From NCBI RefSeq assembly GCF_013410745.1, contig NZ_JACCFY010000001.1:2108001-2172000 (forward strand): a stretch of DNA of 64,000 bases. Reading direction: 5' to 3'. How positions within the stretch are numbered: position 1 is the stretch's first letter; every line of letters begins with the position of its first letter. Of this stretch, positions 1 through 64,000 are shown one piece after another. The DNA comes from Nesterenkonia xinjiangensis (GTDB taxonomy: Bacteria; Actinomycetota; Actinomycetes; Actinomycetales; Micrococcaceae). Below the pieces are notes generated by a model that did no database searches, was not told the origin of the DNA, and worked only from the letters and a program-made list of their open reading frames with translations. A program made the position numbers and the translations under genes.

Positions 1-58
1 TGACGATGTACGCTGAGGGGCGCTGATCTCTCGGCGTCATCGTCAGCCCTTTCGGGCT
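1..58. other. Two nested hairpins at the left window edge
   Basis: TGACGATG at 1-8 pairs with CATCGTCA at 38-45, and the stem continues inward with mismatches. A compact second hairpin, AGCCC-TTTC-GGGCT, sits at 45-58. Neither is followed by a T-run. They may be the terminator of a gene lying left of the window, which cannot be checked here. No open reading frame in 1-533 looks like a protein. Confidence 0.4.
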
Positions 59-144
59 CCACACACTCCGTCGGCGGCTTCTCTCATGCCGCTGGCCGGT
101 TGCGGATCGCTGCCCATCCATGTCGGGTGGCTCGCCGTGCGGCG

Positions 145-197
145 GACGGCGCCGGTGCAGTTCTTCCGTTCGCGGGAAGAGCCGCACCGGCGCCGTC
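145..197. repeat. Long perfect-arm hairpin
   Basis: A 14-bp perfect inverted repeat has arms at 145-158 (GACGGCGCCGGTGC) and 184-197. An inner partial stem pairs TTCTTCC (161-167) with GGAAGA (175-180). It lies in non-coding DNA and could be a terminator or an intergenic palindromic element. I saw no second copy in the window. Confidence 0.5.
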
Positions 198-220
198 GTC
201 GTGTCAGGCCCCCCATCTGC

Positions 221-304
221 CTCCAGTGGCCGAGAATTCCTGCATCCTTCCGATGGCACGCCGGTCATGGGCCTGAGATGTCGTCATTCGTGGCCACTGG
301 ATCC
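221..304. repeat. Degenerate copy of palindromic repeat family A
   Basis: This segment has the same outline as the two intact family A copies at 5872-5957 and 6753-6837: CCAGTGGCC at the left end, a central GGCACGCCGGTCA-like core, a GAGATG segment, then ATTCGTGGCCACTGG at the right end. It has many substitutions and looks decayed. The rest of 305-533 holds nothing I can identify. Confidence 0.6.
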
Positions 305-533
305 GTCGGCCGTCGGAGGCACCGACGTCGGCGTCGGCGTCTCCTCGTGACAGGAGGATCCCCACCCTGTGGCGGGCGGCCATCACGTCGTCGTTCACGG
401 CGAGCCGTTCCCCGGTGGCCGCGCCCTCGGTGTCCTCCAGAGTGCGCAGTCAGCCCAGCTCCTGATCGTTGCCGGTCCCTGATCCTGCGGGGCAGCTGAG
501 GACAGCGACGCGTCCAGCGCCGTTTGCCTGGTC

Positions 534-1283
534 CTACACCTGCTGCCCGATGAGCTCGGCGGCCCGCAGCACTTCGGGGACCCGCCGTCTCAGCGCCTCG
601 ACGCTGACGGTGTCGTCGTGGGCGACGATGTTCAAGACGCCTGCGACCTCGCCGCGTGCACTGCGTATCACGGCCGCGACGCTCACCGTCCCGAGTACGC
701 GCTCGGAGAGGCCCAGATGGTACCCCGTCTCGCGGATCTCGCTCAGTTCGGAGCGCAGACTCTCGGCAGTCTGCTGTTCTCCCGAGGCGAGCCGGGGTCC
801 GGAGTAGTCCTCGAAGTACTCCTGCAGCTCCTCATCCGGGAGGTGCGCGAGCAGCGGCTTGCCAGCTCCGACGTCGAGAGGGAGTCGTCGGCCGATTGGG
901 AACTGGTAGCGCATCGGCTCCGGCGCCTCCACGCGTGCCGTCAAGATTCGATCAAAACCGGAGCGCACGAAGATCGACGCCGTCAGGCCGGTCGAGTCCG
1001 AGAGCTCGGTCAGGACGGGGCGTGCGGCCTTGACCAGTGGGTCCTGCAGCACGAAGGCGTGAGCCTGAGCCAGCGCCACGGGGCCGAGCGTGTATCCGTT
1101 CTCCGAGGTCTGTGCGTAGCCGCTGTTCACCAACGTGGCCATGATCCGCTGAGTGGTGGCGATGTGCAGCCCTGTCTCACGGGAGACCTCGCTGAGCCTG
1201 ATCGGTGACCGCGCGTTCTCCAGGCTCCGCAGCACGTCGAATGCACGCTCGAGTGTGCGTCCTTTGTTGCCCGACGTGTTCAT
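534..1283 (-). CDS. IclR-family transcriptional regulator
   Basis: The 249-residue protein has an N-terminal winged helix-turn-helix (about residues 8-65, with the pattern RAFDVLRSLE..RLSEVSRETGLH..TTQRIMATL). An IclR effector-binding domain follows (about 75-245). The ATG at 1283 is preferred over an upstream in-frame start at 1361 because AGGAG lies 6-7 nt upstream and IclR proteins begin about here. It is divergent from the dehydrogenase-RraA/TTT transporter cassette starting at 1430, with a 146-bp shared control region. It therefore probably senses the imported acid or a breakdown product and controls that cassette; the ligand cannot be told from sequence. Confidence 0.9.
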   Translation of the reverse strand: MNTSGNKGRTLERAFDVLRSLENARSPIRLSEVSRETGLHIATTQRIMATLVNSGYAQTSENGYTLGPVALAQAHAFVLQDPLVKAARPVLTELSDSTGLTASIFVRSGFDRILTARVEAPEPMRYQFPIGRRLPLDVGAGKPLLAHLPDEELQEYFEDYSGPRLASGEQQTAESLRSELSEIRETGYHLGLSERVLGTVSVAAVIRSARGEVAGVLNIVAHDDTVSVEALRRRVPEVLRAAELIGQQV

Positions 1284-1429
1284 AGAACTCCTGTCGTCTC
1301 GACGGTGGCACCTCTTCATTCTCCACGAGTGTGCCTCTCGCGGAGGTGTGGTTGACAACACGCGCGATGCCGTGTGATTGTAGGCACACTCATAAGATGA
1401 GAGTAACTATCACTCAGCGAGAGGCATTG
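1284..1429. promoter_or_regulatory. Divergent control region, iclR / dehydrogenase-RraA cassette
   Basis: A good -35 (TTGACA, 1352-1357) and a possible -10 (TAAGAT, 1393-1398) are seen but are too far apart to pair, so each may belong to a different promoter. An imperfect dyad, TGAGAGT-N5-TCACTCA, lies at about 1398-1416 just upstream of the ribosome-binding site (GAGAGG) of the cassette. It is a candidate IclR operator, by position only. Confidence 0.35.
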
Positions 1430-2773
1430 ATGACTGTAGCAGTTCTGGGGCTCGGCGAGGCGGGCCAGGTCTTCGCACGGGCCTTCAACCAGGCGGGAGT
1501 ACACGTCGTGGGGTTCGACCCTGGGCCGGCCACGACTCCCGACGGCGTGCGCCGTGCAGCCACTGCAGCCGAGGCCGTCGTGGAGGCGGACTTCGTGCTG
1601 TCGCTGACCACCGCGCGCTACGCCGTCTCCGCGGCAGAGGAGTGCCGAGCGGCCCTGCGCCCCGGCGCCCTGTACCTGGACCTCAACGCTTCCTCTCCTG
1701 CAGTGAAGAAATCTGTGGCTGGAGTCCTCGACGGCGCCGCGCAGGTTGTCGACGGCGCGGTCATCGGCTCCGTGCGGGCCTTCGGAGCCACCGTTCAGGT
1801 CCTCCTCTCGGGGAAGGCGAGCGGGGAAGCCGAGCAACAGCTCAGGCGAGTCGGCACCCGCACCGAGATCCTCGGTGCGGAGGTCGGCGACGCCTCGCGG
1901 CGCAAGTTGCTGCGCAGCATCTTCATGAAGGGCCTCAGCGCGCTGGTGCAGGAGTCCCTGGAGGCCGCGGCCGGCGCCGGCGACGAACAGTGGGTGCGTC
2001 AGCAGATGGCGGAGGCGCTCGTCGGAGGTGAGTCCACAGTGGACCGTCTGGACAGCGGCATCCGGATCCACGCCCGTCGGCGCAGTCAGGAGCTGGCCGA
2101 CAGCCTCGACCTCATCCAGGACTTGGAGGGCACCTGGCCCATGACCTTGGGGGCACGGGAGCGGCACCTGCTGCTGGCCCGACGGGCTGAGGACGTCTCG
2201 CCCGCTCTCGAGGTGCTGCGGCGCACGCCCACCGCCGCTCTCGGCGACGGCAGCGACCGGCTGGGATTCGTCGGCGCGGACCTGCACCCGGTGTGGGACT
2301 GCCCGCAGATCGCAGGACCGGCGCTGACGGTCCAGACCCAGGCCGGCGACAACTTCGCCATCCACCAAGCCCTGGCCTGTGTGAAGCCCGGGCAGATCCT
2401 CGTCGTCTCCGGAGAGCGGGGACGCGAACGGGCACTCATCGGGGACCTGATCGCTGAGCGGGCGAAGAAGGCGGGCGTCGCCGGGATGATCCTCGACGCC
2501 CCGGTGCGCGATGCCGCCGGCATCGCCGAGGTCGGCCTGCCCGTCTGGGCGGCCGGCATCTCGGCCGCCGGACCTTATAAGTCAGGCCCCGCCAGGCTGG
2601 GGCGGCCCGTCGCCGTCGGGCATGCTGTGTGCAACCCCGGTGACATCGTGGTCGCTGATGCCGAGGGCATCCTCTTCCTGGCCCCGGAGGAAGCCACCGC
2701 CGCGGCGGAGGCCGCCGAAGCGGTTCTGGCAGACGAATCCGCGCGGCGCGAGTCCATTCGCAGCACCACCTAG
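1430..2773 (+). CDS. Fused NAD(P)-binding hydroxyacid dehydrogenase (DUF1932) and RraA-like aldolase/decarboxylase
   Basis: The 447-residue protein has two domains. Residues 1-245 form a 6-phosphogluconate/3-hydroxyisobutyrate-dehydrogenase-like unit: a Rossmann GLGEAG motif at residues 6-11, then a DUF1932-type helical domain around KLLRSIFMKGLSALVQE. Residues about 255-440 are RraA-like, the fold shared by 4-hydroxy-4-methyl-2-oxoglutarate aldolase and some oxaloacetate decarboxylases. The RraA part keeps the catalytic Arg-Asp pair in LDAPVRDAAGI. The ATG at 1430 is chosen because GAGAGG lies just upstream. Inference: the first domain oxidises a beta-hydroxy acid and the second cleaves or decarboxylates the keto product. 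The TTT transporter genes follow directly, so the substrate is probably an imported di- or tricarboxylate. Confidence 0.85.
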   Translation: MTVAVLGLGEAGQVFARAFNQAGVHVVGFDPGPATTPDGVRRAATAAEAVVEADFVLSLTTARYAVSAAEECRAALRPGALYLDLNASSPAVKKSVAGVLDGAAQVVDGAVIGSVRAFGATVQVLLSGKASGEAEQQLRRVGTRTEILGAEVGDASRRKLLRSIFMKGLSALVQESLEAAAGAGDEQWVRQQMAEALVGGESTVDRLDSGIRIHARRRSQELADSLDLIQDLEGTWPMTLGARERHLLLARRAEDVSPALEVLRRTPTAALGDGSDRLGFVGADLHPVWDCPQIAGPALTVQTQAGDNFAIHQALACVKPGQILVVSGERGRERALIGDLIAERAKKAGVAGMILDAPVRDAAGIAEVGLPVWAAGISAAGPYKSGPARLGRPVAVGHAVCNPGDIVVADAEGILFLAPEEATAAAEAAEAVLADESARRESIRSTT

Positions 2774-2812
2774 ACCACGACCACGACGCCATTCCACAAC
2801 TTGGGAGGAACC

Positions 2813-3790
2813 ATGAAGGACACCCACACCCGCACCACACTCATCACCGGGATACTGGCCGTGCCGGCGCTGGCCCTGACCGCCTGCGGCGGTCAGGCTG
2901 ACGGAGACGACGCGGAGAGTTTCCCCGACGAGACCATCACCTTCATCACCGCCTTCGCCGCAGGCGGGGCGAACGACTCGCTGGCCCGCATGCTGGCCGA
3001 GCACACCGAGACCGTCGACGAGGACTACGACTTCGTCATCGAGAACATCGACGGCGGGTCCGGTTCCGTGGGTCAGGCCGAAGGGGCCCAGGCGGACCCG
3101 GACGGGCACACCCTGCTGCTGGTCACGCCCTCGATCATCACCAATCCGATGTTCAACGACGTGCCGTACACCCACGATTCCTTCGAACCGGTCATTCTCA
3201 TCAACAGCGAGCCCCACGTGCTGCTCGTCAACGCTGACGCTCCCTATGACGACTTCGCCTCCTTCGTCGAGCACGCCGAGGAGAACCCTGGACAGGTCAG
3301 CATCGGTGTCTCCGGGGCTGAGACCACCACCGCTTTCACAAGCCGTGACCTGGCCAGCGCGGCTGGGATCGAGACCACCACGGTGCCTCACGACGGGACG
3401 GCCGACGCCCTGCTGCAGGCTCAGGGTGGACACATCGACGGCGCGGTCGCCGGGGGACTCACCGAGGCACAGTCCGCGATCGACGAGGGCAGTCTGAAGC
3501 CCATTCTGGTGTTCGACGACGAGCGGCTCGAGGATATGCCGGACGTCCCCACGGCGAGCGAGCAGGACCTGGACACCATGCACAGCTCCTGGCGTGGCGT
3601 TGCCGTGCCCGAGGGCACGGACCCGGAGATCATCCAGGCCCTGCACGACGTCTTCCAGGAGGCGCTGGAGACCCCGGGCTACGAGGAGGCCTCCGAGAAC
3701 CTGAATCTCTCCATCGACTACGCCGGCCCGGAGGACTTCCAGTCGCTGATCGATGCCACCTACGAGACCTACTCGGACTATGAGGACTGA
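2813..3790 (+). CDS. tctC: TctC-type solute-binding lipoprotein of a tripartite tricarboxylate transporter
   Basis: The 325-residue extracytoplasmic binding protein has a lipoprotein signal peptide with lipobox LTAC (Cys25). The mature part follows the BugT/TctC pattern: ITFITAFAAGGANDSLARML near the N-terminus, a GSVGQAEGAQADPDGHTLL segment, and a C-terminal YAGPEDFQSLID-like element. The ATG at 2813 has a GGGAGGA ribosome-binding site. It should catch a carboxylate outside the membrane and hand it to TctA/TctB, whose genes follow. BugT proteins bind many different acids, so the ligand is unknown; the upstream fusion enzyme hints at a hydroxy-dicarboxylate or tricarboxylate. Confidence 0.9.
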   Translation: MKDTHTRTTLITGILAVPALALTACGGQADGDDAESFPDETITFITAFAAGGANDSLARMLAEHTETVDEDYDFVIENIDGGSGSVGQAEGAQADPDGHTLLLVTPSIITNPMFNDVPYTHDSFEPVILINSEPHVLLVNADAPYDDFASFVEHAEENPGQVSIGVSGAETTTAFTSRDLASAAGIETTTVPHDGTADALLQAQGGHIDGAVAGGLTEAQSAIDEGSLKPILVFDDERLEDMPDVPTASEQDLDTMHSSWRGVAVPEGTDPEIIQALHDVFQEALETPGYEEASENLNLSIDYAGPEDFQSLIDATYETYSDYED

Positions 3791-3828
3791 TCCTCATCGT
3801 GCGTGTTCTCGACCAAGGACGGTGAACC

Positions 3829-4296
3829 ATGAAGGTCAGATCGGTTGAGCTGATCGTGCTGCTCGGCCTCGCGGCGGCCGGGGTCTGGTATCTGGTCAGC
3901 GCAGTGGATTTCCTGGAGGCCGAAGAGCAGGACTATTTCCTGAACCCTGGGTTCTTCCCCACCATTCTGGGCTGTGTGCTGCTGCTGTTCATCGCGGTCA
4001 GCCTCCTGCAGACGCTGCTCAGCAAGACCAACAGGGAGGCATTTCCGGAGAGCAACACCCGCCGGGTGATCCTGGTCATCGGGCTGACGGCCGCCTACCT
4101 CCTGCTCTGGAGCATGATCGAGCCGCTGTTCTACCTGTTCACCGTCCTGTTCTTCCTGGCGGTCTCCCTGGTGCTGACCCTGAAGAGAGGAGCCCCGCTG
4201 CTGCCGGCGATCGCCAGGCTCGGGCTGGTCGCCGTCCTGCTCACCGGACTGGTCTACCTCATCTTCGACGTCACGTTCGGGATCTCCCTGACATGA
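3829..4296 (+). CDS. tctB: TctB small membrane subunit of the tripartite tricarboxylate transporter
   Basis: The 155-residue protein has four predicted hydrophobic helices: LIVLLGLAAAGVWYLV at the N-terminus, a helix around FFPTILGCVLLLFIAV, a VILVIGLTAAYLLLW plus LFYLFTVLFFLAVSLVL pair, and a C-terminal helix. Length and topology match TctB, the small, poorly conserved membrane subunit. It lies 38 bp after tctC and 34 bp before tctA. Its identity comes largely from context, since TctB proteins share little sequence. Confidence 0.88.
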   Translation: MKVRSVELIVLLGLAAAGVWYLVSAVDFLEAEEQDYFLNPGFFPTILGCVLLLFIAVSLLQTLLSKTNREAFPESNTRRVILVIGLTAAYLLLWSMIEPLFYLFTVLFFLAVSLVLTLKRGAPLLPAIARLGLVAVLLTGLVYLIFDVTFGISLT

Positions 4297-4330
4297 CGGC
4301 CGCCTCGCCGCCCCGAAAGGACGTGTACAC

Positions 4331-5857
4331 ATGGGCTTGACGGAATTCGACGTCTCGGTCCTCTTCGATCCGCTCAACATCGTCGCCATCCTGGTCGGCT
4401 CCCTGGCAGGCATGTTCTTCGGTGCCATCCCGGGTGTCGGAGCGATGGTGGTGCTGGTCCTCTTCCTGCCCATCTCGTTCCTCCTGCCGCCACTGCCTGC
4501 GGTGCTCCTGCTGCTGGCCGTGTATCAGTCGAGCGAGTACGGCGGGTCGATCTCCAGCATCATCCTGGGGATCCCCGGTTCGCCGTCGAATGTGGCGACG
4601 ATCCTCGACGGGCATCCGATGGCACAGAGCGGGATGCCGGGGAAGGCGCTGGGGTACTCGCTGTGGGCGAGCGCGATCGGCGGTCTCGTCGGAGGGCTCG
4701 CGCTGCTCTTCCTGGCGGTCCCAATCGCGGCCTTCGCGATGACGCTCAGCTATCCGGAGTACTTCCTCCTGGGGATGCTCGGCATCCTCGCCGTGGCGGT
4801 GATCAGCTCCCACGATCTGGTCCGCAGCATCATCTCGGCGATCCTGGGACTCATGGTCGGCACCGTGGGCATGGACCTCATCACCGGCGCCCCGCGGTTC
4901 ACCGGGGGCCAGATGGAGCTCTACAGCGGGTTCACACTCGTGGCGATCATCCTCGGAATGTTCGCTTTCTCCGAGGTCATCACGATGATCCGTGACAACG
5001 GGAGCCAGCCGGCACCCGATACTCTGTCGGTGAAGACGAAGGTCCCGTTCGCGGAGCTGAGGACGACGGCCAAGGCAACCACCGGGGGCAGCATCATCGG
5101 CTCGCTGATCGGGATCTTCCCCGGCACGGGCTCTGGGACCGCTTCGTGGTTCGGCTACAGCCTGGCGAAGAAGCTCTCCAGGAACCCTGACAGATTCGGC
5201 AAGGGGAGTCCCGAGGGCATCGCCGGCGCTGAATCCGCCAACAACTCCTCAGTGGGCGGGTCCCTCCTGCCGCTGCTGACCCTCGGGGTCCCCGGGTCGC
5301 CGGCCATCGCGATCGTGATGGGAGCCTTCCTCATGCATGGCATCGTGCCCGGCCCCAACATCTTCGCCGAGGAACCCACTCTCACCTACGGAATCCTCTT
5401 CGGCTTCCTGCTCACTTCAGTGGCGATGTTCTTCTCCGGGAAGCTGGTGACGCCCATCTTCTCGCGGGTGCTGAAGATTCCCAGTGAGATGCTCATCCCC
5501 GCCGTCCTGCTCATCTCGATCGTCGGCGTCTATGCGGCGAACACCTCGAGCTTCGAGCTGTGGGTCGCACTCACCGTCGGTGTGATCGCCTACTTCATGA
5601 GGAACCTTGGTTTCTCGCTCCCTGCCTTCGTGCTGGCGTTCGTGCTCAGCGGGATCATCGAGGAGAACTTCCGCCGTGCCCTGCTGGTTTCGGGCGGGGA
5701 CCTTACGATCTTCGTGACCAGGCCCTTCTCTCTCGTCCTGGTCCTGATCATCGTCGGTCTCGTGGGCCTGGGCATCTGGGGCAAGGTCAGGGGCACTCGG
5801 CGCGAGAAGATCCTCGCCGAGGTGCAGGGGACTGACGAGCAGGAGTCCAAGGCCTGA
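4331..5857 (+). CDS. tctA: TctA large permease subunit of the tripartite tricarboxylate transporter
   Basis: The 508-residue polytopic protein carries both halves of the TctA signature: GAIPGVGAMVVLV-type near residue 36 and GIFPGTGSGTASWFGYS near residue 260, followed by the conserved PEGIAGAESANN and LGVPGSPAIA stretches. About 11-12 membrane segments are visible. It forms the substrate channel of the secondary TTT system with TctB and TctC. It is the last gene of the cassette; a family A palindrome begins 15 nt after the stop and probably ends the transcript. Confidence 0.95.
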   Translation: MGLTEFDVSVLFDPLNIVAILVGSLAGMFFGAIPGVGAMVVLVLFLPISFLLPPLPAVLLLLAVYQSSEYGGSISSIILGIPGSPSNVATILDGHPMAQSGMPGKALGYSLWASAIGGLVGGLALLFLAVPIAAFAMTLSYPEYFLLGMLGILAVAVISSHDLVRSIISAILGLMVGTVGMDLITGAPRFTGGQMELYSGFTLVAIILGMFAFSEVITMIRDNGSQPAPDTLSVKTKVPFAELRTTAKATTGGSIIGSLIGIFPGTGSGTASWFGYSLAKKLSRNPDRFGKGSPEGIAGAESANNSSVGGSLLPLLTLGVPGSPAIAIVMGAFLMHGIVPGPNIFAEEPTLTYGILFGFLLTSVAMFFSGKLVTPIFSRVLKIPSEMLIPAVLLISIVGVYAANTSSFELWVALTVGVIAYFMRNLGFSLPAFVLAFVLSGIIEENFRRALLVSGGDLTIFVTRPFSLVLVLIIVGLVGLGIWGKVRGTRREKILAEVQGTDEQESKA

Positions 5858-5871
5858 CCTGTCCTCCACCC

Positions 5872-5957
5872 GCATCCAGTGGCCACGAATCACGGGATCT
5901 GCCCGGTGACACGCCGGTCAGGGGCCCGAGATGCCGGGATTCGTGGCCACTCGATGC
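5872..5957. repeat. Palindromic repeat family A, copy 1
   Basis: This 86-bp element has inverted ends GCATC(C/G)AGTGGCCAC extending to about 25 nt per arm with a few mismatches. The core is rich in CCGGTGACACGCCGGTC. Apart from the outermost base or two it matches the copy at 6753-6837 except at one position (GCCCGGTGAC against GCCCGATGAC). It lies between the convergent stops of tctA and the kinase gene, so it may act as a bidirectional terminator. The long conserved core argues for a dispersed repeat family rather than two unrelated terminators. Confidence 0.85.
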
Positions 5958-5972
5958 AGTGAGAACACTTCT

Positions 5973-6725
5973 TCAGCGGCGGGGCCGCAGCGCCTCACGC
6001 CAGATCCGCTCGTGCGCGAGCACATATGCGGTCGCCGCAGCCCAATGCGCGCCGTGGCCCGTGAGGTACATGCTTCCCCACGGCTCGCGGCCGCTCGTGT
6101 GGGATTCGCGCAGCAGCCGGCACATGGCTGCGGTGCGGTCGCCCATGGCCTCGGGGAGGGCGGAACGCAGCGCGTGGTCCGCGCCGTACCCGTCGACGAA
6201 TGCGGCGAGTCGGGCAGCCGCCGTCTCCGGATCCTCCGCAGGGTCATTCGCGGTGAAGGCCTGTGCGGAGTAGGCCAAGTCCCAGAGCCGACTGCTGGGT
6301 CCCGCGCCGTCCCAGTCGATGAACACGAAGCGCTCGCCGACCACCAGGTTCCAGGGGGCGAGGTCGTTGTGGCAGATCAGCTCGTGCTCCGGGGCGGGGA
6401 GGACGTTCTCCCAGGGAGCGTCCTCGTCGGGACGGTGCTGCGCGGCGACGTCGTGGATGCGCCGCACCAACGCGCCCACTCTGTGCAGCTCGTCAGAGGT
6501 GAGTCGACGAGCCTCGACCATGGGACCAGGGATGAACTCCAGGATCTGGCGGCCTCGGCTGTCCCTGCCCAGCACTCGGGGCACGTCGATGCCATGGTTC
6601 CCCAGATGGGTCAGGAAGGCGTGGACGCTCGCCGTCGCAGAGCTCCACGGCTTGCGGACCGTGCCTCCGACCCGGACGACGTCGTCGCTGACATTGCCGC
6701 CGGTCAGCGGCTGCTCGTGATCCAC
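5973..6725 (-). CDS. Aminoglycoside-phosphotransferase-fold kinase
   Basis: The 250-residue protein has a Brenner motif, HND-x4-N (His119, Asp121, Asn126, in ICHNDLAPWN), and a metal-binding DWD (Asp137/Asp139, in FIDWDGAG). These are the catalytic loop and DFG-equivalent of APH/choline-kinase-like enzymes. The start is GTG at 6725, six bases after a TAGCCT -10-like hexamer, so a leaderless start is likely. Members phosphorylate antibiotics, homoserine, choline or sugars; the acceptor cannot be predicted. The gene stands alone between two family A repeats, unlike its operon-borne neighbours. Confidence 0.82.
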   Translation of the reverse strand: MDHEQPLTGGNVSDDVVRVGGTVRKPWSSATASVHAFLTHLGNHGIDVPRVLGRDSRGRQILEFIPGPMVEARRLTSDELHRVGALVRRIHDVAAQHRPDEDAPWENVLPAPEHELICHNDLAPWNLVVGERFVFIDWDGAGPSSRLWDLAYSAQAFTANDPAEDPETAAARLAAFVDGYGADHALRSALPEAMGDRTAAMCRLLRESHTSGREPWGSMYLTGHGAHWAAATAYVLAHERIWREALRPRR

Positions 6726-6731
6726 AGCTCC

Positions 6732-6737
6732 AGGCTA
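6732..6737 (-). promoter_or_regulatory. Leaderless -10 hexamer TAGCCT of the kinase gene
   Basis: On the minus strand TAGCCT is followed by 6 nt and then GTG. This is the TANNNT-N6-8-start arrangement of actinobacterial leaderless promoters. GGAG in the gap is too close to the start to work as a normal ribosome-binding site. Confidence 0.5.
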
Positions 6738-6752
6738 GTGCGTCGCCCCGCC

Positions 6753-6837
6753 CATCCAGTGGCCACGAATCACGGGATCTGCCCGATGACACGCCGGTCA
6801 GGGGCCCGAGATGCCGGGATTCGTGGCCACTCGATGC
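6753..6837. repeat. Palindromic repeat family A, copy 2
   Basis: This copy is nearly identical to copy 1 (5872-5957) and in the same orientation. It begins 7 nt past the hisD stop codon and lies upstream of the kinase gene. The two copies therefore flank the kinase as direct repeats of a palindrome, an arrangement that could allow deletion or capture of the gene by recombination. Confidence 0.85.
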
Positions 6838-6844
6838 GGAGGCG

Positions 6845-8152
6845 TCAGCGGAAGCGGACCTCCACTGCTTCCCCGTGCGCCGGAAGCCCTTCGGCGGCGG
6901 CCAGGGCACTGACGTGGCGGGCCACCTGACCTAGTCCCTCGCGCCCGTAGCGGATGACCTGCTGGGAGCGCAGGAAGCTGGTCACGTTCAGCCCGGAGCT
7001 GTAGGCGGAGGCTCCGCCGGTGGGCAGTACGTGGTTGGAGCCGGCGCAGTAGTCGCCCAGCGAGACCGGAGTGTAGGAACCAAGGAACACCGCCCCGGCA
7101 TTGTGGATACGGTCGGACAGGGCGACGTCGTCGCCGGTCATGATCTCCAGGTGCTCGGCCCCGTAGGCGTTGGCGACCTCGACCGCCACGTCCAAGGAGT
7201 CCACCACCAGCACCGCCGACTGCGAACCTGTCAGCGACTGCTTCACCCGGTCGACATGCGGGGTCTGCGCGGCCTGCTCATCCACTGCGGTGAGGACCCG
7301 CTCGGCCAGCGTCATCGAGTCGGTCACCAGCACTGCCGCGGCCAGCTCGTCATGCTCGGCCTGGGAGATCAGATCCGCCGCCACCAGGGAGGGATCTGCG
7401 GAGTCGTCGGCCAGCACCATGATCTCCGTGGGTCCGGCCTCGGCGTCGATGCCCACCACGCCCTGCACCGCACGCTTGGCGGTGGCCACGAAGATGTTTC
7501 CCGGGCCGGTGATGAGCTTCACCGGCGGGCACACCTGGTGCCCGGCGGCGTCACGGGCGCCGTAGGCGAACATCGCCACCGCCTGTGCGCCGCCGACGGC
7601 GTAGACCTCCTCGATGCCGAGCAGGTGCGCCGCCGCCAGGACGGTGGGGTGCGGGTACCCGCCGAAGTCCTTCTGCGGCGGGGAGGCCACGGCCAGCGAG
7701 CTGACGCCGGCGACCTGGGCCGGCACCACGTTCATCACCACCGAGGAGGGGTACACCGCCTGGCCGCCCGGTACGTAGAGCCCCACCCGTTCGATCGGGA
7801 CCCACCGGTTGGTGATCCGCGCATCCGGGCCCGGCGACACCACCGACGCGGCAGGCAGCTGGGCCGAATGGACCTCCCGGGCCCGCTCGATCAGGGTCTC
7901 CAGCGCCTCCCGCACCTGGGCGTCCAGGTGGGCGAGGGACTCCTCCAGCTTCCACTGCGGCACCCGCAGGGATGGCGGGCGCACACCGTCGAAGGTCTCG
8001 GAGAGCTCGGTGAGCGCCTCGACGCCGCCTCGGCGCACCTTCTCCAGGATCGGCGCCACCGTCTCGACGGTGGCTGAGATGTCCTGTTCGGCGCGGGGGA
8101 GCACGGTGCTGACGTCTGCGGTGCTGACGCGGAGATCCTTGAGGGTGAGCAT
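6845..8152 (-). CDS. hisD: Histidinol dehydrogenase
   Basis: The 435-residue zinc enzyme oxidises L-histidinol to L-histidine with two NAD, the last step of histidine synthesis. Signatures are all present: VGLYVPGGQAVYPSSVVMN, KLITGPGNIFVATAKR, the GIDAEAGPTEIMVLAD block, the SQAEHD zinc and catalytic region, GAEHLEI, and the C-terminal DYCAGSNHVLPTGG. The ATG at 8152 is preferred over an in-frame start nine codons upstream because GAGGAGG lies 4-5 nt before it. No other his genes are adjacent in this window, so hisD stands alone here. Confidence 0.96.
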   Translation of the reverse strand: MLTLKDLRVSTADVSTVLPRAEQDISATVETVAPILEKVRRGGVEALTELSETFDGVRPPSLRVPQWKLEESLAHLDAQVREALETLIERAREVHSAQLPAASVVSPGPDARITNRWVPIERVGLYVPGGQAVYPSSVVMNVVPAQVAGVSSLAVASPPQKDFGGYPHPTVLAAAHLLGIEEVYAVGGAQAVAMFAYGARDAAGHQVCPPVKLITGPGNIFVATAKRAVQGVVGIDAEAGPTEIMVLADDSADPSLVAADLISQAEHDELAAAVLVTDSMTLAERVLTAVDEQAAQTPHVDRVKQSLTGSQSAVLVVDSLDVAVEVANAYGAEHLEIMTGDDVALSDRIHNAGAVFLGSYTPVSLGDYCAGSNHVLPTGGASAYSSGLNVTSFLRSQQVIRYGREGLGQVARHVSALAAAEGLPAHGEAVEVRFR

Positions 8153-8412
8153 GTTCCTCCTCGGGGCGGATGGATTCATCGCCCATTCTCTCCCGTGGAG
8201 ACGCAGGACGCAGAATCACATGACAGCAGGTCTCTACCCGCCGGGACGAGGGTGTGCGCGCCCCGCCCCGGAGGGGACGTGGCCCGGCTTCGGTTGCGAT
8301 CCAGGCTGGCATGACACCATGCTGGGTGATCGCGTACCGGCAGATGCCGACGGTGCGGTCCCGCTCGAACTGTCTGCCGCCCGGCAGTGACCGACATGTG
8401 TGAGGAGAGTCC

Positions 8413-10038
8413 GTGATCGCCATGACCACTGAAGAGCCGGTCCCTGACGAGGATCTCAACACCATCGTCGACGACACGGTCCCTGAAGGGGTGCAATCCC
8501 TCGTATCCGGCGCCGGGCCCGTGCTGGGAATCTTCCTCGGCGTGGGGATCGCACTGCTCGTGGCGCTGGCCATCACAGTGGTCTCCTCCCTGGCGATGAA
8601 GCAGATATTCCGTCGCAGCTCCGAGGTCAAGCGGGCGATCAACCGGACCAGGCTCCCGTTGTTCTTCGCGCTCACGTTGATCGGCACGCGGGTCACCCTG
8701 CGCCTCGCCGCCGGCGATGCCGCGTGGTACTCCTGGCTGGCGTTCATCCTGTTCATCGTCATCGTGATCGGCATCGCCTGGTGGGCGATGCGTGTGGTGG
8801 GTGTGGTCGAGGCCGCAGTGCTGGCCCGTTACACCGGGGAGAACGACATCGACGACCGGCGGGGCCGCCGGCTGCAGACCCAGGTCTCACTGATCCGTCG
8901 GATCCTCGCCGCGATCATCATCACCGTGGCCTTCGCCGCAGTGCTGCTGAACTTCGAATCGGTGCGGGCGCTGGGAGCCGGTCTGCTCGCCTCGGCGGGT
9001 GTGGTCTCCGTCGTCGCGGGTCTGGCCATGCAGTCCACGCTGACCAACGTCTTCGCCGGCATCCAGCTGGCGTTCACCGACTCGATCCGGGTGGGCGACG
9101 TCGTGGTGGTCGAGGACACCTTCGCGACCGTAGAGGACATCACGCTCTCCGCCGTGGTGCTCAAGGTCTGGGACGAGCGGCGGGTCATCTACCCCTCCAG
9201 CTACTTCGTGGCCACACCCTTCGAGAACTGGACCCGGGTGGGCACCGAACTGATGGGTACCGTGGAGCTCGACGTCGACTGGCGGGTGCCGATGGATGAG
9301 CTGCGGGGCCGCCTGAAGCGCCTGCTGGACTCCACGGAGCTGTGGGACGGCAAGGACTATTCGATGCAGGTCACCGAGGCCACCGGCGGCATGGTGAAGG
9401 CCCGAGTGGTGGTCTCGGCCCGGAACTCCGGAGAGCTCTGGGATCTGCGCTGCCTGGTGAGGGAGGACCTGGTCAACTACCTGCGCGCGGAGCATCCCTA
9501 CGCGGTGCTGACCCAGCGCATGCTGGTCTCGCACGAGGAAGCGCTCACCGGAGGGCCGTATCAGGTTCGGACCGGCCAGTTCGGCACTGTCGAGGAGCCC
9601 GCCGAGTCACGCATCGGGGACACCCGGGAGCAGCCGCAGGTGCCCGCCGCAGATTCCCGTGATGGTGCGCGGCCCGGAGCCGCCGGTGGCCGACGCCCCA
9701 GCCCTGAGGAGCAGGAGTTCATCCGCCGCTACGGCTCATCGGCCGAGTCCGCGGGGCATCCTTCTGCGGCAGAGGAATCGGAGGCTCCGGGGGAGGGCCC
9801 TGCTGCGGCACCGGCCTCGAGCGAGACTCCGCTGACCCAGGCGGGGGAGGGGGCCTCGGTGTTCACCGGCTCCATCACCGCCGTGGAGCGCAACCGTGAG
9901 TTCTCCGGTCCCGGTGAAGGCGCCTACCGGGAGCGCAGGGAGCGCCAGGAGGAGCACGACGGCGGCGACGAGGCCGATGAGGAGGAGTCCGAGTCCCAGG
10001 AGAACGCGCCCCGGTCCCGCGAGGTCGGCGACGACTGA
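8413..10038 (+). CDS. MscS-family mechanosensitive ion channel
   Basis: The 541-residue protein has four predicted membrane helices (about residues 33-58, 75-92, 102-125 and 150-210). The pore-lining helix reads LLASAGVVSVVAGLAMQSTLTNVFAGIQL. The beta domain follows (IRVGDVVVVED..VEDITLSAVVLKVWDERRVIYP), then a mixed alpha/beta domain to about residue 375. The last 165 residues are Pro/Glu/Ala-rich and probably disordered in the cytoplasm. The start is GTG at 8413, with GAGGAGAG about 5 nt upstream; an ATG three codons later is a less well-spaced alternative. It should release solutes on hypo-osmotic shock. Confidence 0.9.
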   Translation: MIAMTTEEPVPDEDLNTIVDDTVPEGVQSLVSGAGPVLGIFLGVGIALLVALAITVVSSLAMKQIFRRSSEVKRAINRTRLPLFFALTLIGTRVTLRLAAGDAAWYSWLAFILFIVIVIGIAWWAMRVVGVVEAAVLARYTGENDIDDRRGRRLQTQVSLIRRILAAIIITVAFAAVLLNFESVRALGAGLLASAGVVSVVAGLAMQSTLTNVFAGIQLAFTDSIRVGDVVVVEDTFATVEDITLSAVVLKVWDERRVIYPSSYFVATPFENWTRVGTELMGTVELDVDWRVPMDELRGRLKRLLDSTELWDGKDYSMQVTEATGGMVKARVVVSARNSGELWDLRCLVREDLVNYLRAEHPYAVLTQRMLVSHEEALTGGPYQVRTGQFGTVEEPAESRIGDTREQPQVPAADSRDGARPGAAGGRRPSPEEQEFIRRYGSSAESAGHPSAAEESEAPGEGPAAAPASSETPLTQAGEGASVFTGSITAVERNREFSGPGEGAYRERRERQEEHDGGDEADEEESESQENAPRSREVGDD

Positions 10039-10146
10039 ACGGTCAGTGGTCAGGGATGCGGGGAGCCCGGAACAGTCTCGGACCGGCATGGACGGAGGTG
10101 ACCTCGAGACCTCGGGGGTTCAGCTCGGCCGAGGCGACTGGGTACG

Positions 10147-10974
10147 GTGAACGGAACCCTGACCCCGATCTTCAGCTGGGTGGTCACCGTGCATCCCCGA
10201 GAACTCGATCCGAAGACACTGCACGACGACGGGCGGAGGTCCTGGTGGGCGCAACCGACGGCGCGCTCACGCCGCGCGGGTGTCCTCGGCGCCGGACTGC
10301 TGGCCGCGAGCCTGGTCGCCTGCGGCGCCGCCGGAGAGGATGAGCCGGCCGAGCAGGACTCACCGGAGGAGGAAGCCGTCGACGATGCGGGAGTCGCCGA
10401 TGAGGGCGACTCCCGCGAGGACCCCGCTGAGGACCCCGCTGAGGACCCCGCTGAGGACCCTGCCGAGGACCCTGCCGACGACCCTGAGCTTCGAGAGGGT
10501 CTGAGCACGGACCGGTTCGGCACCCAGACCCGGCAGAGCGACGGCTTCCCGGACACGCTCCTCCCGCCGTCCGACGGAGACACCCTGCTGCTGAGCGAGG
10601 TGCGCCTGGGCGCCCATGACGGTTACGACCGGCTCGTCTTCGACCATGACGACGCAGGCCTGCCCGGCTGGCACGCAGAGTACGTCGATGAACCGACCGA
10701 GCCCGGCAGCGGGCACGCGATCGACATGGAGGGCACGGCCTGGCTGGCCATCAGCGTCACCGGGCTGAGCCCCGGCAACGCCGGTGAGGACCAGGGTCAC
10801 CTGGTCATGCAGACCGACTGGCCGCAGGAGGACACGATCGTGGAGGGCACCGCGACCACCTTCGCCTACGAGGCGGGCGCCAGCTACTACATCGCGCTGG
10901 AGGACGTCCACGACTTCGACGTGTTCACCATCGAGGACGGCTCACGGCTGGTGGTCGACATCCTGCATCGGTGA
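10147..10974 (+). CDS. Lipoprotein with acidic repeats and AMIN-like domain
   Basis: The 275-residue protein has an arginine-rich n-region, a hydrophobic stretch and lipobox LVAC at about residues 56-59. A Glu/Asp/Pro-rich linker contains EDPA repeats. The C-terminal 150 residues resemble the actinobacterial AMIN-like family (LSEVRLGAHDGYDRLVFDHD ... HDFDVFTIEDGSRLVVDILH). Such proteins are secreted and of unknown role. The GTG start at 10147 gives an unusually long n-region, so a later start is possible. It converges on the SDR gene. Confidence 0.7.
   Translation: MNGTLTPIFSWVVTVHPRELDPKTLHDDGRRSWWAQPTARSRRAGVLGAGLLAASLVACGAAGEDEPAEQDSPEEEAVDDAGVADEGDSREDPAEDPAEDPAEDPAEDPADDPELREGLSTDRFGTQTRQSDGFPDTLLPPSDGDTLLLSEVRLGAHDGYDRLVFDHDDAGLPGWHAEYVDEPTEPGSGHAIDMEGTAWLAISVTGLSPGNAGEDQGHLVMQTDWPQEDTIVEGTATTFAYEAGASYYIALEDVHDFDVFTIEDGSRLVVDILHR
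10417..10476 (+). repeat. 12-bp tandem repeat, five copies, in the lipoprotein gene
   Basis: Five direct copies of GAGGACCCCGCT (the last two GAGGACCCTGCC) encode EDPA five times in the linker. The unit keeps frame, so copy-number change by slippage would lengthen or shorten the linker without breaking the gene. Confidence 0.85.
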
Positions 10975-11000
10975 CGCTCTGCGGTGCCAGCTTCCTGCTG

Positions 11001-11024
11001 GGCTCGTCCCCGCGTGGGCGAGCC
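11001..11024. terminator. Bidirectional hairpin between convergent genes
   Basis: GGCTCG at 11001 pairs with CGAGCC ending at 11024, with a further GGG/CCC core around a CGCG loop. It sits in the 57-bp gap between the lipoprotein and SDR stop codons. There is no U-tract, which is common in high-GC actinobacteria. Confidence 0.55.
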
Positions 11025-11031
11025 GGCAGGC

Positions 11032-12144
11032 TCACTTCTTCAGCGGGTTCCGCCCATTGAGCCTCATGCTGCCGGAAGACTCAGGCTCCCCGTGGGTGGT
11101 GGACTCCTCGGCGCGGACGGTGGAGGTCGGCGTCGTCGGCACCTCAGAGGTGGAAGTCTCAGAGCTCGCAGTCTCAGAGCCCTCTGCTTCAGGGCCCGCT
11201 GCCCCAGTCTCGGAGGAGCGGGGTGCCGCCGCGTCCCGGCCACGGCTGTCCTGGGCCTTGGCGGCCTTATAGGCGTCCACGGTGCGGGTCGCCTCGCTGG
11301 TCGGCTCGGCGGTGCCGTCGCCGCCGTGCCGCCGTCCTCCTCCGGACTCCAGCTGCGCCATGGCCTCGCCCTCTGTGGGGACCCCCACCCGGCGTTCCAT
11401 CGCCCAGCGGACCATGGTGTCGGGGACGAACTTCAGCGAGGCGGTGAGCATCTGGTAGCTCCGCGAGGGCACGCACATCGAGGCACCTTGGGCGCTGGCG
11501 GTCAGCGCCTCACGGACGACGTCCTCGGCATCGAGCCACATCCAGCGCTTGGCGCCTTTGACCTTGATCCCCGAGCGTTCGTGGAACTCCGTGCGGACCA
11601 GACCGGGGCAGAGAGCGGTGACCGTGATGCCGTCACCGCGCAGCTGCTGGTGGACGGACTTCGTGAAGTTGATGACCCAGGCCTTGGCGGCCGAATAGGT
11701 GCCGGTGGGGGTGAACCCGGCCACCGAGGCCACATTGATGATCCGTCCGGCACGACGACGGCGCATCGCCCGGGCGGCGGTGTGGGTGAGCTCCATGGTG
11801 GTCTGCACGTGCAGCCGCAGCAGATCCCGCTCGGCGTCGAGCTCAGACTCCACGAAGTCTGTGGGAAGCCCGTGGCCGGCGTTGTTCACCAGCAGGTGGA
11901 CGGGGTGGCGCGCATCGGTCAGCCGTTCCTGGACGGCGCCGACGCCGTCCTCGGTCACCAGATCGGCGACGAGGACGGTGATGCGCACACCGTACTGCGA
12001 GGTGAGGGATTCTGCCTGCGCCTGCAGGCGGTCGCCGTCGCGAGCCACGAGCACCAGGTCATAGCCCTGGGCAGCGAGCTGGCGAGCGAACGAGGCGCCC
12101 AGGCCGGATGTCGAGCCGGTGATCAGAGCGGTATGGGTACTCAT
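11032..12144 (-). CDS. Short-chain dehydrogenase/reductase with long low-complexity tail
   Basis: The 370-residue protein is a classical SDR in residues 1-255: cofactor motif TGSTSGLG, NNAG (LLVNNAGHGL), catalytic Ser in IINVASVAGF and YSAAK (Tyr-x3-Lys), and PG after CPGLVRTEF. The last 110 residues are Ser/Thr/Glu/Ala-rich, look disordered, and are not part of the SDR fold. A TAGGAT hexamer 6 nt before the ATG suggests leaderless translation. It resembles DltE/YqjQ-like NAD(P)-dependent oxidoreductases; the substrate is unknown. Confidence 0.88.
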   Translation of the reverse strand: MSTHTALITGSTSGLGASFARQLAAQGYDLVLVARDGDRLQAQAESLTSQYGVRITVLVADLVTEDGVGAVQERLTDARHPVHLLVNNAGHGLPTDFVESELDAERDLLRLHVQTTMELTHTAARAMRRRRAGRIINVASVAGFTPTGTYSAAKAWVINFTKSVHQQLRGDGITVTALCPGLVRTEFHERSGIKVKGAKRWMWLDAEDVVREALTASAQGASMCVPSRSYQMLTASLKFVPDTMVRWAMERRVGVPTEGEAMAQLESGGGRRHGGDGTAEPTSEATRTVDAYKAAKAQDSRGRDAAAPRSSETGAAGPEAEGSETASSETSTSEVPTTPTSTVRAEESTTHGEPESSGSMRLNGRNPLKK

Positions 12145-12150
12145 GTCAGT

Positions 12151-12156
12151 ATCCTA
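12151..12156 (-). promoter_or_regulatory. Leaderless -10 hexamer TAGGAT of the SDR gene
   Basis: TAGGAT on the minus strand is followed by ACTGAC and then the ATG at 12144, the 6-nt gap expected if transcription starts at the A of the start codon. Confidence 0.55.
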
Positions 12157-12324
12157 GGGCGACAGGCTGTGGTGCGCCGCCGATTCCGTTCAGCTGATGT
12201 TCAGCCGGTTCGGCGAGTGCGCCTGTGACGACGGCTCTCGGGTCGATGAATCCCGGGAGCCGCGTCAAGATGACGCGACGACGATGCATTGTTACTGCGA
12301 ATCAGAGCTCAGGAGGAGGGGCCC

Positions 12325-12732
12325 ATGCGTTGGCGCCAGAGGAACGACTGGGGGCCGCGGGCCCTCGCCGGGGACGAATGGGCGGTGCTCGAGGCACAGA
12401 TCGACGCCGACGACCTCGACGCTGTCGAGAACGCGGTCGAGGAGCTCACCGGATTCATGGACTCGTTCCGGGAGGACGTCGACGGGCGCCCGCTGGTGGG
12501 CGTGACCGACGGGCAGCTCTCCGTGACCCAGCACTACACCGAGAACCGGCGCGGACGTCGCGTACTCCAGGTGATCTTCTATGCGACGGGTCCGGTGGGG
12601 GTGGGCCAGCCCCACGCCTTCGACAGGCTCGGCTCCGCGGCCACCTCGCTGGTGGACCACCTCCAGGCCGACGGCATCGCGCTCTCCGAGATCCGGTGGA
12701 CCGAGCGCCCCTATCAGAAGCGCCCGTTCTGA
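12325..12732 (+). CDS. Conserved-looking small hypothetical protein
   Basis: The 135-residue soluble protein begins MRWRQRNDWGPRALAGDEWAV and ends WTERPYQKRPF. It has an alpha-helical acidic N-terminal half and a beta-rich centre (LVGVTDGQLSVTQHY, RVLQVIFYATGPV), with no membrane segment. The ATG at 12325 is chosen because AGGAGGAGG lies 4-8 nt upstream. I do not recognise the family. GC codon bias fits a real gene. It converges on the antiporter gene, so no operon partner suggests a role. Confidence 0.7.
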   Translation: MRWRQRNDWGPRALAGDEWAVLEAQIDADDLDAVENAVEELTGFMDSFREDVDGRPLVGVTDGQLSVTQHYTENRRGRRVLQVIFYATGPVGVGQPHAFDRLGSAATSLVDHLQADGIALSEIRWTERPYQKRPF

Positions 12733-12750
12733 CCTACGGAGGGCCTGCCA

Positions 12751-12792
12751 GGACAGGTTCAGCGGGACAGGTTCAGCAGGACAGGTTCAGTC
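12751..12792. repeat. 14-bp triplicated tandem repeat
   Basis: Three copies of GGACAGGTTCAGCG (the second ends CA, the third TC) start 18 nt after the stop of the small hypothetical gene. Similar short triplicates follow the stops at 24266 and 46782 with different sequences. Confidence 0.85.
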
Positions 12793-12800
12793 GGGGCAGC

Positions 12801-12819
12801 CCTGAGCAGGGTGCTCAGG
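12801..12819. terminator. Hairpin at the antiporter 3' end
   Basis: CCTGAGC (12801-12807) pairs with GCTCAGG (12813-12819), loop AGGGT, overlapping the antiporter stop codon between convergent genes. There is no U-tract. Confidence 0.45.
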
Positions 12820-14035
12820 CCGCGTCGAAGCTCGGTGCGGAGGCGCGGCCCTTCTCCACGATCTGGGCGAGCAGCGGGAACAGCAGCACCGTGATCGCCC
12901 CGCCGGTGACCATCACCGAGGCCATGGACTCCTCGATCAGCTCCGAGGAGACGGCGATCTGGGTGACCGCCACGATGATCGGCAGACCGGTGGAGGCATA
13001 GAGGGCCAGCGCCAGGCGATCGCGGACGGTGCTCAGCTCGGAGTGGGTCTCGGTGAGCTGCTCGCGCAGGAACACCGGCAGCCCGCGGACCACGGCGATC
13101 GAGAGCACGAAGCCCAGCAGCACCGGCCAGTGCGAGACCACCGAGCCGATGTCGATGGACATTCCGCTGGTCACGAAGAAGATCGGGATCAGGAAGCTGA
13201 AGCCGATGGTCTCCACCTTGTGGACCAGGGCGCGACCATGCTCTGCGGCGGCCCCGGCCAGCACGGCGTTGAGCAGCATCCCGGCGGCGAACGCGCCCAG
13301 TGCCACATCGAGCTGCAGGACCGCGGTCAGCAGCATCAGGGTGATCAGGATGAGCACCGTGAAGCGCAGCGTGGTCTGCATGGTGGTGTTAGCGCCGGCG
13401 GCCATGGCACGGCCCAGCAGGGGGATCCGGGTGAACAGCCGGTGCGGCACCAGCACCACCAGGACTGCCGCCAGGGCGAATGCCACCAGGACCAGGGCGG
13501 CGGCGAGCGTGCCCCGGGTGGAGAGCAGCAGGGACATGGCCACAATCGGGCCCAGCTCACCCAGGGCGCCGTGCAGCATGGTGGCTGAGCCGAGCGGGGT
13601 GACGGCCTTGCCGGAGTCCTTGAGGATCGGCAGCAGGGTGCCCAGCGCCGTCGAGGTGGAGGCGATGGCGAAGACGATCGCCACATGCAGCTCTCCCTGG
13701 GCGACGAGCAGCCCGGCGCCGATCCCGAGCACCAGGCAGATCACCCAGGTCAGCGCTGCGGAGCGCCCCTGCCGTCCGCGCATCTGACCGGTGTTGATCT
13801 CGAGCCCCGCCAGCAGGAACAGGAATCCCATGCCCAGCTCGCGCAGGAACTCCACCGCCTCGGTCTGCTCGGCGAGCTGCAGGCCGAAAGGGCCGATCAG
13901 CATTCCCAGGAGGAGCAGCCAGACGACGTCGGGGATCTTGCGCCGGGTGCCCAGGGCCAGCATGGGGGCGAGGAAGGCGGCGGCGACGATCCACCAGGTG
14001 GAGAGCAGGTTCTCCACGAGCATGTGTTCACCCAT
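12815..14035 (-). CDS. Cation:proton antiporter (CPA2, Kef/NapA type)
   Basis: The 406-residue protein has about 12 hydrophobic segments and the CPA2 landmarks: GLQLAEQ..EFLRELGMGFLFLLAGLEI early, ASTSTALGTLLPIL in the middle, LDVALGAFAAGMLLN, and FLIPIFFVTSGMSIDI. No C-terminal TrkA-N domain is present, so it is the short form. It probably exchanges Na+ or K+ for protons. It begins 21 bp after the MBL hydrolase stop in the same direction and is probably co-transcribed with it. ATG at 14035 or a second ATG four codons later could be the true start. Confidence 0.88.
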   Translation of the reverse strand: MGEHMLVENLLSTWWIVAAAFLAPMLALGTRRKIPDVVWLLLLGMLIGPFGLQLAEQTEAVEFLRELGMGFLFLLAGLEINTGQMRGRQGRSAALTWVICLVLGIGAGLLVAQGELHVAIVFAIASTSTALGTLLPILKDSGKAVTPLGSATMLHGALGELGPIVAMSLLLSTRGTLAAALVLVAFALAAVLVVLVPHRLFTRIPLLGRAMAAGANTTMQTTLRFTVLILITLMLLTAVLQLDVALGAFAAGMLLNAVLAGAAAEHGRALVHKVETIGFSFLIPIFFVTSGMSIDIGSVVSHWPVLLGFVLSIAVVRGLPVFLREQLTETHSELSTVRDRLALALYASTGLPIIVAVTQIAVSSELIEESMASVMVTGGAITVLLFPLLAQIVEKGRASAPSFDAA

Positions 14036-14056
14036 GAGGCGAGCCTACGCCGATGC

Positions 14057-14950
14057 TCAGAGTTCGCCGAGGTGGCGCAGGTGGTCCAGCTGCGCAGCAG
14101 CGATCTTGGTGGTCACCCGCGGCGGCAGGGTGCTGTGTTCCCCATAGAGGATCCGGCCCAGCGCCTCGGGGTCGGCCTCGCCGTCAGGGGAGAACGGTCG
14201 AGCCTCGGCCAGCAGAGCCCGGACCTGGTCGAGGCGTTCGTGCCGGTGAGCCAGGTAGGCCCGCGCGGACTCGGCCAGCGAGGGCCGGGCCGGACCGTGG
14301 GCGGGGAGCATGAGCACGTCCCCGTGACCTAGCCGGTGCTGGTCCTTCTGCCTGTCCCCGAGTTGGGCGAGGCGGTCGAGGCTGGTCAGATAGTCGGTGA
14401 GGGTGCCGTCAGGATGGTCGAGCATCGTGGTGCCCCGGCCCAGGATCGTGTCCCCGGTCAGCATCATCGCCGCCGGTTCCGGGGTGACGTGTCCCAGGCG
14501 GTCGTCGCCGGTTTCGTCGACCACCTGGGCCCGAGGCAGGAACAGGCATATCGAGTCGGAGGTGTGGCCGGGAGTGTGCACCACCTCAGCCACAGCACCG
14601 CCGAGATCGAGGCGCTCGCCGTGGGTCAGCGGCGCCGGGGTGAGGCTGTCTGCCCCCGGCAGGCACTGCTCCGGGTCAGCGCCCCGCACCGGTGCCCCGG
14701 TGCGCTGTGCGAGCACGGAGGCGGCACCGGTGTGGTCGCGGTGTCGGTGGGTCACCAGGATCTGGGTCACCCGGCGCTTCCCCAGGGCGGAGAGGATCGC
14801 CTCGAGATGCTCGGGGTGGCCGGCGGGTCCGGGGTCGACCACGGCGACGGCGTCCTCGCCGGCCAGGAGGTACGTGGTGGTGCCCTCCAGGGTCATGGGA
14901 GAGGGGTTCTCGCAGAGCAGGCGTGTCACCGACGTCGTCGTCATGGTCAT
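14057..14950 (-). CDS. MBL-fold metallo-hydrolase (LACTB2-like)
   Basis: The 297-residue protein carries the HxHxDH zinc motif (His68, His70, Asp72, His73, in THRHRDH), a second-site His in HTPGHTSDS, Asp in MLTGDTILG, and His in LPAHGP. A C-terminal helical tail (HRHERLDQVRALL..) is typical of LACTB2/glyoxalase-II-like hydrolases, which cleave thioesters, RNA or lactones. The exact substrate is open. TAAAGT lies 6 nt before the ATG, suggesting a leaderless transcript that continues into the antiporter gene. It is divergent from the GST gene. Confidence 0.87.
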   Translation of the reverse strand: MTMTTTSVTRLLCENPSPMTLEGTTTYLLAGEDAVAVVDPGPAGHPEHLEAILSALGKRRVTQILVTHRHRDHTGAASVLAQRTGAPVRGADPEQCLPGADSLTPAPLTHGERLDLGGAVAEVVHTPGHTSDSICLFLPRAQVVDETGDDRLGHVTPEPAAMMLTGDTILGRGTTMLDHPDGTLTDYLTSLDRLAQLGDRQKDQHRLGHGDVLMLPAHGPARPSLAESARAYLAHRHERLDQVRALLAEARPFSPDGEADPEALGRILYGEHSTLPPRVTTKIAAAQLDHLRHLGEL

Positions 14951-14956
14951 GCCACC

Positions 14957-14962
14957 ACTTTA
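14957..14962 (-). promoter_or_regulatory. Leaderless -10 hexamer TAAAGT of the MBL gene
   Basis: TAAAGT on the minus strand, a 6-nt gap (GGTGGC), then the ATG at 14950. Confidence 0.5.
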
Positions 14963-15007
14963 GGACGAGGTGAACCTGCCGCTGTTCCACCGGACGGGGC
15001 CTCGTCG

Positions 15008-15013
15008 TAGGCT
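15008..15013 (+). promoter_or_regulatory. Leaderless -10 hexamer TAGGCT of the GST gene
   Basis: TAGGCT is followed by GGCGGA and the ATG at 15020. There is no usable ribosome-binding site at normal distance. Confidence 0.55.
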
Positions 15014-15019
15014 GGCGGA

Positions 15020-16174
15020 ATGGCACCTGCACAGGACAGCACCACTGAGACCACCGACCCGCAGCCCACCGCCGGCACCGAGCATTCCACCTCCGGCGCG
15101 TACGTCACCGGGGGAGAGTTCACCCGGGACACGAACTACATCGAGGACCGGGTGGTCGCCGACGTCGACGCCGTCACCGCCGCTCCGCGTGAGGAGAGCT
15201 CGAGCATCGGCGACCCGCGGACCGCCGGACTCACCGAGGACGCGGAGGCCTGGCCAGTGGAGCCGGGGCGCTACCGGCTGGTGGCCGCCCGCGCCTGCCC
15301 CTGGGCGCACCGGTCGATCATCATCCGCCGGCTGTTGGGCCTGGAGGACGTCATCTCGCTGGCCACTCCGGGGCCCGTGCATGACGCACGGTCCTGGACC
15401 TTCGACCTCACCGAGGACGGGCGGGACCCCGTACTGGGGACGGAGCGGCTGCAGCAGAACTACTTCGCCCGGTTCCCCGACTACCCCCGGGGGATCACCG
15501 TGCCCGCGCTGGTGGATGTGCCCTCGGGCGGGGTGGTGACCAACAACTATCCGCAGCTGACGTTCGATCTCTCCACCCAGTGGCAGGCGCACCATCGCGC
15601 GGGTGCGCCGGATCTGATCCCCGCCGAGCTGATCGAGGACATGCTTCCGGTGATCAAGCGGATCTTCACCGAGGTCAACAACGGGGTCTACCGGTGCGGG
15701 TTCGCCGGCTCCCAGCGTGCGTACTCCGAGGCCTATGAGCGGCTCTTCACCGCACTGGACTGGCTGGAGGAGCGGCTCGACGACCGCCGCTACCTGATGG
15801 GCGAGCACATCACCGAGGCCGACGTCCGTCTCTTCACCACGCTGGTGCGCTTCGACCCCGTCTACCACGGGCACTTCAAATGCAACCGCAACAAGCTCAC
15901 CGAGATGCCGAATCTGTGGGCCTATGCCCGGGACCTGTTCCAGACCCCCGGCTTCGGGGACACGGTCGACTTCGACCAGATCAAGGAGCACTACTACGTG
16001 GTCCACGAGGACGTGAACCCCACCCAGATCGTGCCGCAGGGACCGGACCTGGAGAACTGGCTCTCCGACCACGGCCGGGAGAAGCTCGGCGGCTCACCCT
16101 TCGGCGCGGGCACCGCCCCCGGGCCGGTGGCGGAGGAGGAGCGCCCGCCCGGGGCGAACCCGCTGCACGGTTGA
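15020..16174 (+). CDS. Xi-class glutathione S-transferase (quinone reductase, YqjG/Ecm4 family)
   Basis: The 384-residue protein has the Xi-class motif CPWAHR (catalytic Cys93) after a long N-terminal lead. It also has the family segments IPAELIEDM-type helices, EVNNGVYRCGFAGSQ, YLMGEHITEADVRLFTTLVRFDPVYHGHFKCN and HYYVVHEDVNPT. Enzymes of this class reduce glutathionyl-hydroquinones. Actinobacteria generally use mycothiol instead of glutathione, so here it probably acts on mycothiol adducts (inference). The N-terminal 35 residues are Thr/Ser-rich and may be disordered. Confidence 0.9.
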   Translation: MAPAQDSTTETTDPQPTAGTEHSTSGAYVTGGEFTRDTNYIEDRVVADVDAVTAAPREESSSIGDPRTAGLTEDAEAWPVEPGRYRLVAARACPWAHRSIIIRRLLGLEDVISLATPGPVHDARSWTFDLTEDGRDPVLGTERLQQNYFARFPDYPRGITVPALVDVPSGGVVTNNYPQLTFDLSTQWQAHHRAGAPDLIPAELIEDMLPVIKRIFTEVNNGVYRCGFAGSQRAYSEAYERLFTALDWLEERLDDRRYLMGEHITEADVRLFTTLVRFDPVYHGHFKCNRNKLTEMPNLWAYARDLFQTPGFGDTVDFDQIKEHYYVVHEDVNPTQIVPQGPDLENWLSDHGREKLGGSPFGAGTAPGPVAEEERPPGANPLHG

Positions 16175-16234
16175 CGACGGCGGCACGGAGCGTGGAGGTC
16201 CCGTTCGATGAACGAGGAGGGGGCGTGGCGAGAC

Positions 16235-17116
16235 TCAGCGGTAGGTCTGGATGACCTGGGAGTCGTCGCGGGCGATCAGGCCGGCGTCGGCGGCCTCGAC
16301 GTACTTGGCCTGGGCTGCGTGCAGCAGCGGAGCGTCCAGACCCAGGGACCCGGCGATCTCCGCCACCATCCCGGAGTCCTTCACGAAGATCCCGACGGCG
16401 CTGCGGACCTCGGCGTCGAGGCCCTCCAGCATCCGCGGGCCGCGGTCGGCCAGCATCCAGGAGCCCGCGGCTCCTGAAGAGACCGCCTCGAGCACGGCGT
16501 CCTGCTCCAGCCCGAGCCGCTCGGCCAGTGCCAGCGCCTCCGCCGCGGCCACGATGTGCACGGAGCACAGCAGCTGGTTCACCGCTTTGAACGCCTGGCC
16601 GCGGCCGACCTGATCACCGCACCCCACCACGGTCCCCATCGCTCCCAGGAGCTCCGCGCTGTCCTCGAGGACGTCGGCCGCACCGGAGGCGAAGAGACGC
16701 AGGGCTCCTTTCTGCGCGCCGCCGACTCCGCCGGTCACCGGGACGTCGAGCAGCCGCACCCCGTGCTCGGCGGCCGGCGCCTCCAGGGCACGGACCGGTT
16801 CCGGCCCCACGGTGCTCATCACGATCAGGGTCGTGCCCTGACGCATCCGTGCCAGCAGCCCTTGCTCGCCGAGTGCGGCGGCGTGCAGCTGGTCCGGGGT
16901 GGCCACCATGACGACGACGGCGTCGGCCTCCGCCGCCGAGCTCGGGATCTCTTCGACGACGAGGCCGTGCTCGGCGGCCAGTGTCCGCCGCTCCGGGGAG
17001 GGGTCGACGCCGGTCACGGCGTGTCCGGCCTGAGCGACCTGCTGGGCCATGGGCAGGCCGATCGCGCCGACACCGACGAAGGTGACGCGCAGGGGCTGGG
17101 GCGGGCGGATGCTCAT
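16235..17116 (-). CDS. ltnD: L-threonate dehydrogenase (beta-hydroxyacid dehydrogenase family)
   Basis: The 293-residue protein has a Rossmann GVGAIG motif at residues 15-20, the substrate loop DVPVTGGVGGAQ, the catalytic Lys in FKAVNQLL, and the C-terminal KDSGMVAEIAGSLG segment, all typical of 3-hydroxyisobutyrate-dehydrogenase relatives. Family knowledge: LtnD oxidises L-threonate to 2-oxo-tetronate, which OtnI then isomerises. It is divergent from otnK across a 179-bp control region, which supports this assignment over tartronate-semialdehyde reductase. AGGAG lies 6 nt before the ATG at 17116. Confidence 0.85.
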   Translation of the reverse strand: MSIRPPQPLRVTFVGVGAIGLPMAQQVAQAGHAVTGVDPSPERRTLAAEHGLVVEEIPSSAAEADAVVVMVATPDQLHAAALGEQGLLARMRQGTTLIVMSTVGPEPVRALEAPAAEHGVRLLDVPVTGGVGGAQKGALRLFASGAADVLEDSAELLGAMGTVVGCGDQVGRGQAFKAVNQLLCSVHIVAAAEALALAERLGLEQDAVLEAVSSGAAGSWMLADRGPRMLEGLDAEVRSAVGIFVKDSGMVAEIAGSLGLDAPLLHAAQAKYVEAADAGLIARDDSQVIQTYR

Positions 17117-17172
17117 GATGTCTCCTGAGGGTTCATCGGGCGGCTGAGGTCGCGGTCGGGGCGGCGAGAATC

Positions 17173-17240
17173 GTGAGGTGCTTCACAATCTTGATGCGAT
17201 GATGTTAGCGTATGTGAACTCGCAGCGCGAGATTCACATA
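17173..17240. promoter_or_regulatory. Divergent ltnD/otnK control region with two dyads
   Basis: Dyad 1 is TATGTGAA (17211-17218) facing TTCACATA (17233-17240), with CTCGC and GCGAG as inner arms. Dyad 2 is GTGAGG-TG-CTTCAC at 17173-17186. A minus-strand -10 hexamer, TACGCT (17207-17212), touches dyad 1 and would serve ltnD. The shared TGTGAA/TTCACA half-site makes these candidate operators for the DeoR protein encoded in the operon (inference). Confidence 0.6.
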
Positions 17241-17295
17241 TCAGAACATCCAGGGTGGTGGTGCCGTCCTGGGCACTCCAGGAGAGGTGGGCAGG

Positions 17296-18603
17296 ATGCC
17301 GCTTCGACTCGGCGTCATCGCCGATGACTTCACCGGCGCGACAGACATCGCCGGCTTCCTCGTGGCCGCCGGCCTGCGCACGGTGCAGCTCAACGATCCG
17401 AGACCGGGAACGTACCTGCCCGCCGATCCCGACGCCGTCGTGATCAGCCTCAAGACGCGCTCCATTCCCGCAGCGGACGCGGTGGCGCAGAGCCTCGCCG
17501 CCTGCCGCCTGCTCGAGGAGCTCGGTGCCGAGCGCATCGTCTTCAAATACTGCTCCACCTTCGACTCCACAGCGGAGGGCAACATCGGCCCGGTCACCGA
17601 CGCGCTGCTGGACCGGCTCGGCGAGGACCTCACGGTCGTCGTCCCCGCGCTGCCGGTCAACGGTCGCACCGTCTACCAGGGGCACCTCTTCGTCTATGAC
17701 CAGCTGCTGCACGAATCCGGCATGCGTGACCATCCGGTGACCCCGATGCGGGACTCGAACCTCCTGCGGCTCCTGGAGGCGCAGAGCACCGGACGGGCGA
17801 GGAACATCCCCTACACGGTGGTCAGCGCCGGTCCGGAGGCCGTCCGGGAAGCCCTGGCCCAGGCCCGGCGAGACGGCGTACGCTACGCCGTCCTCGACGC
17901 TCTGGACATGAGCCACCTGGACACCATCGGTGCAGCCACCGCGGACATGCGCCTGGTCACCGGCGGTTCAGGGCTCGGATCCGGCATCGCACGCGCGCTG
18001 ACCGGAGCATCCGATGCGAGCCAGGACGCGGCGCAGCATGCTCCTGAGAAGAGCTGGAGCTTCACCGCCGGACACACGGTGGTGCTCTCCGGGTCCTGCT
18101 CCGAGATGACCCGGCGGCAGGTCGCCGCGTACCGTCCGCTGGCACCCAGTCTGACCGTCGACGTCGCCGAGGTCCTCGGCCGGGGAGCAGACTACGTCGC
18201 CGAGGTGGCCGCCTGGGCGGAGGACGCCCAGCGAGGCACCGAGTCTGCGCCGCTGGTCTCCGCGACCGCTCCGCCGGAGGAGGTCCGGGGCTGGCAGGAC
18301 CGGTACGGCGCGGCGCGCGTCTCCGCCGCCGTCGAGGAGTTCTTCGGCCGCCTCGCCTCCGCGCTGCACGCACGCGGCACCACACGGTTCATCACCGCCG
18401 GTGGGGAGACCTCCGGCGCGGTCACCCAAGCGCTGGAAGTCACAGGCTTCGAGGTGGGGCCGCAGATCGCGCCCGGCGTTCCCTGGACCCGCACCCTCGA
18501 CACCGGTGCCGATCGGGTGGACCTCGCCCTGAAGTCGGGCAACTTCGGCACGGAGGACTTCTTCTCCGCAGCCCAGCGCCTCGTCACAGGCAGGCACACG
18601 TGA
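17296..18603 (+). CDS. otnK: 3-oxo-tetronate 4-kinase (four-carbon acid sugar kinase, DUF1537)
   Basis: The 435-residue protein has the N-terminal DUF1537 signature RLGVIADDFTGATDIAGFLV, then KYCSTFDSTAEGNIGPVTDAL and PALPVNGRTVYQGHLFV. The C-terminal nucleotide-binding half includes VLSGSCSEMTRRQ and FITAGGETSGAVTQAL..GVPWTR. It phosphorylates 3-oxo-tetronate at O4 with ATP. The ATG at 17296 has GGAGAGG 8 nt upstream; an in-frame GTG three codons earlier lacks this spacing. It leads the + operon otnK-otnI-deoR-denD-gntP-otnC. Confidence 0.93.
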   Translation: MPLRLGVIADDFTGATDIAGFLVAAGLRTVQLNDPRPGTYLPADPDAVVISLKTRSIPAADAVAQSLAACRLLEELGAERIVFKYCSTFDSTAEGNIGPVTDALLDRLGEDLTVVVPALPVNGRTVYQGHLFVYDQLLHESGMRDHPVTPMRDSNLLRLLEAQSTGRARNIPYTVVSAGPEAVREALAQARRDGVRYAVLDALDMSHLDTIGAATADMRLVTGGSGLGSGIARALTGASDASQDAAQHAPEKSWSFTAGHTVVLSGSCSEMTRRQVAAYRPLAPSLTVDVAEVLGRGADYVAEVAAWAEDAQRGTESAPLVSATAPPEEVRGWQDRYGAARVSAAVEEFFGRLASALHARGTTRFITAGGETSGAVTQALEVTGFEVGPQIAPGVPWTRTLDTGADRVDLALKSGNFGTEDFFSAAQRLVTGRHT

Positions 18604-18635
18604 CCGCCCCGCAGCCCACCAGAACCGGAGACCCG

Positions 18636-19427
18636 ATGCCCCGCTTCGCCGCGAACCTGAGCATGATGTTCACCGAGCTGCCTTTCCTGGACCGGTTCCA
18701 GGCCGCAGCCGACGCCGGGTTCACCGGCGTCGAGTACCTGTTCCCCTATGACCACGAGGCCTCGGTCGTCGCCGAGGCGCGCCGCCGTGCCGGCGTCGAG
18801 CAGGTGCTCTTCAACATGCCCCCGGGAGACTGGGCCGCCGGTGAGCGCGGCCTGGCCACCCTGCCCGGCCGCGAGGACGAGTTCCGCGCCGGCGTCGAGA
18901 CGGCGCTGTGGTATGCCGAGGCGCTGGGCTGCCGGCAGCTGCACGCGATGGCCGGGGTCCCCGGCGCTGACGCCGGCACGCCGCAGGAGCTGCGGGAGCG
19001 CTACGTCGCACGGGTCCGGCACGCCGCCGAGCAGGCCGCCGCCCACGATGTGCGGGTGCTGATCGAACCGATCAACACCCGCGACATGCCCGGCTACTTC
19101 CTGGACTCCGTGGACCTCGCCCGGGACCTGATCCAGGAGATCGACCACCCCGCCGTCGCCCTGCAGCTGGATCTCTATCACGCCCAGGTCATCCAGGGTG
19201 ACCTCACCGAACTCATCCGAGCCACCGCGGGGATCACCGCCCACGTGCAGATCGCCTCCGTGCCGGACCGTCACGAGCCCGACGGCGGCGAGCTGGACCT
19301 CACCCACCTGCTCAGCGTGCTGGAGGAGACCGGCTACACCGGATGGATCGGCTGCGAGTACCGCCCAGCGGGGGAGACCCAGGCCGGCCTCGGCTGGCTG
19401 CAGCAGGTCAGGGAGGCGCACCGATGA
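18636..19427 (+). CDS. otnI: 2-oxo-tetronate isomerase (hydroxypyruvate isomerase family)
   Basis: The 263-residue TIM-barrel protein reads PRFAANLSMMFTELPFLDRF at the start, with the family stretches GFTGVEYLFPY, LIEPINTRDMPGYFL (metal-binding Glu), LQLDLYHAQ and HVQIASVPDRHEPDGGE. It interconverts 2-oxo- and 3-oxo-tetronate between the dehydrogenases and OtnK. The ATG at 18636 has GGAGA at good spacing. A GTG at 18600 overlapping the otnK stop (GTGA) is an alternative that would add 12 residues. Its stop overlaps the deoR start (ATGA). Confidence 0.92.
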   Translation: MPRFAANLSMMFTELPFLDRFQAAADAGFTGVEYLFPYDHEASVVAEARRRAGVEQVLFNMPPGDWAAGERGLATLPGREDEFRAGVETALWYAEALGCRQLHAMAGVPGADAGTPQELRERYVARVRHAAEQAAAHDVRVLIEPINTRDMPGYFLDSVDLARDLIQEIDHPAVALQLDLYHAQVIQGDLTELIRATAGITAHVQIASVPDRHEPDGGELDLTHLLSVLEETGYTGWIGCEYRPAGETQAGLGWLQQVREAHR

Positions 19428-20221
19428 TCCCCGACGAGCGACGCCGCCGGCTGTTGCACCTGGTCGAGGAGCAGGGCTCGGCCAGCATCGCCGCGCTCAC
19501 CGAGGCCTTGGGCGTCTCCCATATGACGGTCCGCCGCGACGTCAGCCGCCTGGAGGAGGCCGGCCGGCTCGTCTCGGTCGCCGGAGGGGTGACGCTGCCC
19601 TCCCGCATCGCTCTGGACGCCACCCACCAGACCAAGCTGGGGCTGAGGCCCTCGGAGAAGGAGCACATCGCTGCCCGGGCTGCGCAGCTGGTCGGCGATG
19701 GCGACGTCATCTACCTCGACGCCGGCACCACGATGCTCGCCCTGGCCCGGCAGCTGGTGGATCGGGCCGTCGAGCATGCCCGGCAGGATACCGGGCCGAC
19801 AGGCCCCGGGGACATCATCACCAATGACCTCGCCGTGGCCGCCGCCGCGGGAGAGCACCCGACCGCCCGGGTCCACGTGCTGGGCGGCCAGCTGGACAGC
19901 GCGAACCTCTCCACGCAGGGGCCGCTCGCCGCCGCGGAGCTGGACGAGTACAACATCGACCTCGCCTTCGTCTCCGCCTCCTCCTTCGACCTGCGCGGAC
20001 TGTCTGTGCCATCGGACGCCAAGACCGTGGTCAAGCGCGCCCTGGTGGACAACGCCACCCATGCGTACCTGGCCACCGACAGCAGCAAGTACGGGAAGGT
20101 CGCGGCGTTCCGCGCCGTCCCCTTCGGCGCGTTCGACGGTCTCATCACCGACTCCGACCTGCCCGAGGCCGCTCGTGAGCGTGCCCGGGATCTCGGCGTC
20201 GAGCTGCTCATCACCGACTGA
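19424..20221 (+). CDS. DeoR-family transcriptional regulator of the acid-sugar operon
   Basis: The 265-residue protein has an N-terminal DeoR winged helix (residues 4-55: ERRRRLLHLVEEQGSASIAALTEALGVSHMTVRRDVSRLEEAGRL). The sugar-phosphate sensor domain contains VIYLDAGTTMLALA, IITNDLAVA and YLATDSSKYGKVA. The start is ATG at 19424, overlapping the otnI stop, so the genes are translationally coupled. Being inside the operon, it probably represses it and responds to a phosphorylated four-carbon intermediate (inference). Confidence 0.92.
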   Translation: MIPDERRRRLLHLVEEQGSASIAALTEALGVSHMTVRRDVSRLEEAGRLVSVAGGVTLPSRIALDATHQTKLGLRPSEKEHIAARAAQLVGDGDVIYLDAGTTMLALARQLVDRAVEHARQDTGPTGPGDIITNDLAVAAAAGEHPTARVHVLGGQLDSANLSTQGPLAAAELDEYNIDLAFVSASSFDLRGLSVPSDAKTVVKRALVDNATHAYLATDSSKYGKVAAFRAVPFGAFDGLITDSDLPEAARERARDLGVELLITD

Positions 20222-20256
20222 CCCGCCCCCCCCACCTCCTGCGAAAGGACCCATCC

Positions 20257-21216
20257 ATGCACGTCATCGTCACCGGGGGTGCCGGCTTCCTCGGAAGCCG
20301 CGTCATCACCGCCCTGCTGGAGTCCCACGACGCTGGAAGCCTCGGCTTTCCAGTGGAGAAGGTCACCTCCCTGGATCTGGCCGAGAGCCCGGTGCCGGAC
20401 TCGCGCGTCGTCTCCGTGGTGGGCGACGTCGCTGACCCGCAGACGCTCTCCGACGTCGTCGAGACCGACACTGCGGCGATCTATCACCTGGCCGCAGTGC
20501 TCAGCGGAGGCTCGGAGGACGACTTCGACCTCGCCCACCGGGTCAACGTGGACGCGACCCGTCACCTGCTCGAGGCCGCCCGTGCGCTGGGCACCGCCCC
20601 GCGATTCGTGTTCACCAGCTCCATCGCCGTCTTCGGCGGGACGATGCCCGACGTCGTCCCGGCGAACCTGGCCGTGCAGCCCGAGTCCACCTATGGGGCC
20701 ACCAAGGCCATCGGAGAGCTGCTGGTCAACGAGTACTCCCGGCGCGGATTCGTGGACGCCCGGATCTGCCGGCTGCCCACCATCTCGGTGCGGCCCGGTC
20801 GCCCCAACACTGCCGTCTCATCGTTCGCCAGCGGGATCATCCGCGAGCCGCTGCAGGGCGAGCCTTCCGTGTGCCCCGTGCCTCGGGACACCCGCCTGTG
20901 GCTCTCCTCCCCGGACACCGTGGTCGCCAACCTGGTGCACGCCGTCCGGCTCGACCCCGCTCAGCTGCCCGGCTGGAGGGTGCTCAACCTTCCCGGCGTC
21001 ACCGTCACGGTGGCCGAGATGCTGGAGAGCCTCGAACGCGTGGGCGGAGCCGAGGCGCTGGCGCTGGTCTCCCACGAGCAGGACGAAGAGATCAGCCGGA
21101 TCGTCCGCTCCTGGCCGGGAGCCTTCGACGTCGACCGCCTCCTCGCGCTGGGCTTCCGCCCGGACTCCAGCTTCGAGGACGCGGTGAAGCAGTACCGAGA
21201 CGAATTCGTCGCCTGA
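20257..21216 (+). CDS. denD: D-erythronate dehydrogenase (extended SDR)
   Basis: The 319-residue NAD-dependent extended SDR has TGGAGFLGSR at residues 6-15, IYHLAAVLSGGSEDDFDLAHRVNVD, FTSSIAVFGG (Ser), and the catalytic Tyr146/Lys150 pair in YGATK. The RLPTISVRPGRPNTAVSSFASGIIREPLQG stretch is characteristic of DenD. It oxidises D-erythronate to 2-oxo-tetronate, feeding the same OtnI-OtnK-OtnC route as LtnD. GAAAGGA lies upstream of the ATG. Confidence 0.92.
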   Translation: MHVIVTGGAGFLGSRVITALLESHDAGSLGFPVEKVTSLDLAESPVPDSRVVSVVGDVADPQTLSDVVETDTAAIYHLAAVLSGGSEDDFDLAHRVNVDATRHLLEAARALGTAPRFVFTSSIAVFGGTMPDVVPANLAVQPESTYGATKAIGELLVNEYSRRGFVDARICRLPTISVRPGRPNTAVSSFASGIIREPLQGEPSVCPVPRDTRLWLSSPDTVVANLVHAVRLDPAQLPGWRVLNLPGVTVTVAEMLESLERVGGAEALALVSHEQDEEISRIVRSWPGAFDVDRLLALGFRPDSSFEDAVKQYRDEFVA

Positions 21217-21268
21217 TGAAGGAACACCCGTCCCACCCTGGGGTCGGGAGCGTGTCAAGGAGGACACC

Positions 21269-22675
21269 ATGACAGAGACAGACACTGCAGGGCTCACCGA
21301 GATCACCGCCGTGATCGGCCTCGCGGCCGCGGTCGCGCTGCTGATCTTCCTCGTGCTGCGGACGAAGGTCCACGCCGTGCTCGCCCTGATCATCGCCGCC
21401 TCGATCGCCGGCCTCGCCGCCGGCATGGCGCCAGCGAGCGTCGTCGAGGCCATCACCACCGGCTTCGGTGCGACCCTGTCCACCATCGGCCTGGTGATCG
21501 GGCTGGGCGTGATGATGGGCCGCGTGCTGGAGGCCTCCGGCGCGGCAGAGAAGCTCGCCGTCACGCTGATCCGCTGGCTGGGGAGGAAGAAGGAGGAATG
21601 GGCGCTCGCCGGAGCGGGATTCATCATCTCCATCCCGATCTTCGTGGACAGCGCCTTCGTGATCCTCTCCCCGCTGGTGAAGTCACTGAGCCGCACCTCC
21701 GGCCGGTCCCTGCTGACCCTGGGCATCGCGCTCGCCGGGGGCCTGACCGTCACCCACCATGCGGTGCCGCCCACCCCGGGCCCGCTGGGCGCGGCCGGGA
21801 TCTTCGGCGTCGGCGTCGGGGAGATGATCCTCTGGGGCGTGATCCTGACCATTCCGTCCCTGCTGTGCGTGGTGCTCTACGCGAAGATCATGGGGCCGCG
21901 CATCGAGGCGATGATCGAGGCGGACACCGGGGAGAAGCTGTCTCCCCAGGAGGCCTTCGCCGAGTTCGAAGATCGCGCCGTCGAGCGGGAGCGCGAGCTG
22001 CCCTCGCTGACGATCTCCGTGATGCCGATCTTCGCGCCGATCGTGCTGATCTTCCTCAACACCTTCTCCACCAACCTGACCGAGGCCGGTGTGCTCGCCC
22101 TGCCGGAGTGGCTCGTGCAGGGTGCGGCGTTCCTGGGGAACCCGGTGATTGCCCTGCTGATCGGTGTGCTGATCGCCGTCTACGGACTGACCCGCGGGCA
22201 GGACCGCCAGGGCACGATCGCGGACCTGGAGAAGGGCGTGGAGAGCGCGGGCATCATCCTGCTGGTCACCGGTGCCGGTGGTGCGCTGGGCGCGGTGCTG
22301 CGTGAGAGCGGCACCGGCGACGCGATCGGGGAGTGGGCCGCCGGGCTGGCGCTGCCGGCGGTGCTGATCCCCTTCGTCATCGCCACGATCGTGCGGGCGA
22401 TCCAGGGTTCGGGGACGGTCGCGATCATCACCGCGGCCTCCATTTCTGCTCCGATCATGGCGCAGATGCCAGATGTGAACATGGTCCTGGCCGCCCAGGC
22501 GGCCTGCCTGGGATCCATGTTCTTCGGCTATTTCAACGACAGCCTGTTCTGGGTGGTGAACCGGATGCTGGGAGTCAAGAACGCCAAGCATCAGATGCTC
22601 ACCTGGTCGGTGCCCACCACCATCGCCTGGGCGGTGAGCCTGGTGACCCTGCTGATCATCAGCGCCGTCGTATGA
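21269..22675 (+). CDS. GntP-family gluconate/acid-sugar permease
   Basis: The 468-residue protein has about 12-13 membrane helices and GntP landmarks: ALIIAASIAGLAAGM, GFGATLSTIGLVIGLGVMMGRVLE, FIISIPIFVDSAFVILSPLVK, TVTHHAVPPTPGPLGAAGIFG, and a C-terminal QGSGTVAIITAASI..FFGYFNDSLFWVVNRMLG. Its position between denD and otnC implies it imports erythronate and/or threonate with protons. AAGGAGG lies 5-6 nt before the ATG. Confidence 0.93.
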   Translation: MTETDTAGLTEITAVIGLAAAVALLIFLVLRTKVHAVLALIIAASIAGLAAGMAPASVVEAITTGFGATLSTIGLVIGLGVMMGRVLEASGAAEKLAVTLIRWLGRKKEEWALAGAGFIISIPIFVDSAFVILSPLVKSLSRTSGRSLLTLGIALAGGLTVTHHAVPPTPGPLGAAGIFGVGVGEMILWGVILTIPSLLCVVLYAKIMGPRIEAMIEADTGEKLSPQEAFAEFEDRAVERERELPSLTISVMPIFAPIVLIFLNTFSTNLTEAGVLALPEWLVQGAAFLGNPVIALLIGVLIAVYGLTRGQDRQGTIADLEKGVESAGIILLVTGAGGALGAVLRESGTGDAIGEWAAGLALPAVLIPFVIATIVRAIQGSGTVAIITAASISAPIMAQMPDVNMVLAAQAACLGSMFFGYFNDSLFWVVNRMLGVKNAKHQMLTWSVPTTIAWAVSLVTLLIISAVV

Positions 22676-22723
22676 TCGCAGACGCGATCGGACCCCAGCA
22701 CCCGCAGACGAGAGGACACCGCA

Positions 22724-23341
22724 TTGACGGAGCAGCAGCTGCGTGAGCAGCTCGTGGAGATCGGAGCCAGCCTGTTCGACCGGGGGTTCTCGGTGGGCAG
22801 CGCCGGGAACCTGAGCGTGCGCACCCGTGACGGCTTCCTCATGACGCCCACGAACTCGTCGCTGGGACGGCTCACGGCGGACTCGCTCGCGGAGCTGGAC
22901 CATGGGTGGAACCATGTGGGCGGGCCCCGGCCGTCCAAAGAGGTGGTGATGCATCGAGCGCTCTACGAGGTGCGTCCCGAGGCCCAGGCCGTCGTGCACC
23001 TGCACTCCACCTACGTGACGGCGGTGAGCTGCCTGGCCGAGGAGGGCCCGGTGATCCCGGCCCTGACACCGTACTTCGTGATGCGGGTGGGCCGTGAGGT
23101 GCCGATGGTTCCCTACTTCCGTCCTGGGTCGGCGGAGGTGGACGTCGAGCTGCGCGCCGCCGCGCGGCAGGGGCCGGCGGTGGTCCTGGCGAACCACGGA
23201 TCGATCGTGGCCGGAGAGTCGCTGGAGGCGGCGTCGAACGCCGCCGAGGAGCTCGAGGTGTCCGCACAGCTGGCGTTCCTGGTCAGGGATCGCTCGGTGC
23301 GGCCGTTGACCGAGGCTCAGATCCAGGAGCTGCTGGACTGA
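22724..23341 (+). CDS. otnC: 3-oxo-tetronate 4-phosphate decarboxylase (class II aldolase family)
   Basis: The 205-residue protein has class II aldolase/adducin-fold features: GFSVGSAGNLSVRTRDGFLMTPTNSSLG, PSKEVVMH (catalytic Glu), zinc ligands in HLHSTY, and a third His in LANHGSIVAG. It decarboxylates 3-oxo-tetronate 4-phosphate to dihydroxyacetone phosphate, completing the pathway. The start is TTG at 22724 with AGAGGA 8 nt upstream; no ATG or GTG fits better. It is the last gene of the operon. Confidence 0.92.
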   Translation: MTEQQLREQLVEIGASLFDRGFSVGSAGNLSVRTRDGFLMTPTNSSLGRLTADSLAELDHGWNHVGGPRPSKEVVMHRALYEVRPEAQAVVHLHSTYVTAVSCLAEEGPVIPALTPYFVMRVGREVPMVPYFRPGSAEVDVELRAAARQGPAVVLANHGSIVAGESLEAASNAAEELEVSAQLAFLVRDRSVRPLTEAQIQELLD

Positions 23342-23474
23342 GCTCGCCCGCTTCGCCCCGCCTTCACGTCGAGTGGGGAGGAGGGACCGTCCCTGAGGCC
23401 GTTCGGTGGTCCGGTCCGCCTCGCCCGCGATAGTGTGAAGGTTGGTGAACCTTCGTCTTCCGAGGAGCTCGTGC

Positions 23475-24266
23475 ATGTCAGCAGCAGATGAACTCGACGG
23501 CCCGTTCGAGAAGCGGTTCGTGGCCCTGGGCGATTCGTTCACCGAGGGTGTCGGGGACATCGACCCTTCGAGCCCCAACGACTGCCGCGGCTGGGCCGAC
23601 CGGGTCGCCGCGCAGCTGATCGCCAACGACTCCTCCTGGGGATACGCGAACCTGGCGATCCGAGGGAAGAAGATCGGCCAGGTCCTCGACGAGCAGCTCG
23701 AGACCGCGCTGGCCATGGAACCCACGCTGGTGACCATCTACGCCGGCGGCAACGACATCCTCCGCCCGCTGGTCAACATCGACGGTCTCATGGCCCGCTA
23801 CCGGCATGCGGTGAAGAAGCTGGTGGACTCCGGCGCCAGGGTCGTGATGTTCACCGGATTCGACTCGGCCAAGGCGCCGCTGTTCAAGGCCACCCGCGGT
23901 CGCACCGCCATCTACAACGAGCACGTGCGCAAGATCGCCGATGACCTCGACATCGATCTCGTCGACTTCTGGCACATGAAGGAGTTCCAGGACTGGCGAT
24001 ACTGGGATGTGGACCGCATGCACCTGGGCATCGCCGGCCACACCCGCATGGCGAAGGCGGTCCTGAAGGTGCTCGGGGAGACCGACGAGATCGACGACCC
24101 GGAGATCGAGGAGCTTCCGCCGCTCTCCCTGCTGGAGAAGACCGTGGACAACGTCAGCTGGGGCCGTGAACACGTCTACCCGTGGGTGAAGCGGCGCCTG
24201 ACCGGGCGCTCCTCCGGCGATGACATGTCTCCGAAGTACCCGGAACTGACCTCCCGCATCTGGTGA
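23475..24266 (+). CDS. SGNH/GDSL-family hydrolase
   Basis: The 263-residue protein has block I VALGDSFTEGVGD (nucleophile Ser21), Gly in NLAIRGKKIG, block III YAGGNDIL, and block V DRMHLGIAGH (Asp/His). These are the full SGNH catalytic set. There is no signal peptide, so it acts in the cytoplasm as an esterase or lipase-like enzyme on an unknown ester. The ATG at 23475 has GAGGAG upstream, and TAGTGT at about 23431 is a possible -10. Confidence 0.9.
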   Translation: MSAADELDGPFEKRFVALGDSFTEGVGDIDPSSPNDCRGWADRVAAQLIANDSSWGYANLAIRGKKIGQVLDEQLETALAMEPTLVTIYAGGNDILRPLVNIDGLMARYRHAVKKLVDSGARVVMFTGFDSAKAPLFKATRGRTAIYNEHVRKIADDLDIDLVDFWHMKEFQDWRYWDVDRMHLGIAGHTRMAKAVLKVLGETDEIDDPEIEELPPLSLLEKTVDNVSWGREHVYPWVKRRLTGRSSGDDMSPKYPELTSRIW

Positions 24267-24317
24267 GGTCCGGAGCCTCGAGCCGCCGGCGCTGATCCGG
24301 GCTGCGGCAGGGCTTCC

Positions 24318-24350
24318 GCTCAGGGTCGGCTCAGGGTCGGCTCAGGGTCG
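24318..24350. repeat. 11-bp triplicated tandem repeat
   Basis: Three perfect copies of GCTCAGGGTCG begin 52 nt after the GDSL stop codon. The sequence differs from the triplicates at 12751 and 46772, but position (after a stop) and copy number are the same. Confidence 0.85.
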
Positions 24351-24414
24351 GATGTCGACGCCCGTCGACACCGGCTGTCGCCTGGGGGCGAATGTGCGGT
24401 GATCCAGGGCTCCG

Positions 24415-24420
24415 TAGCGT
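24415..24420 (+). promoter_or_regulatory. Leaderless -10 hexamer TAGCGT of the membrane protein / oxidase pair
   Basis: TAGCGT, a 7-nt gap (CGGAGGC), then the ATG at 24428. The GGAGG inside the gap is only 1 nt from the ATG, too close for normal use, which favours a leaderless start. Confidence 0.5.
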
Positions 24421-24427
24421 CGGAGGC

Positions 24428-24922
24428 ATGGATCGACCAGCCACCCAGACGACGGTTCAGCCCTCTGGTTGCCCCCGCCGCTCGCCGCAGGGCCTCGCCG
24501 TCGGCGTCGCCCTGACCTGCCGGTGGCTGTTCACCGGTGCGGTGGTGGTGCAGACGCTGATGGTCCTCGTCCAGCCGTTCCTCGCCGGCGGAAGCTTGGA
24601 CGGGCATGCTGCGGCGCTGACGGCGCACGCCATCATCGGCGGTCTCCTCGTACCGGCCTCCATGGCCCTGGTGATCCTCGGCGTGCTGTGGTGGAGACCC
24701 GGCGGCGGCACCGTCTGGGGGCCGTCCCTGGCCCTGCTGCTGGTCGTGATGGTGATCGGCCAGGTCGCACTCGGGCACCTGCATCTGCTCAGCGTCCATG
24801 TGCCCCTCGGCGCGGTCATCCTGCTGGTGACGTGCCTGCTGTGCCTGCTCGCTCTCCGGGGCGTCTCCGGGCGCCGTGCCGCGCGGACCCGGTCCGGGCT
24901 CCAGGCCGAGGGCGTCCGATGA
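24428..24922 (+). CDS. Four-helix membrane protein preceding multicopper oxidase
   Basis: The 164-residue protein has four hydrophobic helices: FTGAVVVQTLMVLVQPFL, AHAIIGGLLVPASMALVILGVL, WGPSLALLLVVMVIGQVAL and LGAVILLVTCLLCLLAL. Histidines lie near the helix ends (AAALTAHAI, LGHLHLLSVHVPLG), as in small haem- or metal-binding membrane proteins. No function can be assigned with certainty. Its stop overlaps the start of the multicopper oxidase gene (ATGA), so the two are translationally coupled and may work in one process, such as electron delivery or copper handling (inference). An earlier ATG at 24392 is possible. Confidence 0.72.
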   Translation: MDRPATQTTVQPSGCPRRSPQGLAVGVALTCRWLFTGAVVVQTLMVLVQPFLAGGSLDGHAAALTAHAIIGGLLVPASMALVILGVLWWRPGGGTVWGPSLALLLVVMVIGQVALGHLHLLSVHVPLGAVILLVTCLLCLLALRGVSGRRAARTRSGLQAEGVR

Positions 24923-26487
24923 GCCCTGCCGACCGACTGCTCGGGCGTCGCCACGTCCTCAGGCTCGGAGTCAGCGGGCTCGGCCTGGCCGCCCTAGGGG
25001 CTGCGGGTTGCGGGTCCGCGCCGGTGCGCACCGCTCGCAGCACCGTGGGGCAGGTGGACTTCCGGCACGCCCTCCACATCCCGCCTCTGGCCGAACCGAC
25101 CCGGGTACAGGGCGACGACGGCGCGCGTCTCACCTTCGACCTCGCCGCCCAGGAAGGGCGCGCGCACATCGTCGACCAGGGCGAGACCCGGACCTGGGGC
25201 ATCAACGGGGACCACCTGGGCCCCACCCTGCGGGCGCGACGCGGGGACACGGTGATCGTCCGGTTCACCAATGGGCTCTCCGAGACCACCACCCTGCACT
25301 GGCACGGGATGCATCTGCCCGCAGAGGCCGACGGCGGCCCCCATCAGATGGTCGAGCCGGGGGAGAGCTGGGAGCCGTCCTGGCGCATCGCCCAGCCTGC
25401 GGCCACCCTCTGGTACCACCCGCACCCGCATGGGGAGACGGAGGCGCATGTCCATCGGGGGATCGCGGGCCTGTTCCTCCTCGACGACGACGAGGAGGAG
25501 GCGCTTGATCTGCCTCGGGAGTACGGCGTCGATGACATCCCGGTCATCGTCCAGGACCGCACCTTCGATGCACAGGGCCAGCTGGTGGAGACCTCGCACC
25601 GCAACAACGGGATGCTCGGGGAGACGGTCCTGGTCAACGGCACCGCCGACCCGGTCCTCGAGGTCTCCGCCGAACGCACGCGGCTGCGGATCCTCAACGG
25701 CTCCGGTGCACGCAGTTACGCCTTCGGCTTCGAAGACGGGAGGACGTTCGCGATGATCGCCTCAGACGGGGGACTGCTGCCCGCCCCGGTCCGGATGGAG
25801 AGGATCATGCTCACGCCCGGGGAACGCGCCGAGATCCTCGTGGACATGGAACCCGCCGAGGAGGTGGTCCTGCGCTCCTTCCCGCAGGACCTGGGCCTCA
25901 CGCGCGGCATGGCGGACAGCACCGGGTCGGGGGACGAGCTGGACATCATGCTGCTCCGCGCTGCTCAGACGCTTCGCCCTGCCTCTGCCCTGCCGAGCAT
26001 CTTGGCGAGGCTGGAGGCGCTCGAGGAGACCGCAGCCTCCACGGTCCGCGGCTTCGAGCTGCGCACCAACCGGATCAACGGACGGTCGATGGACAGGGGC
26101 CGGATCGACGAGGTCGTCACGGCCGGCACCACCGAGATCTGGGAGGTGTGGAACGACCACGGCCAGCCGCACAACGTCCACATCCACGATGTCCAGTTCC
26201 AGATCCTCAGTGTGGGAGCCGAGCCTCCGCCTCCGGAGCTGGCCGGATGGAAGGACACCGTCTACCTCCCGCCCCACGAGCGGGTCCGGCTGATCATGCG
26301 GTTCAGCGACTACACCAGCACCGAGATCCCCTACATGTACCACTGTCACCTGCTCTGGCATGAGGATCAGGGCATGATGGGCCAGTTCGTGGTCGTGGCC
26401 CCCGGGGAGGAGGACGACGTCGACGTCGCACCTCGCCTGGGTGACGATGGCTCCGGTCCGCGGGAGCCTGGCCCCCACGGCCATTGA
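24919..26487 (+). CDS. Multicopper oxidase (CueO-like), probable Tat-exported
   Basis: The 522-residue protein begins with a twin-arginine signal (RRHVLRLGVSGLGLAALGAAG, Arg10-Arg11) and a following Cys that could be lipidated. Copper motifs are intact: HWHGMHL, WYHPHPHGET, PHNVHIHDVQF, and the C-terminal HCHLLWHEDQGMM, which supplies the T1 Cys, two T2/T3 His and an axial Met. Three cupredoxin domains are implied. Such enzymes oxidise Cu(I), phenols or metals outside the membrane. The acidic/His-rich tail ends GPHGH. The ATG at 24919 overlaps the previous stop. Confidence 0.93.
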   Translation: MSPADRLLGRRHVLRLGVSGLGLAALGAAGCGSAPVRTARSTVGQVDFRHALHIPPLAEPTRVQGDDGARLTFDLAAQEGRAHIVDQGETRTWGINGDHLGPTLRARRGDTVIVRFTNGLSETTTLHWHGMHLPAEADGGPHQMVEPGESWEPSWRIAQPAATLWYHPHPHGETEAHVHRGIAGLFLLDDDEEEALDLPREYGVDDIPVIVQDRTFDAQGQLVETSHRNNGMLGETVLVNGTADPVLEVSAERTRLRILNGSGARSYAFGFEDGRTFAMIASDGGLLPAPVRMERIMLTPGERAEILVDMEPAEEVVLRSFPQDLGLTRGMADSTGSGDELDIMLLRAAQTLRPASALPSILARLEALEETAASTVRGFELRTNRINGRSMDRGRIDEVVTAGTTEIWEVWNDHGQPHNVHIHDVQFQILSVGAEPPPPELAGWKDTVYLPPHERVRLIMRFSDYTSTEIPYMYHCHLLWHEDQGMMGQFVVVAPGEEDDVDVAPRLGDDGSGPREPGPHGH

Positions 26488-26556
26488 CTCCGTCCGACCC
26501 CGCCTCGAGAAGCCGGAGGGGCCCCTCGAGAACGGATCGTCTCACCCTCTTGCATC

Positions 26557-26598
26557 ACTGGTACTCAGTGTTACTATGTACCAGTAATCAGTGTCACT
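26557..26598. promoter_or_regulatory. PadR operator/promoter
   Basis: There is a perfect inverted repeat, ACTGGTAC (26557-26564), N13, GTACCAGT (26578-26585). TCAGTGTTACT (26565-26575) recurs as TCAGTGTCACT (26588-26598). TACTAT within the dyad (26572-26577) is a plausible -10. The array sits 16-57 nt upstream of the padR start and suggests autoregulation of the exporter operon. Confidence 0.65.
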
Positions 26599-26613
26599 GA
26601 GTAGTGGGGAGAC

Positions 26614-26946
26614 ATGGTGGGCAGACAGGTGACCGAGATGCTCAAGGGCACGTTGGAGGGCATCGTGCTGGCCATCCTGGCCGGCCGCCCCGCCTACGGC
26701 TACGAGATCACCGCGTGGCTGCGCGACCAGGGGTTCGCCGACATCGCCGAAGGCACCATCTACGCCCTGCTGGTCCGGCTGGAGAAGCGGCAGCTGGTGG
26801 ATGTGGAGAGGACCCCCTCGGAGAAGGGCCCGCCGCGCAAGGTGTACACGCTCAACGATCAGGGTCGGCAGCACCTCGATGAGTTCTGGAGGAACTGGAC
26901 GTTCCTGGCCGAACGCATCGAGCAGCTCCGTGAGGAAGGGAAATAG
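26614..26946 (+). CDS. PadR-family transcriptional regulator
   Basis: The 110-residue protein has a PadR winged helix: LKGTLEGIVLAILAGRPAYGYEI, then EGTIYALLVRLEKRQLVDVERTPSEKGPPRKVYTLNDQGRQHLDEFWRNW. It is the short form, without a long C-terminal dimer domain beyond the last helix. It begins the operon padR-DUF1048-ABC ATPase-permease, the usual arrangement in which PadR represses a drug or peptide exporter until ligand binds. GTGGGGAG precedes the ATG. Confidence 0.93.
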   Translation: MVGRQVTEMLKGTLEGIVLAILAGRPAYGYEITAWLRDQGFADIAEGTIYALLVRLEKRQLVDVERTPSEKGPPRKVYTLNDQGRQHLDEFWRNWTFLAERIEQLREEGK

Positions 26947-26948
26947 AC

Positions 26949-27335
26949 ATGGTCGAGAGAAAGAAGTGGTTCGAGTGGCTGATCGGCTCGCTCGAGCAGA
27001 AGAGGCAGTACAAGCAGCAGCAGGCCCGCGTGAAGCAGCTGCCGGCGAGCTACCGCCAGGCCCAGGAAGCGATCCAGCGCTACCTCCTGCACCGGGGTGG
27101 GATCAGCAACGGTGAGGAGCTGCTGCAGATGCTCGAAGATCTCACCGAGCTCATGGAACGCGCCGCGGCCGACGGCACGTCCGTCGCTGAGGTCTTCGGC
27201 GAGGACCCGGTGGACTTCGCCGAAGAGTTCCTGGCCAACTACACCGACAGCCAGTGGATCAACAAGGAGAAGGACCGCCTCAAGAAGTCCATCGACGAGG
27301 CCGTTCGCATCGAGAACCAAGGGAACACGTCATGA
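26949..27335 (+). CDS. DUF1048 family protein
   Basis: The 128-residue, mainly helical, charged protein (KKWFEWLIGSLEQKRQYKQQQARVKQL ... QAQEAIQRYLLHRG..DDVxxF-like EDPVDFAEEFLANYTDSQWINKEKDRLKKSI) matches the DUF1048 family. That family is usually found next to PadR regulators and ABC transporters; its role is unknown. It starts 2 nt after the padR stop, and its own stop overlaps the ATPase start (ATGA). It may be an accessory or regulatory partner of the exporter (inference). Confidence 0.85.
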   Translation: MVERKKWFEWLIGSLEQKRQYKQQQARVKQLPASYRQAQEAIQRYLLHRGGISNGEELLQMLEDLTELMERAAADGTSVAEVFGEDPVDFAEEFLANYTDSQWINKEKDRLKKSIDEAVRIENQGNTS

Positions 27336-28132
27336 CCACGACGACGCTCCCCGAGCCCGCTGTCGACGTCCGTGACCTGAGAAAGGCCTACAAAGATCAT
27401 GAGGTGCTCCAAGGGGTGGAATTCGCCGTGGCGCCCGGAAGCATCTTCGGCCTCCTGGGCTCCAACGGTGCAGGCAAGACCACCACGGTGCGCATCCTGT
27501 CCACGTTGTTGACGGCAGATTCCGGCGCTGCGCGGGTCAACGGCTTCGACGTCGCGCAGGACCCTGGAAGAGTGCGGGCATCCATCAGTCTCACCGGTCA
27601 ATTCGCGGCCGTGGATGAGGTGCTCACCGGTCGGGAGAATCTCATCCTGGTGGCCCGCCTGCGGCACCTGACGAACTCCGGCGCCATCGCCGATGTGCTG
27701 CTGGAGAGATTCTCCCTCACTGATGCGGGCGGACGCAGAGCCTCCACCTATTCCGGCGGCATGCGCCGGCGGCTGGACATCGCCATGAGCCTGATCGGCG
27801 ACCCCGAGGTCATCTTCCTCGATGAACCCACCACGGGCCTGGACCCGCAGTCTCGGCTTGATGTGTGGGATTCCATCACAGAGCTGGCCCGCGGCGGCAC
27901 CACCATTCTGCTCACGACGCAGTACCTCGACGAAGTCGAGCAGCTCGCCGACCGGATCGCCATCCTGCATGAGGGCCGGATCATCGCCGACGGCACCCTC
28001 GCCGAGCTCAAGGATCTGCTGCCTCCCGCTGAGGTGGAGTACGTGGAGAAGCAGCCGAGCCTGGAGGAGATCTTTCTGTCCATCACCAGAGAAGAGCCGC
28101 GGACACGGGCGACGGCAGAGGACAGCTCATGA
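27332..28132 (+). CDS. ABC exporter ATP-binding protein (daunorubicin-resistance type)
   Basis: The 266-residue protein has Walker A GSNGAGKTTT, the Q-loop region SLTGQFAAVDEVLTGRENL, signature YSGGMRRRLDIAMSL, Walker B VIFLDEPTTGLDP, and the H-loop position occupied by Gln (TILLTTQYLDEVEQ), as in DrrA-type ATPases. The LTGQ and TTQYLDE patterns are typical of the DrrA subfamily. The start codon overlaps the DUF1048 stop and its stop overlaps the permease start. It powers efflux of a hydrophobic compound, identity unknown. Confidence 0.93.
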   Translation: MTTTTLPEPAVDVRDLRKAYKDHEVLQGVEFAVAPGSIFGLLGSNGAGKTTTVRILSTLLTADSGAARVNGFDVAQDPGRVRASISLTGQFAAVDEVLTGRENLILVARLRHLTNSGAIADVLLERFSLTDAGGRRASTYSGGMRRRLDIAMSLIGDPEVIFLDEPTTGLDPQSRLDVWDSITELARGGTTILLTTQYLDEVEQLADRIAILHEGRIIADGTLAELKDLLPPAEVEYVEKQPSLEEIFLSITREEPRTRATAEDSS

Positions 28133-28890
28133 GCACCCAGGCCCTCAGCGAGACCCGTACCCTCTTGGGACGCTCCCTGCGCCACATAGGGCGCAGTCCT
28201 GACACGATCATCACCACGGCGATCATGCCCATCGCCTTCCTGCTGCTCTTCGTCTACGTCTTCGGCGGCGCGATCGACGCTGGCGCTGACGACTACGTGA
28301 ACTACCTGCTCCCAGGGGTCCTGCTGATCACCGTGGCCTCAGGCATCGCCTACACCGCATACCGGCTTTTTCTGGATCTGCAGGGTGGCATCTTCGAGAG
28401 ATTCAGCTCGTTGCCGATCGCTCGTTCCAGCGTTCTGTGGGCACACGTGCTCACGTCTCTGGTGTCCAACACAGTCTCGCTGGTCATCGTGATCGGTGTG
28501 GCGCTGCTGATGGGCTTCCGCTCCGGCGCCGGCGTACTGGCATGGCTGGCGGTCGCCGGGCTCCTGGTGGTGTTCACCCTCGCGCTGACCTGGCTGGCGG
28601 TCATCGCCGGGCTGTCGGCCAAGACCGTGGACGGCGCCAGCGCGTTCTCCTACCCGCTGATCTTTCTGCCCTTCCTCAGCTCAGCCTTCGTGCCGACCGA
28701 CTCCATGCCCGCTCCGGTGAGGCTCTTCGCCGAGAACCAGCCTGTCACCCCGATCGTGGACACGCTTCGGCACCTGCTGGGTGGGACGCCTGTGGGTCTT
28801 GAGGTCTGGGTCGCGCTGGCCTGGTGCGTCGGGGTGGCGGCTGTCGGCTGCGTCGTCGCAGCGAGCATCTATCGCCGCCGGGTCTCGTGA
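28129..28890 (+). CDS. ABC-2 type permease (DrrB-like)
   Basis: The 253-residue membrane protein has six predicted helices and the ABC-2 pattern: an N-terminal RSLRHIGRSPDTIITTAIMPIAFLLLFVYVFGG, then LLPGVLLITVASGIAYTAYRLFLDLQGGIFERFSSLPIARSSVLW, and late FLSSAFVPTDSMPAPVRLFAENQPVTPIVDTLRHLL. This matches DrrB-like partners of the preceding ATPase. It is the last gene of the operon and converges on gabT. Confidence 0.92.
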   Translation: MSTQALSETRTLLGRSLRHIGRSPDTIITTAIMPIAFLLLFVYVFGGAIDAGADDYVNYLLPGVLLITVASGIAYTAYRLFLDLQGGIFERFSSLPIARSSVLWAHVLTSLVSNTVSLVIVIGVALLMGFRSGAGVLAWLAVAGLLVVFTLALTWLAVIAGLSAKTVDGASAFSYPLIFLPFLSSAFVPTDSMPAPVRLFAENQPVTPIVDTLRHLLGGTPVGLEVWVALAWCVGVAAVGCVVAASIYRRRVS

Positions 28891-28989
28891 TCGGTGAGGT
28901 CGGCGGGCTCCGCGCATGAGCCGCACAGCCGGTGGGAGGCGGCGGCCACAGCCGCTCCCAGGGCCACGCCCGCCGTGGGGAGGTGAGAT

Positions 28990-29042
28990 GCACGTCGCTC
29001 GTGGTCGGCCCCGTCGGACGAGGTCGGCCACGAGCGACGTGC
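28990..29042. terminator. 15-bp hairpin between convergent operons
   Basis: GCACGTCGCTCGTGG (28990-29004) pairs perfectly with CCACGAGCGACGTGC (29028-29042). The loop contains a duplicated GGTCGGCC. It lies between the permease stop and the gabT stop, so a bidirectional terminator is the simplest reading. The rest of the 173-bp gap shows nothing else. Confidence 0.6.
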
Positions 29043-29063
29043 GTGGGTTCAGGGTGCGGTGCC

Positions 29064-30326
29064 TCAGTCGAGCACGGCGGCCAGGGTCTCCTCCCAGAGC
29101 TCCAGCGCCTCGTCCACCTCGGTCTCGCTGACCACCAGCGCCGGGATGAACCGCACGTTCTGCCCATACATGCCGTTGTTCAGCAGCAGCAGGCCCCGCT
29201 TGGCCGCCTCCTGCTGGACAGCCGCCGACGTCGCGCCGTCCGGTTCGCCGTCGGCGTCGACGAACTCCACCGCCAGCATCAGGCCGAGTCCGGTCACCCC
29301 TGCCACCTGTGCATGCTGTCCGCCGACCCGTTCCAGTCCGGCACGAAGCTGGTCTCCGCGTGCGGCTGCGTTGTGCACCAGGTCCTCCTCCTGGATGACC
29401 TCCAGGGTGGCCAGCGCCGCGGCGCACGCCACCGCGTTGGCCCCGTAGGTGCCACCCTGGGAGCCCGGCCGGGCCTTGGACATGACCTCCTCGGAGGCCG
29501 CGATGCCCGAGATCGGAAAACCCGAAGCGATCCCCTTGGCGAACATCATGATGTCCGGTGAGACCCCGAAGTGGTCGAGTCCCCAGAATTCACCGGTCCT
29601 TCCGAAGCCGGTCTGCACCTCGTCGAGGATCAGCAGGATCCCATGCTCGTCAGCCCGCTGGCGCAGCCCTTCGAAGAAGCGGCGGTTGCCGGGCACGTAT
29701 CCGCCTTCGCCCAGCACCGGCTCCACCAGGAACGCCGCGGTGTCCGCCGGTGCCGACTGGGTCTGCAGGACCAGGTCCAGTTCGCGGAGTGCGAAGTCGG
29801 TGGCCTGCTCCGCGTCGAAGCCGTAGGCGCGGTAGTGCCGGGGGTTCGGGAAGGGCGCGACGACCACGCCGGGCATCAGCGGGGCGAAGCCGGTCTTGAA
29901 CTTGGTGCCAGAGGTGGTCAGCGAGGCCGCGGCGACGGTGCGTCCGTGGAATCCGCCCTGGAACACCACGATGTTCGGCCGTCCCGTGGCCTGCCTGGCC
30001 AGGCGCAGAGCGGCCTCGGCGGCCTCGGAGCCGGAGTTGGAGAAGAACAGCGAGTCGAGTCCCGCCGGCAGCACGTCGCCGAGCCGCTCGGTGAGACGCT
30101 GCAGCGGTTCGTGCATGATCGTCGTGTACTGGCCGTGGATGAGCTTCCCGACCTGGGCCTGCGCGGCCTCGACCACCTTCGGATGGCAGTGGCCGGTGCT
30201 GGTCACCCCGATGCCCGCGGTGAAGTCCAGATGCCGCCGGCCCTCGGTGTCGTACAGGTTCACGCCTTGGCCGTGCGTGGCGACCACGGGGGTCGCCTGC
30301 TTCAGGAGGGGGGAGAGAGTCGCCAC
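29064..30326 (-). CDS. gabT: 4-aminobutyrate aminotransferase (class III)
   Basis: The 420-residue PLP enzyme has FTAGIGVTSTGHCHPKV, NSGSEAAEAALRLAR, GGFHGRT, the LILDEVQTGFGRTG aspartate motif, and Schiff-base Lys in MFAKGIASGFP. It transfers the amino group of GABA (or a similar omega-amine) to 2-oxoglutarate. The divergent gabD next door supplies the next step, supporting GABA as substrate. The start is GTG at 30326 with GAGGTG about 5 nt upstream. Confidence 0.92.
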   Translation of the reverse strand: MATLSPLLKQATPVVATHGQGVNLYDTEGRRHLDFTAGIGVTSTGHCHPKVVEAAQAQVGKLIHGQYTTIMHEPLQRLTERLGDVLPAGLDSLFFSNSGSEAAEAALRLARQATGRPNIVVFQGGFHGRTVAAASLTTSGTKFKTGFAPLMPGVVVAPFPNPRHYRAYGFDAEQATDFALRELDLVLQTQSAPADTAAFLVEPVLGEGGYVPGNRRFFEGLRQRADEHGILLILDEVQTGFGRTGEFWGLDHFGVSPDIMMFAKGIASGFPISGIAASEEVMSKARPGSQGGTYGANAVACAAALATLEVIQEEDLVHNAAARGDQLRAGLERVGGQHAQVAGVTGLGLMLAVEFVDADGEPDGATSAAVQQEAAKRGLLLLNNGMYGQNVRFIPALVVSETEVDEALELWEETLAAVLD

Positions 30327-30342
30327 CGGTGCACCTCATTCT

Positions 30343-30356
30343 GATTGTTGACAATC
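30343..30356. promoter_or_regulatory. Palindromic operator in the gabT/gabD gap
   Basis: The perfect palindrome GATTGT-TG-ACAATC contains a consensus -35, TTGACA (30348-30353), for gabD. It lies 17-30 nt upstream of the gabT start. The TTGTNNACAA core resembles GntR/FadR-class operators. No such regulator is encoded nearby, so the binder must be elsewhere. Confidence 0.5.
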
Positions 30357-30497
30357 CGTTCGTGGCCTAGGCTACTTGGGGGAGCGCAGAATGTCAGCCC
30401 GCCGCCGGGACCGGTGTCGTCGCACCCGTGACCGGCCGTGCATGGCGGGCGTATCGTGAGCACCACGCCGTGAGAACAAGCGTCAGAAGGAGTCCAG

Positions 30498-31988
30498 ATG
30501 ACAGGCAGCACCACTGAGACCGTGACACCCAGCCGTGAGGCCGACGTCGTCGCCCAGGCCCCGAAGCAGCTCTTCATCGACGGCCAGTGGGTCGATGCCC
30601 GCGGCAGTCGCACCCTCGACGTCGTCGATCCATCCACCGGGGAGGTGCTGTGCGCGGTCGCCGATGCTTCCGTCGAGGACGGCTGGGACGCGCTGAAGGC
30701 TGCCGAACGCGCCCAGCCGGACCTGGCCGCGCTGCCGCCGCGCAAGCGGGCCGACATCCTGATGCGGGCCTTCGAGCTCATGCACGAGCGCGTCGACGAC
30801 CTCGCCCTGCTGATGACCCTGGAGATGGGCAAGCCCCTGGCCGAGGCCAAGGGGGAGGTCCGCTATGCGGCCGAGTTCTTCCGGCACTTCGCCGAGGAGG
30901 CCACCCGCATCGACGGCGGCTACCAGACCGCCCCCACCGGAGGCTCCCGCTTCCTGGTGACCCGTCAGCCGGTGGGGCCCTCCATCCTCATCACCCCCTG
31001 GAACTTCCCGCTGGCCATGGGCGCCCGGAAGATCGGGCCCGCGCTCGCGGCAGGCTGCACCTCGGTGACCAAGCCGGCCGCCCAGACCCCGCTGTCCATG
31101 CTGGCGCTGGGGGACATCCTCGCCGAGGCCGGCGCCCCCGCCGGCAGCGTGAACATCCTGGCCACCTCCACCTCCGGGAAGGTCATGGAGCCGCTGATCC
31201 GGTCCGGGATCGCGCGCAAGCTCTCCTTCACCGGCTCCACCGAGGTGGGCCGGAGGCTGCTGGAGCAGTGTGCGGGCAAGGTGCTGCGCACCTCCATGGA
31301 GCTCGGCGGCAACGCGGCCTTCGTGGTCTTCGAGGACGCCGACCTGGAGAAGGCCGTCGACGGCGCCATGCTGGCCAAGATGCGCAATTCCGGGGAGGCC
31401 TGCACGGCGGCCAACCGGATCTTCGTGCACCGCAGCGTGATCGAGGAGTTCGGCCGCCGGCTCGCCGAGCGGATGTCCGAGATGACGGTCGGCCGCGGCG
31501 TCGACGACGGGGTGAAGGTCGGGCCGCTGATCGACGTGAACCAGCGGGACAAGGTCGCCGAGCTGGTCCAGGATGCGATCTCAGGCGGTGCGCGTGTGCT
31601 CACCGGAGGCAAGGTGCTCGACGGCGGCGGGTTCTTCTACGCGCCCACCGTGCTGGCCGACGTCCCGGCCTCCGCCCGGATGCGCGACGAGGAGATCTTC
31701 GGGCCGGTGGCGCCGCTGACTCCATTCGACACGGAGGAGGAGGCGGTGGCCGCGGTCAACGCCACCGAGTACGGGCTGGTCAACTACGTCTACACGGAGT
31801 CTCTGCGTCGCGGGCTGCGCGTGGCGGAGGCGGTGGAGTCCGGCATGGTCGGCCTCAACCAGGGCGTGGTCTCCAACCCGGCGGCTCCCTTCGGTGGAGT
31901 CAAGGAGTCAGGGCTGGGGCGCGAGGGCGGCCCCACCGGCATCGACGAGTTCCTCGAGACCAAGCTCATCGGGATCGCGATGGACTGA
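30498..31988 (+). CDS. gabD: NAD(P)-dependent succinate-semialdehyde dehydrogenase
   Basis: The 496-residue aldehyde dehydrogenase has ITPWNFPLAMGARKIGPALAAGC, the cofactor loop FTGSTEVGRRL, catalytic Glu in MELGGNAAFVVFEDAD, and catalytic Cys in NSGEACTAANRIFVH. The ending PFGGVKESGLGREGG..EFLETKLI is typical of succinate-semialdehyde dehydrogenases. It converts the gabT product to succinate for the TCA cycle. AAGGAG lies 7 nt before the ATG at 30498. Confidence 0.92.
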   Translation: MTGSTTETVTPSREADVVAQAPKQLFIDGQWVDARGSRTLDVVDPSTGEVLCAVADASVEDGWDALKAAERAQPDLAALPPRKRADILMRAFELMHERVDDLALLMTLEMGKPLAEAKGEVRYAAEFFRHFAEEATRIDGGYQTAPTGGSRFLVTRQPVGPSILITPWNFPLAMGARKIGPALAAGCTSVTKPAAQTPLSMLALGDILAEAGAPAGSVNILATSTSGKVMEPLIRSGIARKLSFTGSTEVGRRLLEQCAGKVLRTSMELGGNAAFVVFEDADLEKAVDGAMLAKMRNSGEACTAANRIFVHRSVIEEFGRRLAERMSEMTVGRGVDDGVKVGPLIDVNQRDKVAELVQDAISGGARVLTGGKVLDGGGFFYAPTVLADVPASARMRDEEIFGPVAPLTPFDTEEEAVAAVNATEYGLVNYVYTESLRRGLRVAEAVESGMVGLNQGVVSNPAAPFGGVKESGLGREGGPTGIDEFLETKLIGIAMD

Positions 31989-32017
31989 CGTCCGGAGCGC
32001 CCACACTGTCTGCACAT

Positions 32018-32084
32018 CGAGTGGGGGATTCACTGCCGCTATCGCGCCGAATGTGGCCGATAGCGGCAGTGAATCCCCCACTCG
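32018..32084. repeat. Palindromic repeat family B, copy 1
   Basis: A perfect 27-bp inverted repeat has arms at 32018-32044 and 32058-32084 and a 13-nt loop. The ends read CGAGTGGGGGATT and AATCCCCCACTCG. It starts 30 nt after the gabD stop. Between 31989 and 32308 the only other recognisable items are the heat-shock promoter elements. Confidence 0.9.
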
Positions 32085-32180
32085 ACGTGTGTCTGGGGCG
32101 GGCACGGGTGAGAATGCGCGGGCGTCGGGAATGAGTCGGGAATGAATCGACGGACCTCTCCGTTGGACACAGCATGCAAA

Positions 32181-32201
32181 GTTGAGTCGACTTGACTCAA
32201 G
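32181..32201. promoter_or_regulatory. HAIR operator 1 (HspR site)
   Basis: GTTGAGT-N7-ACTCAAG matches the HspR inverted repeat CTTGAGT-N7-ACTCAAG at all but the first base. It lies about 110 nt upstream of dnaK and overlaps TTGACT, a likely -35. Confidence 0.85.
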
Positions 32202-32233
32202 TCAGTTTGACACCTCGGCAGCCGAGGTGGAGA

Positions 32234-32254
32234 CTTGAGCCTGGTTCACTCAAG
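32234..32254. promoter_or_regulatory. HAIR operator 2 (HspR site)
   Basis: CTTGAGC-N7-ACTCAAG differs from the HAIR consensus at one base. It is centred 53 bp downstream of the first site. Two sites on the same side of the promoter suggest tight repression by HspR, encoded at the end of the operon. Confidence 0.88.
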
Positions 32255-32308
32255 CAGACCTGCGCTCCACCCCCGGAGCGAGAACGTCCACCGAAGGGAG
32301 TCCCCCAC

Positions 32309-34168
<1,860 letters not shown>

Positions 34169-34181
34169 GAGGTCATCCCTG

Positions 34182-34916
34182 ATGGCAGAGCAGGACCAGA
34201 ACCCGGGCCCGGACGGCGCTGACCGTCCGGAGTCCGAGGAGCCGATCCGCTTCACCGACAAGCGTCGGATCGACCCGGAGACGGGTCGGCCACGCCACGC
34301 CGAGGGCGAGACCGGCGTCGAGGAAGGGGCTGCTGCAGCCTCCGCCGCGACGCCGGCCGACCCCGTGCGGGACCCCCTCGCCCAGGCTGAGCAGATCCTT
34401 CGGGACCTGCCGGGTGAGAGTGCTGAGGGAGTCGACGGCGAGGTGCTCGAGGAGCCGGAGCTGCAGGAGGTCCCGCTGGAAGCGGCTTCTGCGGGCGACC
34501 GCGAGGCCGAGCTGCAGGCCGACCTGCAGCGTCTCCAGGCGGAGTACGTGAACTACCGGCGCCGTGTGGAGCGGGACCGGAGTGTGGAGCGCACCCGCAC
34601 CGTCGGCCAAGTCATCACTTCCCTGACTCCGGTGCTGGATGACATCCACGCCGCCCGTCAGGCCGGTGATCTGGTGGACGGTCCGTTCGCGGCGATCGCG
34701 GCGAAGCTGGAGTCACTGCTGGAGCAGCAGGGTCTGGAACGGATCGATGAGGAGGCTGTGCCCTTCGACCCCTCGGTCCACGAGGCCCTGATGCAGCAGC
34801 CGCACCCGGAGATCCCGGCGGACCACGTGGCCGCCGTGCTGCGGGCGGGCTACCGCCACGGCGACCGTGTGCTGCGCGCCGCGCAGGTGATGGTCTCCAC
34901 CGGCCCGGCTGAGTGA
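34182..34916 (+). CDS. grpE: Nucleotide-exchange factor GrpE
   Basis: The 244-residue protein has an acidic disordered N-terminus (about 100 residues). A long coiled coil follows (DREAELQADLQRLQAEYVNYRRRVERDRSVERT), then the C-terminal beta domain ending DHVAAVLRAGYRHGDRVLRAAQVMVSTG. These are GrpE hallmarks. It releases ADP from DnaK. The ATG is 13 nt after the dnaK stop with GAGAGG upstream. Confidence 0.97.
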   Translation: MAEQDQNPGPDGADRPESEEPIRFTDKRRIDPETGRPRHAEGETGVEEGAAAASAATPADPVRDPLAQAEQILRDLPGESAEGVDGEVLEEPELQEVPLEAASAGDREAELQADLQRLQAEYVNYRRRVERDRSVERTRTVGQVITSLTPVLDDIHAARQAGDLVDGPFAAIAAKLESLLEQQGLERIDEEAVPFDPSVHEALMQQPHPEIPADHVAAVLRAGYRHGDRVLRAAQVMVSTGPAE

Positions 34917-34970
34917 GCCAGGCCTGACGCGGGACGGCTCCCGGAGAGCCGCCCCGCGTCCCGGGCGGGC

Positions 34971-35002
34971 GCCGGCGTCGTCCGCATCAGGACGACGCCG
35001 GC
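34971..35002 (+). terminator. Strong hairpin in the grpE-dnaJ gap
   Basis: GCCGGCGTCGTCC (34971-34983) pairs perfectly with GGACGACGCCGGC (34990-35002), with a 6-nt loop. It is preceded by a GGCTC/GAGCC stem at 34937-34950. The 171-bp gap holds no gene. It may be a partial terminator or RNA-stability element that lowers dnaJ-hspR relative to dnaK-grpE (inference). Confidence 0.55.
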
Positions 35003-35087
35003 ACCCGGCGCCACAGACAGGACAGCAGCGCAGACCCCGCCCCTTCGGGCGGCAGGACCGCACAGATGAAGCAGGGAGGGAGGCGCC

Positions 35088-36038
35088 GTGGCCTCGCAGG
35101 ACTGGATCAACAAGGACTTCTACGCCATCCTCGGCGTCTCCAAGGACGCCTCTGAGGAAGAGATCAAGAAGGCGTACCGCAAGCTTGCCCGCACCTACCA
35201 CCCGGACAAGAACCCCGGTGATGAGGCGGCCGAGCAGAAGTTCAAGGACGTCTCCGAGGCCAACACCGTGCTCTCTGACAAGGAGCAGCGCGAACAGTAC
35301 GACGCCATCCGCGCGATGGGCTCGGGCGCCCGCTTCTCCGGTGCGCCAGGAGGTGCTGGCGGGGCATCCGGCTTCGAGGACATCTTCGGCGGGCTCTTCG
35401 GAGACGGCGGAGGCTTCGGCCGGGGCCGCAGCGGGCCCGACTTCTCGGACATCTTCGGCGGGATGGGCGGACGGTTCGGCGGCGGCGCGCCCGCCAAGGG
35501 TGCCGACCGTACCGCGAAGACCACCATCTCCTTCGCCGGAGCCGTCCGCGGCACCACTGTGGGACTGCGCGAACCCGACGGCAACGTCATCGACGTGCGC
35601 ATCCCCGCCGGGGTGAAGGAGGGCCAGAAGGTCCGGGTGAAGGGCAAGGGCCAGCCGAGTCCCGGCGGCGCCGGTGACCTGCTGGTGGAGGTGTCCATCT
35701 CGCCGCACCGGTTCTTCGAGCGTGACGGTGACGACATCCGCATCCACCTGCCCACCTCCTTCGACGAGGCGGTGCTCGGCACCACGGTGCAGGTCCCCAC
35801 CGTCCACGGAGAGAAGGTGCGCATCAAGATCCCGGCCGGGACGACGTCAGGGCGCACACTGCGGCTCAAAGGCCATGGGGTGCGCCGGAAGTCCAGCCAG
35901 GGCGACATGCTCGTCGTCGTCGACGTGCAGGTGCCCAAGGATCTTCCGGAGGAGGCCGTGGAGGCCGTGAAGGCCTACGCGGAGGCGACCCGCGACGTCG
36001 ACCCCCGCGAAGATCTGGAGGCCCGCGCCGCATTGTGA
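35088..36038 (+). CDS. dnaJ: DnaJ-family co-chaperone lacking the zinc finger
   Basis: The 316-residue protein has an N-terminal J domain with the HPD tripeptide (His38-Asp40), a Gly/Phe-rich linker (residues 75-140), and then the DnaJ C-terminal beta domains ([19 protein letters not shown] ... [22 protein letters not shown]). No CxxCxGxG zinc repeats are present, so it is CbpA/type-II like despite its place in the dnaK operon. It stimulates the DnaK ATPase. The start is GTG at 35088, with GGGAGGGAGG 6 nt upstream. Confidence 0.93.
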
Positions 36039-36118
36039 GACGGCGGATGCGCGATGATGGAGGCATGACACAGGCCTGATCCCGGGCTGCCGGGACGGGA
36101 GCCAGGAGGTGACCAGCA

Positions 36119-36592
36119 GTGGTCAGGAGACGCCGGCCCCAGATCGGGGGCGAAGACCCTCGGATGATCGAGGTCGAGCATCGTCACGCACCCCTGTTCG
36201 TCATCTCGGTGGCCGCGGAGCTGGCGGACATGCACCCTCAGACGCTGCGCCAGTACGACCGCATCGGGCTCGTGACGCCTCGCCGACAGGGCGGTCGGCA
36301 CCGGCGGTACTCGCCCTACGACGTTGAGCAGCTCCGGCAGATCCAGCAGCTCTCCCAGGAGGGCGTCTCGCTGGAGGGGATCCGGCGGATCATCGAGCTG
36401 CAGAACCGTGTGCTGGAGCTGGAGGAGACAGTCGACGCGCTGCGCTACGAGCTGCGCGAGGCCGAGCGGCACTCCACCAAGCCTCGGGTCTTCGCCGTGG
36501 GACCCGGTGGAGACGTCGTCACCGTGGCACGCGGGCGGCGCGCCCGGTCGAGCACCCAGGCTCTGGTGCTCTGGGACCCCCGCCGCCGGTGA
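36119..36592 (+). CDS. hspR: Heat-shock repressor HspR (MerR family)
   Basis: The 157-residue protein has a MerR-type helix-turn-helix (FVISVAAELADMHPQTLRQYDRIGLVTPRRQGGRHRRYSPYDVEQLRQIQQL) and a coiled coil (IIELQNRVLELEETVDALRYEL). This matches HspR, which represses dnaK operons by binding HAIR sites with DnaK as co-repressor. The two HAIR sites upstream of dnaK fit. The start is GTG at 36119 with AGGAGGT 9 nt upstream. Confidence 0.95.
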   Translation: MVRRRRPQIGGEDPRMIEVEHRHAPLFVISVAAELADMHPQTLRQYDRIGLVTPRRQGGRHRRYSPYDVEQLRQIQQLSQEGVSLEGIRRIIELQNRVLELEETVDALRYELREAERHSTKPRVFAVGPGGDVVTVARGRRARSSTQALVLWDPRRR

Positions 36593-36597
36593 GCCGG

Positions 36598-36657
36598 CTG
36601 CCCGTCTCCGATGGGCAGGGCGGGACACCGGGCGGTGGCGAGGCGTGGCCCGGTGTC
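36598..36657. terminator. Paired hairpins between hspR and the M20 peptidase gene
   Basis: CTGCCC/GGGCAG (36598-36618) and GACACCGGG (36624-36632) with CCCGGTGTC (36649-36657) form two stems in the gap between convergent stops. A bidirectional terminator is likely. Confidence 0.5.
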
Positions 36658-37894
36658 AGGGACGCTGTGCGACGTCGGCCAGCAGCCCGGCCAGAAGCGC
36701 GGTCTGCGGTGCGATCTCCGAGAGCAGGATGTGCTCGTGGATCGCGTGGGGCCCTTCCCCGACCGCGCCCAGACCGTCGAGCACCGGCAGGCCGAGGGCG
36801 GAGACGAAGTTCGCATCCGAGGCGCCGCCCACTGCCGCCGGAACGATCGTGCGCCCCAGGGCGGCGGCGAGACGTCCGAGCCGGGCCATGGCGTCCTGCG
36901 AGGCCGGCGTCGGGTTCATCGGCGGTCTGTTGGCATCGACCTCGACCACCAGGTCCAGCCGGTCCTCGGCGTCGTAGGGAGCCGGCAGTCGCAGCCCGCG
37001 CAGGGCACCGGCCACCCGTTCCTGCTCGGCAGGGTCGGTCACCCGCACATCCACCTGGCACTCCGCCCGCCCGGCGATGACGTTGCGGCTGGTCCCGCCG
37101 TGGAAGGTGCCCACGGTGACCGTGGTGCCTTCCTCCGGTGCGGCCAGTCCGACGATGGCGGGGACCACCGCGGCCAGGGCGTGGATCGCGCTGGCGCCCT
37201 TCTCCGGTTCCAGACCCGCGTGGGCCTGCACCCCGTGGACGGTGAGATCGGCGAAGACCATGCCTTTGCGGCGGTCCTTCGGCTGGCCGCCGGCGCTGGG
37301 TTCCGGCACCAGGGTCAGGGCCGATTCGCGCGCCGCGGCCTCGATGGCCGGTCGCCCCGCCGCAGAGCCGATCTCCTCATCGCCGGTGAGCAGCAGCCGC
37401 ACCGGAGGGTGCGGGACGCCCAGCTCACGCAGTGCGCGCAGAGCCCAGAGGGTCTGCACGATCCCGAACTTCATGTCCAGCACGCCCGGGCCGGTGAGCC
37501 GGTCCCCGTCGGCGGTCAGCGGCCAGCCGGCGAGCGTGCCGGCGGGCCAGACGGTGTCATAGTGACAGACCGAGAGCACCGCTGCGGCCGGATCGTCGAC
37601 TGTGCCGCCGTCGTGGCCCTGTCCGGGCCAGCGCAGATCCAGGACATCGCCGTGGACGCCCCCAGGGATGCGGGTCTCTGCGACCGGTTCGCCGAGGCGT
37701 TCGGCCGCCAGGGTGCGGATCTCCTCGAGGCCGGCATCGAGCAGCGCCTTGTCGTGGCTGGGGGTCTCGCAGTGCACGATCCGCTGCAGGTCCTCCAGGA
37801 ACTCGTCGTGGTGGGCGGCTGCATGCTGGCGCAGCGCCTGCAGGGGGACCGTGGGCTGTGCGTCGGCGGGGCCCGCGGACGAGGTGGATGTCAT
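36656..37894 (-). CDS. M20-family metallopeptidase (glutamate carboxypeptidase/CPG2-like)
   Basis: The 412-residue protein has M20 metal and catalytic motifs: VCHYDTVWPAGT (His, Asp), GPGVLDMKFG (bridging Asp), LTGDEEIGS (catalytic Glu and metal Glu), VPEPS, and a late AIHEH (His). A dimerisation domain (TVHGVQAHAGLEPEKGASAIHALA) lies between. This is the CPG2 pattern, which removes C-terminal glutamate from folates and p-aminobenzoyl-glutamate. The neighbouring AbgT transporter gene lies 84 bp upstream in the same direction and supports that substrate. ATG at 37894 is preferred; a TTG five codons upstream is possible. Confidence 0.88.
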   Translation of the reverse strand: MTSTSSAGPADAQPTVPLQALRQHAAAHHDEFLEDLQRIVHCETPSHDKALLDAGLEEIRTLAAERLGEPVAETRIPGGVHGDVLDLRWPGQGHDGGTVDDPAAAVLSVCHYDTVWPAGTLAGWPLTADGDRLTGPGVLDMKFGIVQTLWALRALRELGVPHPPVRLLLTGDEEIGSAAGRPAIEAAARESALTLVPEPSAGGQPKDRRKGMVFADLTVHGVQAHAGLEPEKGASAIHALAAVVPAIVGLAAPEEGTTVTVGTFHGGTSRNVIAGRAECQVDVRVTDPAEQERVAGALRGLRLPAPYDAEDRLDLVVEVDANRPPMNPTPASQDAMARLGRLAAALGRTIVPAAVGGASDANFVSALGLPVLDGLGAVGEGPHAIHEHILLSEIAPQTALLAGLLADVAQRP

Positions 37895-37978
37895 GGGGCG
37901 GTTCTCCAACGGGGTCCTCTCTGTCCGGATCTGCTGTCCTGGCTGATCGTCTCATCCCGCCAGGGAGGGATGCCCATG

Positions 37979-39688
37979 TCATCTCACGGGCACGCCGGGA
38001 CCCAGAGGGATGCCCACCGTCCACCAGAGCACGAAGAACAGGAACCACGCGCACAGCAGGGCCACGGAGAGGGGAAGGGTCAGCGAAACCAGGGTGCCGA
38101 TGCCGGCGCGCGGGTAGTAGCGCTGCAGGTATCCCAGCACCAGAGCGAAGTAGGGGCTCATCGGGGAGATGATGTTGGTGGGGGAGTCGCCCATCCGGAA
38201 CAGCATCTGGGTGACCTCCGGAGAGATGCCCACGAGCATGAGCATCGGCACCAGCACCGGGGCCATGAGGGTGTACTGCGCGGAGCCGGAGGTGATGGTC
38301 AGATTGAACAGCGCCACCAGCAGGACGACGCCGGCGAACATCACGAGCACCGGCAGGTCGAGTCGCTCGAGGAGGTGGGCCCCCTCGATGGCCAGCACCA
38401 TGCCGATGTTCGACCACCCGAAATAGGCGATGAACTGGGCGGCGGCGAAGAAGAGCACCACCACCCCGGAGAGCTCCTTGACGGATCGGGCCATCAGCTC
38501 CGGGATGTCGCGGGGCCGGGTGATGGTGCCGGCCTTGATGCCGTAGGTGATGCCGACGGCCAGGAAGGCCAGGGCGATCGGCACGGCGATGTCGGTGAGC
38601 AGGGGTGAATCGAGCACGTCCCCCGTCTCCGCGCTGAACGGCGAGCCCGGCACGAGCAGGAAGGTGAAGTACACCGCGAGGAACCCCGCCAGGGCCAGCA
38701 GCGAGGCCTGCAGTGCGGAGACCTCTCGGCGACTGTAGGTCAGCAGTGAGCTGTGGTCCGAGATCGGAGCGGCCTGGCCGTCGTCAGTGGTGGGGGACGA
38801 CGGCTGCTCGCCGGGACGGTCAGGGTCGAGGTGCGCGCCGGCCTGGTCGTTACGCTCGACATCGACGTCACGGCCGGCGGCGAGCACCGCCGTGGCCGCT
38901 CCGCCCGAAGCGTCCTCCTCGTGCTTCATCCGCTCGGTCATCCGCACCAGCAGCAGCTCGGTGACCAGGGTGACCACCAGTGCCAGGATCACTGCGGAGG
39001 CGGCGGAGAAGAAGTAGTTGGCCACCGGGGAGACCACGTAATCGGCATCGATCAGCTGGGCCGCCGAGGTGGAGATGCCTGCCAGCAGGGGATCGCTGGC
39101 AGTGATGAGCAGGGAGGCGTTGTAGCCGGCCGAAGCCGCTCCGAAGGCGACGACGGCGCCCAGCACCGCCGAGCGCCCACTGGCCTTGAACGCCGCGGCG
39201 GCCAGCGGGATGAGGATGACGTAGATGGCGTCCGAGGCCACTGAGCCGGTGACGCCGGCCAGGGCGACCGTGAAGGTCAGCCAGCCCCGGGAGACCCGCG
39301 AGACGACCACTCGGATCGCCGCGCTGATGAGCCCGGAGCCTTCGGCCACGGCCACCCCAAGCATCACGGTGATGATCAGCCCCAGCGGCGGGAAGGTCAC
39401 GAAGTTCTCCACCGCATCGGTGACCATGCGCTGGAAGCCCTCCGAGGTGAGCAGGCTCTGCACCGCGATGTGCTGGCCGTCGGCAGGGTTGTCCGCCCCG
39501 ACGCCGAGTGCCTCCAGCACTGCGGAGAGGAGGACGACGACCACGGCGAGGATGATGAACAGCCAGAACGGATGGGGAAGCAGGTTGCCGATCCGCTCGA
39601 TCCACCGGAGGAGCCGGACCAGGAGGCCAGGGTTCTCGTTGTCCCGCCGTGATCGCCGGCTCGTCGTGGAGGTGGTGCGTTCGGCCAT
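37979..39688 (-). CDS. abgT: AbgT-family transporter (p-aminobenzoyl-glutamate type)
   Basis: The 569-residue protein has about 12 membrane helices and AbgT landmarks: RIGNLLPHPFWLFIILAVVVVLLSA near residue 30, FPPLGLIITVMLGVAVAEGSGLI, SVASDAIYVILIPLAAAAF, FGAASAGYNASLLITASDPLLAGIS, SGSAQYTLMAPVLVPML and GDSPTNIISPMSPYF. A cytoplasmic loop of about 80 low-complexity residues follows the fifth helix. Family members import p-aminobenzoyl-glutamate or export sulfonamides; the M20 peptidase encoded next favours import. GGAAGGAA precedes the ATG at 39688. Confidence 0.9.
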   Translation of the reverse strand: MAERTTSTTSRRSRRDNENPGLLVRLLRWIERIGNLLPHPFWLFIILAVVVVLLSAVLEALGVGADNPADGQHIAVQSLLTSEGFQRMVTDAVENFVTFPPLGLIITVMLGVAVAEGSGLISAAIRVVVSRVSRGWLTFTVALAGVTGSVASDAIYVILIPLAAAAFKASGRSAVLGAVVAFGAASAGYNASLLITASDPLLAGISTSAAQLIDADYVVSPVANYFFSAASAVILALVVTLVTELLLVRMTERMKHEEDASGGAATAVLAAGRDVDVERNDQAGAHLDPDRPGEQPSSPTTDDGQAAPISDHSSLLTYSRREVSALQASLLALAGFLAVYFTFLLVPGSPFSAETGDVLDSPLLTDIAVPIALAFLAVGITYGIKAGTITRPRDIPELMARSVKELSGVVVLFFAAAQFIAYFGWSNIGMVLAIEGAHLLERLDLPVLVMFAGVVLLVALFNLTITSGSAQYTLMAPVLVPMLMLVGISPEVTQMLFRMGDSPTNIISPMSPYFALVLGYLQRYYPRAGIGTLVSLTLPLSVALLCAWFLFFVLWWTVGIPLGPGVPVR

Positions 39689-39809
39689 GGCGCGTTCCTT
39701 CCGACCTCGCCCGGATGCCAGGGCTCTTGAGGTGTCGAGACCTTGCAGATCGCGTCAGTCTAGCCACCTCCGGGAGCCGGGGGAAGACGTCTGGGCATCT
39801 CCGGATGCA

Positions 39810-39882
39810 CATCGAGTGGGGGATCTGTGGCCGCTGTCGGCCCGATGGGGCGAGGCAGCGGACCCAGATCCCCCACTCGATG
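39810..39882. repeat. Palindromic repeat family B, copy 2
   Basis: The perfect 18-bp ends CATCGAGTGGGGGATCTG (39810-39827) and its complement (39865-39882) enclose a partly pairing middle (GGCCGCTGTCGG / GGCAGCGG). The outer CGAGTGGGGGAT is shared with the copies at 32018 and 44333 while the inner arms differ. It starts about 29 nt downstream of the BCCT stop on the minus strand. Confidence 0.88.
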
Positions 39883-39911
39883 GAGTGAGGAGGTCGAGCC
39901 GGCGTCGGGGA

Positions 39912-42068
39912 TCAGCGCGGCGGCGTCTCCTCCGCCTCGGCGTCGTTCTCCGCGGCGGGGACGATCGGCAGCGAGGAGGTGGCCAGGGTGGTCGCCGGGG
40001 TGTAGGCCCCGGCGTCACCGTGCCAGTCCTCGTCGCCCTCCGGGGTCCAGCCGTCCTCCCACGTTCCGGTGGTGAAGTCGTAGCCGACGGGTTCGCCGTT
40101 CTCATCGGTGCGCTGGTACCACTCGGTATAGATGTCGTCCTCCGAGTCCACTCCGGCTCCGGCTCCGAGTCCCGGCTCGGTGGGCGCCACCTGCAGGCTG
40201 AAGTCGTCGCCGTACCGGTCCACACCATCGATGACGGCGTCGCGCAGGGCCTTCTCCGCGTATTTGGTGCGCAGCGCCCGCGGGTCGGTGCGCACATCGC
40301 GCAGCCAGGCCACCATGATCAGCAGCATGATCACCGCGAAGGGCACTGCGGTCACCGTGACCAGGTTCTGCAGTCCCTGCAGCGCGGTGTCTCCACCGGT
40401 GAGCAGCATGACGACGGCGACGCCGGTCATCACGAGCCCCCAGAAGACCACCACCGATTTGCGGGGGTTGAGATCACCGCGCGTGGAGAAGATGCCCATG
40501 ACCACGGAGGCGGAGTCGGCGGAGGTGATGAAGAAGATCGCCAGCACCACCATGATCACCGCGGGCAGCCACTCCACGTAGGGCAGATGGCTGATGATGG
40601 TGAACAGCACCTCGGCGGCGGGCATCTCGTCGTTGAAGCCCTCGAGGCCCTCGCGGTACATCCAGATGGAGGTGCCGCCCATCACGCCGTAGGCCACGAA
40701 CAGCAGCGAGCTGGGGATGAGGATGACGCCGAGGACGAACTGGCGAATGGTGCGGCCGCGGGAGATGCGGGCGATGAAGACTCCGACGAACGGGGACCAG
40801 GAGATCCACCAGGCCCAGTAGAAGACCGTCCATGCGGACTGGAAGTCCATGGTCTCCTGACCCCAGGAGGAGGACCGGCCCATCATCTCGAACAGCGAGC
40901 CCACGTACTCCACGAAGGAGGAGGGCACCAGGTTCAGCAGGAACAGGGTCGGGCCGAGGAGGAACACCAGCGAGATGATGCCGATCGTCAGCACGATGTT
41001 GATGTTCGACAGATAGCGGATGCCGCGGGCGACTCCGGAGACGGCGGAGACCACGAAGCCGACCGTCAGGATGGCGATGACGACGATCAGCAGCGTGTTG
41101 GTGACCTCGTTGCCGGAGACGATCGTCCAGCCCTGACCGATCTGCATCGCCGCGATGCCCAGTGAGGCTGCGGTGCCGAAGAGGGTGGCGATGATCGCGA
41201 AGATGTCGATCAGTTTGCCCGCGAAGCCCTCGGTCTGCCGCTGGCCGAAGAGGTTCCGGAAGATCGAGGACATCAGCGGGACCCGTCCGCGACGGTAGGC
41301 GGCATAGGCCACCGCCCCGCCGACCAGGGCGTACATCGCCCAGGCGTGTACACCCCAGTGGAAGTAGGTCTGCGCCATCGCAGAGTGCAGGGCCTCTGTG
41401 GACTCGGCCTCGGCGGTCAGCGGGGCCGGAGAGTGGAAGTAGGTCAGCGGCTCGGAAGGGCCGAAGAACAGCACTCCGATGCCGATACCCGCCGCGAAGA
41501 GCATCGAGGTCCAGGAGAACGTGGAGAACTCGGGCTTCTCCCCGTCCCGCCCCAGCGGGATCCGCCCGTACTTGGAGAACGCCAGGCACAGCAGGAAGAT
41601 CAGCACCACGATGGCGACCACGTTGAACAGCCACCCGAGGTTCTCCATCGTCCAGGTGAAGGTCGCTCCGGCGACCTCGGCGACGTTCTCCGGGTTGGAG
41701 ACTCCCCAGATCACGAAGGCCACCGTCAGCAGTCCTGCCAGCAGGAAGACGACTCGGTCCACGGAGTAGCGCCGCCGCTGCTCGTCGATTCCGAGGCCGG
41801 GGACCAGCGCTGGGTGGATGTTGTGCGGGTACTCGCCTTGGGAATACACGTTGAGCCGCTTCAGGGCTGTGCCGGCCCGCCGCGTGGCGGTCCCGGCCTT
41901 GCCTGCGGCCGCGGCGGTCTTCTCCACGGGGGAGCGTCGGGGGTGGGCCGCAGCTGTGCTGTCCGGTGACTCCTGCTGGGCCTCATGGGCCCCATGCTCG
42001 GGGTCGCGGCCCTCGTCTCGGCGGGAGCCCTCGTCTGGGCGATGGTGGGGTGGCTGAGAGTCAGCCAT
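39912..42068 (-). CDS. BCCT-family betaine/carnitine/choline transporter
   Basis: The 718-residue protein has a disordered N-terminus (about 85 residues), 12 membrane helices, the glycine stretch GIGIGVLFFGPSEP, the signature FYWAWWISWSPFVGVFIARISRGRTIRQF, and TSADSASVVMG. The C-terminal 120 residues are charged and cytoplasmic, as in osmosensing BetP-like carriers. It imports betaine-type compatible solutes with Na+. It lies close to the carnitine-to-betaine operon at 44460, so carnitine uptake is also possible. ATG at 42068 is preferred to GTG at 42077 by spacing from AGAGGTG. Confidence 0.93.
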   Translation of the reverse strand: MADSQPPHHRPDEGSRRDEGRDPEHGAHEAQQESPDSTAAAHPRRSPVEKTAAAAGKAGTATRRAGTALKRLNVYSQGEYPHNIHPALVPGLGIDEQRRRYSVDRVVFLLAGLLTVAFVIWGVSNPENVAEVAGATFTWTMENLGWLFNVVAIVVLIFLLCLAFSKYGRIPLGRDGEKPEFSTFSWTSMLFAAGIGIGVLFFGPSEPLTYFHSPAPLTAEAESTEALHSAMAQTYFHWGVHAWAMYALVGGAVAYAAYRRGRVPLMSSIFRNLFGQRQTEGFAGKLIDIFAIIATLFGTAASLGIAAMQIGQGWTIVSGNEVTNTLLIVVIAILTVGFVVSAVSGVARGIRYLSNINIVLTIGIISLVFLLGPTLFLLNLVPSSFVEYVGSLFEMMGRSSSWGQETMDFQSAWTVFYWAWWISWSPFVGVFIARISRGRTIRQFVLGVILIPSSLLFVAYGVMGGTSIWMYREGLEGFNDEMPAAEVLFTIISHLPYVEWLPAVIMVVLAIFFITSADSASVVMGIFSTRGDLNPRKSVVVFWGLVMTGVAVVMLLTGGDTALQGLQNLVTVTAVPFAVIMLLIMVAWLRDVRTDPRALRTKYAEKALRDAVIDGVDRYGDDFSLQVAPTEPGLGAGAGVDSEDDIYTEWYQRTDENGEPVGYDFTTGTWEDGWTPEGDEDWHGDAGAYTPATTLATSSLPIVPAAENDAEAEETPPR

Positions 42069-42179
42069 GCTGATCACACCTCTGGTGTCTCGGGGACGGT
42101 TCTCTCATCGGGCAGAATCTCGTAGTCGCGCACCCCGCCCCGTCACCTGTCAGGTCTTGGTGTCGCGGGAGGGGCAGGC

Positions 42180-43133
42180 TCATGTGCGTGGAGTTCGTAC
42201 GAAGGTCAGGTCGAAGATCTTCCGGCCTGCTTTCAGCGCCTTGGTCTCGAAATCGGTCTGGATGCGCCCCTCGAAGCGTGGCGCCCAGCCGCCGACGTCG
42301 TCGACGGCCTCGTCCAGCGGCAGCGGTTGCGGGGTCTTGCCCATGCTCCGCGCGTCGAGATCCTCGAGGCGCACAGCCGTCAGCGGAGACTCCTGACCGA
42401 CGCGCTGGCCGGCGTGAGCGTTGGTGAAGGCGCGCGAGGCGGAGATGGTGTCCCGCATCTGCACGGCGTAGCCCGACCAGTCGGTGGCCAGCCTCCAGAT
42501 CCCGCCGTCGGGCAGCACATGGGCGATCTTCTCCACGAAGGAGTCTTGGACGAGGCGGCGCTTGTTGTGCTTCTTCTTGTGCCACGGGTCCGGGAAGAAG
42601 ACCCACAGCTCAGCGACAGAGTCCTCCGGGAGGAGCTTGTCCAGGACCTCGGTGGCGTCGACGTTGGCCACCCGCACGTTGCGCAGGCCCTCGCGGCGCA
42701 GGCGGCTGACCAGCTGGGCGACGCCGGGCCGGTAGACCTCCACGGCCAGGAAGTTCTTCTCGGGGTGCTGGGCGGCGGCGTGGGCGACAGCCTCTCCCGA
42801 GCCGGTGCCGATCTCCACGATCAGCTCGGCATCCCGGCCGAACTCGGTCTTCCAGTCGATGCGGAAGTCGTCGGCGACGGCAGTGTCCCGCTGGCCCTGG
42901 GGGATGTCCAGGAGCTCCTGGCCCAGGGCGGCGTCCCAGGCGCGCTGGCGGCGCGGCGTCAGCCGGTTGCTGCGACGTACGAAGGACAGCGGGTGGCGCA
43001 TATGGCTCCGGGCGGGGGTCTGCTCGGGCTGCTGACTCTCAGGGGACACGGATCTCTGGCTCTCTGGTCGGGTGCGGGTGCTGCCGCTGGGGCCATGGTT
43101 CTGCCCGCTGGTCCTGCGGCATGGCGACGACAC
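42180..43133 (-). CDS. trmB: tRNA (guanine-N7-)-methyltransferase
   Basis: The 317-residue protein has the SAM site VEIGTGSGEAV, FLAVEVYRPGVAQLV, and the TrmB signature FFPDPWHKKKHNKRRLVQ, with WRLATDWSGYAVQM and FEGRIQTDFETKAL near the end. It methylates G46 of tRNA. The first 44 residues are Ser/Pro/Gln-rich. An ATG at 43001 preceded by GGAG starts right at RHPLSFVRRSNRL and is a credible shorter start. It is divergent from the XRE-TetR regulator. Confidence 0.93.
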   Translation of the reverse strand: MSSPCRRTSGQNHGPSGSTRTRPESQRSVSPESQQPEQTPARSHMRHPLSFVRRSNRLTPRRQRAWDAALGQELLDIPQGQRDTAVADDFRIDWKTEFGRDAELIVEIGTGSGEAVAHAAAQHPEKNFLAVEVYRPGVAQLVSRLRREGLRNVRVANVDATEVLDKLLPEDSVAELWVFFPDPWHKKKHNKRRLVQDSFVEKIAHVLPDGGIWRLATDWSGYAVQMRDTISASRAFTNAHAGQRVGQESPLTAVRLEDLDARSMGKTPQPLPLDEAVDDVGGWAPRFEGRIQTDFETKALKAGRKIFDLTFVRTPRT

Positions 43134-43229
43134 GTCATCGTAACGGAATACTGCCCGCCGGCTCAGGGGTCTGCGGGCCGCGGACCGGGTTCAGACAGGG
43201 GTCACCACGGGGCACCGAGGGTGAGCATA

Positions 43230-43264
43230 TCGCAAGTTCTGATCAAAAGTCAGGTGACTTGCGA
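43230..43264. promoter_or_regulatory. Candidate operator of the XRE-TetR regulator
   Basis: A perfect inverted repeat, TCGCAAGT (43230-43237), N19, ACTTGCGA (43257-43264). Its right arm contains TTGCGA, which works as a -35 with 18 nt to the TACGCT hexamer at 43283-43288. A repressor bound here would block the regulator's own promoter. Confidence 0.6.
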
Positions 43265-43282
43265 TTCCGTGCTGGGGCTCAG

Positions 43283-43288
43283 TACGCT
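43283..43288 (+). promoter_or_regulatory. Leaderless -10 hexamer TACGCT of the XRE-TetR gene
   Basis: TACGCT, a 7-nt gap, then the ATG at 43296, with no ribosome-binding site in between. Confidence 0.55.
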
Positions 43289-43295
43289 GATCGCC

Positions 43296-44267
43296 ATGTC
43301 CAGGACGACGACGGGCCGCCCCTCTACGGATCGGGTGCGCGCTGCCATCCGCGCCAGCGGGCGCTCTCAGCGCCAGGTGGCCGCCGAGATGGGGATGGAC
43401 GAGACGAAGCTCTCCAAGTCGCTGTCCGGGCAGCGTCGTTTCACCGACGACGAGTTCGTCACCCTGGCACGTGTCACCGGTGTGCCTGTCGGCGAGCTGC
43501 TCGAGCAGGGGCCGGGAGAGGCGCCGGTTTCGGTGGCTCCGCCGGAGACTGACCCGAGCGGAGCCTCGCCCTCGACCCCGGAGCAGGCTCGCCGCCGTCT
43601 GGAGATCATCGAGTCCGCGTGGCGGCTCTTCGCCCGGACGGGCTTCGAGGCCGTCCGCGTCAGCGACATCGCGGCGGCGGCCGGAGTCTCCAGCGCTACG
43701 GTGCACTACTACTTCCCGGCCAAGCCGGATCTCTTCGCGATGGCCCTGAGTCATTCGGTGAAGCTCGCCTATGACCGGCAGGTCGCTCGGCTCACCGGCG
43801 TCCAGGATCCGGTGGAGCGGCTATGGAGGCTGTTGGAGATGCAGTCGCCCCATGGAGAGGCCGGTCGGCTCGACTGGTCCATCTGGCTGCAGTCCTGGAA
43901 CCGGGTGGCGTTGGCTGGCGGCCGGGACGAGGAGTACGTGGAGATCTACCGCCGCTGGTCCGAGACCGTCCGCAGCGCCATCGATGCAGGCCAGCGCGCA
44001 GGGACATTCCAACCGGGCCCCAGCGAGGACCTCACCGGAGAGCTCACCGCGTTCGTGGACGGCCTGGGCGTGCAGGTGCTGACCGGTGTGCTCTCCGAGG
44101 AGGACATGGAGCGGCGCCTTCGGGAGCATCTGCGACGTCGGATCCTCCAGCCCGACGTGGACCTGCCCGGTGAGGACCTGCCTGATGTGGACCTGCCCGG
44201 TGAGGACCTGCCGATCGAGCGCCCCGTGCCCTCCTCGCAGGGTTCGCCGCCCGCCGTCGAGGCGTGA
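43296..44267 (+). CDS. Fused XRE-type and TetR-type transcriptional regulator
   Basis: The 323-residue protein starts with an XRE/lambda-repressor-like domain (residues 8-65: RVRAAIRASGRSQRQVAAEMGMDETKLSKSLSGQRRFTDDEFVTLARVTGVPVGELL). A linker follows, then a full TetR unit from about residue 105 (ARRRLEIIESAWRLFARTGFEAVRVSDIAAAAGVSSATVHYYFPAKPDLFAMAL) with a BetI-like C-terminal ligand domain. It ends with a short acidic repeat tail. Two DNA-binding domains in one chain are unusual. It sits just before the carnitine operon, which it probably controls, perhaps sensing carnitine or betaine (inference). Confidence 0.88.
   Translation: MSRTTTGRPSTDRVRAAIRASGRSQRQVAAEMGMDETKLSKSLSGQRRFTDDEFVTLARVTGVPVGELLEQGPGEAPVSVAPPETDPSGASPSTPEQARRRLEIIESAWRLFARTGFEAVRVSDIAAAAGVSSATVHYYFPAKPDLFAMALSHSVKLAYDRQVARLTGVQDPVERLWRLLEMQSPHGEAGRLDWSIWLQSWNRVALAGGRDEEYVEIYRRWSETVRSAIDAGQRAGTFQPGPSEDLTGELTAFVDGLGVQVLTGVLSEEDMERRLREHLRRRILQPDVDLPGEDLPDVDLPGEDLPIERPVPSSQGSPPAVEA
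44154..44213 (+). repeat. 30-bp tandem duplication in the regulator's tail
   Basis: Two copies (44154-44183 and 44184-44213) differ only at a few third positions and encode DVDLPGEDLP twice near the C-terminus. The frame is kept. Confidence 0.85.
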
Positions 44268-44332
44268 GCGGCCGGAGGACGACACCCCGGCTGAGGCCGC
44301 CGTCCCCGACCCGACCGCATCTGCAGTCCTGA

Positions 44333-44406
44333 CGTCGAGTGGGGGAATCCCTGACGGCCAAAGTCCCAGATCCGGCTCTCAGCCGCCATGAATCCCCCAC
44401 TCGACG
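44333..44406. repeat. Palindromic repeat family B, copy 3
   Basis: Ends CGTCGAGTGGGGGA (44333-44346) and TCCCCCACTCGACG (44393-44406) enclose an imperfectly pairing middle. It lies between the XRE-TetR stop and the first carnitine gene, 53 nt before the latter's start, so it could affect read-through from the regulator into the operon. Confidence 0.85.
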
Positions 44407-44459
44407 GTGGGTCATCCGTCTGCACCCGACCACCCCCCCCCCGAGAAGGAGCCCCCTCC

Positions 44460-45374
44460 ATGCCACGCAGAGTCATCATCACCTGTGCGCTCACCGGAGC
44501 CGGAGACACCGCCGGCCGCAACGAGAACGTCCCGGTCACACCGGAGGAGATCGCCGCCGACGCGATCGCCGCCGCCCGAGCCGGAGCATCGATCGTCCAT
44601 ATCCACGTCCGTGACCCGCAGACCACACTGGGTTCCCGCGAGGTCGCCCATTATCGAGAGGTCGTGCGGATCGTCCGGGCCTCCGACGTCGACCCCGTCC
44701 TGAACCTCACCGCCGGGATGGGCGGTGACCTGGTCCTCGACCCGCAGCGCCCCACCACGCAGCAGGAGGGCACGGACCTGGTCAACGCCACGGACCGGCT
44801 GCCTCATGTGGAGGAGCTGCTGCCGGAGATCTGCACCATCGACTGCGGCTCGCTGAACTTCGGCGAGGGCAGCAACCTCTACGTCTCCACCCCGGACATG
44901 CTCCGCGAGGGAGCAGCGAGGATCCAGCAGCTCGGGGTGAAGCCGGAGATGGAGATCTTCGACACCGGGAACCTGTGGTTCGCCAACGTCCTGGTGGAGG
45001 AAGGGCTGATCGACCCGCCTCCCATGTACCAGCTGTGCATGGGCATCCCCTACGGCGCTCCCGCCGACCCGGGGCTGCTGCAGGCCATGGTGCACATGCT
45101 TCCCGCCGGCGCGGAGTTCACCTCCTTCGCCCTGGGCCGGAATCAGCTGCCATGGGCGGCCCGGTCCGTGCTGGCCGGAGGTCACGTCCGGGTCGGCCTC
45201 GAGGACAACCTCTACCTCTCAAAGGGAGTCAAGGCCACCAACGCGCAGCTCACCGAGCGTGCGGTGGGACTGGTGGAGTCCCTCGGCGAGAACGTCGCCA
45301 CCCCGGACGAGGCCCGTGAGATCCTCGACCTGACCGTCCAGGTCCCCTCCGGCGGAGAGGGGGCCCGAGGATGA
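44460..45374 (+). CDS. Beta-keto acid cleavage enzyme (BKACE, DUF849), probable dehydrocarnitine cleavage
   Basis: The 304-residue TIM-barrel protein reads RRVIITCALTGAGDTAGRNENVPVTPEEIAADAIAAARAGASIVHIHVRDP (zinc His pair in HIHVRD). Later it has LNFGEGSNLYVSTPDM, PEMEIFDTGNLWFAN, GIPYGAPADP and GGHVRVGLEDNLYLSKG. Family knowledge: BKACE enzymes use acetyl-CoA to cleave beta-keto acids. With carnitine dehydrogenase and a thioesterase next to it, the likely reaction is 3-dehydrocarnitine plus acetyl-CoA to acetoacetate plus betainyl-CoA. The ATG at 44460 follows GAGAAGGAG. Confidence 0.88.
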   Translation: MPRRVIITCALTGAGDTAGRNENVPVTPEEIAADAIAAARAGASIVHIHVRDPQTTLGSREVAHYREVVRIVRASDVDPVLNLTAGMGGDLVLDPQRPTTQQEGTDLVNATDRLPHVEELLPEICTIDCGSLNFGEGSNLYVSTPDMLREGAARIQQLGVKPEMEIFDTGNLWFANVLVEEGLIDPPPMYQLCMGIPYGAPADPGLLQAMVHMLPAGAEFTSFALGRNQLPWAARSVLAGGHVRVGLEDNLYLSKGVKATNAQLTERAVGLVESLGENVATPDEAREILDLTVQVPSGGEGARG

Positions 45375-46339
45375 TGGCGCCGGGACGCAGCATCGACGAC
45401 GTCGGCACGATCGCCTGCATCGGGGCCGGCACCATCGGCGGCGGCTGGGCCGCCTACTTCCTCGCTCGCGGGCACCGGGTCAAGGTGTGGGACCCCGCCC
45501 CGGATGCGGAGGCCCGCCTGGCCCGTCTGATCGAGGCCGCCTGGCCCGCACTCGAGCAGCTCGACATGCTCGAGGGGGCGGACCGGGACGCCTGGAGCGT
45601 CCACACCGACCTGGCGGAGGCGGTCGACGGCGTCGGCTTCGTCCAGGAGTCCGCCCCGGAGGATCTGACGCTGAAACGTCGGCTGCTGGCCGAGCTGGAT
45701 GCGGTGACCGCGCCCGAGGTCGTCGTGGGGTCCTCCACCTCGGGCTACGGGATGACGGAGATGGCCGCGGAGGTCAGCCGGCCGGAGCGCTTCGTGGTGG
45801 GGCATCCGTTCAACCCGCCATACCTGATCCCGCTGGTGGAGGTCGTCGGCGGTGAGGGCACCTCCCCGGAGGTCGTCGACTGGGCCGCGCAGTTCTACAC
45901 GGCGCTGGGCAAGTCGGTGATCCGCATGGACCGCGAGGTGCCGGGATTCATCGCCAACCGGCTGCAGGAGGCCCTGTGGCGGGAAGCGCTGCACATGGTG
46001 GACAACGGCGAGGCCACCGTCGAGCAGATCGACCGCTCCATCAGAGACGGGCCCGGTCTGCGCTGGCCCATGCATGGCCCGATGCTCACCTTCCACCTCG
46101 CCGGAGGCGAAGGCGGAATGGCACACATGCTCGATCACTTCGGTCCCTCGCTGAAGTCGCCCTGGACACGGCTTCAGGCCCCGGAGCTCACCCCGGAGCT
46201 GCGGGGCGACGTCGTCGCCGGCTGCGAGGTGGCCAGCGAGGGTCGCAGCGTCACCGATCTGGTGGCTGAGCGCGATGCCGGGATCGTCGCCATCCGGCGG
46301 CTGCTGGGCCGGGACGAGTCGCCGGAGGTGCCGTCATGA
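45371..46339 (+). CDS. L-carnitine dehydrogenase (3-hydroxyacyl-CoA dehydrogenase family)
   Basis: The 322-residue protein has a Rossmann site IACIGAGTIGGGWAAYFLARGHRVKVWD, then FVQESAPEDLTLKRRLL, SSTSGYGMTEM, the GHPFNPPYLIPLVEVVGG catalytic-domain motif, and KSVIRMDREVPGFIANRLQEAL. This fits L-carnitine 3-dehydrogenase (carnitine to 3-dehydrocarnitine, NAD-linked), supported by its partners. The start ATG overlaps the BKACE stop (ATGA) and its stop overlaps the thioesterase start, so all three genes are translationally coupled. Confidence 0.9.
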   Translation: MMAPGRSIDDVGTIACIGAGTIGGGWAAYFLARGHRVKVWDPAPDAEARLARLIEAAWPALEQLDMLEGADRDAWSVHTDLAEAVDGVGFVQESAPEDLTLKRRLLAELDAVTAPEVVVGSSTSGYGMTEMAAEVSRPERFVVGHPFNPPYLIPLVEVVGGEGTSPEVVDWAAQFYTALGKSVIRMDREVPGFIANRLQEALWREALHMVDNGEATVEQIDRSIRDGPGLRWPMHGPMLTFHLAGGEGGMAHMLDHFGPSLKSPWTRLQAPELTPELRGDVVAGCEVASEGRSVTDLVAERDAGIVAIRRLLGRDESPEVPS

Positions 46340-46782
46340 CCGCGTCCCGGCTGCCGGTCCACGAGAGCCAGGTGGCCCAGGAGTGGATCGACTACAACGG
46401 CCACATGTCCGAGGCGTACTACGTGCTGGTCTTCGGCCACGCCACCGACCAGACCATGGATCGGCTCGGGATGGGCCCCGAGCATCGGGCGGCCCAGGGC
46501 TGCTCGCTGTTCACCGTGGAGGCCCACATCCGGTACCTGCGGGAGGTCGGACTCGACACGTCCCTGACCGTGCGCACCCGAGTGGTCGGCCAGGGGCCGA
46601 AGAAGCTGCACCTGGCTCATGAGATGCACGCCGACGGCGAGCTGATCGCCACGGAAGAGGTCATGGGCCTGTACGTGGATCAGCAGGCCGGCGGCACGGT
46701 GCCGTTCCCGGACGCGATCGCCGAGGCGATCCGCGCGCACCTGGAACCGGCGCCGTCCTGGTGCGGCCGGCGGATCGGCTGA
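46336..46782 (+). CDS. Hotdog-fold thioesterase, probable betainyl-CoA thioesterase
   Basis: The 148-residue hotdog-fold protein has the 4-hydroxybenzoyl-CoA-thioesterase-like motif DYNGHMSEAYYVLVF (catalytic Asp), then EAHIRYLREVGLDTSLTVRTRVVGQG and KKLHLAHEMHADGELIATEEVMGLYVD. In carnitine clusters this enzyme hydrolyses betainyl-CoA to glycine betaine and CoA, so the operon yields the osmoprotectant betaine plus acetoacetate. It is last in the three-gene operon. Confidence 0.87.
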   Translation: MTASRLPVHESQVAQEWIDYNGHMSEAYYVLVFGHATDQTMDRLGMGPEHRAAQGCSLFTVEAHIRYLREVGLDTSLTVRTRVVGQGPKKLHLAHEMHADGELIATEEVMGLYVDQQAGGTVPFPDAIAEAIRAHLEPAPSWCGRRIG

Positions 46783-46810
46783 GCCGGATCGGCTGAGCCG
46801 GATCGGTCAG
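46772..46810. repeat. 14-bp tandem repeat, nearly three copies
   Basis: GGATCGGCTGAGCC occurs at 46772-46785 and 46786-46799, with a partial third to 46810. The array starts inside the thioesterase stop region and runs into the convergent gap. It is the third short triplicate found just after a stop codon. Confidence 0.85.
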
Positions 46811-46855
46811 CAGGACTGAACAGCAGGGCCGGTCAGCCGGGGCAGCTCCAGCGGG

Positions 46856-48817
46856 TCAGTCGAGGACGTCCCGGGCTCCGGTGAGGAACTCCTCGAGCAG
46901 CGGCCCGTTGGTGGAGGAGCCGAACTCGCCCTCGTCCACGAAGATCGCCACCGCCAGGTCGCCCTGGAAGGCGATCACCCACGTGTGGGCGTACACGTCA
47001 TCGCCGTCCCCGGCCTGCGCGGTGCCGGTCTTCGCGTAGATGTGCTCGCCGGGGACGTCGACCAGCCCGGAGAGGGTGCCGTACTCGATGGTGTCGTGCA
47101 TCAGGGTGCGCAGGTCCTCGGCCTCGTCCTCGGTGAGGCCGGACTCCTCAGCTGACTCCTCGGACTCCGCCGCGGGGCCCGCCAGATACGGGTGGACCGT
47201 CTCTCCGGCGGCCACAGAGGCCGCCACCGTGGCCATACCCAGGGCAGAGGCCTCGACCACTCCCTGACCGAAGAGGTTCGCCGCGTGCAGGTTCAGCTCA
47301 GAGTCGTCTGGGATGCTGCCGAAACGACTGGCCAGTCCGATCCCCTGGCTCTCGTCGTCGAGTCCGAGGTCGAAGGCGGCCTCCTGCAGCTCGGCGGAGG
47401 AGACGTCGTCCCACGCGTTGACGAACAGCGTGTTGCAGGAGGTGGCGACCGCCTCGTCGAACTCCACCGAACCGGTGTGCTCGGCGGGGAAGCCTTCGTA
47501 GTTGCGGAAGACCTGACCGTGGACCTGGGCTGAGCCAGGGCACTCGACCGTGGAGTCGGGTGTGAGGCCGTCACGCAGCATCGCCAGGGAGGAGACGACT
47601 TTGAAGCTCGAGCCCGGTGCGTAGGTCGACTGGGTGGCGGTGGAGACCCAGGCGTCCTCCGGGTGGTGATCGGCGGCGGCCAGGATCCCGCCGTCGGAGG
47701 GGCGGATGGCGACCAGGGAGGCGATGGAGTCTTCGACTCCGTCAACGATGTCCTGCGCGAGGTTCTGCAGTCGCGGGTTCAGCGTGGTGTCCAGGTCCTC
47801 GCCGGACACCGGCTCGGTGGAGAAGAGCGTTTCGCCATCCATATGGATGCGCAGGCCGGGGGAGCCGCGAAGCGACTCCTCGTAGGCCGCCTGGAGCCCG
47901 GAGGTGCCGATCGTGTCGCCGGCGCTGAGGCTGGGGTCCTCCTCCAGGTGCTCGGCGGTGACCGGCCCCACCCGGCCCAGCAGCATCGGCGCGAAGTCGG
48001 CGGACTCCGCCAGCGGCAGTTGGTCGTCGGCGATATGGACCCCCGGGATGTCGGCGAGGTCGGCGGCGGTCACCTCGTCGGAGTCGCGCCGATGCACGAT
48101 GGCCTCCACGAACGCCTGGTCTCCGTGGGCGACCACACGGTCCGCATAGGTCTCGGCGTCGATGCCGAGCACCTCGGCCAGCTGCTCGGCGACATCGCGC
48201 TGGGTGTCCTCCTCGGGGGCCTCCTCGCCGGTGGTGAGCTGGGACTTGTCGATGCCGATGCGCACCACGTCCCGGTTGTAGACCATCGCGCGGCCGGCGT
48301 CGTCCATGATCCTGCCGCGCTCTGCGGGCACCGTGGAGATGCCGATGCCCTCGTGCCCTGAATAGCCGGGCAGGACGATCTCGGAGTCGGGCTCCAGCCG
48401 CCACTGCTCCGCTTCAGCGTCGTAGGTGAACTCAGCCCGGGTCTCGTAGGTCCAGGTCTCCTCGTCCAGCCCCAGGTCCTCCAGGTTCCAGGAGTGCTCC
48501 AGGTCCACTGCGGCGCTGGGCGGACGGGGGGAGTCCTCCGGGGGCTCCTCCACGGCGATCTCGCCGACGGTGACCTCCGGGGCCAGGTCGCCGAAGGGGG
48601 CGTGGAGGGCGGCCACGGCGTCGTCGAGCTCCTGGGCCCCGGCGTCGGTGCGCACGGCGACCTCGGAGAAGTCTCCGGTCTGCAGCGCGGAGGCCAGCGC
48701 CTCGGCCTGAGACTCAGGGGTGGGGCGCGCGTCTCCGCAGCCGGTGAGCAGCGCCAGCGTACCGGCGGCCACCACGCTCAGACTGAGCAGGCGACGAGGG
48801 TGCGAGGTGAACGGCAT
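46856..48817 (-). CDS. Lipoprotein penicillin-binding protein with MecA_N (NTF2-like) domain
   Basis: The 653-residue protein starts with a lipoprotein signal (lipobox LTGC). An NTF2-like MecA_N domain (about residues 30-150) and a PBP dimerisation region (GIGISTVPAERGRIMDDAGRAMVYNRDVVRIGID) follow, then a transpeptidase domain with SxxK in PGSSFKVV, SxN in TSCNT, and KTG in YAKTGTAQ. This is the class B low-affinity PBP layout (PBP2a/PBP5-like; also Mycobacterium PbpA-like NTF2 proteins). It cross-links peptidoglycan outside the membrane. Start is ATG at 48817; a GTG two codons earlier is possible. Confidence 0.9.
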   Translation of the reverse strand: MPFTSHPRRLLSLSVVAAGTLALLTGCGDARPTPESQAEALASALQTGDFSEVAVRTDAGAQELDDAVAALHAPFGDLAPEVTVGEIAVEEPPEDSPRPPSAAVDLEHSWNLEDLGLDEETWTYETRAEFTYDAEAEQWRLEPDSEIVLPGYSGHEGIGISTVPAERGRIMDDAGRAMVYNRDVVRIGIDKSQLTTGEEAPEEDTQRDVAEQLAEVLGIDAETYADRVVAHGDQAFVEAIVHRRDSDEVTAADLADIPGVHIADDQLPLAESADFAPMLLGRVGPVTAEHLEEDPSLSAGDTIGTSGLQAAYEESLRGSPGLRIHMDGETLFSTEPVSGEDLDTTLNPRLQNLAQDIVDGVEDSIASLVAIRPSDGGILAAADHHPEDAWVSTATQSTYAPGSSFKVVSSLAMLRDGLTPDSTVECPGSAQVHGQVFRNYEGFPAEHTGSVEFDEAVATSCNTLFVNAWDDVSSAELQEAAFDLGLDDESQGIGLASRFGSIPDDSELNLHAANLFGQGVVEASALGMATVAASVAAGETVHPYLAGPAAESEESAEESGLTEDEAEDLRTLMHDTIEYGTLSGLVDVPGEHIYAKTGTAQAGDGDDVYAHTWVIAFQGDLAVAIFVDEGEFGSSTNGPLLEEFLTGARDVLD

Positions 48818-48892
48818 GGGCACCAGTATGCCTGGCCTCTGTGACAGGAAGGGTGCTGACGTGCGGGGTGGGGTCGAGCTTTCGTGGTGGTG

Positions 48893-49624
48893 TCAGCTCC
48901 TGTCCCGGAAGGCCGCGGCGGTCGCCGCGGCGAACTCCTGCATCGAGCGGAATTCGGCGCCGTAGCTCCAGCCTTCCGCGGGTTCCGGCGTCGCGCCCCA
49001 GCCGGGGCGATCGTGGCGCCGGTTGATCCACACCGAGTCCAGCGCGTGACGGCGTGCCGGGACATGGTCGTGGAACAGGCTCTGGGCCACATGCAGCAGC
49101 TCTGACCGGGGTGTTCCCCGGTCGTCGAGCCAGGCCTCCAGCGACTCGAAAGGGGGCGCGGCCGGCTTGTAGGCGCCCGCGTCCTCGGCGGTGATGATCG
49201 CCGCGAAGTCGCCGCGGAGGTGCCGGTTGCTGCCGGCGAAGCCGGCGCGGTGCACGTTGGAGAGGATGACCAAGTCGTAGTGGCGGCCCAGGGACGCGAG
49301 CGCGGCGGCCGAGTCAGGAAACATCGGCCAGTCTGGGACTGAGTCGCCGAGCCGCTGCGCCCAGGAGTCGCTGACCGCCGTGCCCAGGTGACGGCCGGTG
49401 CGGCGGAAGGCCTCGGCGAGCACCTGCGGGTAGAGCCAGGAGGGGTGTTCCCGCATGACGGCGGCCTCCTGGGCCGAGTACGCCGTCAGAAGGTCCTCGG
49501 TGTCGAGTTCGAGGCCCTGCTCCTGCGCCCAAGGGGCCAGCACGGAGGAGAGCCCGGCCTCCCAGTCGATGAGCGTGCCGTAGCAGTCGAAGCTGAGGGT
49601 CGTGTAGGCGGTCAGATCCTTCAT
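48893..49624 (-). CDS. HAD-family hydrolase, haloacid dehalogenase type II
   Basis: The 243-residue protein has HAD motif I LSFDCYGTLIDWE (nucleophile Asp), motif II LSNVHRAGF (Ser/Thr position), motif III Lys in AGAYKPAAPPF, and a motif IV-like region around VAQSLFHDHVPARRHALDSVWINR. This is the type II L-2-haloacid-dehalogenase pattern. Many such proteins are annotated dehalogenases without proof; phosphatase activity is possible. AGGAGAG lies 4-5 nt before the ATG. Confidence 0.9.
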   Translation of the reverse strand: MKDLTAYTTLSFDCYGTLIDWEAGLSSVLAPWAQEQGLELDTEDLLTAYSAQEAAVMREHPSWLYPQVLAEAFRRTGRHLGTAVSDSWAQRLGDSVPDWPMFPDSAAALASLGRHYDLVILSNVHRAGFAGSNRHLRGDFAAIITAEDAGAYKPAAPPFESLEAWLDDRGTPRSELLHVAQSLFHDHVPARRHALDSVWINRRHDRPGWGATPEPAEGWSYGAEFRSMQEFAAATAAAFRDRS

Positions 49625-49672
49625 GGGCTCTCCTCGTGGTCGGCTGTGCGGCTCAATCTACCGATCATGGGA

Positions 49673-50614
49673 TCAGCCGGATCGCAGCCGCACCCGCACC
49701 GCCGCCGCGGCGCAGAGCACCACGGCCAGGCCGCCCACCATCGTGGTCAGAGTGATCCGTTCTCCCAGGAGCACGGTGGCCCAGATCAGCGTCATCACCG
49801 GCTGGGTGAGCTGGATCTGGCTGACCTGGGCGATCGGCCCGATGGCCAGCCCGCGGTACCAGGCGAAGAAGCCCAGGAACATGCTGACCACCGCGAGGTA
49901 TCCGAAGCTGGCCCACTGAGCGGGGGAGGCCTGCGGCACCTGGCCGTCCAGGCTGAGGGCCGTCAGCAGGATCGTCACGGGCAGGGCCGCCACCAGCGCC
50001 CAGGAGATCGTCTGCCAGGCCCCCAGCTCGCGTGCCAGCAGACCGCCCTCGGCGTAGCCGAACGCCGCGGTGACCACCGCGGCGAAGAAGAGCAGGTCGG
50101 TCCAGTGCAGGGACCCCACCCCGCCATGGACTGAGGCGAAGGCGACGGCGGCCGCCGCTCCGCCGCTGGTGGCCGTCCAGAACAGCGGCCCGGGGCGCTC
50201 CCCGGTCCGCACGACGGCGACCACGGCGGTGGCCGCGGGCAGCACCGCGATGACCACCGCCCCATGGTTCGCGGTCGCGGTGGTCAGCGCCAGGGAGGTC
50301 AGCACGGGGAATCCCAGGACGATGCCCAGCGCGACGATGCCCAGCCGGAGCCACTGCCGCCCCTGGGGCAGTCGCTGACGGGCGAGCAGCAGGGCCGAGC
50401 CTGCCAGGAACCCGGCGACGACGGCACGTCCGGCTCCGACGAAGAGCGGGTCGAGACCGCCACCGGGGACCCCCTCGGTGACGGCGATGCGGGTCAGTGG
50501 GACCGTGAAGGAGAAGGCCACGACGCCGAGAAGCCCCCACCAGACGCCCGAGGGTGGCGTGACAGGCGATAGCGGTTCCCTGGCAGTGAAAATATCGCTA
50601 CTATGTCCCTTCAT
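49673..50614 (-). CDS. EamA/DMT-superfamily transporter
   Basis: The 313-residue protein has ten hydrophobic helices in two EamA halves (GVWWGLLGVVAFSFTVPLTRIAV ... ATANHGAVVIAVLPAATAVVAVVRTGER; WASFGYLAVVSMFLGFFAWYRGLAIGPIAQVSQIQLTQPVMTLIWATVLLGERITLTTMVGGLAVV). It probably exports an amino acid or metabolite. The ATG at 50614 is the only good start and overlaps the start codon of the divergent MocR gene. A TACTAT hexamer lies 5 nt upstream. It is probably regulated by MocR. Confidence 0.9.
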   Translation of the reverse strand: MKGHSSDIFTAREPLSPVTPPSGVWWGLLGVVAFSFTVPLTRIAVTEGVPGGGLDPLFVGAGRAVVAGFLAGSALLLARQRLPQGRQWLRLGIVALGIVLGFPVLTSLALTTATANHGAVVIAVLPAATAVVAVVRTGERPGPLFWTATSGGAAAAVAFASVHGGVGSLHWTDLLFFAAVVTAAFGYAEGGLLARELGAWQTISWALVAALPVTILLTALSLDGQVPQASPAQWASFGYLAVVSMFLGFFAWYRGLAIGPIAQVSQIQLTQPVMTLIWATVLLGERITLTTMVGGLAVVLCAAAAVRVRLRSG

Positions 50615-50627
50615 GACAGATAGTAGC
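50597..50627. promoter_or_regulatory. Symmetric divergent promoter/operator over overlapping start codons
   Basis: GCTACTAT (50597-50604), N15, ATAGTAGC (50620-50627). Each arm contains TACTAT, read toward mocR on the plus strand and toward the EamA gene on the minus strand. The dyad centre (50612) falls on the shared CATG that holds both start codons. Both transcripts would be leaderless or nearly so, and one bound protein could control both. Confidence 0.65.
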
Positions 50628-52025
50628 ACTCGTGTCGAGGAGCACCTGCGGCGCTGGATGGCATCGGCGCCCCCCGGCAGCCGGCTGCCCAGCAGCCGTG
50701 CGCTCGTCGCCCAACTGCACGTCAGCCCGGTCACGGTGCAGAGCGCCGTCGGACGCCTGGCCGCTCTGGGCCTGGTGGAGAGCCGACCCGGTGCGGGGAC
50801 CTTCCTCCGCGGCACAGGCCCCCGCACGGCCAGCGACCACCGCTGGCAGACCGCCGCGCTGGCGCTGACCGGGGGAGAGCCCCGCGGCCTCCCCGCGGCC
50901 CTGCGACCTGCCGCCGAGGGCAGGATCGCCCTGCACGCCGCCTACCCTGAACCGGATCTGCTGCCCCGGCGCCTGCTGCAGTCGGCCTGGTCCCGGGTCG
51001 GCCGGACAGAGTCGGCGCTGCGACGACCCCCGGCCGCGGGGCTTCCGGAGCTGCGCTCATGGTTCGCGCAGGCGATCGGCGGGAGCGCAGGCACGGGTGC
51101 GCCGTCGTCGACCGACGTCACCATCGTGCCCGGGAGCCAGAGCGGACTGGCCGCCACCTTCGGCGCGCTCGTCGGCGCAGGCCGTCCGATCCTCATGGAG
51201 TCCCCGACCTACTGGGGAGCGATCCTCGCCGCCCGGCACATCGGCGCCCGCATCGTCGCCGTGCCGACCGGCCCGCAGGGGCCGGATCCCGATCAGGTGC
51301 GGATGGCCTTCGAAGAGACCGGCGCCCGCACCTTCTACGCGCAGCCGGCCTGGGCGAACCCCACCGGCTCCTGCTGGGCCCCGGACCGGGCGCGCGCGAT
51401 CATGGAGATCGTCAGATCCCGGGGCGCCTTCCTCATCGAGGACGACTACGCCCGTGACTTCGGGATCGCTCCCGGCCCGGAGCCCCTGGCCGCCGACGAC
51501 CCCGACGGGCACGTCGTGCACCTGCGCTCGCTCACCAAGAGCGTCTCACCCTCGGTGCGGGTGGCGGCGGTGATCGCCCGCGGGCCGGCCCGGGCCCGCA
51601 TCCAAGGAGCCTGCCAGGCAGAGTCGATGTACGTCAGCGCCGCCCTGCAGGAGGTGGCGATGGAAGTGGTCACCCGCCCGGCCTGGAAGACGCACCTGCG
51701 GCATCTGCGCGGGGAGCTGGAGCAGCGCCGGGACGCGATGGTCCAGGCGGTCCATCAGCACATCCCCGAGGCCCGGCTGGAGACGATCCCCACCGGAGGC
51801 CTGCATCTGTGGCTGCAGCTGCCGGAGCTCGGCGACATGCCTGACTTCATCGCGGCCTGCGAGGCCCGCGGCGTCGTCGTCGCCGGGGGCGACGAGTGGT
51901 TCCCCGCCGAACCGGCGGGCAGCCATCTGCGGCTCAGCTACTCGGGGCCGCAGCCCGAGGAGCACCAGGAGGCGGTGCGGCGCATCGGAGAGGTGCTGCG
52001 GGAATGCCTCGAGGCGCAGGGCTGA
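50613..52025 (+). CDS. MocR/GntR-type PLP-dependent transcriptional regulator
   Basis: The 470-residue protein has an N-terminal GntR winged helix (RVEEHLRRWMASAPPGSRLPSSRALVAQLHVSPVTVQSAVGRLAALGLVESRPGAGTFL). A fold-type-I aminotransferase domain follows with TIVPGSQSGLAATFGAL, QPAWANPTGSCW, LIEDDYARDFG and the PLP Lys in RSLTKSVSPSVRVA. MocR proteins sense amino-acid-like ligands through PLP and often control the divergent transporter gene, here EamA. The ATG at 50613 is 8 nt after TACTAT. Its stop lies 4 nt from the convergent nnaR stop. Confidence 0.93.
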   Translation: MTDSSTRVEEHLRRWMASAPPGSRLPSSRALVAQLHVSPVTVQSAVGRLAALGLVESRPGAGTFLRGTGPRTASDHRWQTAALALTGGEPRGLPAALRPAAEGRIALHAAYPEPDLLPRRLLQSAWSRVGRTESALRRPPAAGLPELRSWFAQAIGGSAGTGAPSSTDVTIVPGSQSGLAATFGALVGAGRPILMESPTYWGAILAARHIGARIVAVPTGPQGPDPDQVRMAFEETGARTFYAQPAWANPTGSCWAPDRARAIMEIVRSRGAFLIEDDYARDFGIAPGPEPLAADDPDGHVVHLRSLTKSVSPSVRVAAVIARGPARARIQGACQAESMYVSAALQEVAMEVVTRPAWKTHLRHLRGELEQRRDAMVQAVHQHIPEARLETIPTGGLHLWLQLPELGDMPDFIAACEARGVVVAGGDEWFPAEPAGSHLRLSYSGPQPEEHQEAVRRIGEVLRECLEAQG

Positions 52026-52029
52026 CGGC

Positions 52030-53256
52030 TCACACCGCCAGCCGGTAGCCCCGCTTGACCACCGTGGTCACCACTCCGGAGGCGGGCAGCGCCTTGCGCA
52101 GCCGCGAGACCCACATCTCCAGGGCATGCTCGGAGTCGCAGTGGCCCAGCACCTGCAGCAGATGCTCCCGGGAGAGCACCGCGCCTTCGGCCTTGACCAG
52201 CGCGCGCATGAGCGCGAGGGGCCCTGGGGCCAGACGCACCGGCCGCTCGGTGACCTCCGGGAAGCGGACCTCGGAGCCACGCATCTCCACCGGGCCGTGC
52301 CGGGTCTCCAGGCGCAGCGTCTGATGCTCCTCGAGATGCTCACAGACCAGCCGGATCATCGCGCCCAGCCGCCAGCGCTGGGGCGTGATCGGCCGGACCC
52401 CGGACTCGTGCAGCGGCGCAGCCGTCACGTCCCCGACGGCGGCGGAGACGACGTCCGAGCGGAACGCCTCCAACAGGGCGGCCGCCCTGCCGTACTGATG
52501 GGCGACCTCCAGGAACGCGTCCACCGCGGGAGCTGCGGTGAAGGTGACGATGTCCAGCTGCCGTTCGATGACGGCGTCGATCATCCGCAGCAGCGCGGAG
52601 TCCTCCTCCGGCTTCGCCCAGGCGTAGGGCATGACCGTGATCACCCGCGCGCCCGCCGACTCGATGCGGGCGATCTGCTCGTGGTCGGTGCGGCCGTGCA
52701 GCTGGAACGCCACGGTCTTCCCGGTGAGGTCCCGGGCCAGCAGCATGTCGATCACCGTGGCGGTGCGCTCGTCGTCGGCGGCGCCGTCGTCGTCGAGCCC
52801 GGCGGCTCGCACTGCGCCGCGCGCCTTGGGGCCGCGCACCAGGATGCTGGAGCCCTCCAGGGCTTCGTGGAGCTCGGTGCCCAGACCGTAGGCGTCGGCG
52901 GCCTCGGCCCACCGGCGCATTCCGTAGGCGGTGGTGATGATCGTGTGATCGGGACGCGCCTCGGTCACCAGTCGGGTGTCCCGCTGCAGCGTCACCGATT
53001 CGGTCATCGGTGCGATGCGCAGCGCCGGGGCATGCATGACCTCCGCGCCACGCCGCTCGAAGGCGGAGATCAGATCCTCGCTGCGGCGGTCCGAGGTCAC
53101 GCCGATGCGGAAGCCTGCCAGCGTCTGCGGCAGTGCGGAGGCCGCCGGCAGCGCAGGGGAGGAGGCGCTGGCGGCAGAGGAGGTGCCGGCGGCAGGGGAG
53201 GGCCGCGGTGTGGGCCTGACCTCGGCGGAGGCGGGAGTGCTGGCGTCCGGACTCAC
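52030..53256 (-). CDS. nnaR: NnaR-like nitrate assimilation regulator (HemD-like domain fused to OmpR-type DNA-binding domain)
   Basis: The 408-residue protein has a low-complexity N-terminus (about 45 residues), then a uroporphyrinogen-III-synthase-like domain (FRIGVTSDRRSEDLISAFERRGAEVMHAPALRI ... IVTFTAAPAVDAFLEVA ... VSAAVGDVTAAPLHESGVRPITP). A C-terminal winged helix follows (LAPGPLALMRALVKAEGAVLSREHLLQVLGHCDSEHALEMWVSRLRKAL..VVTTVVKRGYRLA). This fusion is NnaR, known in Streptomyces as an activator of nitrate/nitrite assimilation. It ends the nirB operon, its GTG start overlapping the methyltransferase stop (GTGA). Confidence 0.88.
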   Translation of the reverse strand: MSPDASTPASAEVRPTPRPSPAAGTSSAASASSPALPAASALPQTLAGFRIGVTSDRRSEDLISAFERRGAEVMHAPALRIAPMTESVTLQRDTRLVTEARPDHTIITTAYGMRRWAEAADAYGLGTELHEALEGSSILVRGPKARGAVRAAGLDDDGAADDERTATVIDMLLARDLTGKTVAFQLHGRTDHEQIARIESAGARVITVMPYAWAKPEEDSALLRMIDAVIERQLDIVTFTAAPAVDAFLEVAHQYGRAAALLEAFRSDVVSAAVGDVTAAPLHESGVRPITPQRWRLGAMIRLVCEHLEEHQTLRLETRHGPVEMRGSEVRFPEVTERPVRLAPGPLALMRALVKAEGAVLSREHLLQVLGHCDSEHALEMWVSRLRKALPASGVVTTVVKRGYRLAV

Positions 53257-54083
53257 CGCACGGCCCCCGCGAGTGCTCGGATGTGCTGCACGCCGTCCTC
53301 GCTGACGAGCATTCGCTCCGGGCCCCGCCGGGCGGCCTCCCCGGTGTCGGGCTCCACAGCGGCCAGCCGGACCACCTCCCCGATCACCAGCACCGCCGGG
53401 GAGCTGATCCGTGCCGCGGCGGCTACGCCCAGGATCTCACCCAGCGGCGCGATCGTGACGCGCTGCTCGGCGCTGAAGCCCTTCTCCACGATGCCCACCG
53501 GGACGCCGTCGGCCATTCCGTGGCGGCGCAGGCCGGTGACCGTGTGGCCCAGGGTGCCCACGCCCATCAGGATCACCGCGGTGCCCCCGACGCCGACCAG
53601 CCCGGCGAGCTCCTCCTCGCTGAGCAGGTCATGGCCGGAGATCACGGTGAACGCCTTGGAGACGCCGCGCGCGGTCACCGGGATGCCGGCGGCCGCGGGC
53701 ACGGCGATGGCCGAGGAGATCCCCGGGACCACGGTGACCGGGACGTGGGCCTCGCGGCAGGCGGCGACCTCTTCGCAGCCGCGCCCGAAGACGAACGGGT
53801 CCCCGCCCTTGAGACGCACCACCGTCTTCCCGGTCCGCGCAGAGTCGATCATCATCTCGTGGATGGTCTCCTGCGGAACCCGGTGATGTCCAGGACGTTT
53901 GCCGACGTCGACCAGCTCCGCACGGGGGGACCAGCTGGGGAGATCATCGGTGGGTGCCAACCGGTCGAAGTAGACGACGTCGGCGGTGGCCAGCGCATCA
54001 CGGGCGCGGACCGTCATCAGGTCCGCGGCACCTGGTCCGCCGCCGACCAGGGTCACCGAGCCGATGGCGGCAGCGGCGCTCAT
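53253..54083 (-). CDS. cobA: Uroporphyrinogen-III C-methyltransferase (SUMT)
   Basis: The 276-residue protein has the SUMT signature blocks VTLVGGGPGAADLMTVRARDAL, VVYFDRL, KRPGHHRVPQETI, VVRLKGGDPFVFGRGCEEV, VVPGISSAIAVPAAAGIPVTARGVS, and GTAVILMGVG. It makes precorrin-2 from uroporphyrinogen III, the first step to sirohaem, the cofactor of NirB, with which it is translationally coupled (ATGA at 54080-54083). No CysG oxidase/chelatase domain is fused, so those steps must be encoded elsewhere. Confidence 0.95.
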   Translation of the reverse strand: MSAAAAIGSVTLVGGGPGAADLMTVRARDALATADVVYFDRLAPTDDLPSWSPRAELVDVGKRPGHHRVPQETIHEMMIDSARTGKTVVRLKGGDPFVFGRGCEEVAACREAHVPVTVVPGISSAIAVPAAAGIPVTARGVSKAFTVISGHDLLSEEELAGLVGVGGTAVILMGVGTLGHTVTGLRRHGMADGVPVGIVEKGFSAEQRVTIAPLGEILGVAAAARISSPAVLVIGEVVRLAAVEPDTGEAARRGPERMLVSEDGVQHIRALAGAVR

Positions 54084-56818
54084 GACGGCACCCCTGCCGG
54101 TGTGACGTCGGCCCGGGCGACGTCGGTCCGGCTGAGCGCGGAGCTCTCACGCACCGGGATGCGCGGACCGGAGAGCAGCACCGGGCCCTCCCCGGCGGCT
54201 GCTGCGGCACGTTCCTCCTCCGTGGCCGGACGGCGCTGGTCGCGCTCGAGCACGTAGGCCAGCCCGGTGTCGGGGGCGTCCGGGGCGTTGACGAAGCTGC
54301 GGAAGCGCCGCAGCTTCTCCGGATCGCGCAGCGTGGCCGCCCATTCGTCCTCATAGCGGTCCACGTGCGTCGCCATGGCGGCCTCGAGGTCTTCGGCCAC
54401 GCCCAGGGTGTCCTTCACCACGACGTCATGGATGTGCTCCACCCCGCCGGGCAGCTCCTCCATCCACCGGGCGGTGCGCTGGAGCCTGTCGGCGGTGCGC
54501 ACGTAGTAGATGATGTAGCGGTCGATGTAGCGCAGCAGGGTCTCATCGTCCAGGTCCTTGGCCAGCAGCTCGGCATGGGCCGGGGTGGCGCCGCCGTTTC
54601 CTCCGACGTACAGGTTCCAGCCCTCGGAGGTGGCGATGACGCCGACGTCCTTGCCGCGGGCCTCGGCGCACTCGCGGGCGCAGCCGGAGACCCCGAACTT
54701 CAGCTTGTGCGGGGAGCGCAGCCCTCGGTACCGCATCTCCAGCTCGATGGCCATCGCCACGGAGTCCTGGACGCCGTAGCGGCACCAGGTGGAGCCTACG
54801 CAGGACTTCACGTTGCGCAGCGCCTTGCCGTAGGCCTGCCCGGACTCGAAGCCCGCGTCGACCAGCTTTCGCCAGATCATCGGCAGCTGCTCCAGACGGG
54901 CGCCGAACATGTCGATGCGCTGGGCGCCGGTGATCTTGGTGTAGAGGTCGAACTCCTGGGCGACCTCGGCGATGGCAGCGAGTTTGGCCGGGGTGATCTC
55001 CCCGGCGGGCACGCGTGGCACCACCGAGTAGGTGCCGTCCTTCTGCATGTTGGCCAGGGCCCGGTCGTTGGTGTCCTGCAGGGCGCCGCGGCCGCCGTCG
55101 AGGATGTACTCGTCGTGCTGGGCGGCCAGCACCGAGGCGATGACCGGCTTGCAGATGTCGCAGCCGAAGTTCACGCTCGGATCGGCCGGAGTGCCGAAGC
55201 GTTCGATGATCTCGGTGAAGGAGGACAGCCCGGTGGCCTGCACCGCCTCGAAGAGCTCGGCGCGGGAGAGGTCGAAGTGCTCGCACAGGGCGTGGGAGAC
55301 CTCCATCCCCTGGGCGACCATCTCCTTCTCCATGATCTTCTTCGCCATCGGCAGGCAGGAGCCGCACTGGGTGCCGACCTTGGTGCACTTCTTCAGCGCA
55401 CCGATGTCCGCGCACGGCGGGGTGGCGCCGTCGCCGGCCACGGCCTTCCGGAGGGTCCCGGCGCAGATGTCCTTGCAGGAGCACACCTGGGCGTCGTCGG
55501 GCAGCTCCAGCTCGGCGACGTCGCCGCCGGCCGCGGAGAGGAAGGCGCCGGGCTCGGCGGGAAGCTCACGGCCCAGCAGCGGACGCAGCGAGGAGTAGGG
55601 AGAGGCGTCGCCGACGAAGATGCCGCCCAGCAGGGTCCTGGCGTCATCGGAGACGACCAGCTTCTGGTAGACGCCGTCCGCGGGGTCGGCGTAGACGACC
55701 TCCAGGGCTCCCTCGGTCTCGGCGAAGCCGTCGCCGAAGGAGGCCACGTCCATGCCGGCGAGCTTGAGCTTCGCGGCGGTGTCGAAGCCGTCGAACTCAG
55801 CGGCCCCTCCGGCCAGCCGATCCGCGACCACCTCTGCCATCGCGTTGGCCGGGGCCACCAGGCCCATGCAGATGTCCTCGAAGCAGGCGACCTCACCGAT
55901 GGCCCACACATGATCCGCCGACGTCGCGCAGGTGGCGTCGATGACCGCGCCCCCGCGGGAGCCGAGCTGCAGCCCGGCATCCCGGGCGAGCTCGTCACGG
56001 GCGGTGATCCCGATGGCGGCGACGATCAGGTCCGCCTCCACGGTGTCCAGGGTGGGGAAGGTCAGGGCGTAGCGGGGCTGGGCTGATCCTGCGCCCGGGG
56101 CAGCGGACGTCTCGGCGGCCGCGTCACGGATCTCCAGGCCGGCGGGGCGCTCGCCGCAGTGGAGGTCGTAGCCCTCCTTCTCCAAGAGTCGGTTCAGGGT
56201 GCGGCCGCCGAACTCGTCGAGCTGGGCGTTCATCAGCCAGCGCTTGGAGTGCACCACGGTGACCTCGGCGCCCAGGCCCTTGAGCCCTCCGGCGGCCTCC
56301 AGGCCCAGCAGTCCGCCGCCGATGACCGCGCACTTCGGGGTGCGTCCCAGTTCGACGCCGAGCTCGGCCACGCGCAGTCGCAGCCAGTCGACGTCGTCGA
56401 GGGTGCGGTAGACCGCGATCTGCTCGGCGCCCTCTAGCCCGGGGCGTGGTGCCGACGACCCGGTGGCCAGGACGAGCTCGTCGTAGCCGAGGGTTTCGCC
56501 GTCGGCGGTGGTGATGGTCTGGGCCGCGGTGTCCAGGCCGGTGACGGCCCGGGAGGTGTGCAGCGTGAGGCTCGGGGACTCCCACAGGCCGGGTTCGCCG
56601 AGGAGGAGGTCGTCGTCGGTGGCGAAGCGCTTGGAGAGGCCCACCCGGTCATAGGGGGGAAGCGCCTCCTCGGTGAAGACGCTGATCCGTGTGCCGGGGA
56701 GCTCCCGGGAGACGAGGGCTTCGGTCAGCCGGTGGGCCGCTGGGCCGCCTCCGACGATGACGATGTGCCGCGGGGCGGCGTCGGTCGGGTTCGGGCTCGC
56801 TGTGCTGGGTGCAGACAT
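54080..56818 (-). CDS. nirB: NADH/NADPH-dependent nitrite reductase, large subunit
   Basis: The 912-residue protein has an N-terminal FAD/NAD domain (HIVIVGGGPAAHRLTEAL, CAVIGGGLLGLEAAGGLKGLGAEVTVV) and a BFD-type [2Fe-2S] domain (VCSCKDICAGTLRKA ... KKCTKVGTQCGSCLP). The sirohaem/[4Fe-4S] ferredoxin-reductase-like domains ligate the cluster by KSCVGSTWCRYG (C-x5-C) and GVSGCARECAEA (C-x3-C). It reduces nitrite to ammonium in the cytoplasm. Unusually the small subunit nirD is not downstream but divergent at 57033. The last 60 residues are low complexity. Confidence 0.96.
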   Translation of the reverse strand: MSAPSTASPNPTDAAPRHIVIVGGGPAAHRLTEALVSRELPGTRISVFTEEALPPYDRVGLSKRFATDDDLLLGEPGLWESPSLTLHTSRAVTGLDTAAQTITTADGETLGYDELVLATGSSAPRPGLEGAEQIAVYRTLDDVDWLRLRVAELGVELGRTPKCAVIGGGLLGLEAAGGLKGLGAEVTVVHSKRWLMNAQLDEFGGRTLNRLLEKEGYDLHCGERPAGLEIRDAAAETSAAPGAGSAQPRYALTFPTLDTVEADLIVAAIGITARDELARDAGLQLGSRGGAVIDATCATSADHVWAIGEVACFEDICMGLVAPANAMAEVVADRLAGGAAEFDGFDTAAKLKLAGMDVASFGDGFAETEGALEVVYADPADGVYQKLVVSDDARTLLGGIFVGDASPYSSLRPLLGRELPAEPGAFLSAAGGDVAELELPDDAQVCSCKDICAGTLRKAVAGDGATPPCADIGALKKCTKVGTQCGSCLPMAKKIMEKEMVAQGMEVSHALCEHFDLSRAELFEAVQATGLSSFTEIIERFGTPADPSVNFGCDICKPVIASVLAAQHDEYILDGGRGALQDTNDRALANMQKDGTYSVVPRVPAGEITPAKLAAIAEVAQEFDLYTKITGAQRIDMFGARLEQLPMIWRKLVDAGFESGQAYGKALRNVKSCVGSTWCRYGVQDSVAMAIELEMRYRGLRSPHKLKFGVSGCARECAEARGKDVGVIATSEGWNLYVGGNGGATPAHAELLAKDLDDETLLRYIDRYIIYYVRTADRLQRTARWMEELPGGVEHIHDVVVKDTLGVAEDLEAAMATHVDRYEDEWAATLRDPEKLRRFRSFVNAPDAPDTGLAYVLERDQRRPATEEERAAAAAGEGPVLLSGPRIPVRESSALSRTDVARADVTPAGVPS

Positions 56819-56879
56819 GGATCCTCACCTTGCCGGTCGTGAGGAGCGCAGCGGGTGAACGGCGCTCCAGGGTGGTCCC

Positions 56880-56922
56880 AGCCTAGGGAGGCGCGATTTC
56901 CCTGCCGTATCGCCTTTGTAAA
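56880..56922 (-). promoter_or_regulatory. nirB promoter with GlnR-like phased box
   Basis: On the minus strand: TTTAC-n6-GATAC-n6-GAAAT (56922-56896), then 10 nt, then -10 hexamer TAGGCT (56885-56880). The 5-mers repeat every 11 bp, as in the GlnR consensus GTNAC-n6-GAAAC. Spacing to the -10 equals that at nirD and narK. The leader to the ATG is about 55 nt and contains AAGGTGAGGA. Confidence 0.6.
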
Positions 56923-56972
56923 GCCAGTATGTCGGGGTGTTCAGTGACCGAGAGGCCGCTGCTGAAGCCCTT

Positions 56973-57026
56973 TTCACCACCTGGAAACATGCGCGCACGA
57001 TGAGGGAAACCCTGTGCGCCTAGCGT
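56973..57026 (+). promoter_or_regulatory. nirD leaderless promoter with GlnR-like phased box
   Basis: TTCAC-n6-GAAAC-n6-GCACG-n6-GAAAC (56973-57010) is followed by 10 nt and TAGCGT (57021-57026). The ATG is 6 nt further on. Blocks 1, 2 and 4 fit GTNAC/GAAAC well; block 3 is poor. The box covers the -35 region, where an activator would contact polymerase. Confidence 0.65.
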
Positions 57027-57032
57027 GGAGCC

Positions 57033-57428
57033 ATGACTACAGCACTGCACCTCACCGAAGAGCAGGCCCAGCGGCTCGGCACGGCCGGGGGACAGGCGCC
57101 CGAGGACCGTCCTCATGCGGTCTGCCGGCTCGGGGACCTCGAGCCGCTGTGGGGTGAGGCGGCGCTGGTCGACGGTGCGCAGGTCGCGTTGATCCGCGTG
57201 CCCGGGGACCACGTCTACGCCGTCTCCCAGTGGGACCCGGTCGCAAAGGCCCACGTGATGGCGCGTGGGATCGTGGGCACCAAGGGCGGGCGCCCGACGC
57301 TCGCGTCACCGATCCACAAGCAGGTCTACGACCTCGAGACGGGGCGGTGTCTGAGCGAGGACGGGTTCGCGCTGAGTGTCTTCGCGGTCGCCGTCGATGC
57401 CGAGGGACTCGTCCACGTCACGGCCTGA
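57033..57428 (+). CDS. nirD: Nitrite reductase small subunit
   Basis: The 131-residue Rieske-fold protein (VCRLGDLEPLWGEAALVDGAQVALIRVPGDHVYAVSQWDPVAKAHVMARGIVGTKGGRPTLASPIHKQVYDLETGRCLSEDG) lacks the Cys/His cluster ligands of true Rieske proteins, as NirD does. It is needed with NirB for NAD(P)H-linked nitrite reduction. It is transcribed away from nirB from a leaderless promoter and stands alone, which is unusual because nirBD normally form one operon. Confidence 0.93.
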   Translation: MTTALHLTEEQAQRLGTAGGQAPEDRPHAVCRLGDLEPLWGEAALVDGAQVALIRVPGDHVYAVSQWDPVAKAHVMARGIVGTKGGRPTLASPIHKQVYDLETGRCLSEDGFALSVFAVAVDAEGLVHVTA

Positions 57429-57519
57429 GTCGTGCCGGGGCTCCGCCCTCCCCTCCGGCCCTCCTGGCGCGGTTCGCCGACATCCGGCGACGTTCGGCCG
57501 ACTCTGACCAGAGAACGAC

Positions 57520-57585
57520 GTTCGGCCGTTTCTTCCCCTCCAGAGGCGCGCTGACGCGCTTTCGCAGGGGAAGAAACGGCCGAAC
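57520..57585. terminator. 20-bp perfect hairpin between nirD and the DoxX-like gene
   Basis: GTTCGGCCGTTTCTTCCCCT (57520-57539) pairs perfectly with 57566-57585. The loop itself contains a small GCGCGC/GCGCGC-type stem. A direct repeat, GACGTTCGGCCG, occurs at 57489-57500 and 57518-57529. It lies between convergent stops and is probably a bidirectional terminator. Confidence 0.65.
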
Positions 57586-57630
57586 AACGCGGGAGGGACA
57601 TTCTGGCCGAGCCTTGGTGGGGCCGACCGT

Positions 57631-57990
57631 TCAGAGCACGAGCGTGAGGATCAGTGTGGCGGTGGACAGGGTGAGCATGCCCAGGCAGTTGATCCAGAAC
57701 TCTGACTCCAGGAAACGGGCCTTCACGTGGGCGACGCCGGCCGCGATGAAGTAGGCGATCACGCCCACGTTCGCCGCGATGCCGACGCCGGGGAACCAGA
57801 ACCCGGCGACGAGTCCGATGACGGCAAGGACCTTGACGTAGATGAGGACCCACCACCACTCACGGGGGAGGTTGACACCGGTGAGGCATCGGGCGATGAA
57901 GGTGGCCGGTCTGAGTGACAGGAGCACATCACTGAGCACGACGGCCGCCAGCAGGGCTGCAGGCCACCACGGGGTCGATTCGATGACCAT
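57631..57990 (-). CDS. Small DoxX-like membrane protein
   Basis: The 119-residue protein has four predicted helices (PAALLAAVVLSDVLLSL, WWWVLIYVKVLAVIGLVAGFWF, GIAANVGVIAYFIAAGVAHV, FWINCLGMLTLSTATLILTLVL). The spacing and the KVLAVIGLVAGFWFPGVGIAANVG stretch fit DoxX/DUF-type quinone-related membrane proteins. The function is unknown. ATG at 57990 is chosen because GGGAGG lies 7-8 nt upstream. It sits 157 bp downstream of the FAD/2Fe-2S protein gene in the same direction but has its own possible promoter. Confidence 0.78.
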   Translation of the reverse strand: MVIESTPWWPAALLAAVVLSDVLLSLRPATFIARCLTGVNLPREWWWVLIYVKVLAVIGLVAGFWFPGVGIAANVGVIAYFIAAGVAHVKARFLESEFWINCLGMLTLSTATLILTLVL

Positions 57991-58147
57991 CGTTGTCCTC
58001 CCTCGAGAGCCGACACGTGGTGGCGGTCCCGGCCCGTACCGTGGGTATGGTGCGGACGATACCAGCGCACGGCGTTCGGCAGGGATGCCTGCGGAACCCT
58101 GCACGTACTGACCTCACTCGCAGAGCGATGTCCGGGACGACGGATGC

Positions 58148-59839
58148 TCAGACGACCGCGGGTTCGGCGGGCTCTGCCGCACCTTCCAACATCTTCTCGA
58201 TGTTCCGATGGCAGGTGCCGCAGCCGGTGCCGGCGCGGCAGGCCGCCCCGACCTCCTCCACGGTGGAGCAGCACGACGCCGCCTCCTCCACCTGGCGGGC
58301 GGTCGCCCCGGAGCACCGGCACAGCACGTCGTCGGGACCGAGCTCCGCCTCCTTGGTGGCGTGCTCTGCGGCCAGCAGCGCCGTGCGGTCGGCCACCGGC
58401 AGGGTGCCCCGGTTGCAGTGCAGCGCCAGCTCCGCGGCCGAGCGGGGCATGCCCACCGCGACGAATCCCAACAGGCGCTCGCCTTCGGTGACGATCCGCA
58501 GGTACTGCCCGGCCTTGGGGTCGGACCAGGTGGACACGGTCGGGGACTCCGGATCCCAGGGGTCGACGGCGGTCTCCCCGGCGCAGGCCACCGAGAGGGT
58601 CCGCGACTTCACCAGGATCACATCCAGCTTCCACGGCGCCGTGCCCTCTTGCTGTGTGCTCGCATCCTCGGCCGCGGGCGGCATGGAACCGGCCAGGTCG
58701 ACGGGCCGGCCGGCGGCATCACGTTCCACTGCGGCGGCCAGCTCCAGGTCTGTGCGGATCGCCTCCGCGGCGGCCTCGGCCTGCTCCCAGCCTGGGGCGA
58801 TCAGCCCGCTGGGGTCACGGCCTTCGACGGCGGCGCAGTCGCCCACTGCGAAGACGTGGGGGTCCCCGGTGCTGCGGGACTGCCGGTCCACCGTGATGCC
58901 CCAGGCAGTGGGCAGCCCGGCGTCGTGGGCCAGGCCGTCACGGGGCCGCACCCCGGTGCAGGTGAGCAGCAGGGAGGTCTTGATCTTCTCGCCCAGGGAG
59001 GTGCGCACGGCCGAGAGCCGGCCGTCGTCGGCGACCACCGTGTTCACATCGCAGGCGGAGCGCACGTCCACCCCGGCGGTGAGCAGCTGGCGGCGCAGCA
59101 GTATCCCGGAGTCGGTGTCGATCTGACGGCCCATCGGCACGGTCCCGCGGTGCAGCAGGGTCACCGCGCCGCCGACCTCGGCGATCGCCAGGGCGGCCTC
59201 GACTCCGAGCACGCCGCCGCCGAGCACCACCACGGGCTCTCGCCGCTGCACGATCGTCAGGATCCGGCGGGCGTCGTCGAGGTCACGCAGCGCCATCACC
59301 CCGTCCGGGTAGCGCCGCGGCTCCTCGGGCTGCGCCTGCGGTGCGCGGGAGCGGCGGCCGGCGGAACGACCATTGGCCTTCATGGTCAGCTCGGCATCGA
59401 TGTGTCCGTCGCGGCGCATCTCCAGCGTCATGCGCGGGGTGGTCGGCTCCGCGCCGGTGGCGAGGACCAGCTTGTCGTAGTGCAGGATGCCGCCGTCGTC
59501 GAGGGTGACGATGCGGGAGGCGGCGTGCAGCGCGGTGGCGGTGACCCCGCAGCGCACCTCGACTCCGGCGCCGCGCAACTCGGCCTCATCGGCCAGCGCC
59601 AGATCCTCCGGTGCCGCCCGCCCCACGCTGACATCGCCGATCTTGATGCGCTGATAGGCCGGGACGCATTCGGTGCCCACCACGGTCAGGCGCAGTCGGC
59701 CCGAGGCGACATGCCCGCTCAGCTCGTCGACCAGTCGGGCGGCCACCGGGCCGAAGCCCAGCACCACCACATGCGGGGCGGCATCGGGGCCGGATCCGGA
59801 GCGGGTGCCGGCGGGCAGGGAGGAGGTCGACGGGGACAT
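58148..59839 (-). CDS. NAD(P)/FAD-dependent oxidoreductase with BFD [2Fe-2S] domain (NasB-like electron-transfer protein)
   Basis: The 563-residue protein has an FAD site (VVVLGFGPVAARLVDEL), an NAD(P) site (VVVLGGGVLGVEAALAI), and FAVGDCAAVEG. A middle ferredoxin-reductase-like segment follows, then a C-terminal BFD-like cluster domain (VLCRCSGATARQVEEAASCCSTVEEVGAACRAGTGCGTCHRNI). This matches the FAD/2Fe-2S protein that passes electrons to assimilatory nitrate reductase. Its ATG overlaps the nasA stop (ATGA), so both are made together. A loop rich in Arg/Gln/Pro (SAGRRSRAPQAQPEEP) interrupts the first half. Confidence 0.88.
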   Translation of the reverse strand: MSPSTSSLPAGTRSGSGPDAAPHVVVLGFGPVAARLVDELSGHVASGRLRLTVVGTECVPAYQRIKIGDVSVGRAAPEDLALADEAELRGAGVEVRCGVTATALHAASRIVTLDDGGILHYDKLVLATGAEPTTPRMTLEMRRDGHIDAELTMKANGRSAGRRSRAPQAQPEEPRRYPDGVMALRDLDDARRILTIVQRREPVVVLGGGVLGVEAALAIAEVGGAVTLLHRGTVPMGRQIDTDSGILLRRQLLTAGVDVRSACDVNTVVADDGRLSAVRTSLGEKIKTSLLLTCTGVRPRDGLAHDAGLPTAWGITVDRQSRSTGDPHVFAVGDCAAVEGRDPSGLIAPGWEQAEAAAEAIRTDLELAAAVERDAAGRPVDLAGSMPPAAEDASTQQEGTAPWKLDVILVKSRTLSVACAGETAVDPWDPESPTVSTWSDPKAGQYLRIVTEGERLLGFVAVGMPRSAAELALHCNRGTLPVADRTALLAAEHATKEAELGPDDVLCRCSGATARQVEEAASCCSTVEEVGAACRAGTGCGTCHRNIEKMLEGAAEPAEPAVV

Positions 59840-62112
59840 CACGGGGTGGTCTCCTTCGAGGATGTGGTCTCGGACCGAGCAGCGCCGGCGACGCCGGCCG
59901 GGCGAATCGTCACCGGGGTGTTCTTGAACTCGGGCATCCCGCTCTGCGGGTCGGTCAGCGCCCGGGTGAGCAGGTTCGCGGTGCCCTGCCCGGCGTAGTG
60001 GAAGGGCGCGAAGATCGTGTCGGTGCGGATTCCGGCGTCCCACACCACGCGGGCGGTCATCTCACCCTGGGCGTTCGCGATGACGGCGTCTGCGCCCTCC
60101 TCGAGGCCGTGCTCCAGCGCCGTGGCGGGGTGGACGGCGATGGTCGCCTCCGGGTGGGCCTCCAGCAGCGCCGTCACGCGTCGGGTCTGGGTGCCGGATT
60201 GGTAGTGCTCCATGTGTCGCCCGGTGGTCAGCGTCAGCTCGCCTGGCGCCGGGGCGGGTGTGCGGCCAGGTGTGATGGCGATCAGCCGGGCTCTGCCGTC
60301 CGCGTGGGCGAAGCGTTCCAGGAACATCCGGGAGGTGCCGATGATCGGCTCCCCGGTCAGAGAGGACTCCCCGCCGAGCAGTGCGGACGGGACCGGCCAA
60401 TAGGCGGCGTGGCCGTCGTCGAGGAGCTGCCAGTCCAGCCCGGAGTAGTCTGCGGCCGCCCCCTCGGTGGCCTGTCGGATCTCCGCGAACACCTCGGCGG
60501 GCTCCACAGGGAAGGTGCTGGAGCAGCCGAGACGGCGGGCCAGCTCATGCCAGATCCACAGTTCGGAGCGTGGTCCTGAGTCCGGTGCGCCTGTGCCCGG
60601 CCCCTCGGAGCCCGGTGCGGACGACGGCGGCTCCACCAGCTTCCGCCGGCGCAGCACCCGCCCTTCCAGACTGGTCATCGTGCCGTCCTCCTCGGCCCAC
60701 TGCAGCACCGGCAGGACCACGTCAGCCTCCGCGGCGGTCTCGGAGAGGAAGAAGTCGGCGACCACCAGCAGCTCGAGCGCCCGCAGGTTCTCCACCACGC
60801 GGGCGGCGTCGGGGGCGGAGATGGCCACGTTGGAGCCATGGACGAGCAGCGCACGGACGCCGTCGTCGTGGCCCATGGTGTGCAACAGCTGTGCGGCGGG
60901 TCTGCCGGGGCCCGGGAGTGCCTCGGGCTCCACACCCCAGATCCGCGCCATATGGGCGCGATCGGAGGGGTCGGTGATGGAACGGATGCCGGGCAGCTGG
61001 TCGGTCTTCTGGCCCATCTCGCGCCCGCCCTGCCCGTTGCCCTGCCCGGTGAGGGTGCCGTAGCCGCCGGCGCGGGTGCCGGGCAGGCCGAGCAGCAGGG
61101 CGAGGCTGATCGCCGCGCGGGCGGTGTCGGTGCCGTCCTTGTGCTGCTCCACCCCACGGCCGGTGAGGATGTACACCGGGTCGCCGCCGTTGCGCGCCGC
61201 GCGGGCGGCGTGGCCCAGTCGGCGGGCGATCAGGCGGATCTGATCCGCCCCGACTCCGGTGAGCGACTGGGCGCGCTCGGGCCACCACTGGGTGACCGAA
61301 CGGCGGAAGGAGTCGAGCCCGCTGACCCGCTGCTGCAGGTAGTCGGCATCGGCCAGACCCTCCTCCAGGACAACCTGCGCCACGGAGAGCAGCAGCACCA
61401 GGTCCCCGCCCGGGGCGGGGGCGATGTGCAGGCCGCCGCCCTCAGCGGTCAGCTCGGCGGTGTTGCTGCGCCGCGGGTCCACCACGATCAGCCCGCCGGT
61501 GGCACGGGCGCCCTCCAGATGCTGGACGAAGGGCGGCATGGTGTCGGCGACGTTGGATCCCAGCAGCAGCACGGTGCAGGCGGAGTCCAGATCAGTGAGC
61601 GGGAACGGCAGGCCACGGTCCAGGCCGAAGGCCAGGGTGGAGGCTTTGGAGGCGGAGGACATGCAGAATCGGCCGTTGTAGTCGATCTGTGCGGTGCCCA
61701 GAGCCACGCGGGCGAACTTGCCCAGGGCATAGGTCTTCTCATTGGTCAGCCCGCCAGATCCGAAGACGCCGACGGCGTCAGCGCCGCGCTCGCCCTGGAT
61801 GCGGCGGATCTCGGTGGCCACGCGCCCCAGCGCCTCCTCCCAGGAGGCTGGGTGCAGTTCGCCGTCCTCCCCGCGCAGCAGCGGGGAGGTGAGCCGGTCG
61901 TGACGGCGGGTCAGCAGCTCGGCGGCGGTGCTGCCCTTCCGGCAGAGCCGGCCCTTGTTGGTGGGGAAGGAGGCTCCCTCCACCGCGAAGGTGTCCGGCT
62001 CGCCGGGACGTTCGGTGACGGTCAGGTTCATGGCGCACTGCAGGGCGCAGTACGGGCAGTGCGTCTGCACGGTCCTGCGTGGCATGGTGCGGGTGTCCGC
62101 CGTCGTGGTCAT
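59839..62112 (-). CDS. nasA: Assimilatory nitrate reductase catalytic subunit (molybdopterin)
   Basis: The 757-residue protein has an N-terminal [4Fe-4S] motif (HCPYCALQC ... GRLCRKG). Mo-bis-MGD domains include [62 protein letters not shown] and [26 protein letters not shown]. The C-terminal beta-barrel contains [18 protein letters not shown], typical of NasA/NarB. It reduces nitrate to nitrite in the cytoplasm. It is 61 bp downstream of narK and coupled to the FAD protein gene. No C-terminal BFD domain is fused. Confidence 0.94.
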
Positions 62113-62173
62113 CGGGGAAGCTCCTGCTCGATCAGCTGGGCTCTGTCTGCCTGGCCGTGGGGTGCTCGGCCGC

Positions 62174-63646
62174 TCAGACGTTGGCCTTGGCGTAGATTGT
62201 GCCTGGTCGCATGTAAACGGCCCATGTCAGGAATGCAAAGCCGATGTACGCGGCGGCGAAGCACCAGAAGGCGACGTCGAAGGTGCCGGTGGCGTTGTGG
62301 GAGAAGTTGAGGATCTGCGGGATGGCGAACCCTCCGTAACCCCCGACGGCGCCGATCAGGCCCAGCGCGGCCGAGGCCTTGCGCTCGTGGCCGACCCTGT
62401 CTTCGGGCTTGACGGAGAGCCGGAAGACCAGCGGGATCATCCGGTAGCTGGAGCCGTTGGCCACTCCGGTGAGGGTGAACAGCATCAGGAACAGCAGCAG
62501 GTAGAGCCAGAAGCTGGCCATCGGCAGGGTGAGCACGACGCCGGCGGTCACCACGGCCATGATGAGGAAGCAGACCACGGTGACCCGCGCGCCGCCGATG
62601 CGATCGGCGAGCCTGCCCCCGTAGGGGCGGGACAGCGAGCCGACCAGGGGACCCATGAACGCCAGCGAGAGCGCGGCCCCCAGGACCTGGAAGCTGGAGA
62701 ACTCCGGGAAGGTCATGTTGATCAGGGTGGGGAACACCGAGCCGAAGCCCATGAAGGAACCGAAGGTGCCGATGTAGATCACGGCGATGACCCACATGTG
62801 CTTCTCCTTCAGCGTGGAGAGCGAGCCCTTGATGTCGTTCTTCGCGTGGGACAGGTTGTGCATGTACTTCCAGGCGCCCCAGGTGGCCAGCAGGATGAAC
62901 GGAATCCAGAACAGCCCGGCCATGGGTAGGTTGGGCTGGAAGGTCCCGAAGGCGAAGGCGGTGACCACGATGGGCACGGTGAACTGGGCGACGGCGACTC
63001 CGAGGTTTCCGCCGGCGGCGTTGACGCCCAGTGCGGCGCCCTTCTCCTTGGCCGGGTAGAAGAAGGTGATGTTGGCCATCGAGCTGGCGAAGTTGCCCCC
63101 GCCGAAGCCGGCCGTGGCGGCGATGGCGAAGAGCACCCAGGTGGGGGTCTCCGGGTTGCCGAGGGTGAAGGCCATCGCGGTGGTGGGGATGAGCAGCAGA
63201 AGGCCGGAGACGATCGTCCAGTTCCGGCCGCCGAACAGGGCGACGGTGAAGCTGTAGGGCACGCGCAGAGTCGCTCCGACCAGCGGCGGCAGAGAGACCA
63301 GCCAGAACTGCTGGGAGGTGGTGAGGTCGAAGCCGACCTGCGGCAGGAACACCACGGTGACCGACCACAGCTGCCAGACGGCGAAGCCGAGGAACTCGCA
63401 GAACACCGACCAGATGAGGTTCAGCCGTGCCGTGACTCGGCCGGGACCTTCCCAGAACCTCACGTTCTCGGGCTGCCAGTTGGTGATCCACCGGCCGCGC
63501 TCCACGACCAGCCGGTCCTCGGGGCCGGTGCTGCCCTCCGTCGGGCGGGGCGGAGCGGCATCGGGTGCTCCGGGGCTGCGGCCTGTGTCGGCGAGCTCGT
63601 GCTCGGCGTCGGTGGTGGGTCCGGTGCTGTAGGGCTGCGGGGTCAT
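62174..63646 (-). CDS. narK: Nitrate/nitrite transporter (MFS, NarK type)
   Basis: The 490-residue protein has 12 helices and both nitrate-signature regions: GFGGGNFASSMANITFFYPAKEKGAALGVNAAGGNLGVAVAQ and GAVGGYGGFAIPQIL. It also has the conserved RLNLIWSVFCEFLGFAVWQLWSVT first helix and PYSFTVALFGGRNWTI. The first 60 residues are Pro/Ala/Thr-rich. ATG at 63646 has AGGA 6 nt upstream; an earlier in-frame start at 63769 would lie upstream of the promoter box. It is first in the narK-nasA-FAD protein operon. Confidence 0.95.
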   Translation of the reverse strand: MTPQPYSTGPTTDAEHELADTGRSPGAPDAAPPRPTEGSTGPEDRLVVERGRWITNWQPENVRFWEGPGRVTARLNLIWSVFCEFLGFAVWQLWSVTVVFLPQVGFDLTTSQQFWLVSLPPLVGATLRVPYSFTVALFGGRNWTIVSGLLLLIPTTAMAFTLGNPETPTWVLFAIAATAGFGGGNFASSMANITFFYPAKEKGAALGVNAAGGNLGVAVAQFTVPIVVTAFAFGTFQPNLPMAGLFWIPFILLATWGAWKYMHNLSHAKNDIKGSLSTLKEKHMWVIAVIYIGTFGSFMGFGSVFPTLINMTFPEFSSFQVLGAALSLAFMGPLVGSLSRPYGGRLADRIGGARVTVVCFLIMAVVTAGVVLTLPMASFWLYLLLFLMLFTLTGVANGSSYRMIPLVFRLSVKPEDRVGHERKASAALGLIGAVGGYGGFAIPQILNFSHNATGTFDVAFWCFAAAYIGFAFLTWAVYMRPGTIYAKANV

Positions 63647-63737
63647 GATGTCCTGCTCTCCTCCGCGCAGTGGCGGGCACGTGATGGAACCTGCGGGGTC
63701 TCGTTCGGAGGGACGGATCGTCCTCACGGTGATGTCC

Positions 63738-63780
63738 AGAGTGCCAAGGTGGTGTTTCGCCGTGTGCATCGGGGAGTTTC
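63738..63780 (-). promoter_or_regulatory. narK promoter with GlnR-like phased box
   Basis: On the minus strand GAAAC (63780-63776), n6-ATGCA-n6, GAAAC (63758-63754), then 10 nt, then CACTCT (63743-63738), a weak -10 (A2, T6). The two GAAAC blocks are 22 bp apart, as at nirD. A further weak block, TTTTC, lies 11 bp upstream. The leader to the ATG is about 85 nt. Confidence 0.55.
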
Positions 63781-63928
63781 AGGCAGGAAAAACCAGCCTC
63801 ATCACGGAGTGATCCCAGGGTGAGGTGCCCAGGAGGTGGGCTCCCATCCCTCCCGGCAGGGGTTCGGGGATTGCTATGGTCAGGCCCAGCGGCGGCAGAC
63901 GGACGCCGGGCGAAAGGGCGGGGTCATC

Positions 63929-64000
63929 ATGCGCAGACAGAGCGAGTGCGGGCAGCGGGTGGTCTCAGGAGTGCCGGCACGGGCGCTGAAGCCTGGGTCC
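63929..64000 (+). CDS. Possible 5' end of a gene running off the window
   Basis: ATG at 63929 opens a frame of 24 codons (MRRQSECGQRVVSGV...) that stays open to the window end. GAAAGG lies upstream and TATGGT with a preceding TG (about 63873-63880) could be an extended -10. It is divergent from narK. Too short to identify; it may not be coding. Confidence 0.3.
   Translation, partial: MRRQSECGQRVVSGVPARALKPGS

Follow-up and report, generated by a model that had tools for sequence, protein, structure and literature searches.

In the window (the whole stretch of 64,000 nucleotides analysed here), the promoters of nirB, nirD and narK are very probably class II promoters of a nitrogen regulon, at which GlnR would bind an array of half-sites in front of the -10 element and NnaR, at the nitrate genes, a palindrome upstream of that array. 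The components of this arrangement are already known; the exact lattice and the dyad shared by two promoters look new. The genes concerned are as follows.

52030 to 53256, reverse strand: nnaR-type gene with HEM4 and Trans_reg_C domains (PRK07239, 437.7 bits, over cut-off); overlaps the preceding gene
53253 to 54083, reverse strand: uroporphyrinogen-III C-methyltransferase (siroheme); overlaps the end of nirB
54080 to 56818, reverse strand: nirB, nitrite reductase large subunit (TIGR02374, over cut-off)
57033 to 57428, forward strand: nirD, nitrite reductase small subunit (TIGR02378, over cut-off)
59839 to 62112, reverse strand: NasC-like assimilatory nitrate reductase, downstream of narK (NF047855, 630 bits, below the cut-off of 1100)
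62174 to 63646, reverse strand: narK, nitrate/nitrite transporter (NarU/NarK-type models, below their cut-offs)

The putative name NnaR for the product of 52030 to 53256 rests on its architecture, HemD plus an OmpR-type DNA-binding domain. For narK, the ATG at 63646 is the likely start; the start of a 531-aa open reading frame (63769) falls within the promoter.

An earlier note on this DNA had described 5-mers on an 11-bp lattice upstream of nirB, nirD and narK, the final one ending 10 nt before a -10-like hexamer. On re-reading the sequence, all three strings were found again at the noted positions, and the distance proved to be exactly 10 nt at each promoter. The elements, including those added in the present study, are:

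56880 to 56885, reverse strand: nirB -10 hexamer TAGGCT, read from the sequence; gap of 10 to the array in 108/110 relatives
56896 to 56922, reverse strand: nirB core GlnR-type array, TTTAC (56918-56922)-n6-GATAC (56907-56911)-n6-GAAAT (56896-56900); 37.6 bits with a model trained on other genomes
56929 to 56933, reverse strand: nirB slot0 half-site GACAT, upstream of the core by one lattice step
56940 to 56966, no strand: NnaR-type dyad TTCAG-N17-CTGAA shared by nirB and nirD, with 17 nt between either half and the first core half-site of the array on its side
56973 to 56977, forward strand: nirD slot0 half-site TTCAC, read from the sequence
56984 to 57010, forward strand: nirD core GlnR-type array, GAAAC (56984-56988)-n6-GCACG (56995-56999)-n6-GAAAC (57006-57010); 35.7 bits
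57021 to 57026, forward strand: nirD -10 hexamer TAGCGT, n10 after the array
63738 to 63743, reverse strand: narK -10-like hexamer CACTCT (poor), n10 after the array
63754 to 63780, reverse strand: narK core array, GAAAC (63776-63780)-n6-ATGCA (63765-63769)-n6-GAAAC (63754-63758); 10.8 bits, middle site weak
63798 to 63824, reverse strand: NnaR-type palindrome of narK, CTCAC-N17-ATGAG, with 17 nt between its near half and the core; 9/10 letters

Half-sites of the form gTnAc/GaAAc thus recur every 11 bp at nirB, nirD and narK, with four slots at glnA, much as the GlnR boxes (a-b-a-b) of Streptomyces coelicolor are described with 5-nt half-sites every 11 bp, four of them at glnA (PMC10704036). 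The adenine given in the same source for position 4 of each GlnR half-site is present in seven of the nine core half-sites of nirB, nirD and narK, and is missing in GCACG (nirD) and ATGCA (narK). In this genome the same ruler stands upstream of glnA, and the same array upstream of amtB, but there with a poor, unconvincing -10. Since the nirD ATG lies only 6 nt past TAGCGT, its transcript is probably leaderless, and leaderless features are common to the NnaR-GlnR promoters of PMC6277429 and PMC11162112 and the present ones.

We followed the ruler through 110 related nirB loci, leaving the array-to--10 gap free between 4 and 18. The gap was 10 at 108/110 nirB promoters, a figure that counts loci related to each other, not independent events, and that omits L097, where GCAAC-n10-TAACGT is present. 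At the nirD promoters of the same loci the gap was 10 in 89, 11 in 11 and another value in 10, while glnA had a gap of 10 in 21 of 30 loci and at narK this gap was the best in 15/30. It was also the best at amtB in 14/30, yet in none of the seven loci exceeding the null 99% score, and we dropped amtB as proof of the ruler for that reason. Among the promoters with a gap of 10, slot0 is half-site-like at nirB (90/108) and nirD (87/89), more weakly so at narK (7/15). A TTGACA-like -35 element (at least five letters matching, at the usual distance) was found in the same set at 1/108 nirB promoters and at none for nirD (0/89), narK (0/15), glnA (0/21) and amtB (0/14), as is expected if an activator takes its place. 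With the predicted -10 hexamers, the hallmark of class II promoters fits well: an activator box over -35 at fixed phase and the canonical -35 missing.

Could this shared geometry be chance in ordinary sigma-A promoters? We searched the 3.57-Mb genome for exact GAAAC-n17-GAAAC, together with a backward control, and obtained three matches against none. About 1.5 are expected from base composition, so that the count by itself is unremarkable and speaks, if anything, for chance; the matches are informative by location, lying at nirD, at narK and at a place ending 108 nt before the sole PF00909 (amtB) match, which puts 3/3 before nitrogen genes. A motif model trained without this genome was also run over 464 kb of it, on both strands and with gaps of 4 to 18 (these 464 kb include 20 extra stretches, two of them picked to contain glnA and amtB). 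Five places with a gap of 10 reached at least 10 bits, namely glnA (43.5), nirB (37.6), nirD (35.7), amtB (25.0) and narK (10.8); whichever gap between 4 and 18 was taken, the best of all other places scored 10.3 bits. The narK promoter taken alone is weak, barely above background, and one of 600 shuffled sequences equalled the weakest observed nirB score, although the shuffles favoured no gap. Nevertheless, for nirB, nirD and glnA chance is contradicted by the shuffles, the gap counts and the 464-kb scan, and it agrees poorly with a spacing retained over 110 loci, with the location of the exact matches and with the lack of a -35, which together leave it scarcely credible. Equal abundance of the motif in coding DNA, which would have undermined the earlier note, was borne out by neither scan.

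The ruler is not phylum-wide, an extension that we rejected: a gap of 10 was the best in 8/28 further loci of the phylum and in 1/15 more, and beyond Micrococcaceae/Microbacteriaceae it is patchy. In one genus (f6/g40) a two-site scan placed it first in 4/8 loci and second in two, with nothing listed for the other two; in 11 loci of f5/g39 it was the best in none.

The earlier note had proposed control by GlnR and/or NnaR. Such control is supported and can now be refined, GlnR being assigned to the 11-bp array and NnaR to a palindrome upstream, an element absent from that note. Its near half-site precedes the core by two lattice steps (22 bp), leaving 17 nt between it and s1, the first core half-site. 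A GTGAG slot (at least 4/5 letters) was retained in 83/108 nirB, 80/89 nirD and 13/15 narK promoters, and in none at glnA (0/21) and amtB (0/14); these counts cover gap-10 promoters, omitting 2 nirB, 21 nirD, 15 narK, 9 glnA and 16 amtB promoters. In 110/110 loci nirB and nirD are transcribed divergently, with one palindrome common to both, and relatives carry CTCAC-N16..19-GTGAG between the two genes at the same distances to the arrays. On a NirB tree of 81 of 109 rows (L036 left out, a short protein), the dyad N, which ranges from 16 to 19, changed six times, versus four changes on the nirB side and one on the nirD side in the distance from half-site to array; the zero changes of the nirB gap on this tree are uninformative because the rows were selected for a nirB gap of 10. 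Loose coupling of the two NnaR half-sites, which we considered, was not sustained, since at narK, where 19 of 30 loci were clear, 15 of these 19 have an N of 17, in keeping with a dimer of set spacing.

One might still suppose that GlnR acts alone and that the palindrome is a relic or a site for something else: the nirB/nirD dyad of this genome matches CTCAC/GTGAG weakly, at 3/5 letters per half, and in some Arthrobacter-type loci the near half-site is absent on the nirB side. However, the slot is kept at nirB, nirD and narK and absent at glnA and amtB, the narK palindrome is retained though no mirrored array was seen at narK in this genome, and mycobacteria are reported to need NnaR for nitrite use (PMC6277429). 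We therefore consider GlnR acting alone very improbable.

As regards the protein on the array, the genome encodes GlnR (L005, with PF21695 and Trans_reg_C; best solved match 8hih). It also encodes a putative MtrA (L006), a response regulator that combines a receiver domain with an OmpR-type one. MtrA, or some other OmpR-type regulator, might be the main protein on the arrays, whether repressing or activating: the motifs and DNA-binding domains of GlnR and MtrA are reported to be near-identical, and in mycobacteria binding of MtrA to the nirB promoter has been shown (PMC6277429). The gene set of glnA, amtB, nirB, nirD and narK and the adjoining NnaR site fit GlnR, however, and if MtrA competed for GlnR sites it would add to GlnR control without replacing it; we hold this reading to be improbable. 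The comparison backs the proposal of a nitrogen regulon whose arrays face RNA polymerase at a fixed distance: GlnR is encoded, the same ruler recurs at glnA and, with a poor -10, at amtB, and the -35 is lacking.

Beyond the sequences, their conserved spacings and the genes for GlnR and an NnaR-type protein, the account that follows is inferred, from binding and activation to contacts, signals, operon structure and feedback. GlnR protomers would occupy as many as four half-sites 11 bp apart (slot0, s1, s2, s3), lined up head to tail, and since s3 ends 10 nt before the -10, GlnR would sit in place of the missing -35, where, judging by the geometry, it could touch the polymerase at sigma region 4 and elsewhere. 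At the nitrate genes only, an NnaR dimer would occupy a CTCAC-N17-GTGAG-type palindrome, its near half one lattice step above slot0, in register with GlnR. Both regulators are probably read jointly, GlnR for nitrogen shortage and NnaR for nitrate or nitrite, and a single dyad serving both directions would let nirB and nirD, the two subunits of one enzyme, be co-expressed. The nirB operon probably includes nnaR, so that the circuit is likely to reinforce itself. A bolder version, which we offer tentatively and think rather doubtful, has NnaR extend the GlnR filament, docked in register directly above a GlnR tetramer, so that at nirB-nirD one NnaR dimer would couple two mirrored GlnR-polymerase complexes and fire both subunits together.

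A GlnR activation complex of four head-to-tail protomers with polymerase has been described; the excerpted GlnR accounts of that source (PMC10704036) give no fixed -10 distance, whereas almost all the nirB promoters examined here have 10 nt. Mycobacterium smegmatis, M. abscessus and S. coelicolor also carry a CTCAC..GTGAG palindrome above the GlnR motif at nirB and narK (PMC6277429, PMC11162112), and a similar, fairly conserved spacing between palindrome and motif has been remarked (PMC6277429). The present promoters differ from those in that the near half-site, at 17 nt, keeps exact 11-bp register with the array, and in that nirB and nirD, divergent and with mirrored arrays, have a single dyad between them; in M. 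abscessus narK3-nirB-nirD-nnaR-sirB is a single operon. NnaR sensing and activation was said to remain "a mystery" (PMC11162112). For the cooperation of NnaR with GlnR, a lattice this strict, together with its natural variants (dyad N of 16-19, a nirD gap of 11 in certain genera, elements set apart in some Arthrobacter-type loci), invites a spacing experiment. The lattice also provides a rule by which GlnR/NnaR promoters of actinobacteria, and their -10 elements, could be located from sequence alone.

Among other OmpR/PhoB-family regulators, we found no published account of PhoB box spacing and took PhoP for comparison. Salmonella PhoP class II promoters likewise have direct repeats over -35, 12 (once 11) nt from the -10 and active only in phase, with two half-sites where the present promoters have up to four and a second regulator (PMC3335776). 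Many E. coli ArcA sites likewise contain direct repeats, three to five of them, with centres 11 bp apart, but are described as having no conserved position or orientation relative to the promoter (PMC3798270); the arrays here have both.

Placed to the base in the sequence and read towards their genes, the three nitrate promoters, together with the palindrome shared by two of them, run as follows.

nirB promoter, minus strand: CTGAA-n6-GACAT-n6-TTTAC-n6-GATAC-n6-GAAAT-n10-TAGGCT
nirD promoter, plus strand: CTGAA-n6-TTCAC-n6-GAAAC-n6-GCACG-n6-GAAAC-n10-TAGCGT
narK promoter, minus strand: ATGAG-n6-TTTTC-n6-GAAAC-n6-ATGCA-n6-GAAAC-n10-CACTCT
56940-56966, between the divergent nirB and nirD: dyad TTCAG-N17-CTGAA, a weak consensus match at the same distances as in relatives

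The 11-bp phase and the 10-nt distance to the -10-like hexamer, both claimed in the earlier note, proved exact at all three genes; that note also listed three or four slots of each promoter correctly but missed the element upstream of them. As the nirD start codon lies only 6 nt past its hexamer in this genome, the transcript is probably leaderless. In the 100 loci where nirD has gap 10 or 11, the nearest in-frame start codon downstream of the hexamer lies 5-9 nt away in 32, 10-40 nt away in 23 and more than 40 nt away in 43; two loci showed none.

In relatives, we scored arrays of three GlnR-type half-sites (s1 to s3, s3 nearest the -10) and noted the gap between s3 and the hexamer. At nirB, the best array had gap 10 in 30/30 family loci, these being the best 30 of the matches listed, with a lowest score of 16.8; 600 dinucleotide shuffles gave no preferred gap, a 99% score of 15.5 and a single score of at least 16.8, and no score above 14.2 was seen in 120 coding stretches. 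First scoring of 80 further named nirB loci (Nesterenkonia, Citricoccus, Arthrobacter and kin, Kocuria, Sinomonas, Cryobacterium, Agromyces, Clavibacter and others) gave gap 10 in 76. Final scoring gave gap 10 in 108 of 110 loci. The exceptions were L091, with gap 11, and L097, counted as gap 18 from a truncated region although the locus does carry GCAAC-n10-TAACGT. On the nirD side, final scoring found gap 10 in 89/110, 11 in 11/110 and another value in 10/110. For three further genes, at 30 loci each, the best array had gap 10 in 21 at glnA (21/27 among those whose score exceeded the null 99% value), in 15 at narK, none of which exceeded that value, and in 14 at amtB, where the seven loci exceeding it had gaps of 13, 16 and 17, none of 10. 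Because of these counts, we regard the 10-nt ruler, as a sequence feature, as firm at nirB, nirD and glnA, likely at narK and open at amtB. Gap 11 at nirD includes five loci of genus g7 with an extra G before TAGCGT (L030, L035, L037, L042, L046) and three from Sinomonas (L111, L127, L129).

The NnaR motif has been described as CTCAC[AC]-N16-[TG]GTGAG in M. smegmatis, close to the GlnR motif and similarly spaced (PMC6277429), and as CTCAC..GTGAG with a 13-16-bp middle in S. coelicolor and M. tuberculosis (PMC11162112). Among gap-10 promoters, the slot two lattice steps (22 bp) above s1 matches GTGAG in at least 4/5 letters in 83/108 nirB, 80/89 nirD and 13/15 narK, and in 0/21 glnA and 0/14 amtB, and the slot one step above s1 (slot0) is half-site-like in 90/108 nirB, 87/89 nirD, 21/21 glnA, 14/14 amtB and 7/15 narK. 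These counts point to a common core of four slots of GlnR type, reduced to three at many narK; the nitrate genes add a putative NnaR half-site as a fifth element on that 11-bp lattice. The narK palindrome, clear at 19 of 30 loci, has N 17 in 15 and distance 17 to the array in 15, with both in 11. In part of Nesterenkonia (here at 56940-56966, and in L081, L082, L083 and L088) the near half-site has drifted from GTGAG to CTGAA or CAGAG, still at distance 17, whereas narK of N. xinjiangensis retains CTCAC..ATGAG.

Tblastn with the N. xinjiangensis NirD found nirB and nirD divergent in 110/110 loci. The region between them is laid out as a near-mirror: -10, n10, array, dyad, array, n10 and -10. 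At the 84 loci with two good near half-sites, the spacer N of the dyad is mostly 17 or 18 (35 loci each); it is 16 in 6, 19 in 6, 20 in one and 137 in one. On the NirB tree (81 rows with all features measured), dyad N changed 6 times, the nirB-side distance 4, the nirD-side distance once and the nirD gap twice; the rows were picked for nirB gap 10, which voids the figure of 0 changes for that gap. Upstream of nirB in L036, L045, L108, L132 and L144, the two arrays are set apart and the elements look, by eye, separated or duplicated, as might be natural variants of the shared dyad.

The genome scan proposed in the earlier note, run for exact GAAAC-n17-GAAAC, returned three matches in 3.57 Mb (one contig) and none in the backward control, and all three precede nitrogen genes as that note anticipated: nirD, narK and, ending 108 nt upstream, the sole ammonium transporter match of the genome. 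Since about 1.5 are expected from base composition (68% GC), the signal is their placement, not their number. Upstream of L078, one of three glutamine synthetase-type genes, stands GTTAC-n6-GAAAC-n6-GTGAC-n6-GAAAT-n10-TACCGT. A weight matrix was built from 193 gap-10 units at nirB, nirD and glnA of other genomes, with this genome and all narK and amtB promoters excluded; the gap is thus built in by construction, and the scan tests place, not gap. We scanned both strands of the window and of 20 further stretches of the genome (464 kb in all), two of them picked for containing glnA and amtB, allowing any gap between 4 and 18. Five places reached at least 10 bits at gap 10: glnA 43.5, nirB 37.6, nirD 35.7, amtB 25.0 and narK 10.8. 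The best score elsewhere, at any gap, was 10.3 bits.

If transcription started about 7 nt past the hexamer, s3 would occupy -27 to -23, s2 -38 to -34, s1 -49 to -45, slot0 -60 to -56 and the near NnaR half-site -71 to -67. A TTGACA-like -35 was not found in the gap-10 promoters of nirB, nirD, narK, glnA and amtB (five or more letters in 1/108 nirB and in none of the rest). Salmonella PhoP boxes, which lie 12 (once 11) nt from the -10 and are active only in phase, follow the same class II logic as the gap-10 arrays here (PMC3335776), and four GlnR protomers have been described head to tail with polymerase (PMC10704036). The geometry suggests class II activation by GlnR on the arrays, for which MtrA may compete (PMC6277429). 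Boxes for GlnR and palindromes for NnaR are already known, as is a spacing described as "fairly conserved" (PMC6277429 among the sources). In the openly available main texts searched, we found neither the exact lattice to the -10 nor a shared nirB-nirD dyad; within that literature both appear new.

At the sequence level, the gap-10 rule holds in Micrococcaceae and in several Microbacteriaceae. A phylum search (56/396 genomes with E up to 1e-100) left a phylum-wide rule unsupported: gap 10 was best in 8 of 28 further loci and in one of 15 more upstream regions; in genus g39 it was best in 0/11 loci. Among the 28, L161, L162, L163, L167 and L168 carry strong arrays whose best gap is 10 or ties at 10, and in genus g40 the proximal pair (e.g. 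GCGAC-n6-GCAAT-n10-TANNNT) ranked first in 4/8 loci and second in 2/8.

Profile matches exceeded cut-offs for nirB, nirD, the siroheme methyltransferase and a HemD/OmpR-type protein, named putatively as NnaR by its architecture, and fell below them for the NarK-type transporter and NasC-like nitrate reductase. The closest named NirB proteins are from Nesterenkonia, at no more than 91% identity. As their ORFs overlap, nirB, the methyltransferase gene and nnaR likely form one operon. The genome encodes GlnR (L005; PF21695; best solved match 8hih, with four chains in the entry); the regulator L006 is, by its domains, a candidate MtrA. Adjoining the nitrate reductase, and probably its electron donor, is a NirB-like FAD/NAD(P) oxidoreductase (58148-59839) that carries a BFD-type [2Fe-2S] domain. 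A DoxX-like membrane protein gene (57631-57990, minus strand) separates nirD from the nitrate reductase cluster. A near-perfect hairpin lies 3' of nirD (57519-57586; fold -70.6 kcal/mol, z -6.0). Its two arms (57521-57537, 57568-57584), the 17-mer TTCGGCCGTTTCTTCCC and the matching reverse complement, have no further copy in the genome at up to 1 mismatch, and the hairpin may serve as a terminator where nirD and the DoxX-like gene converge.
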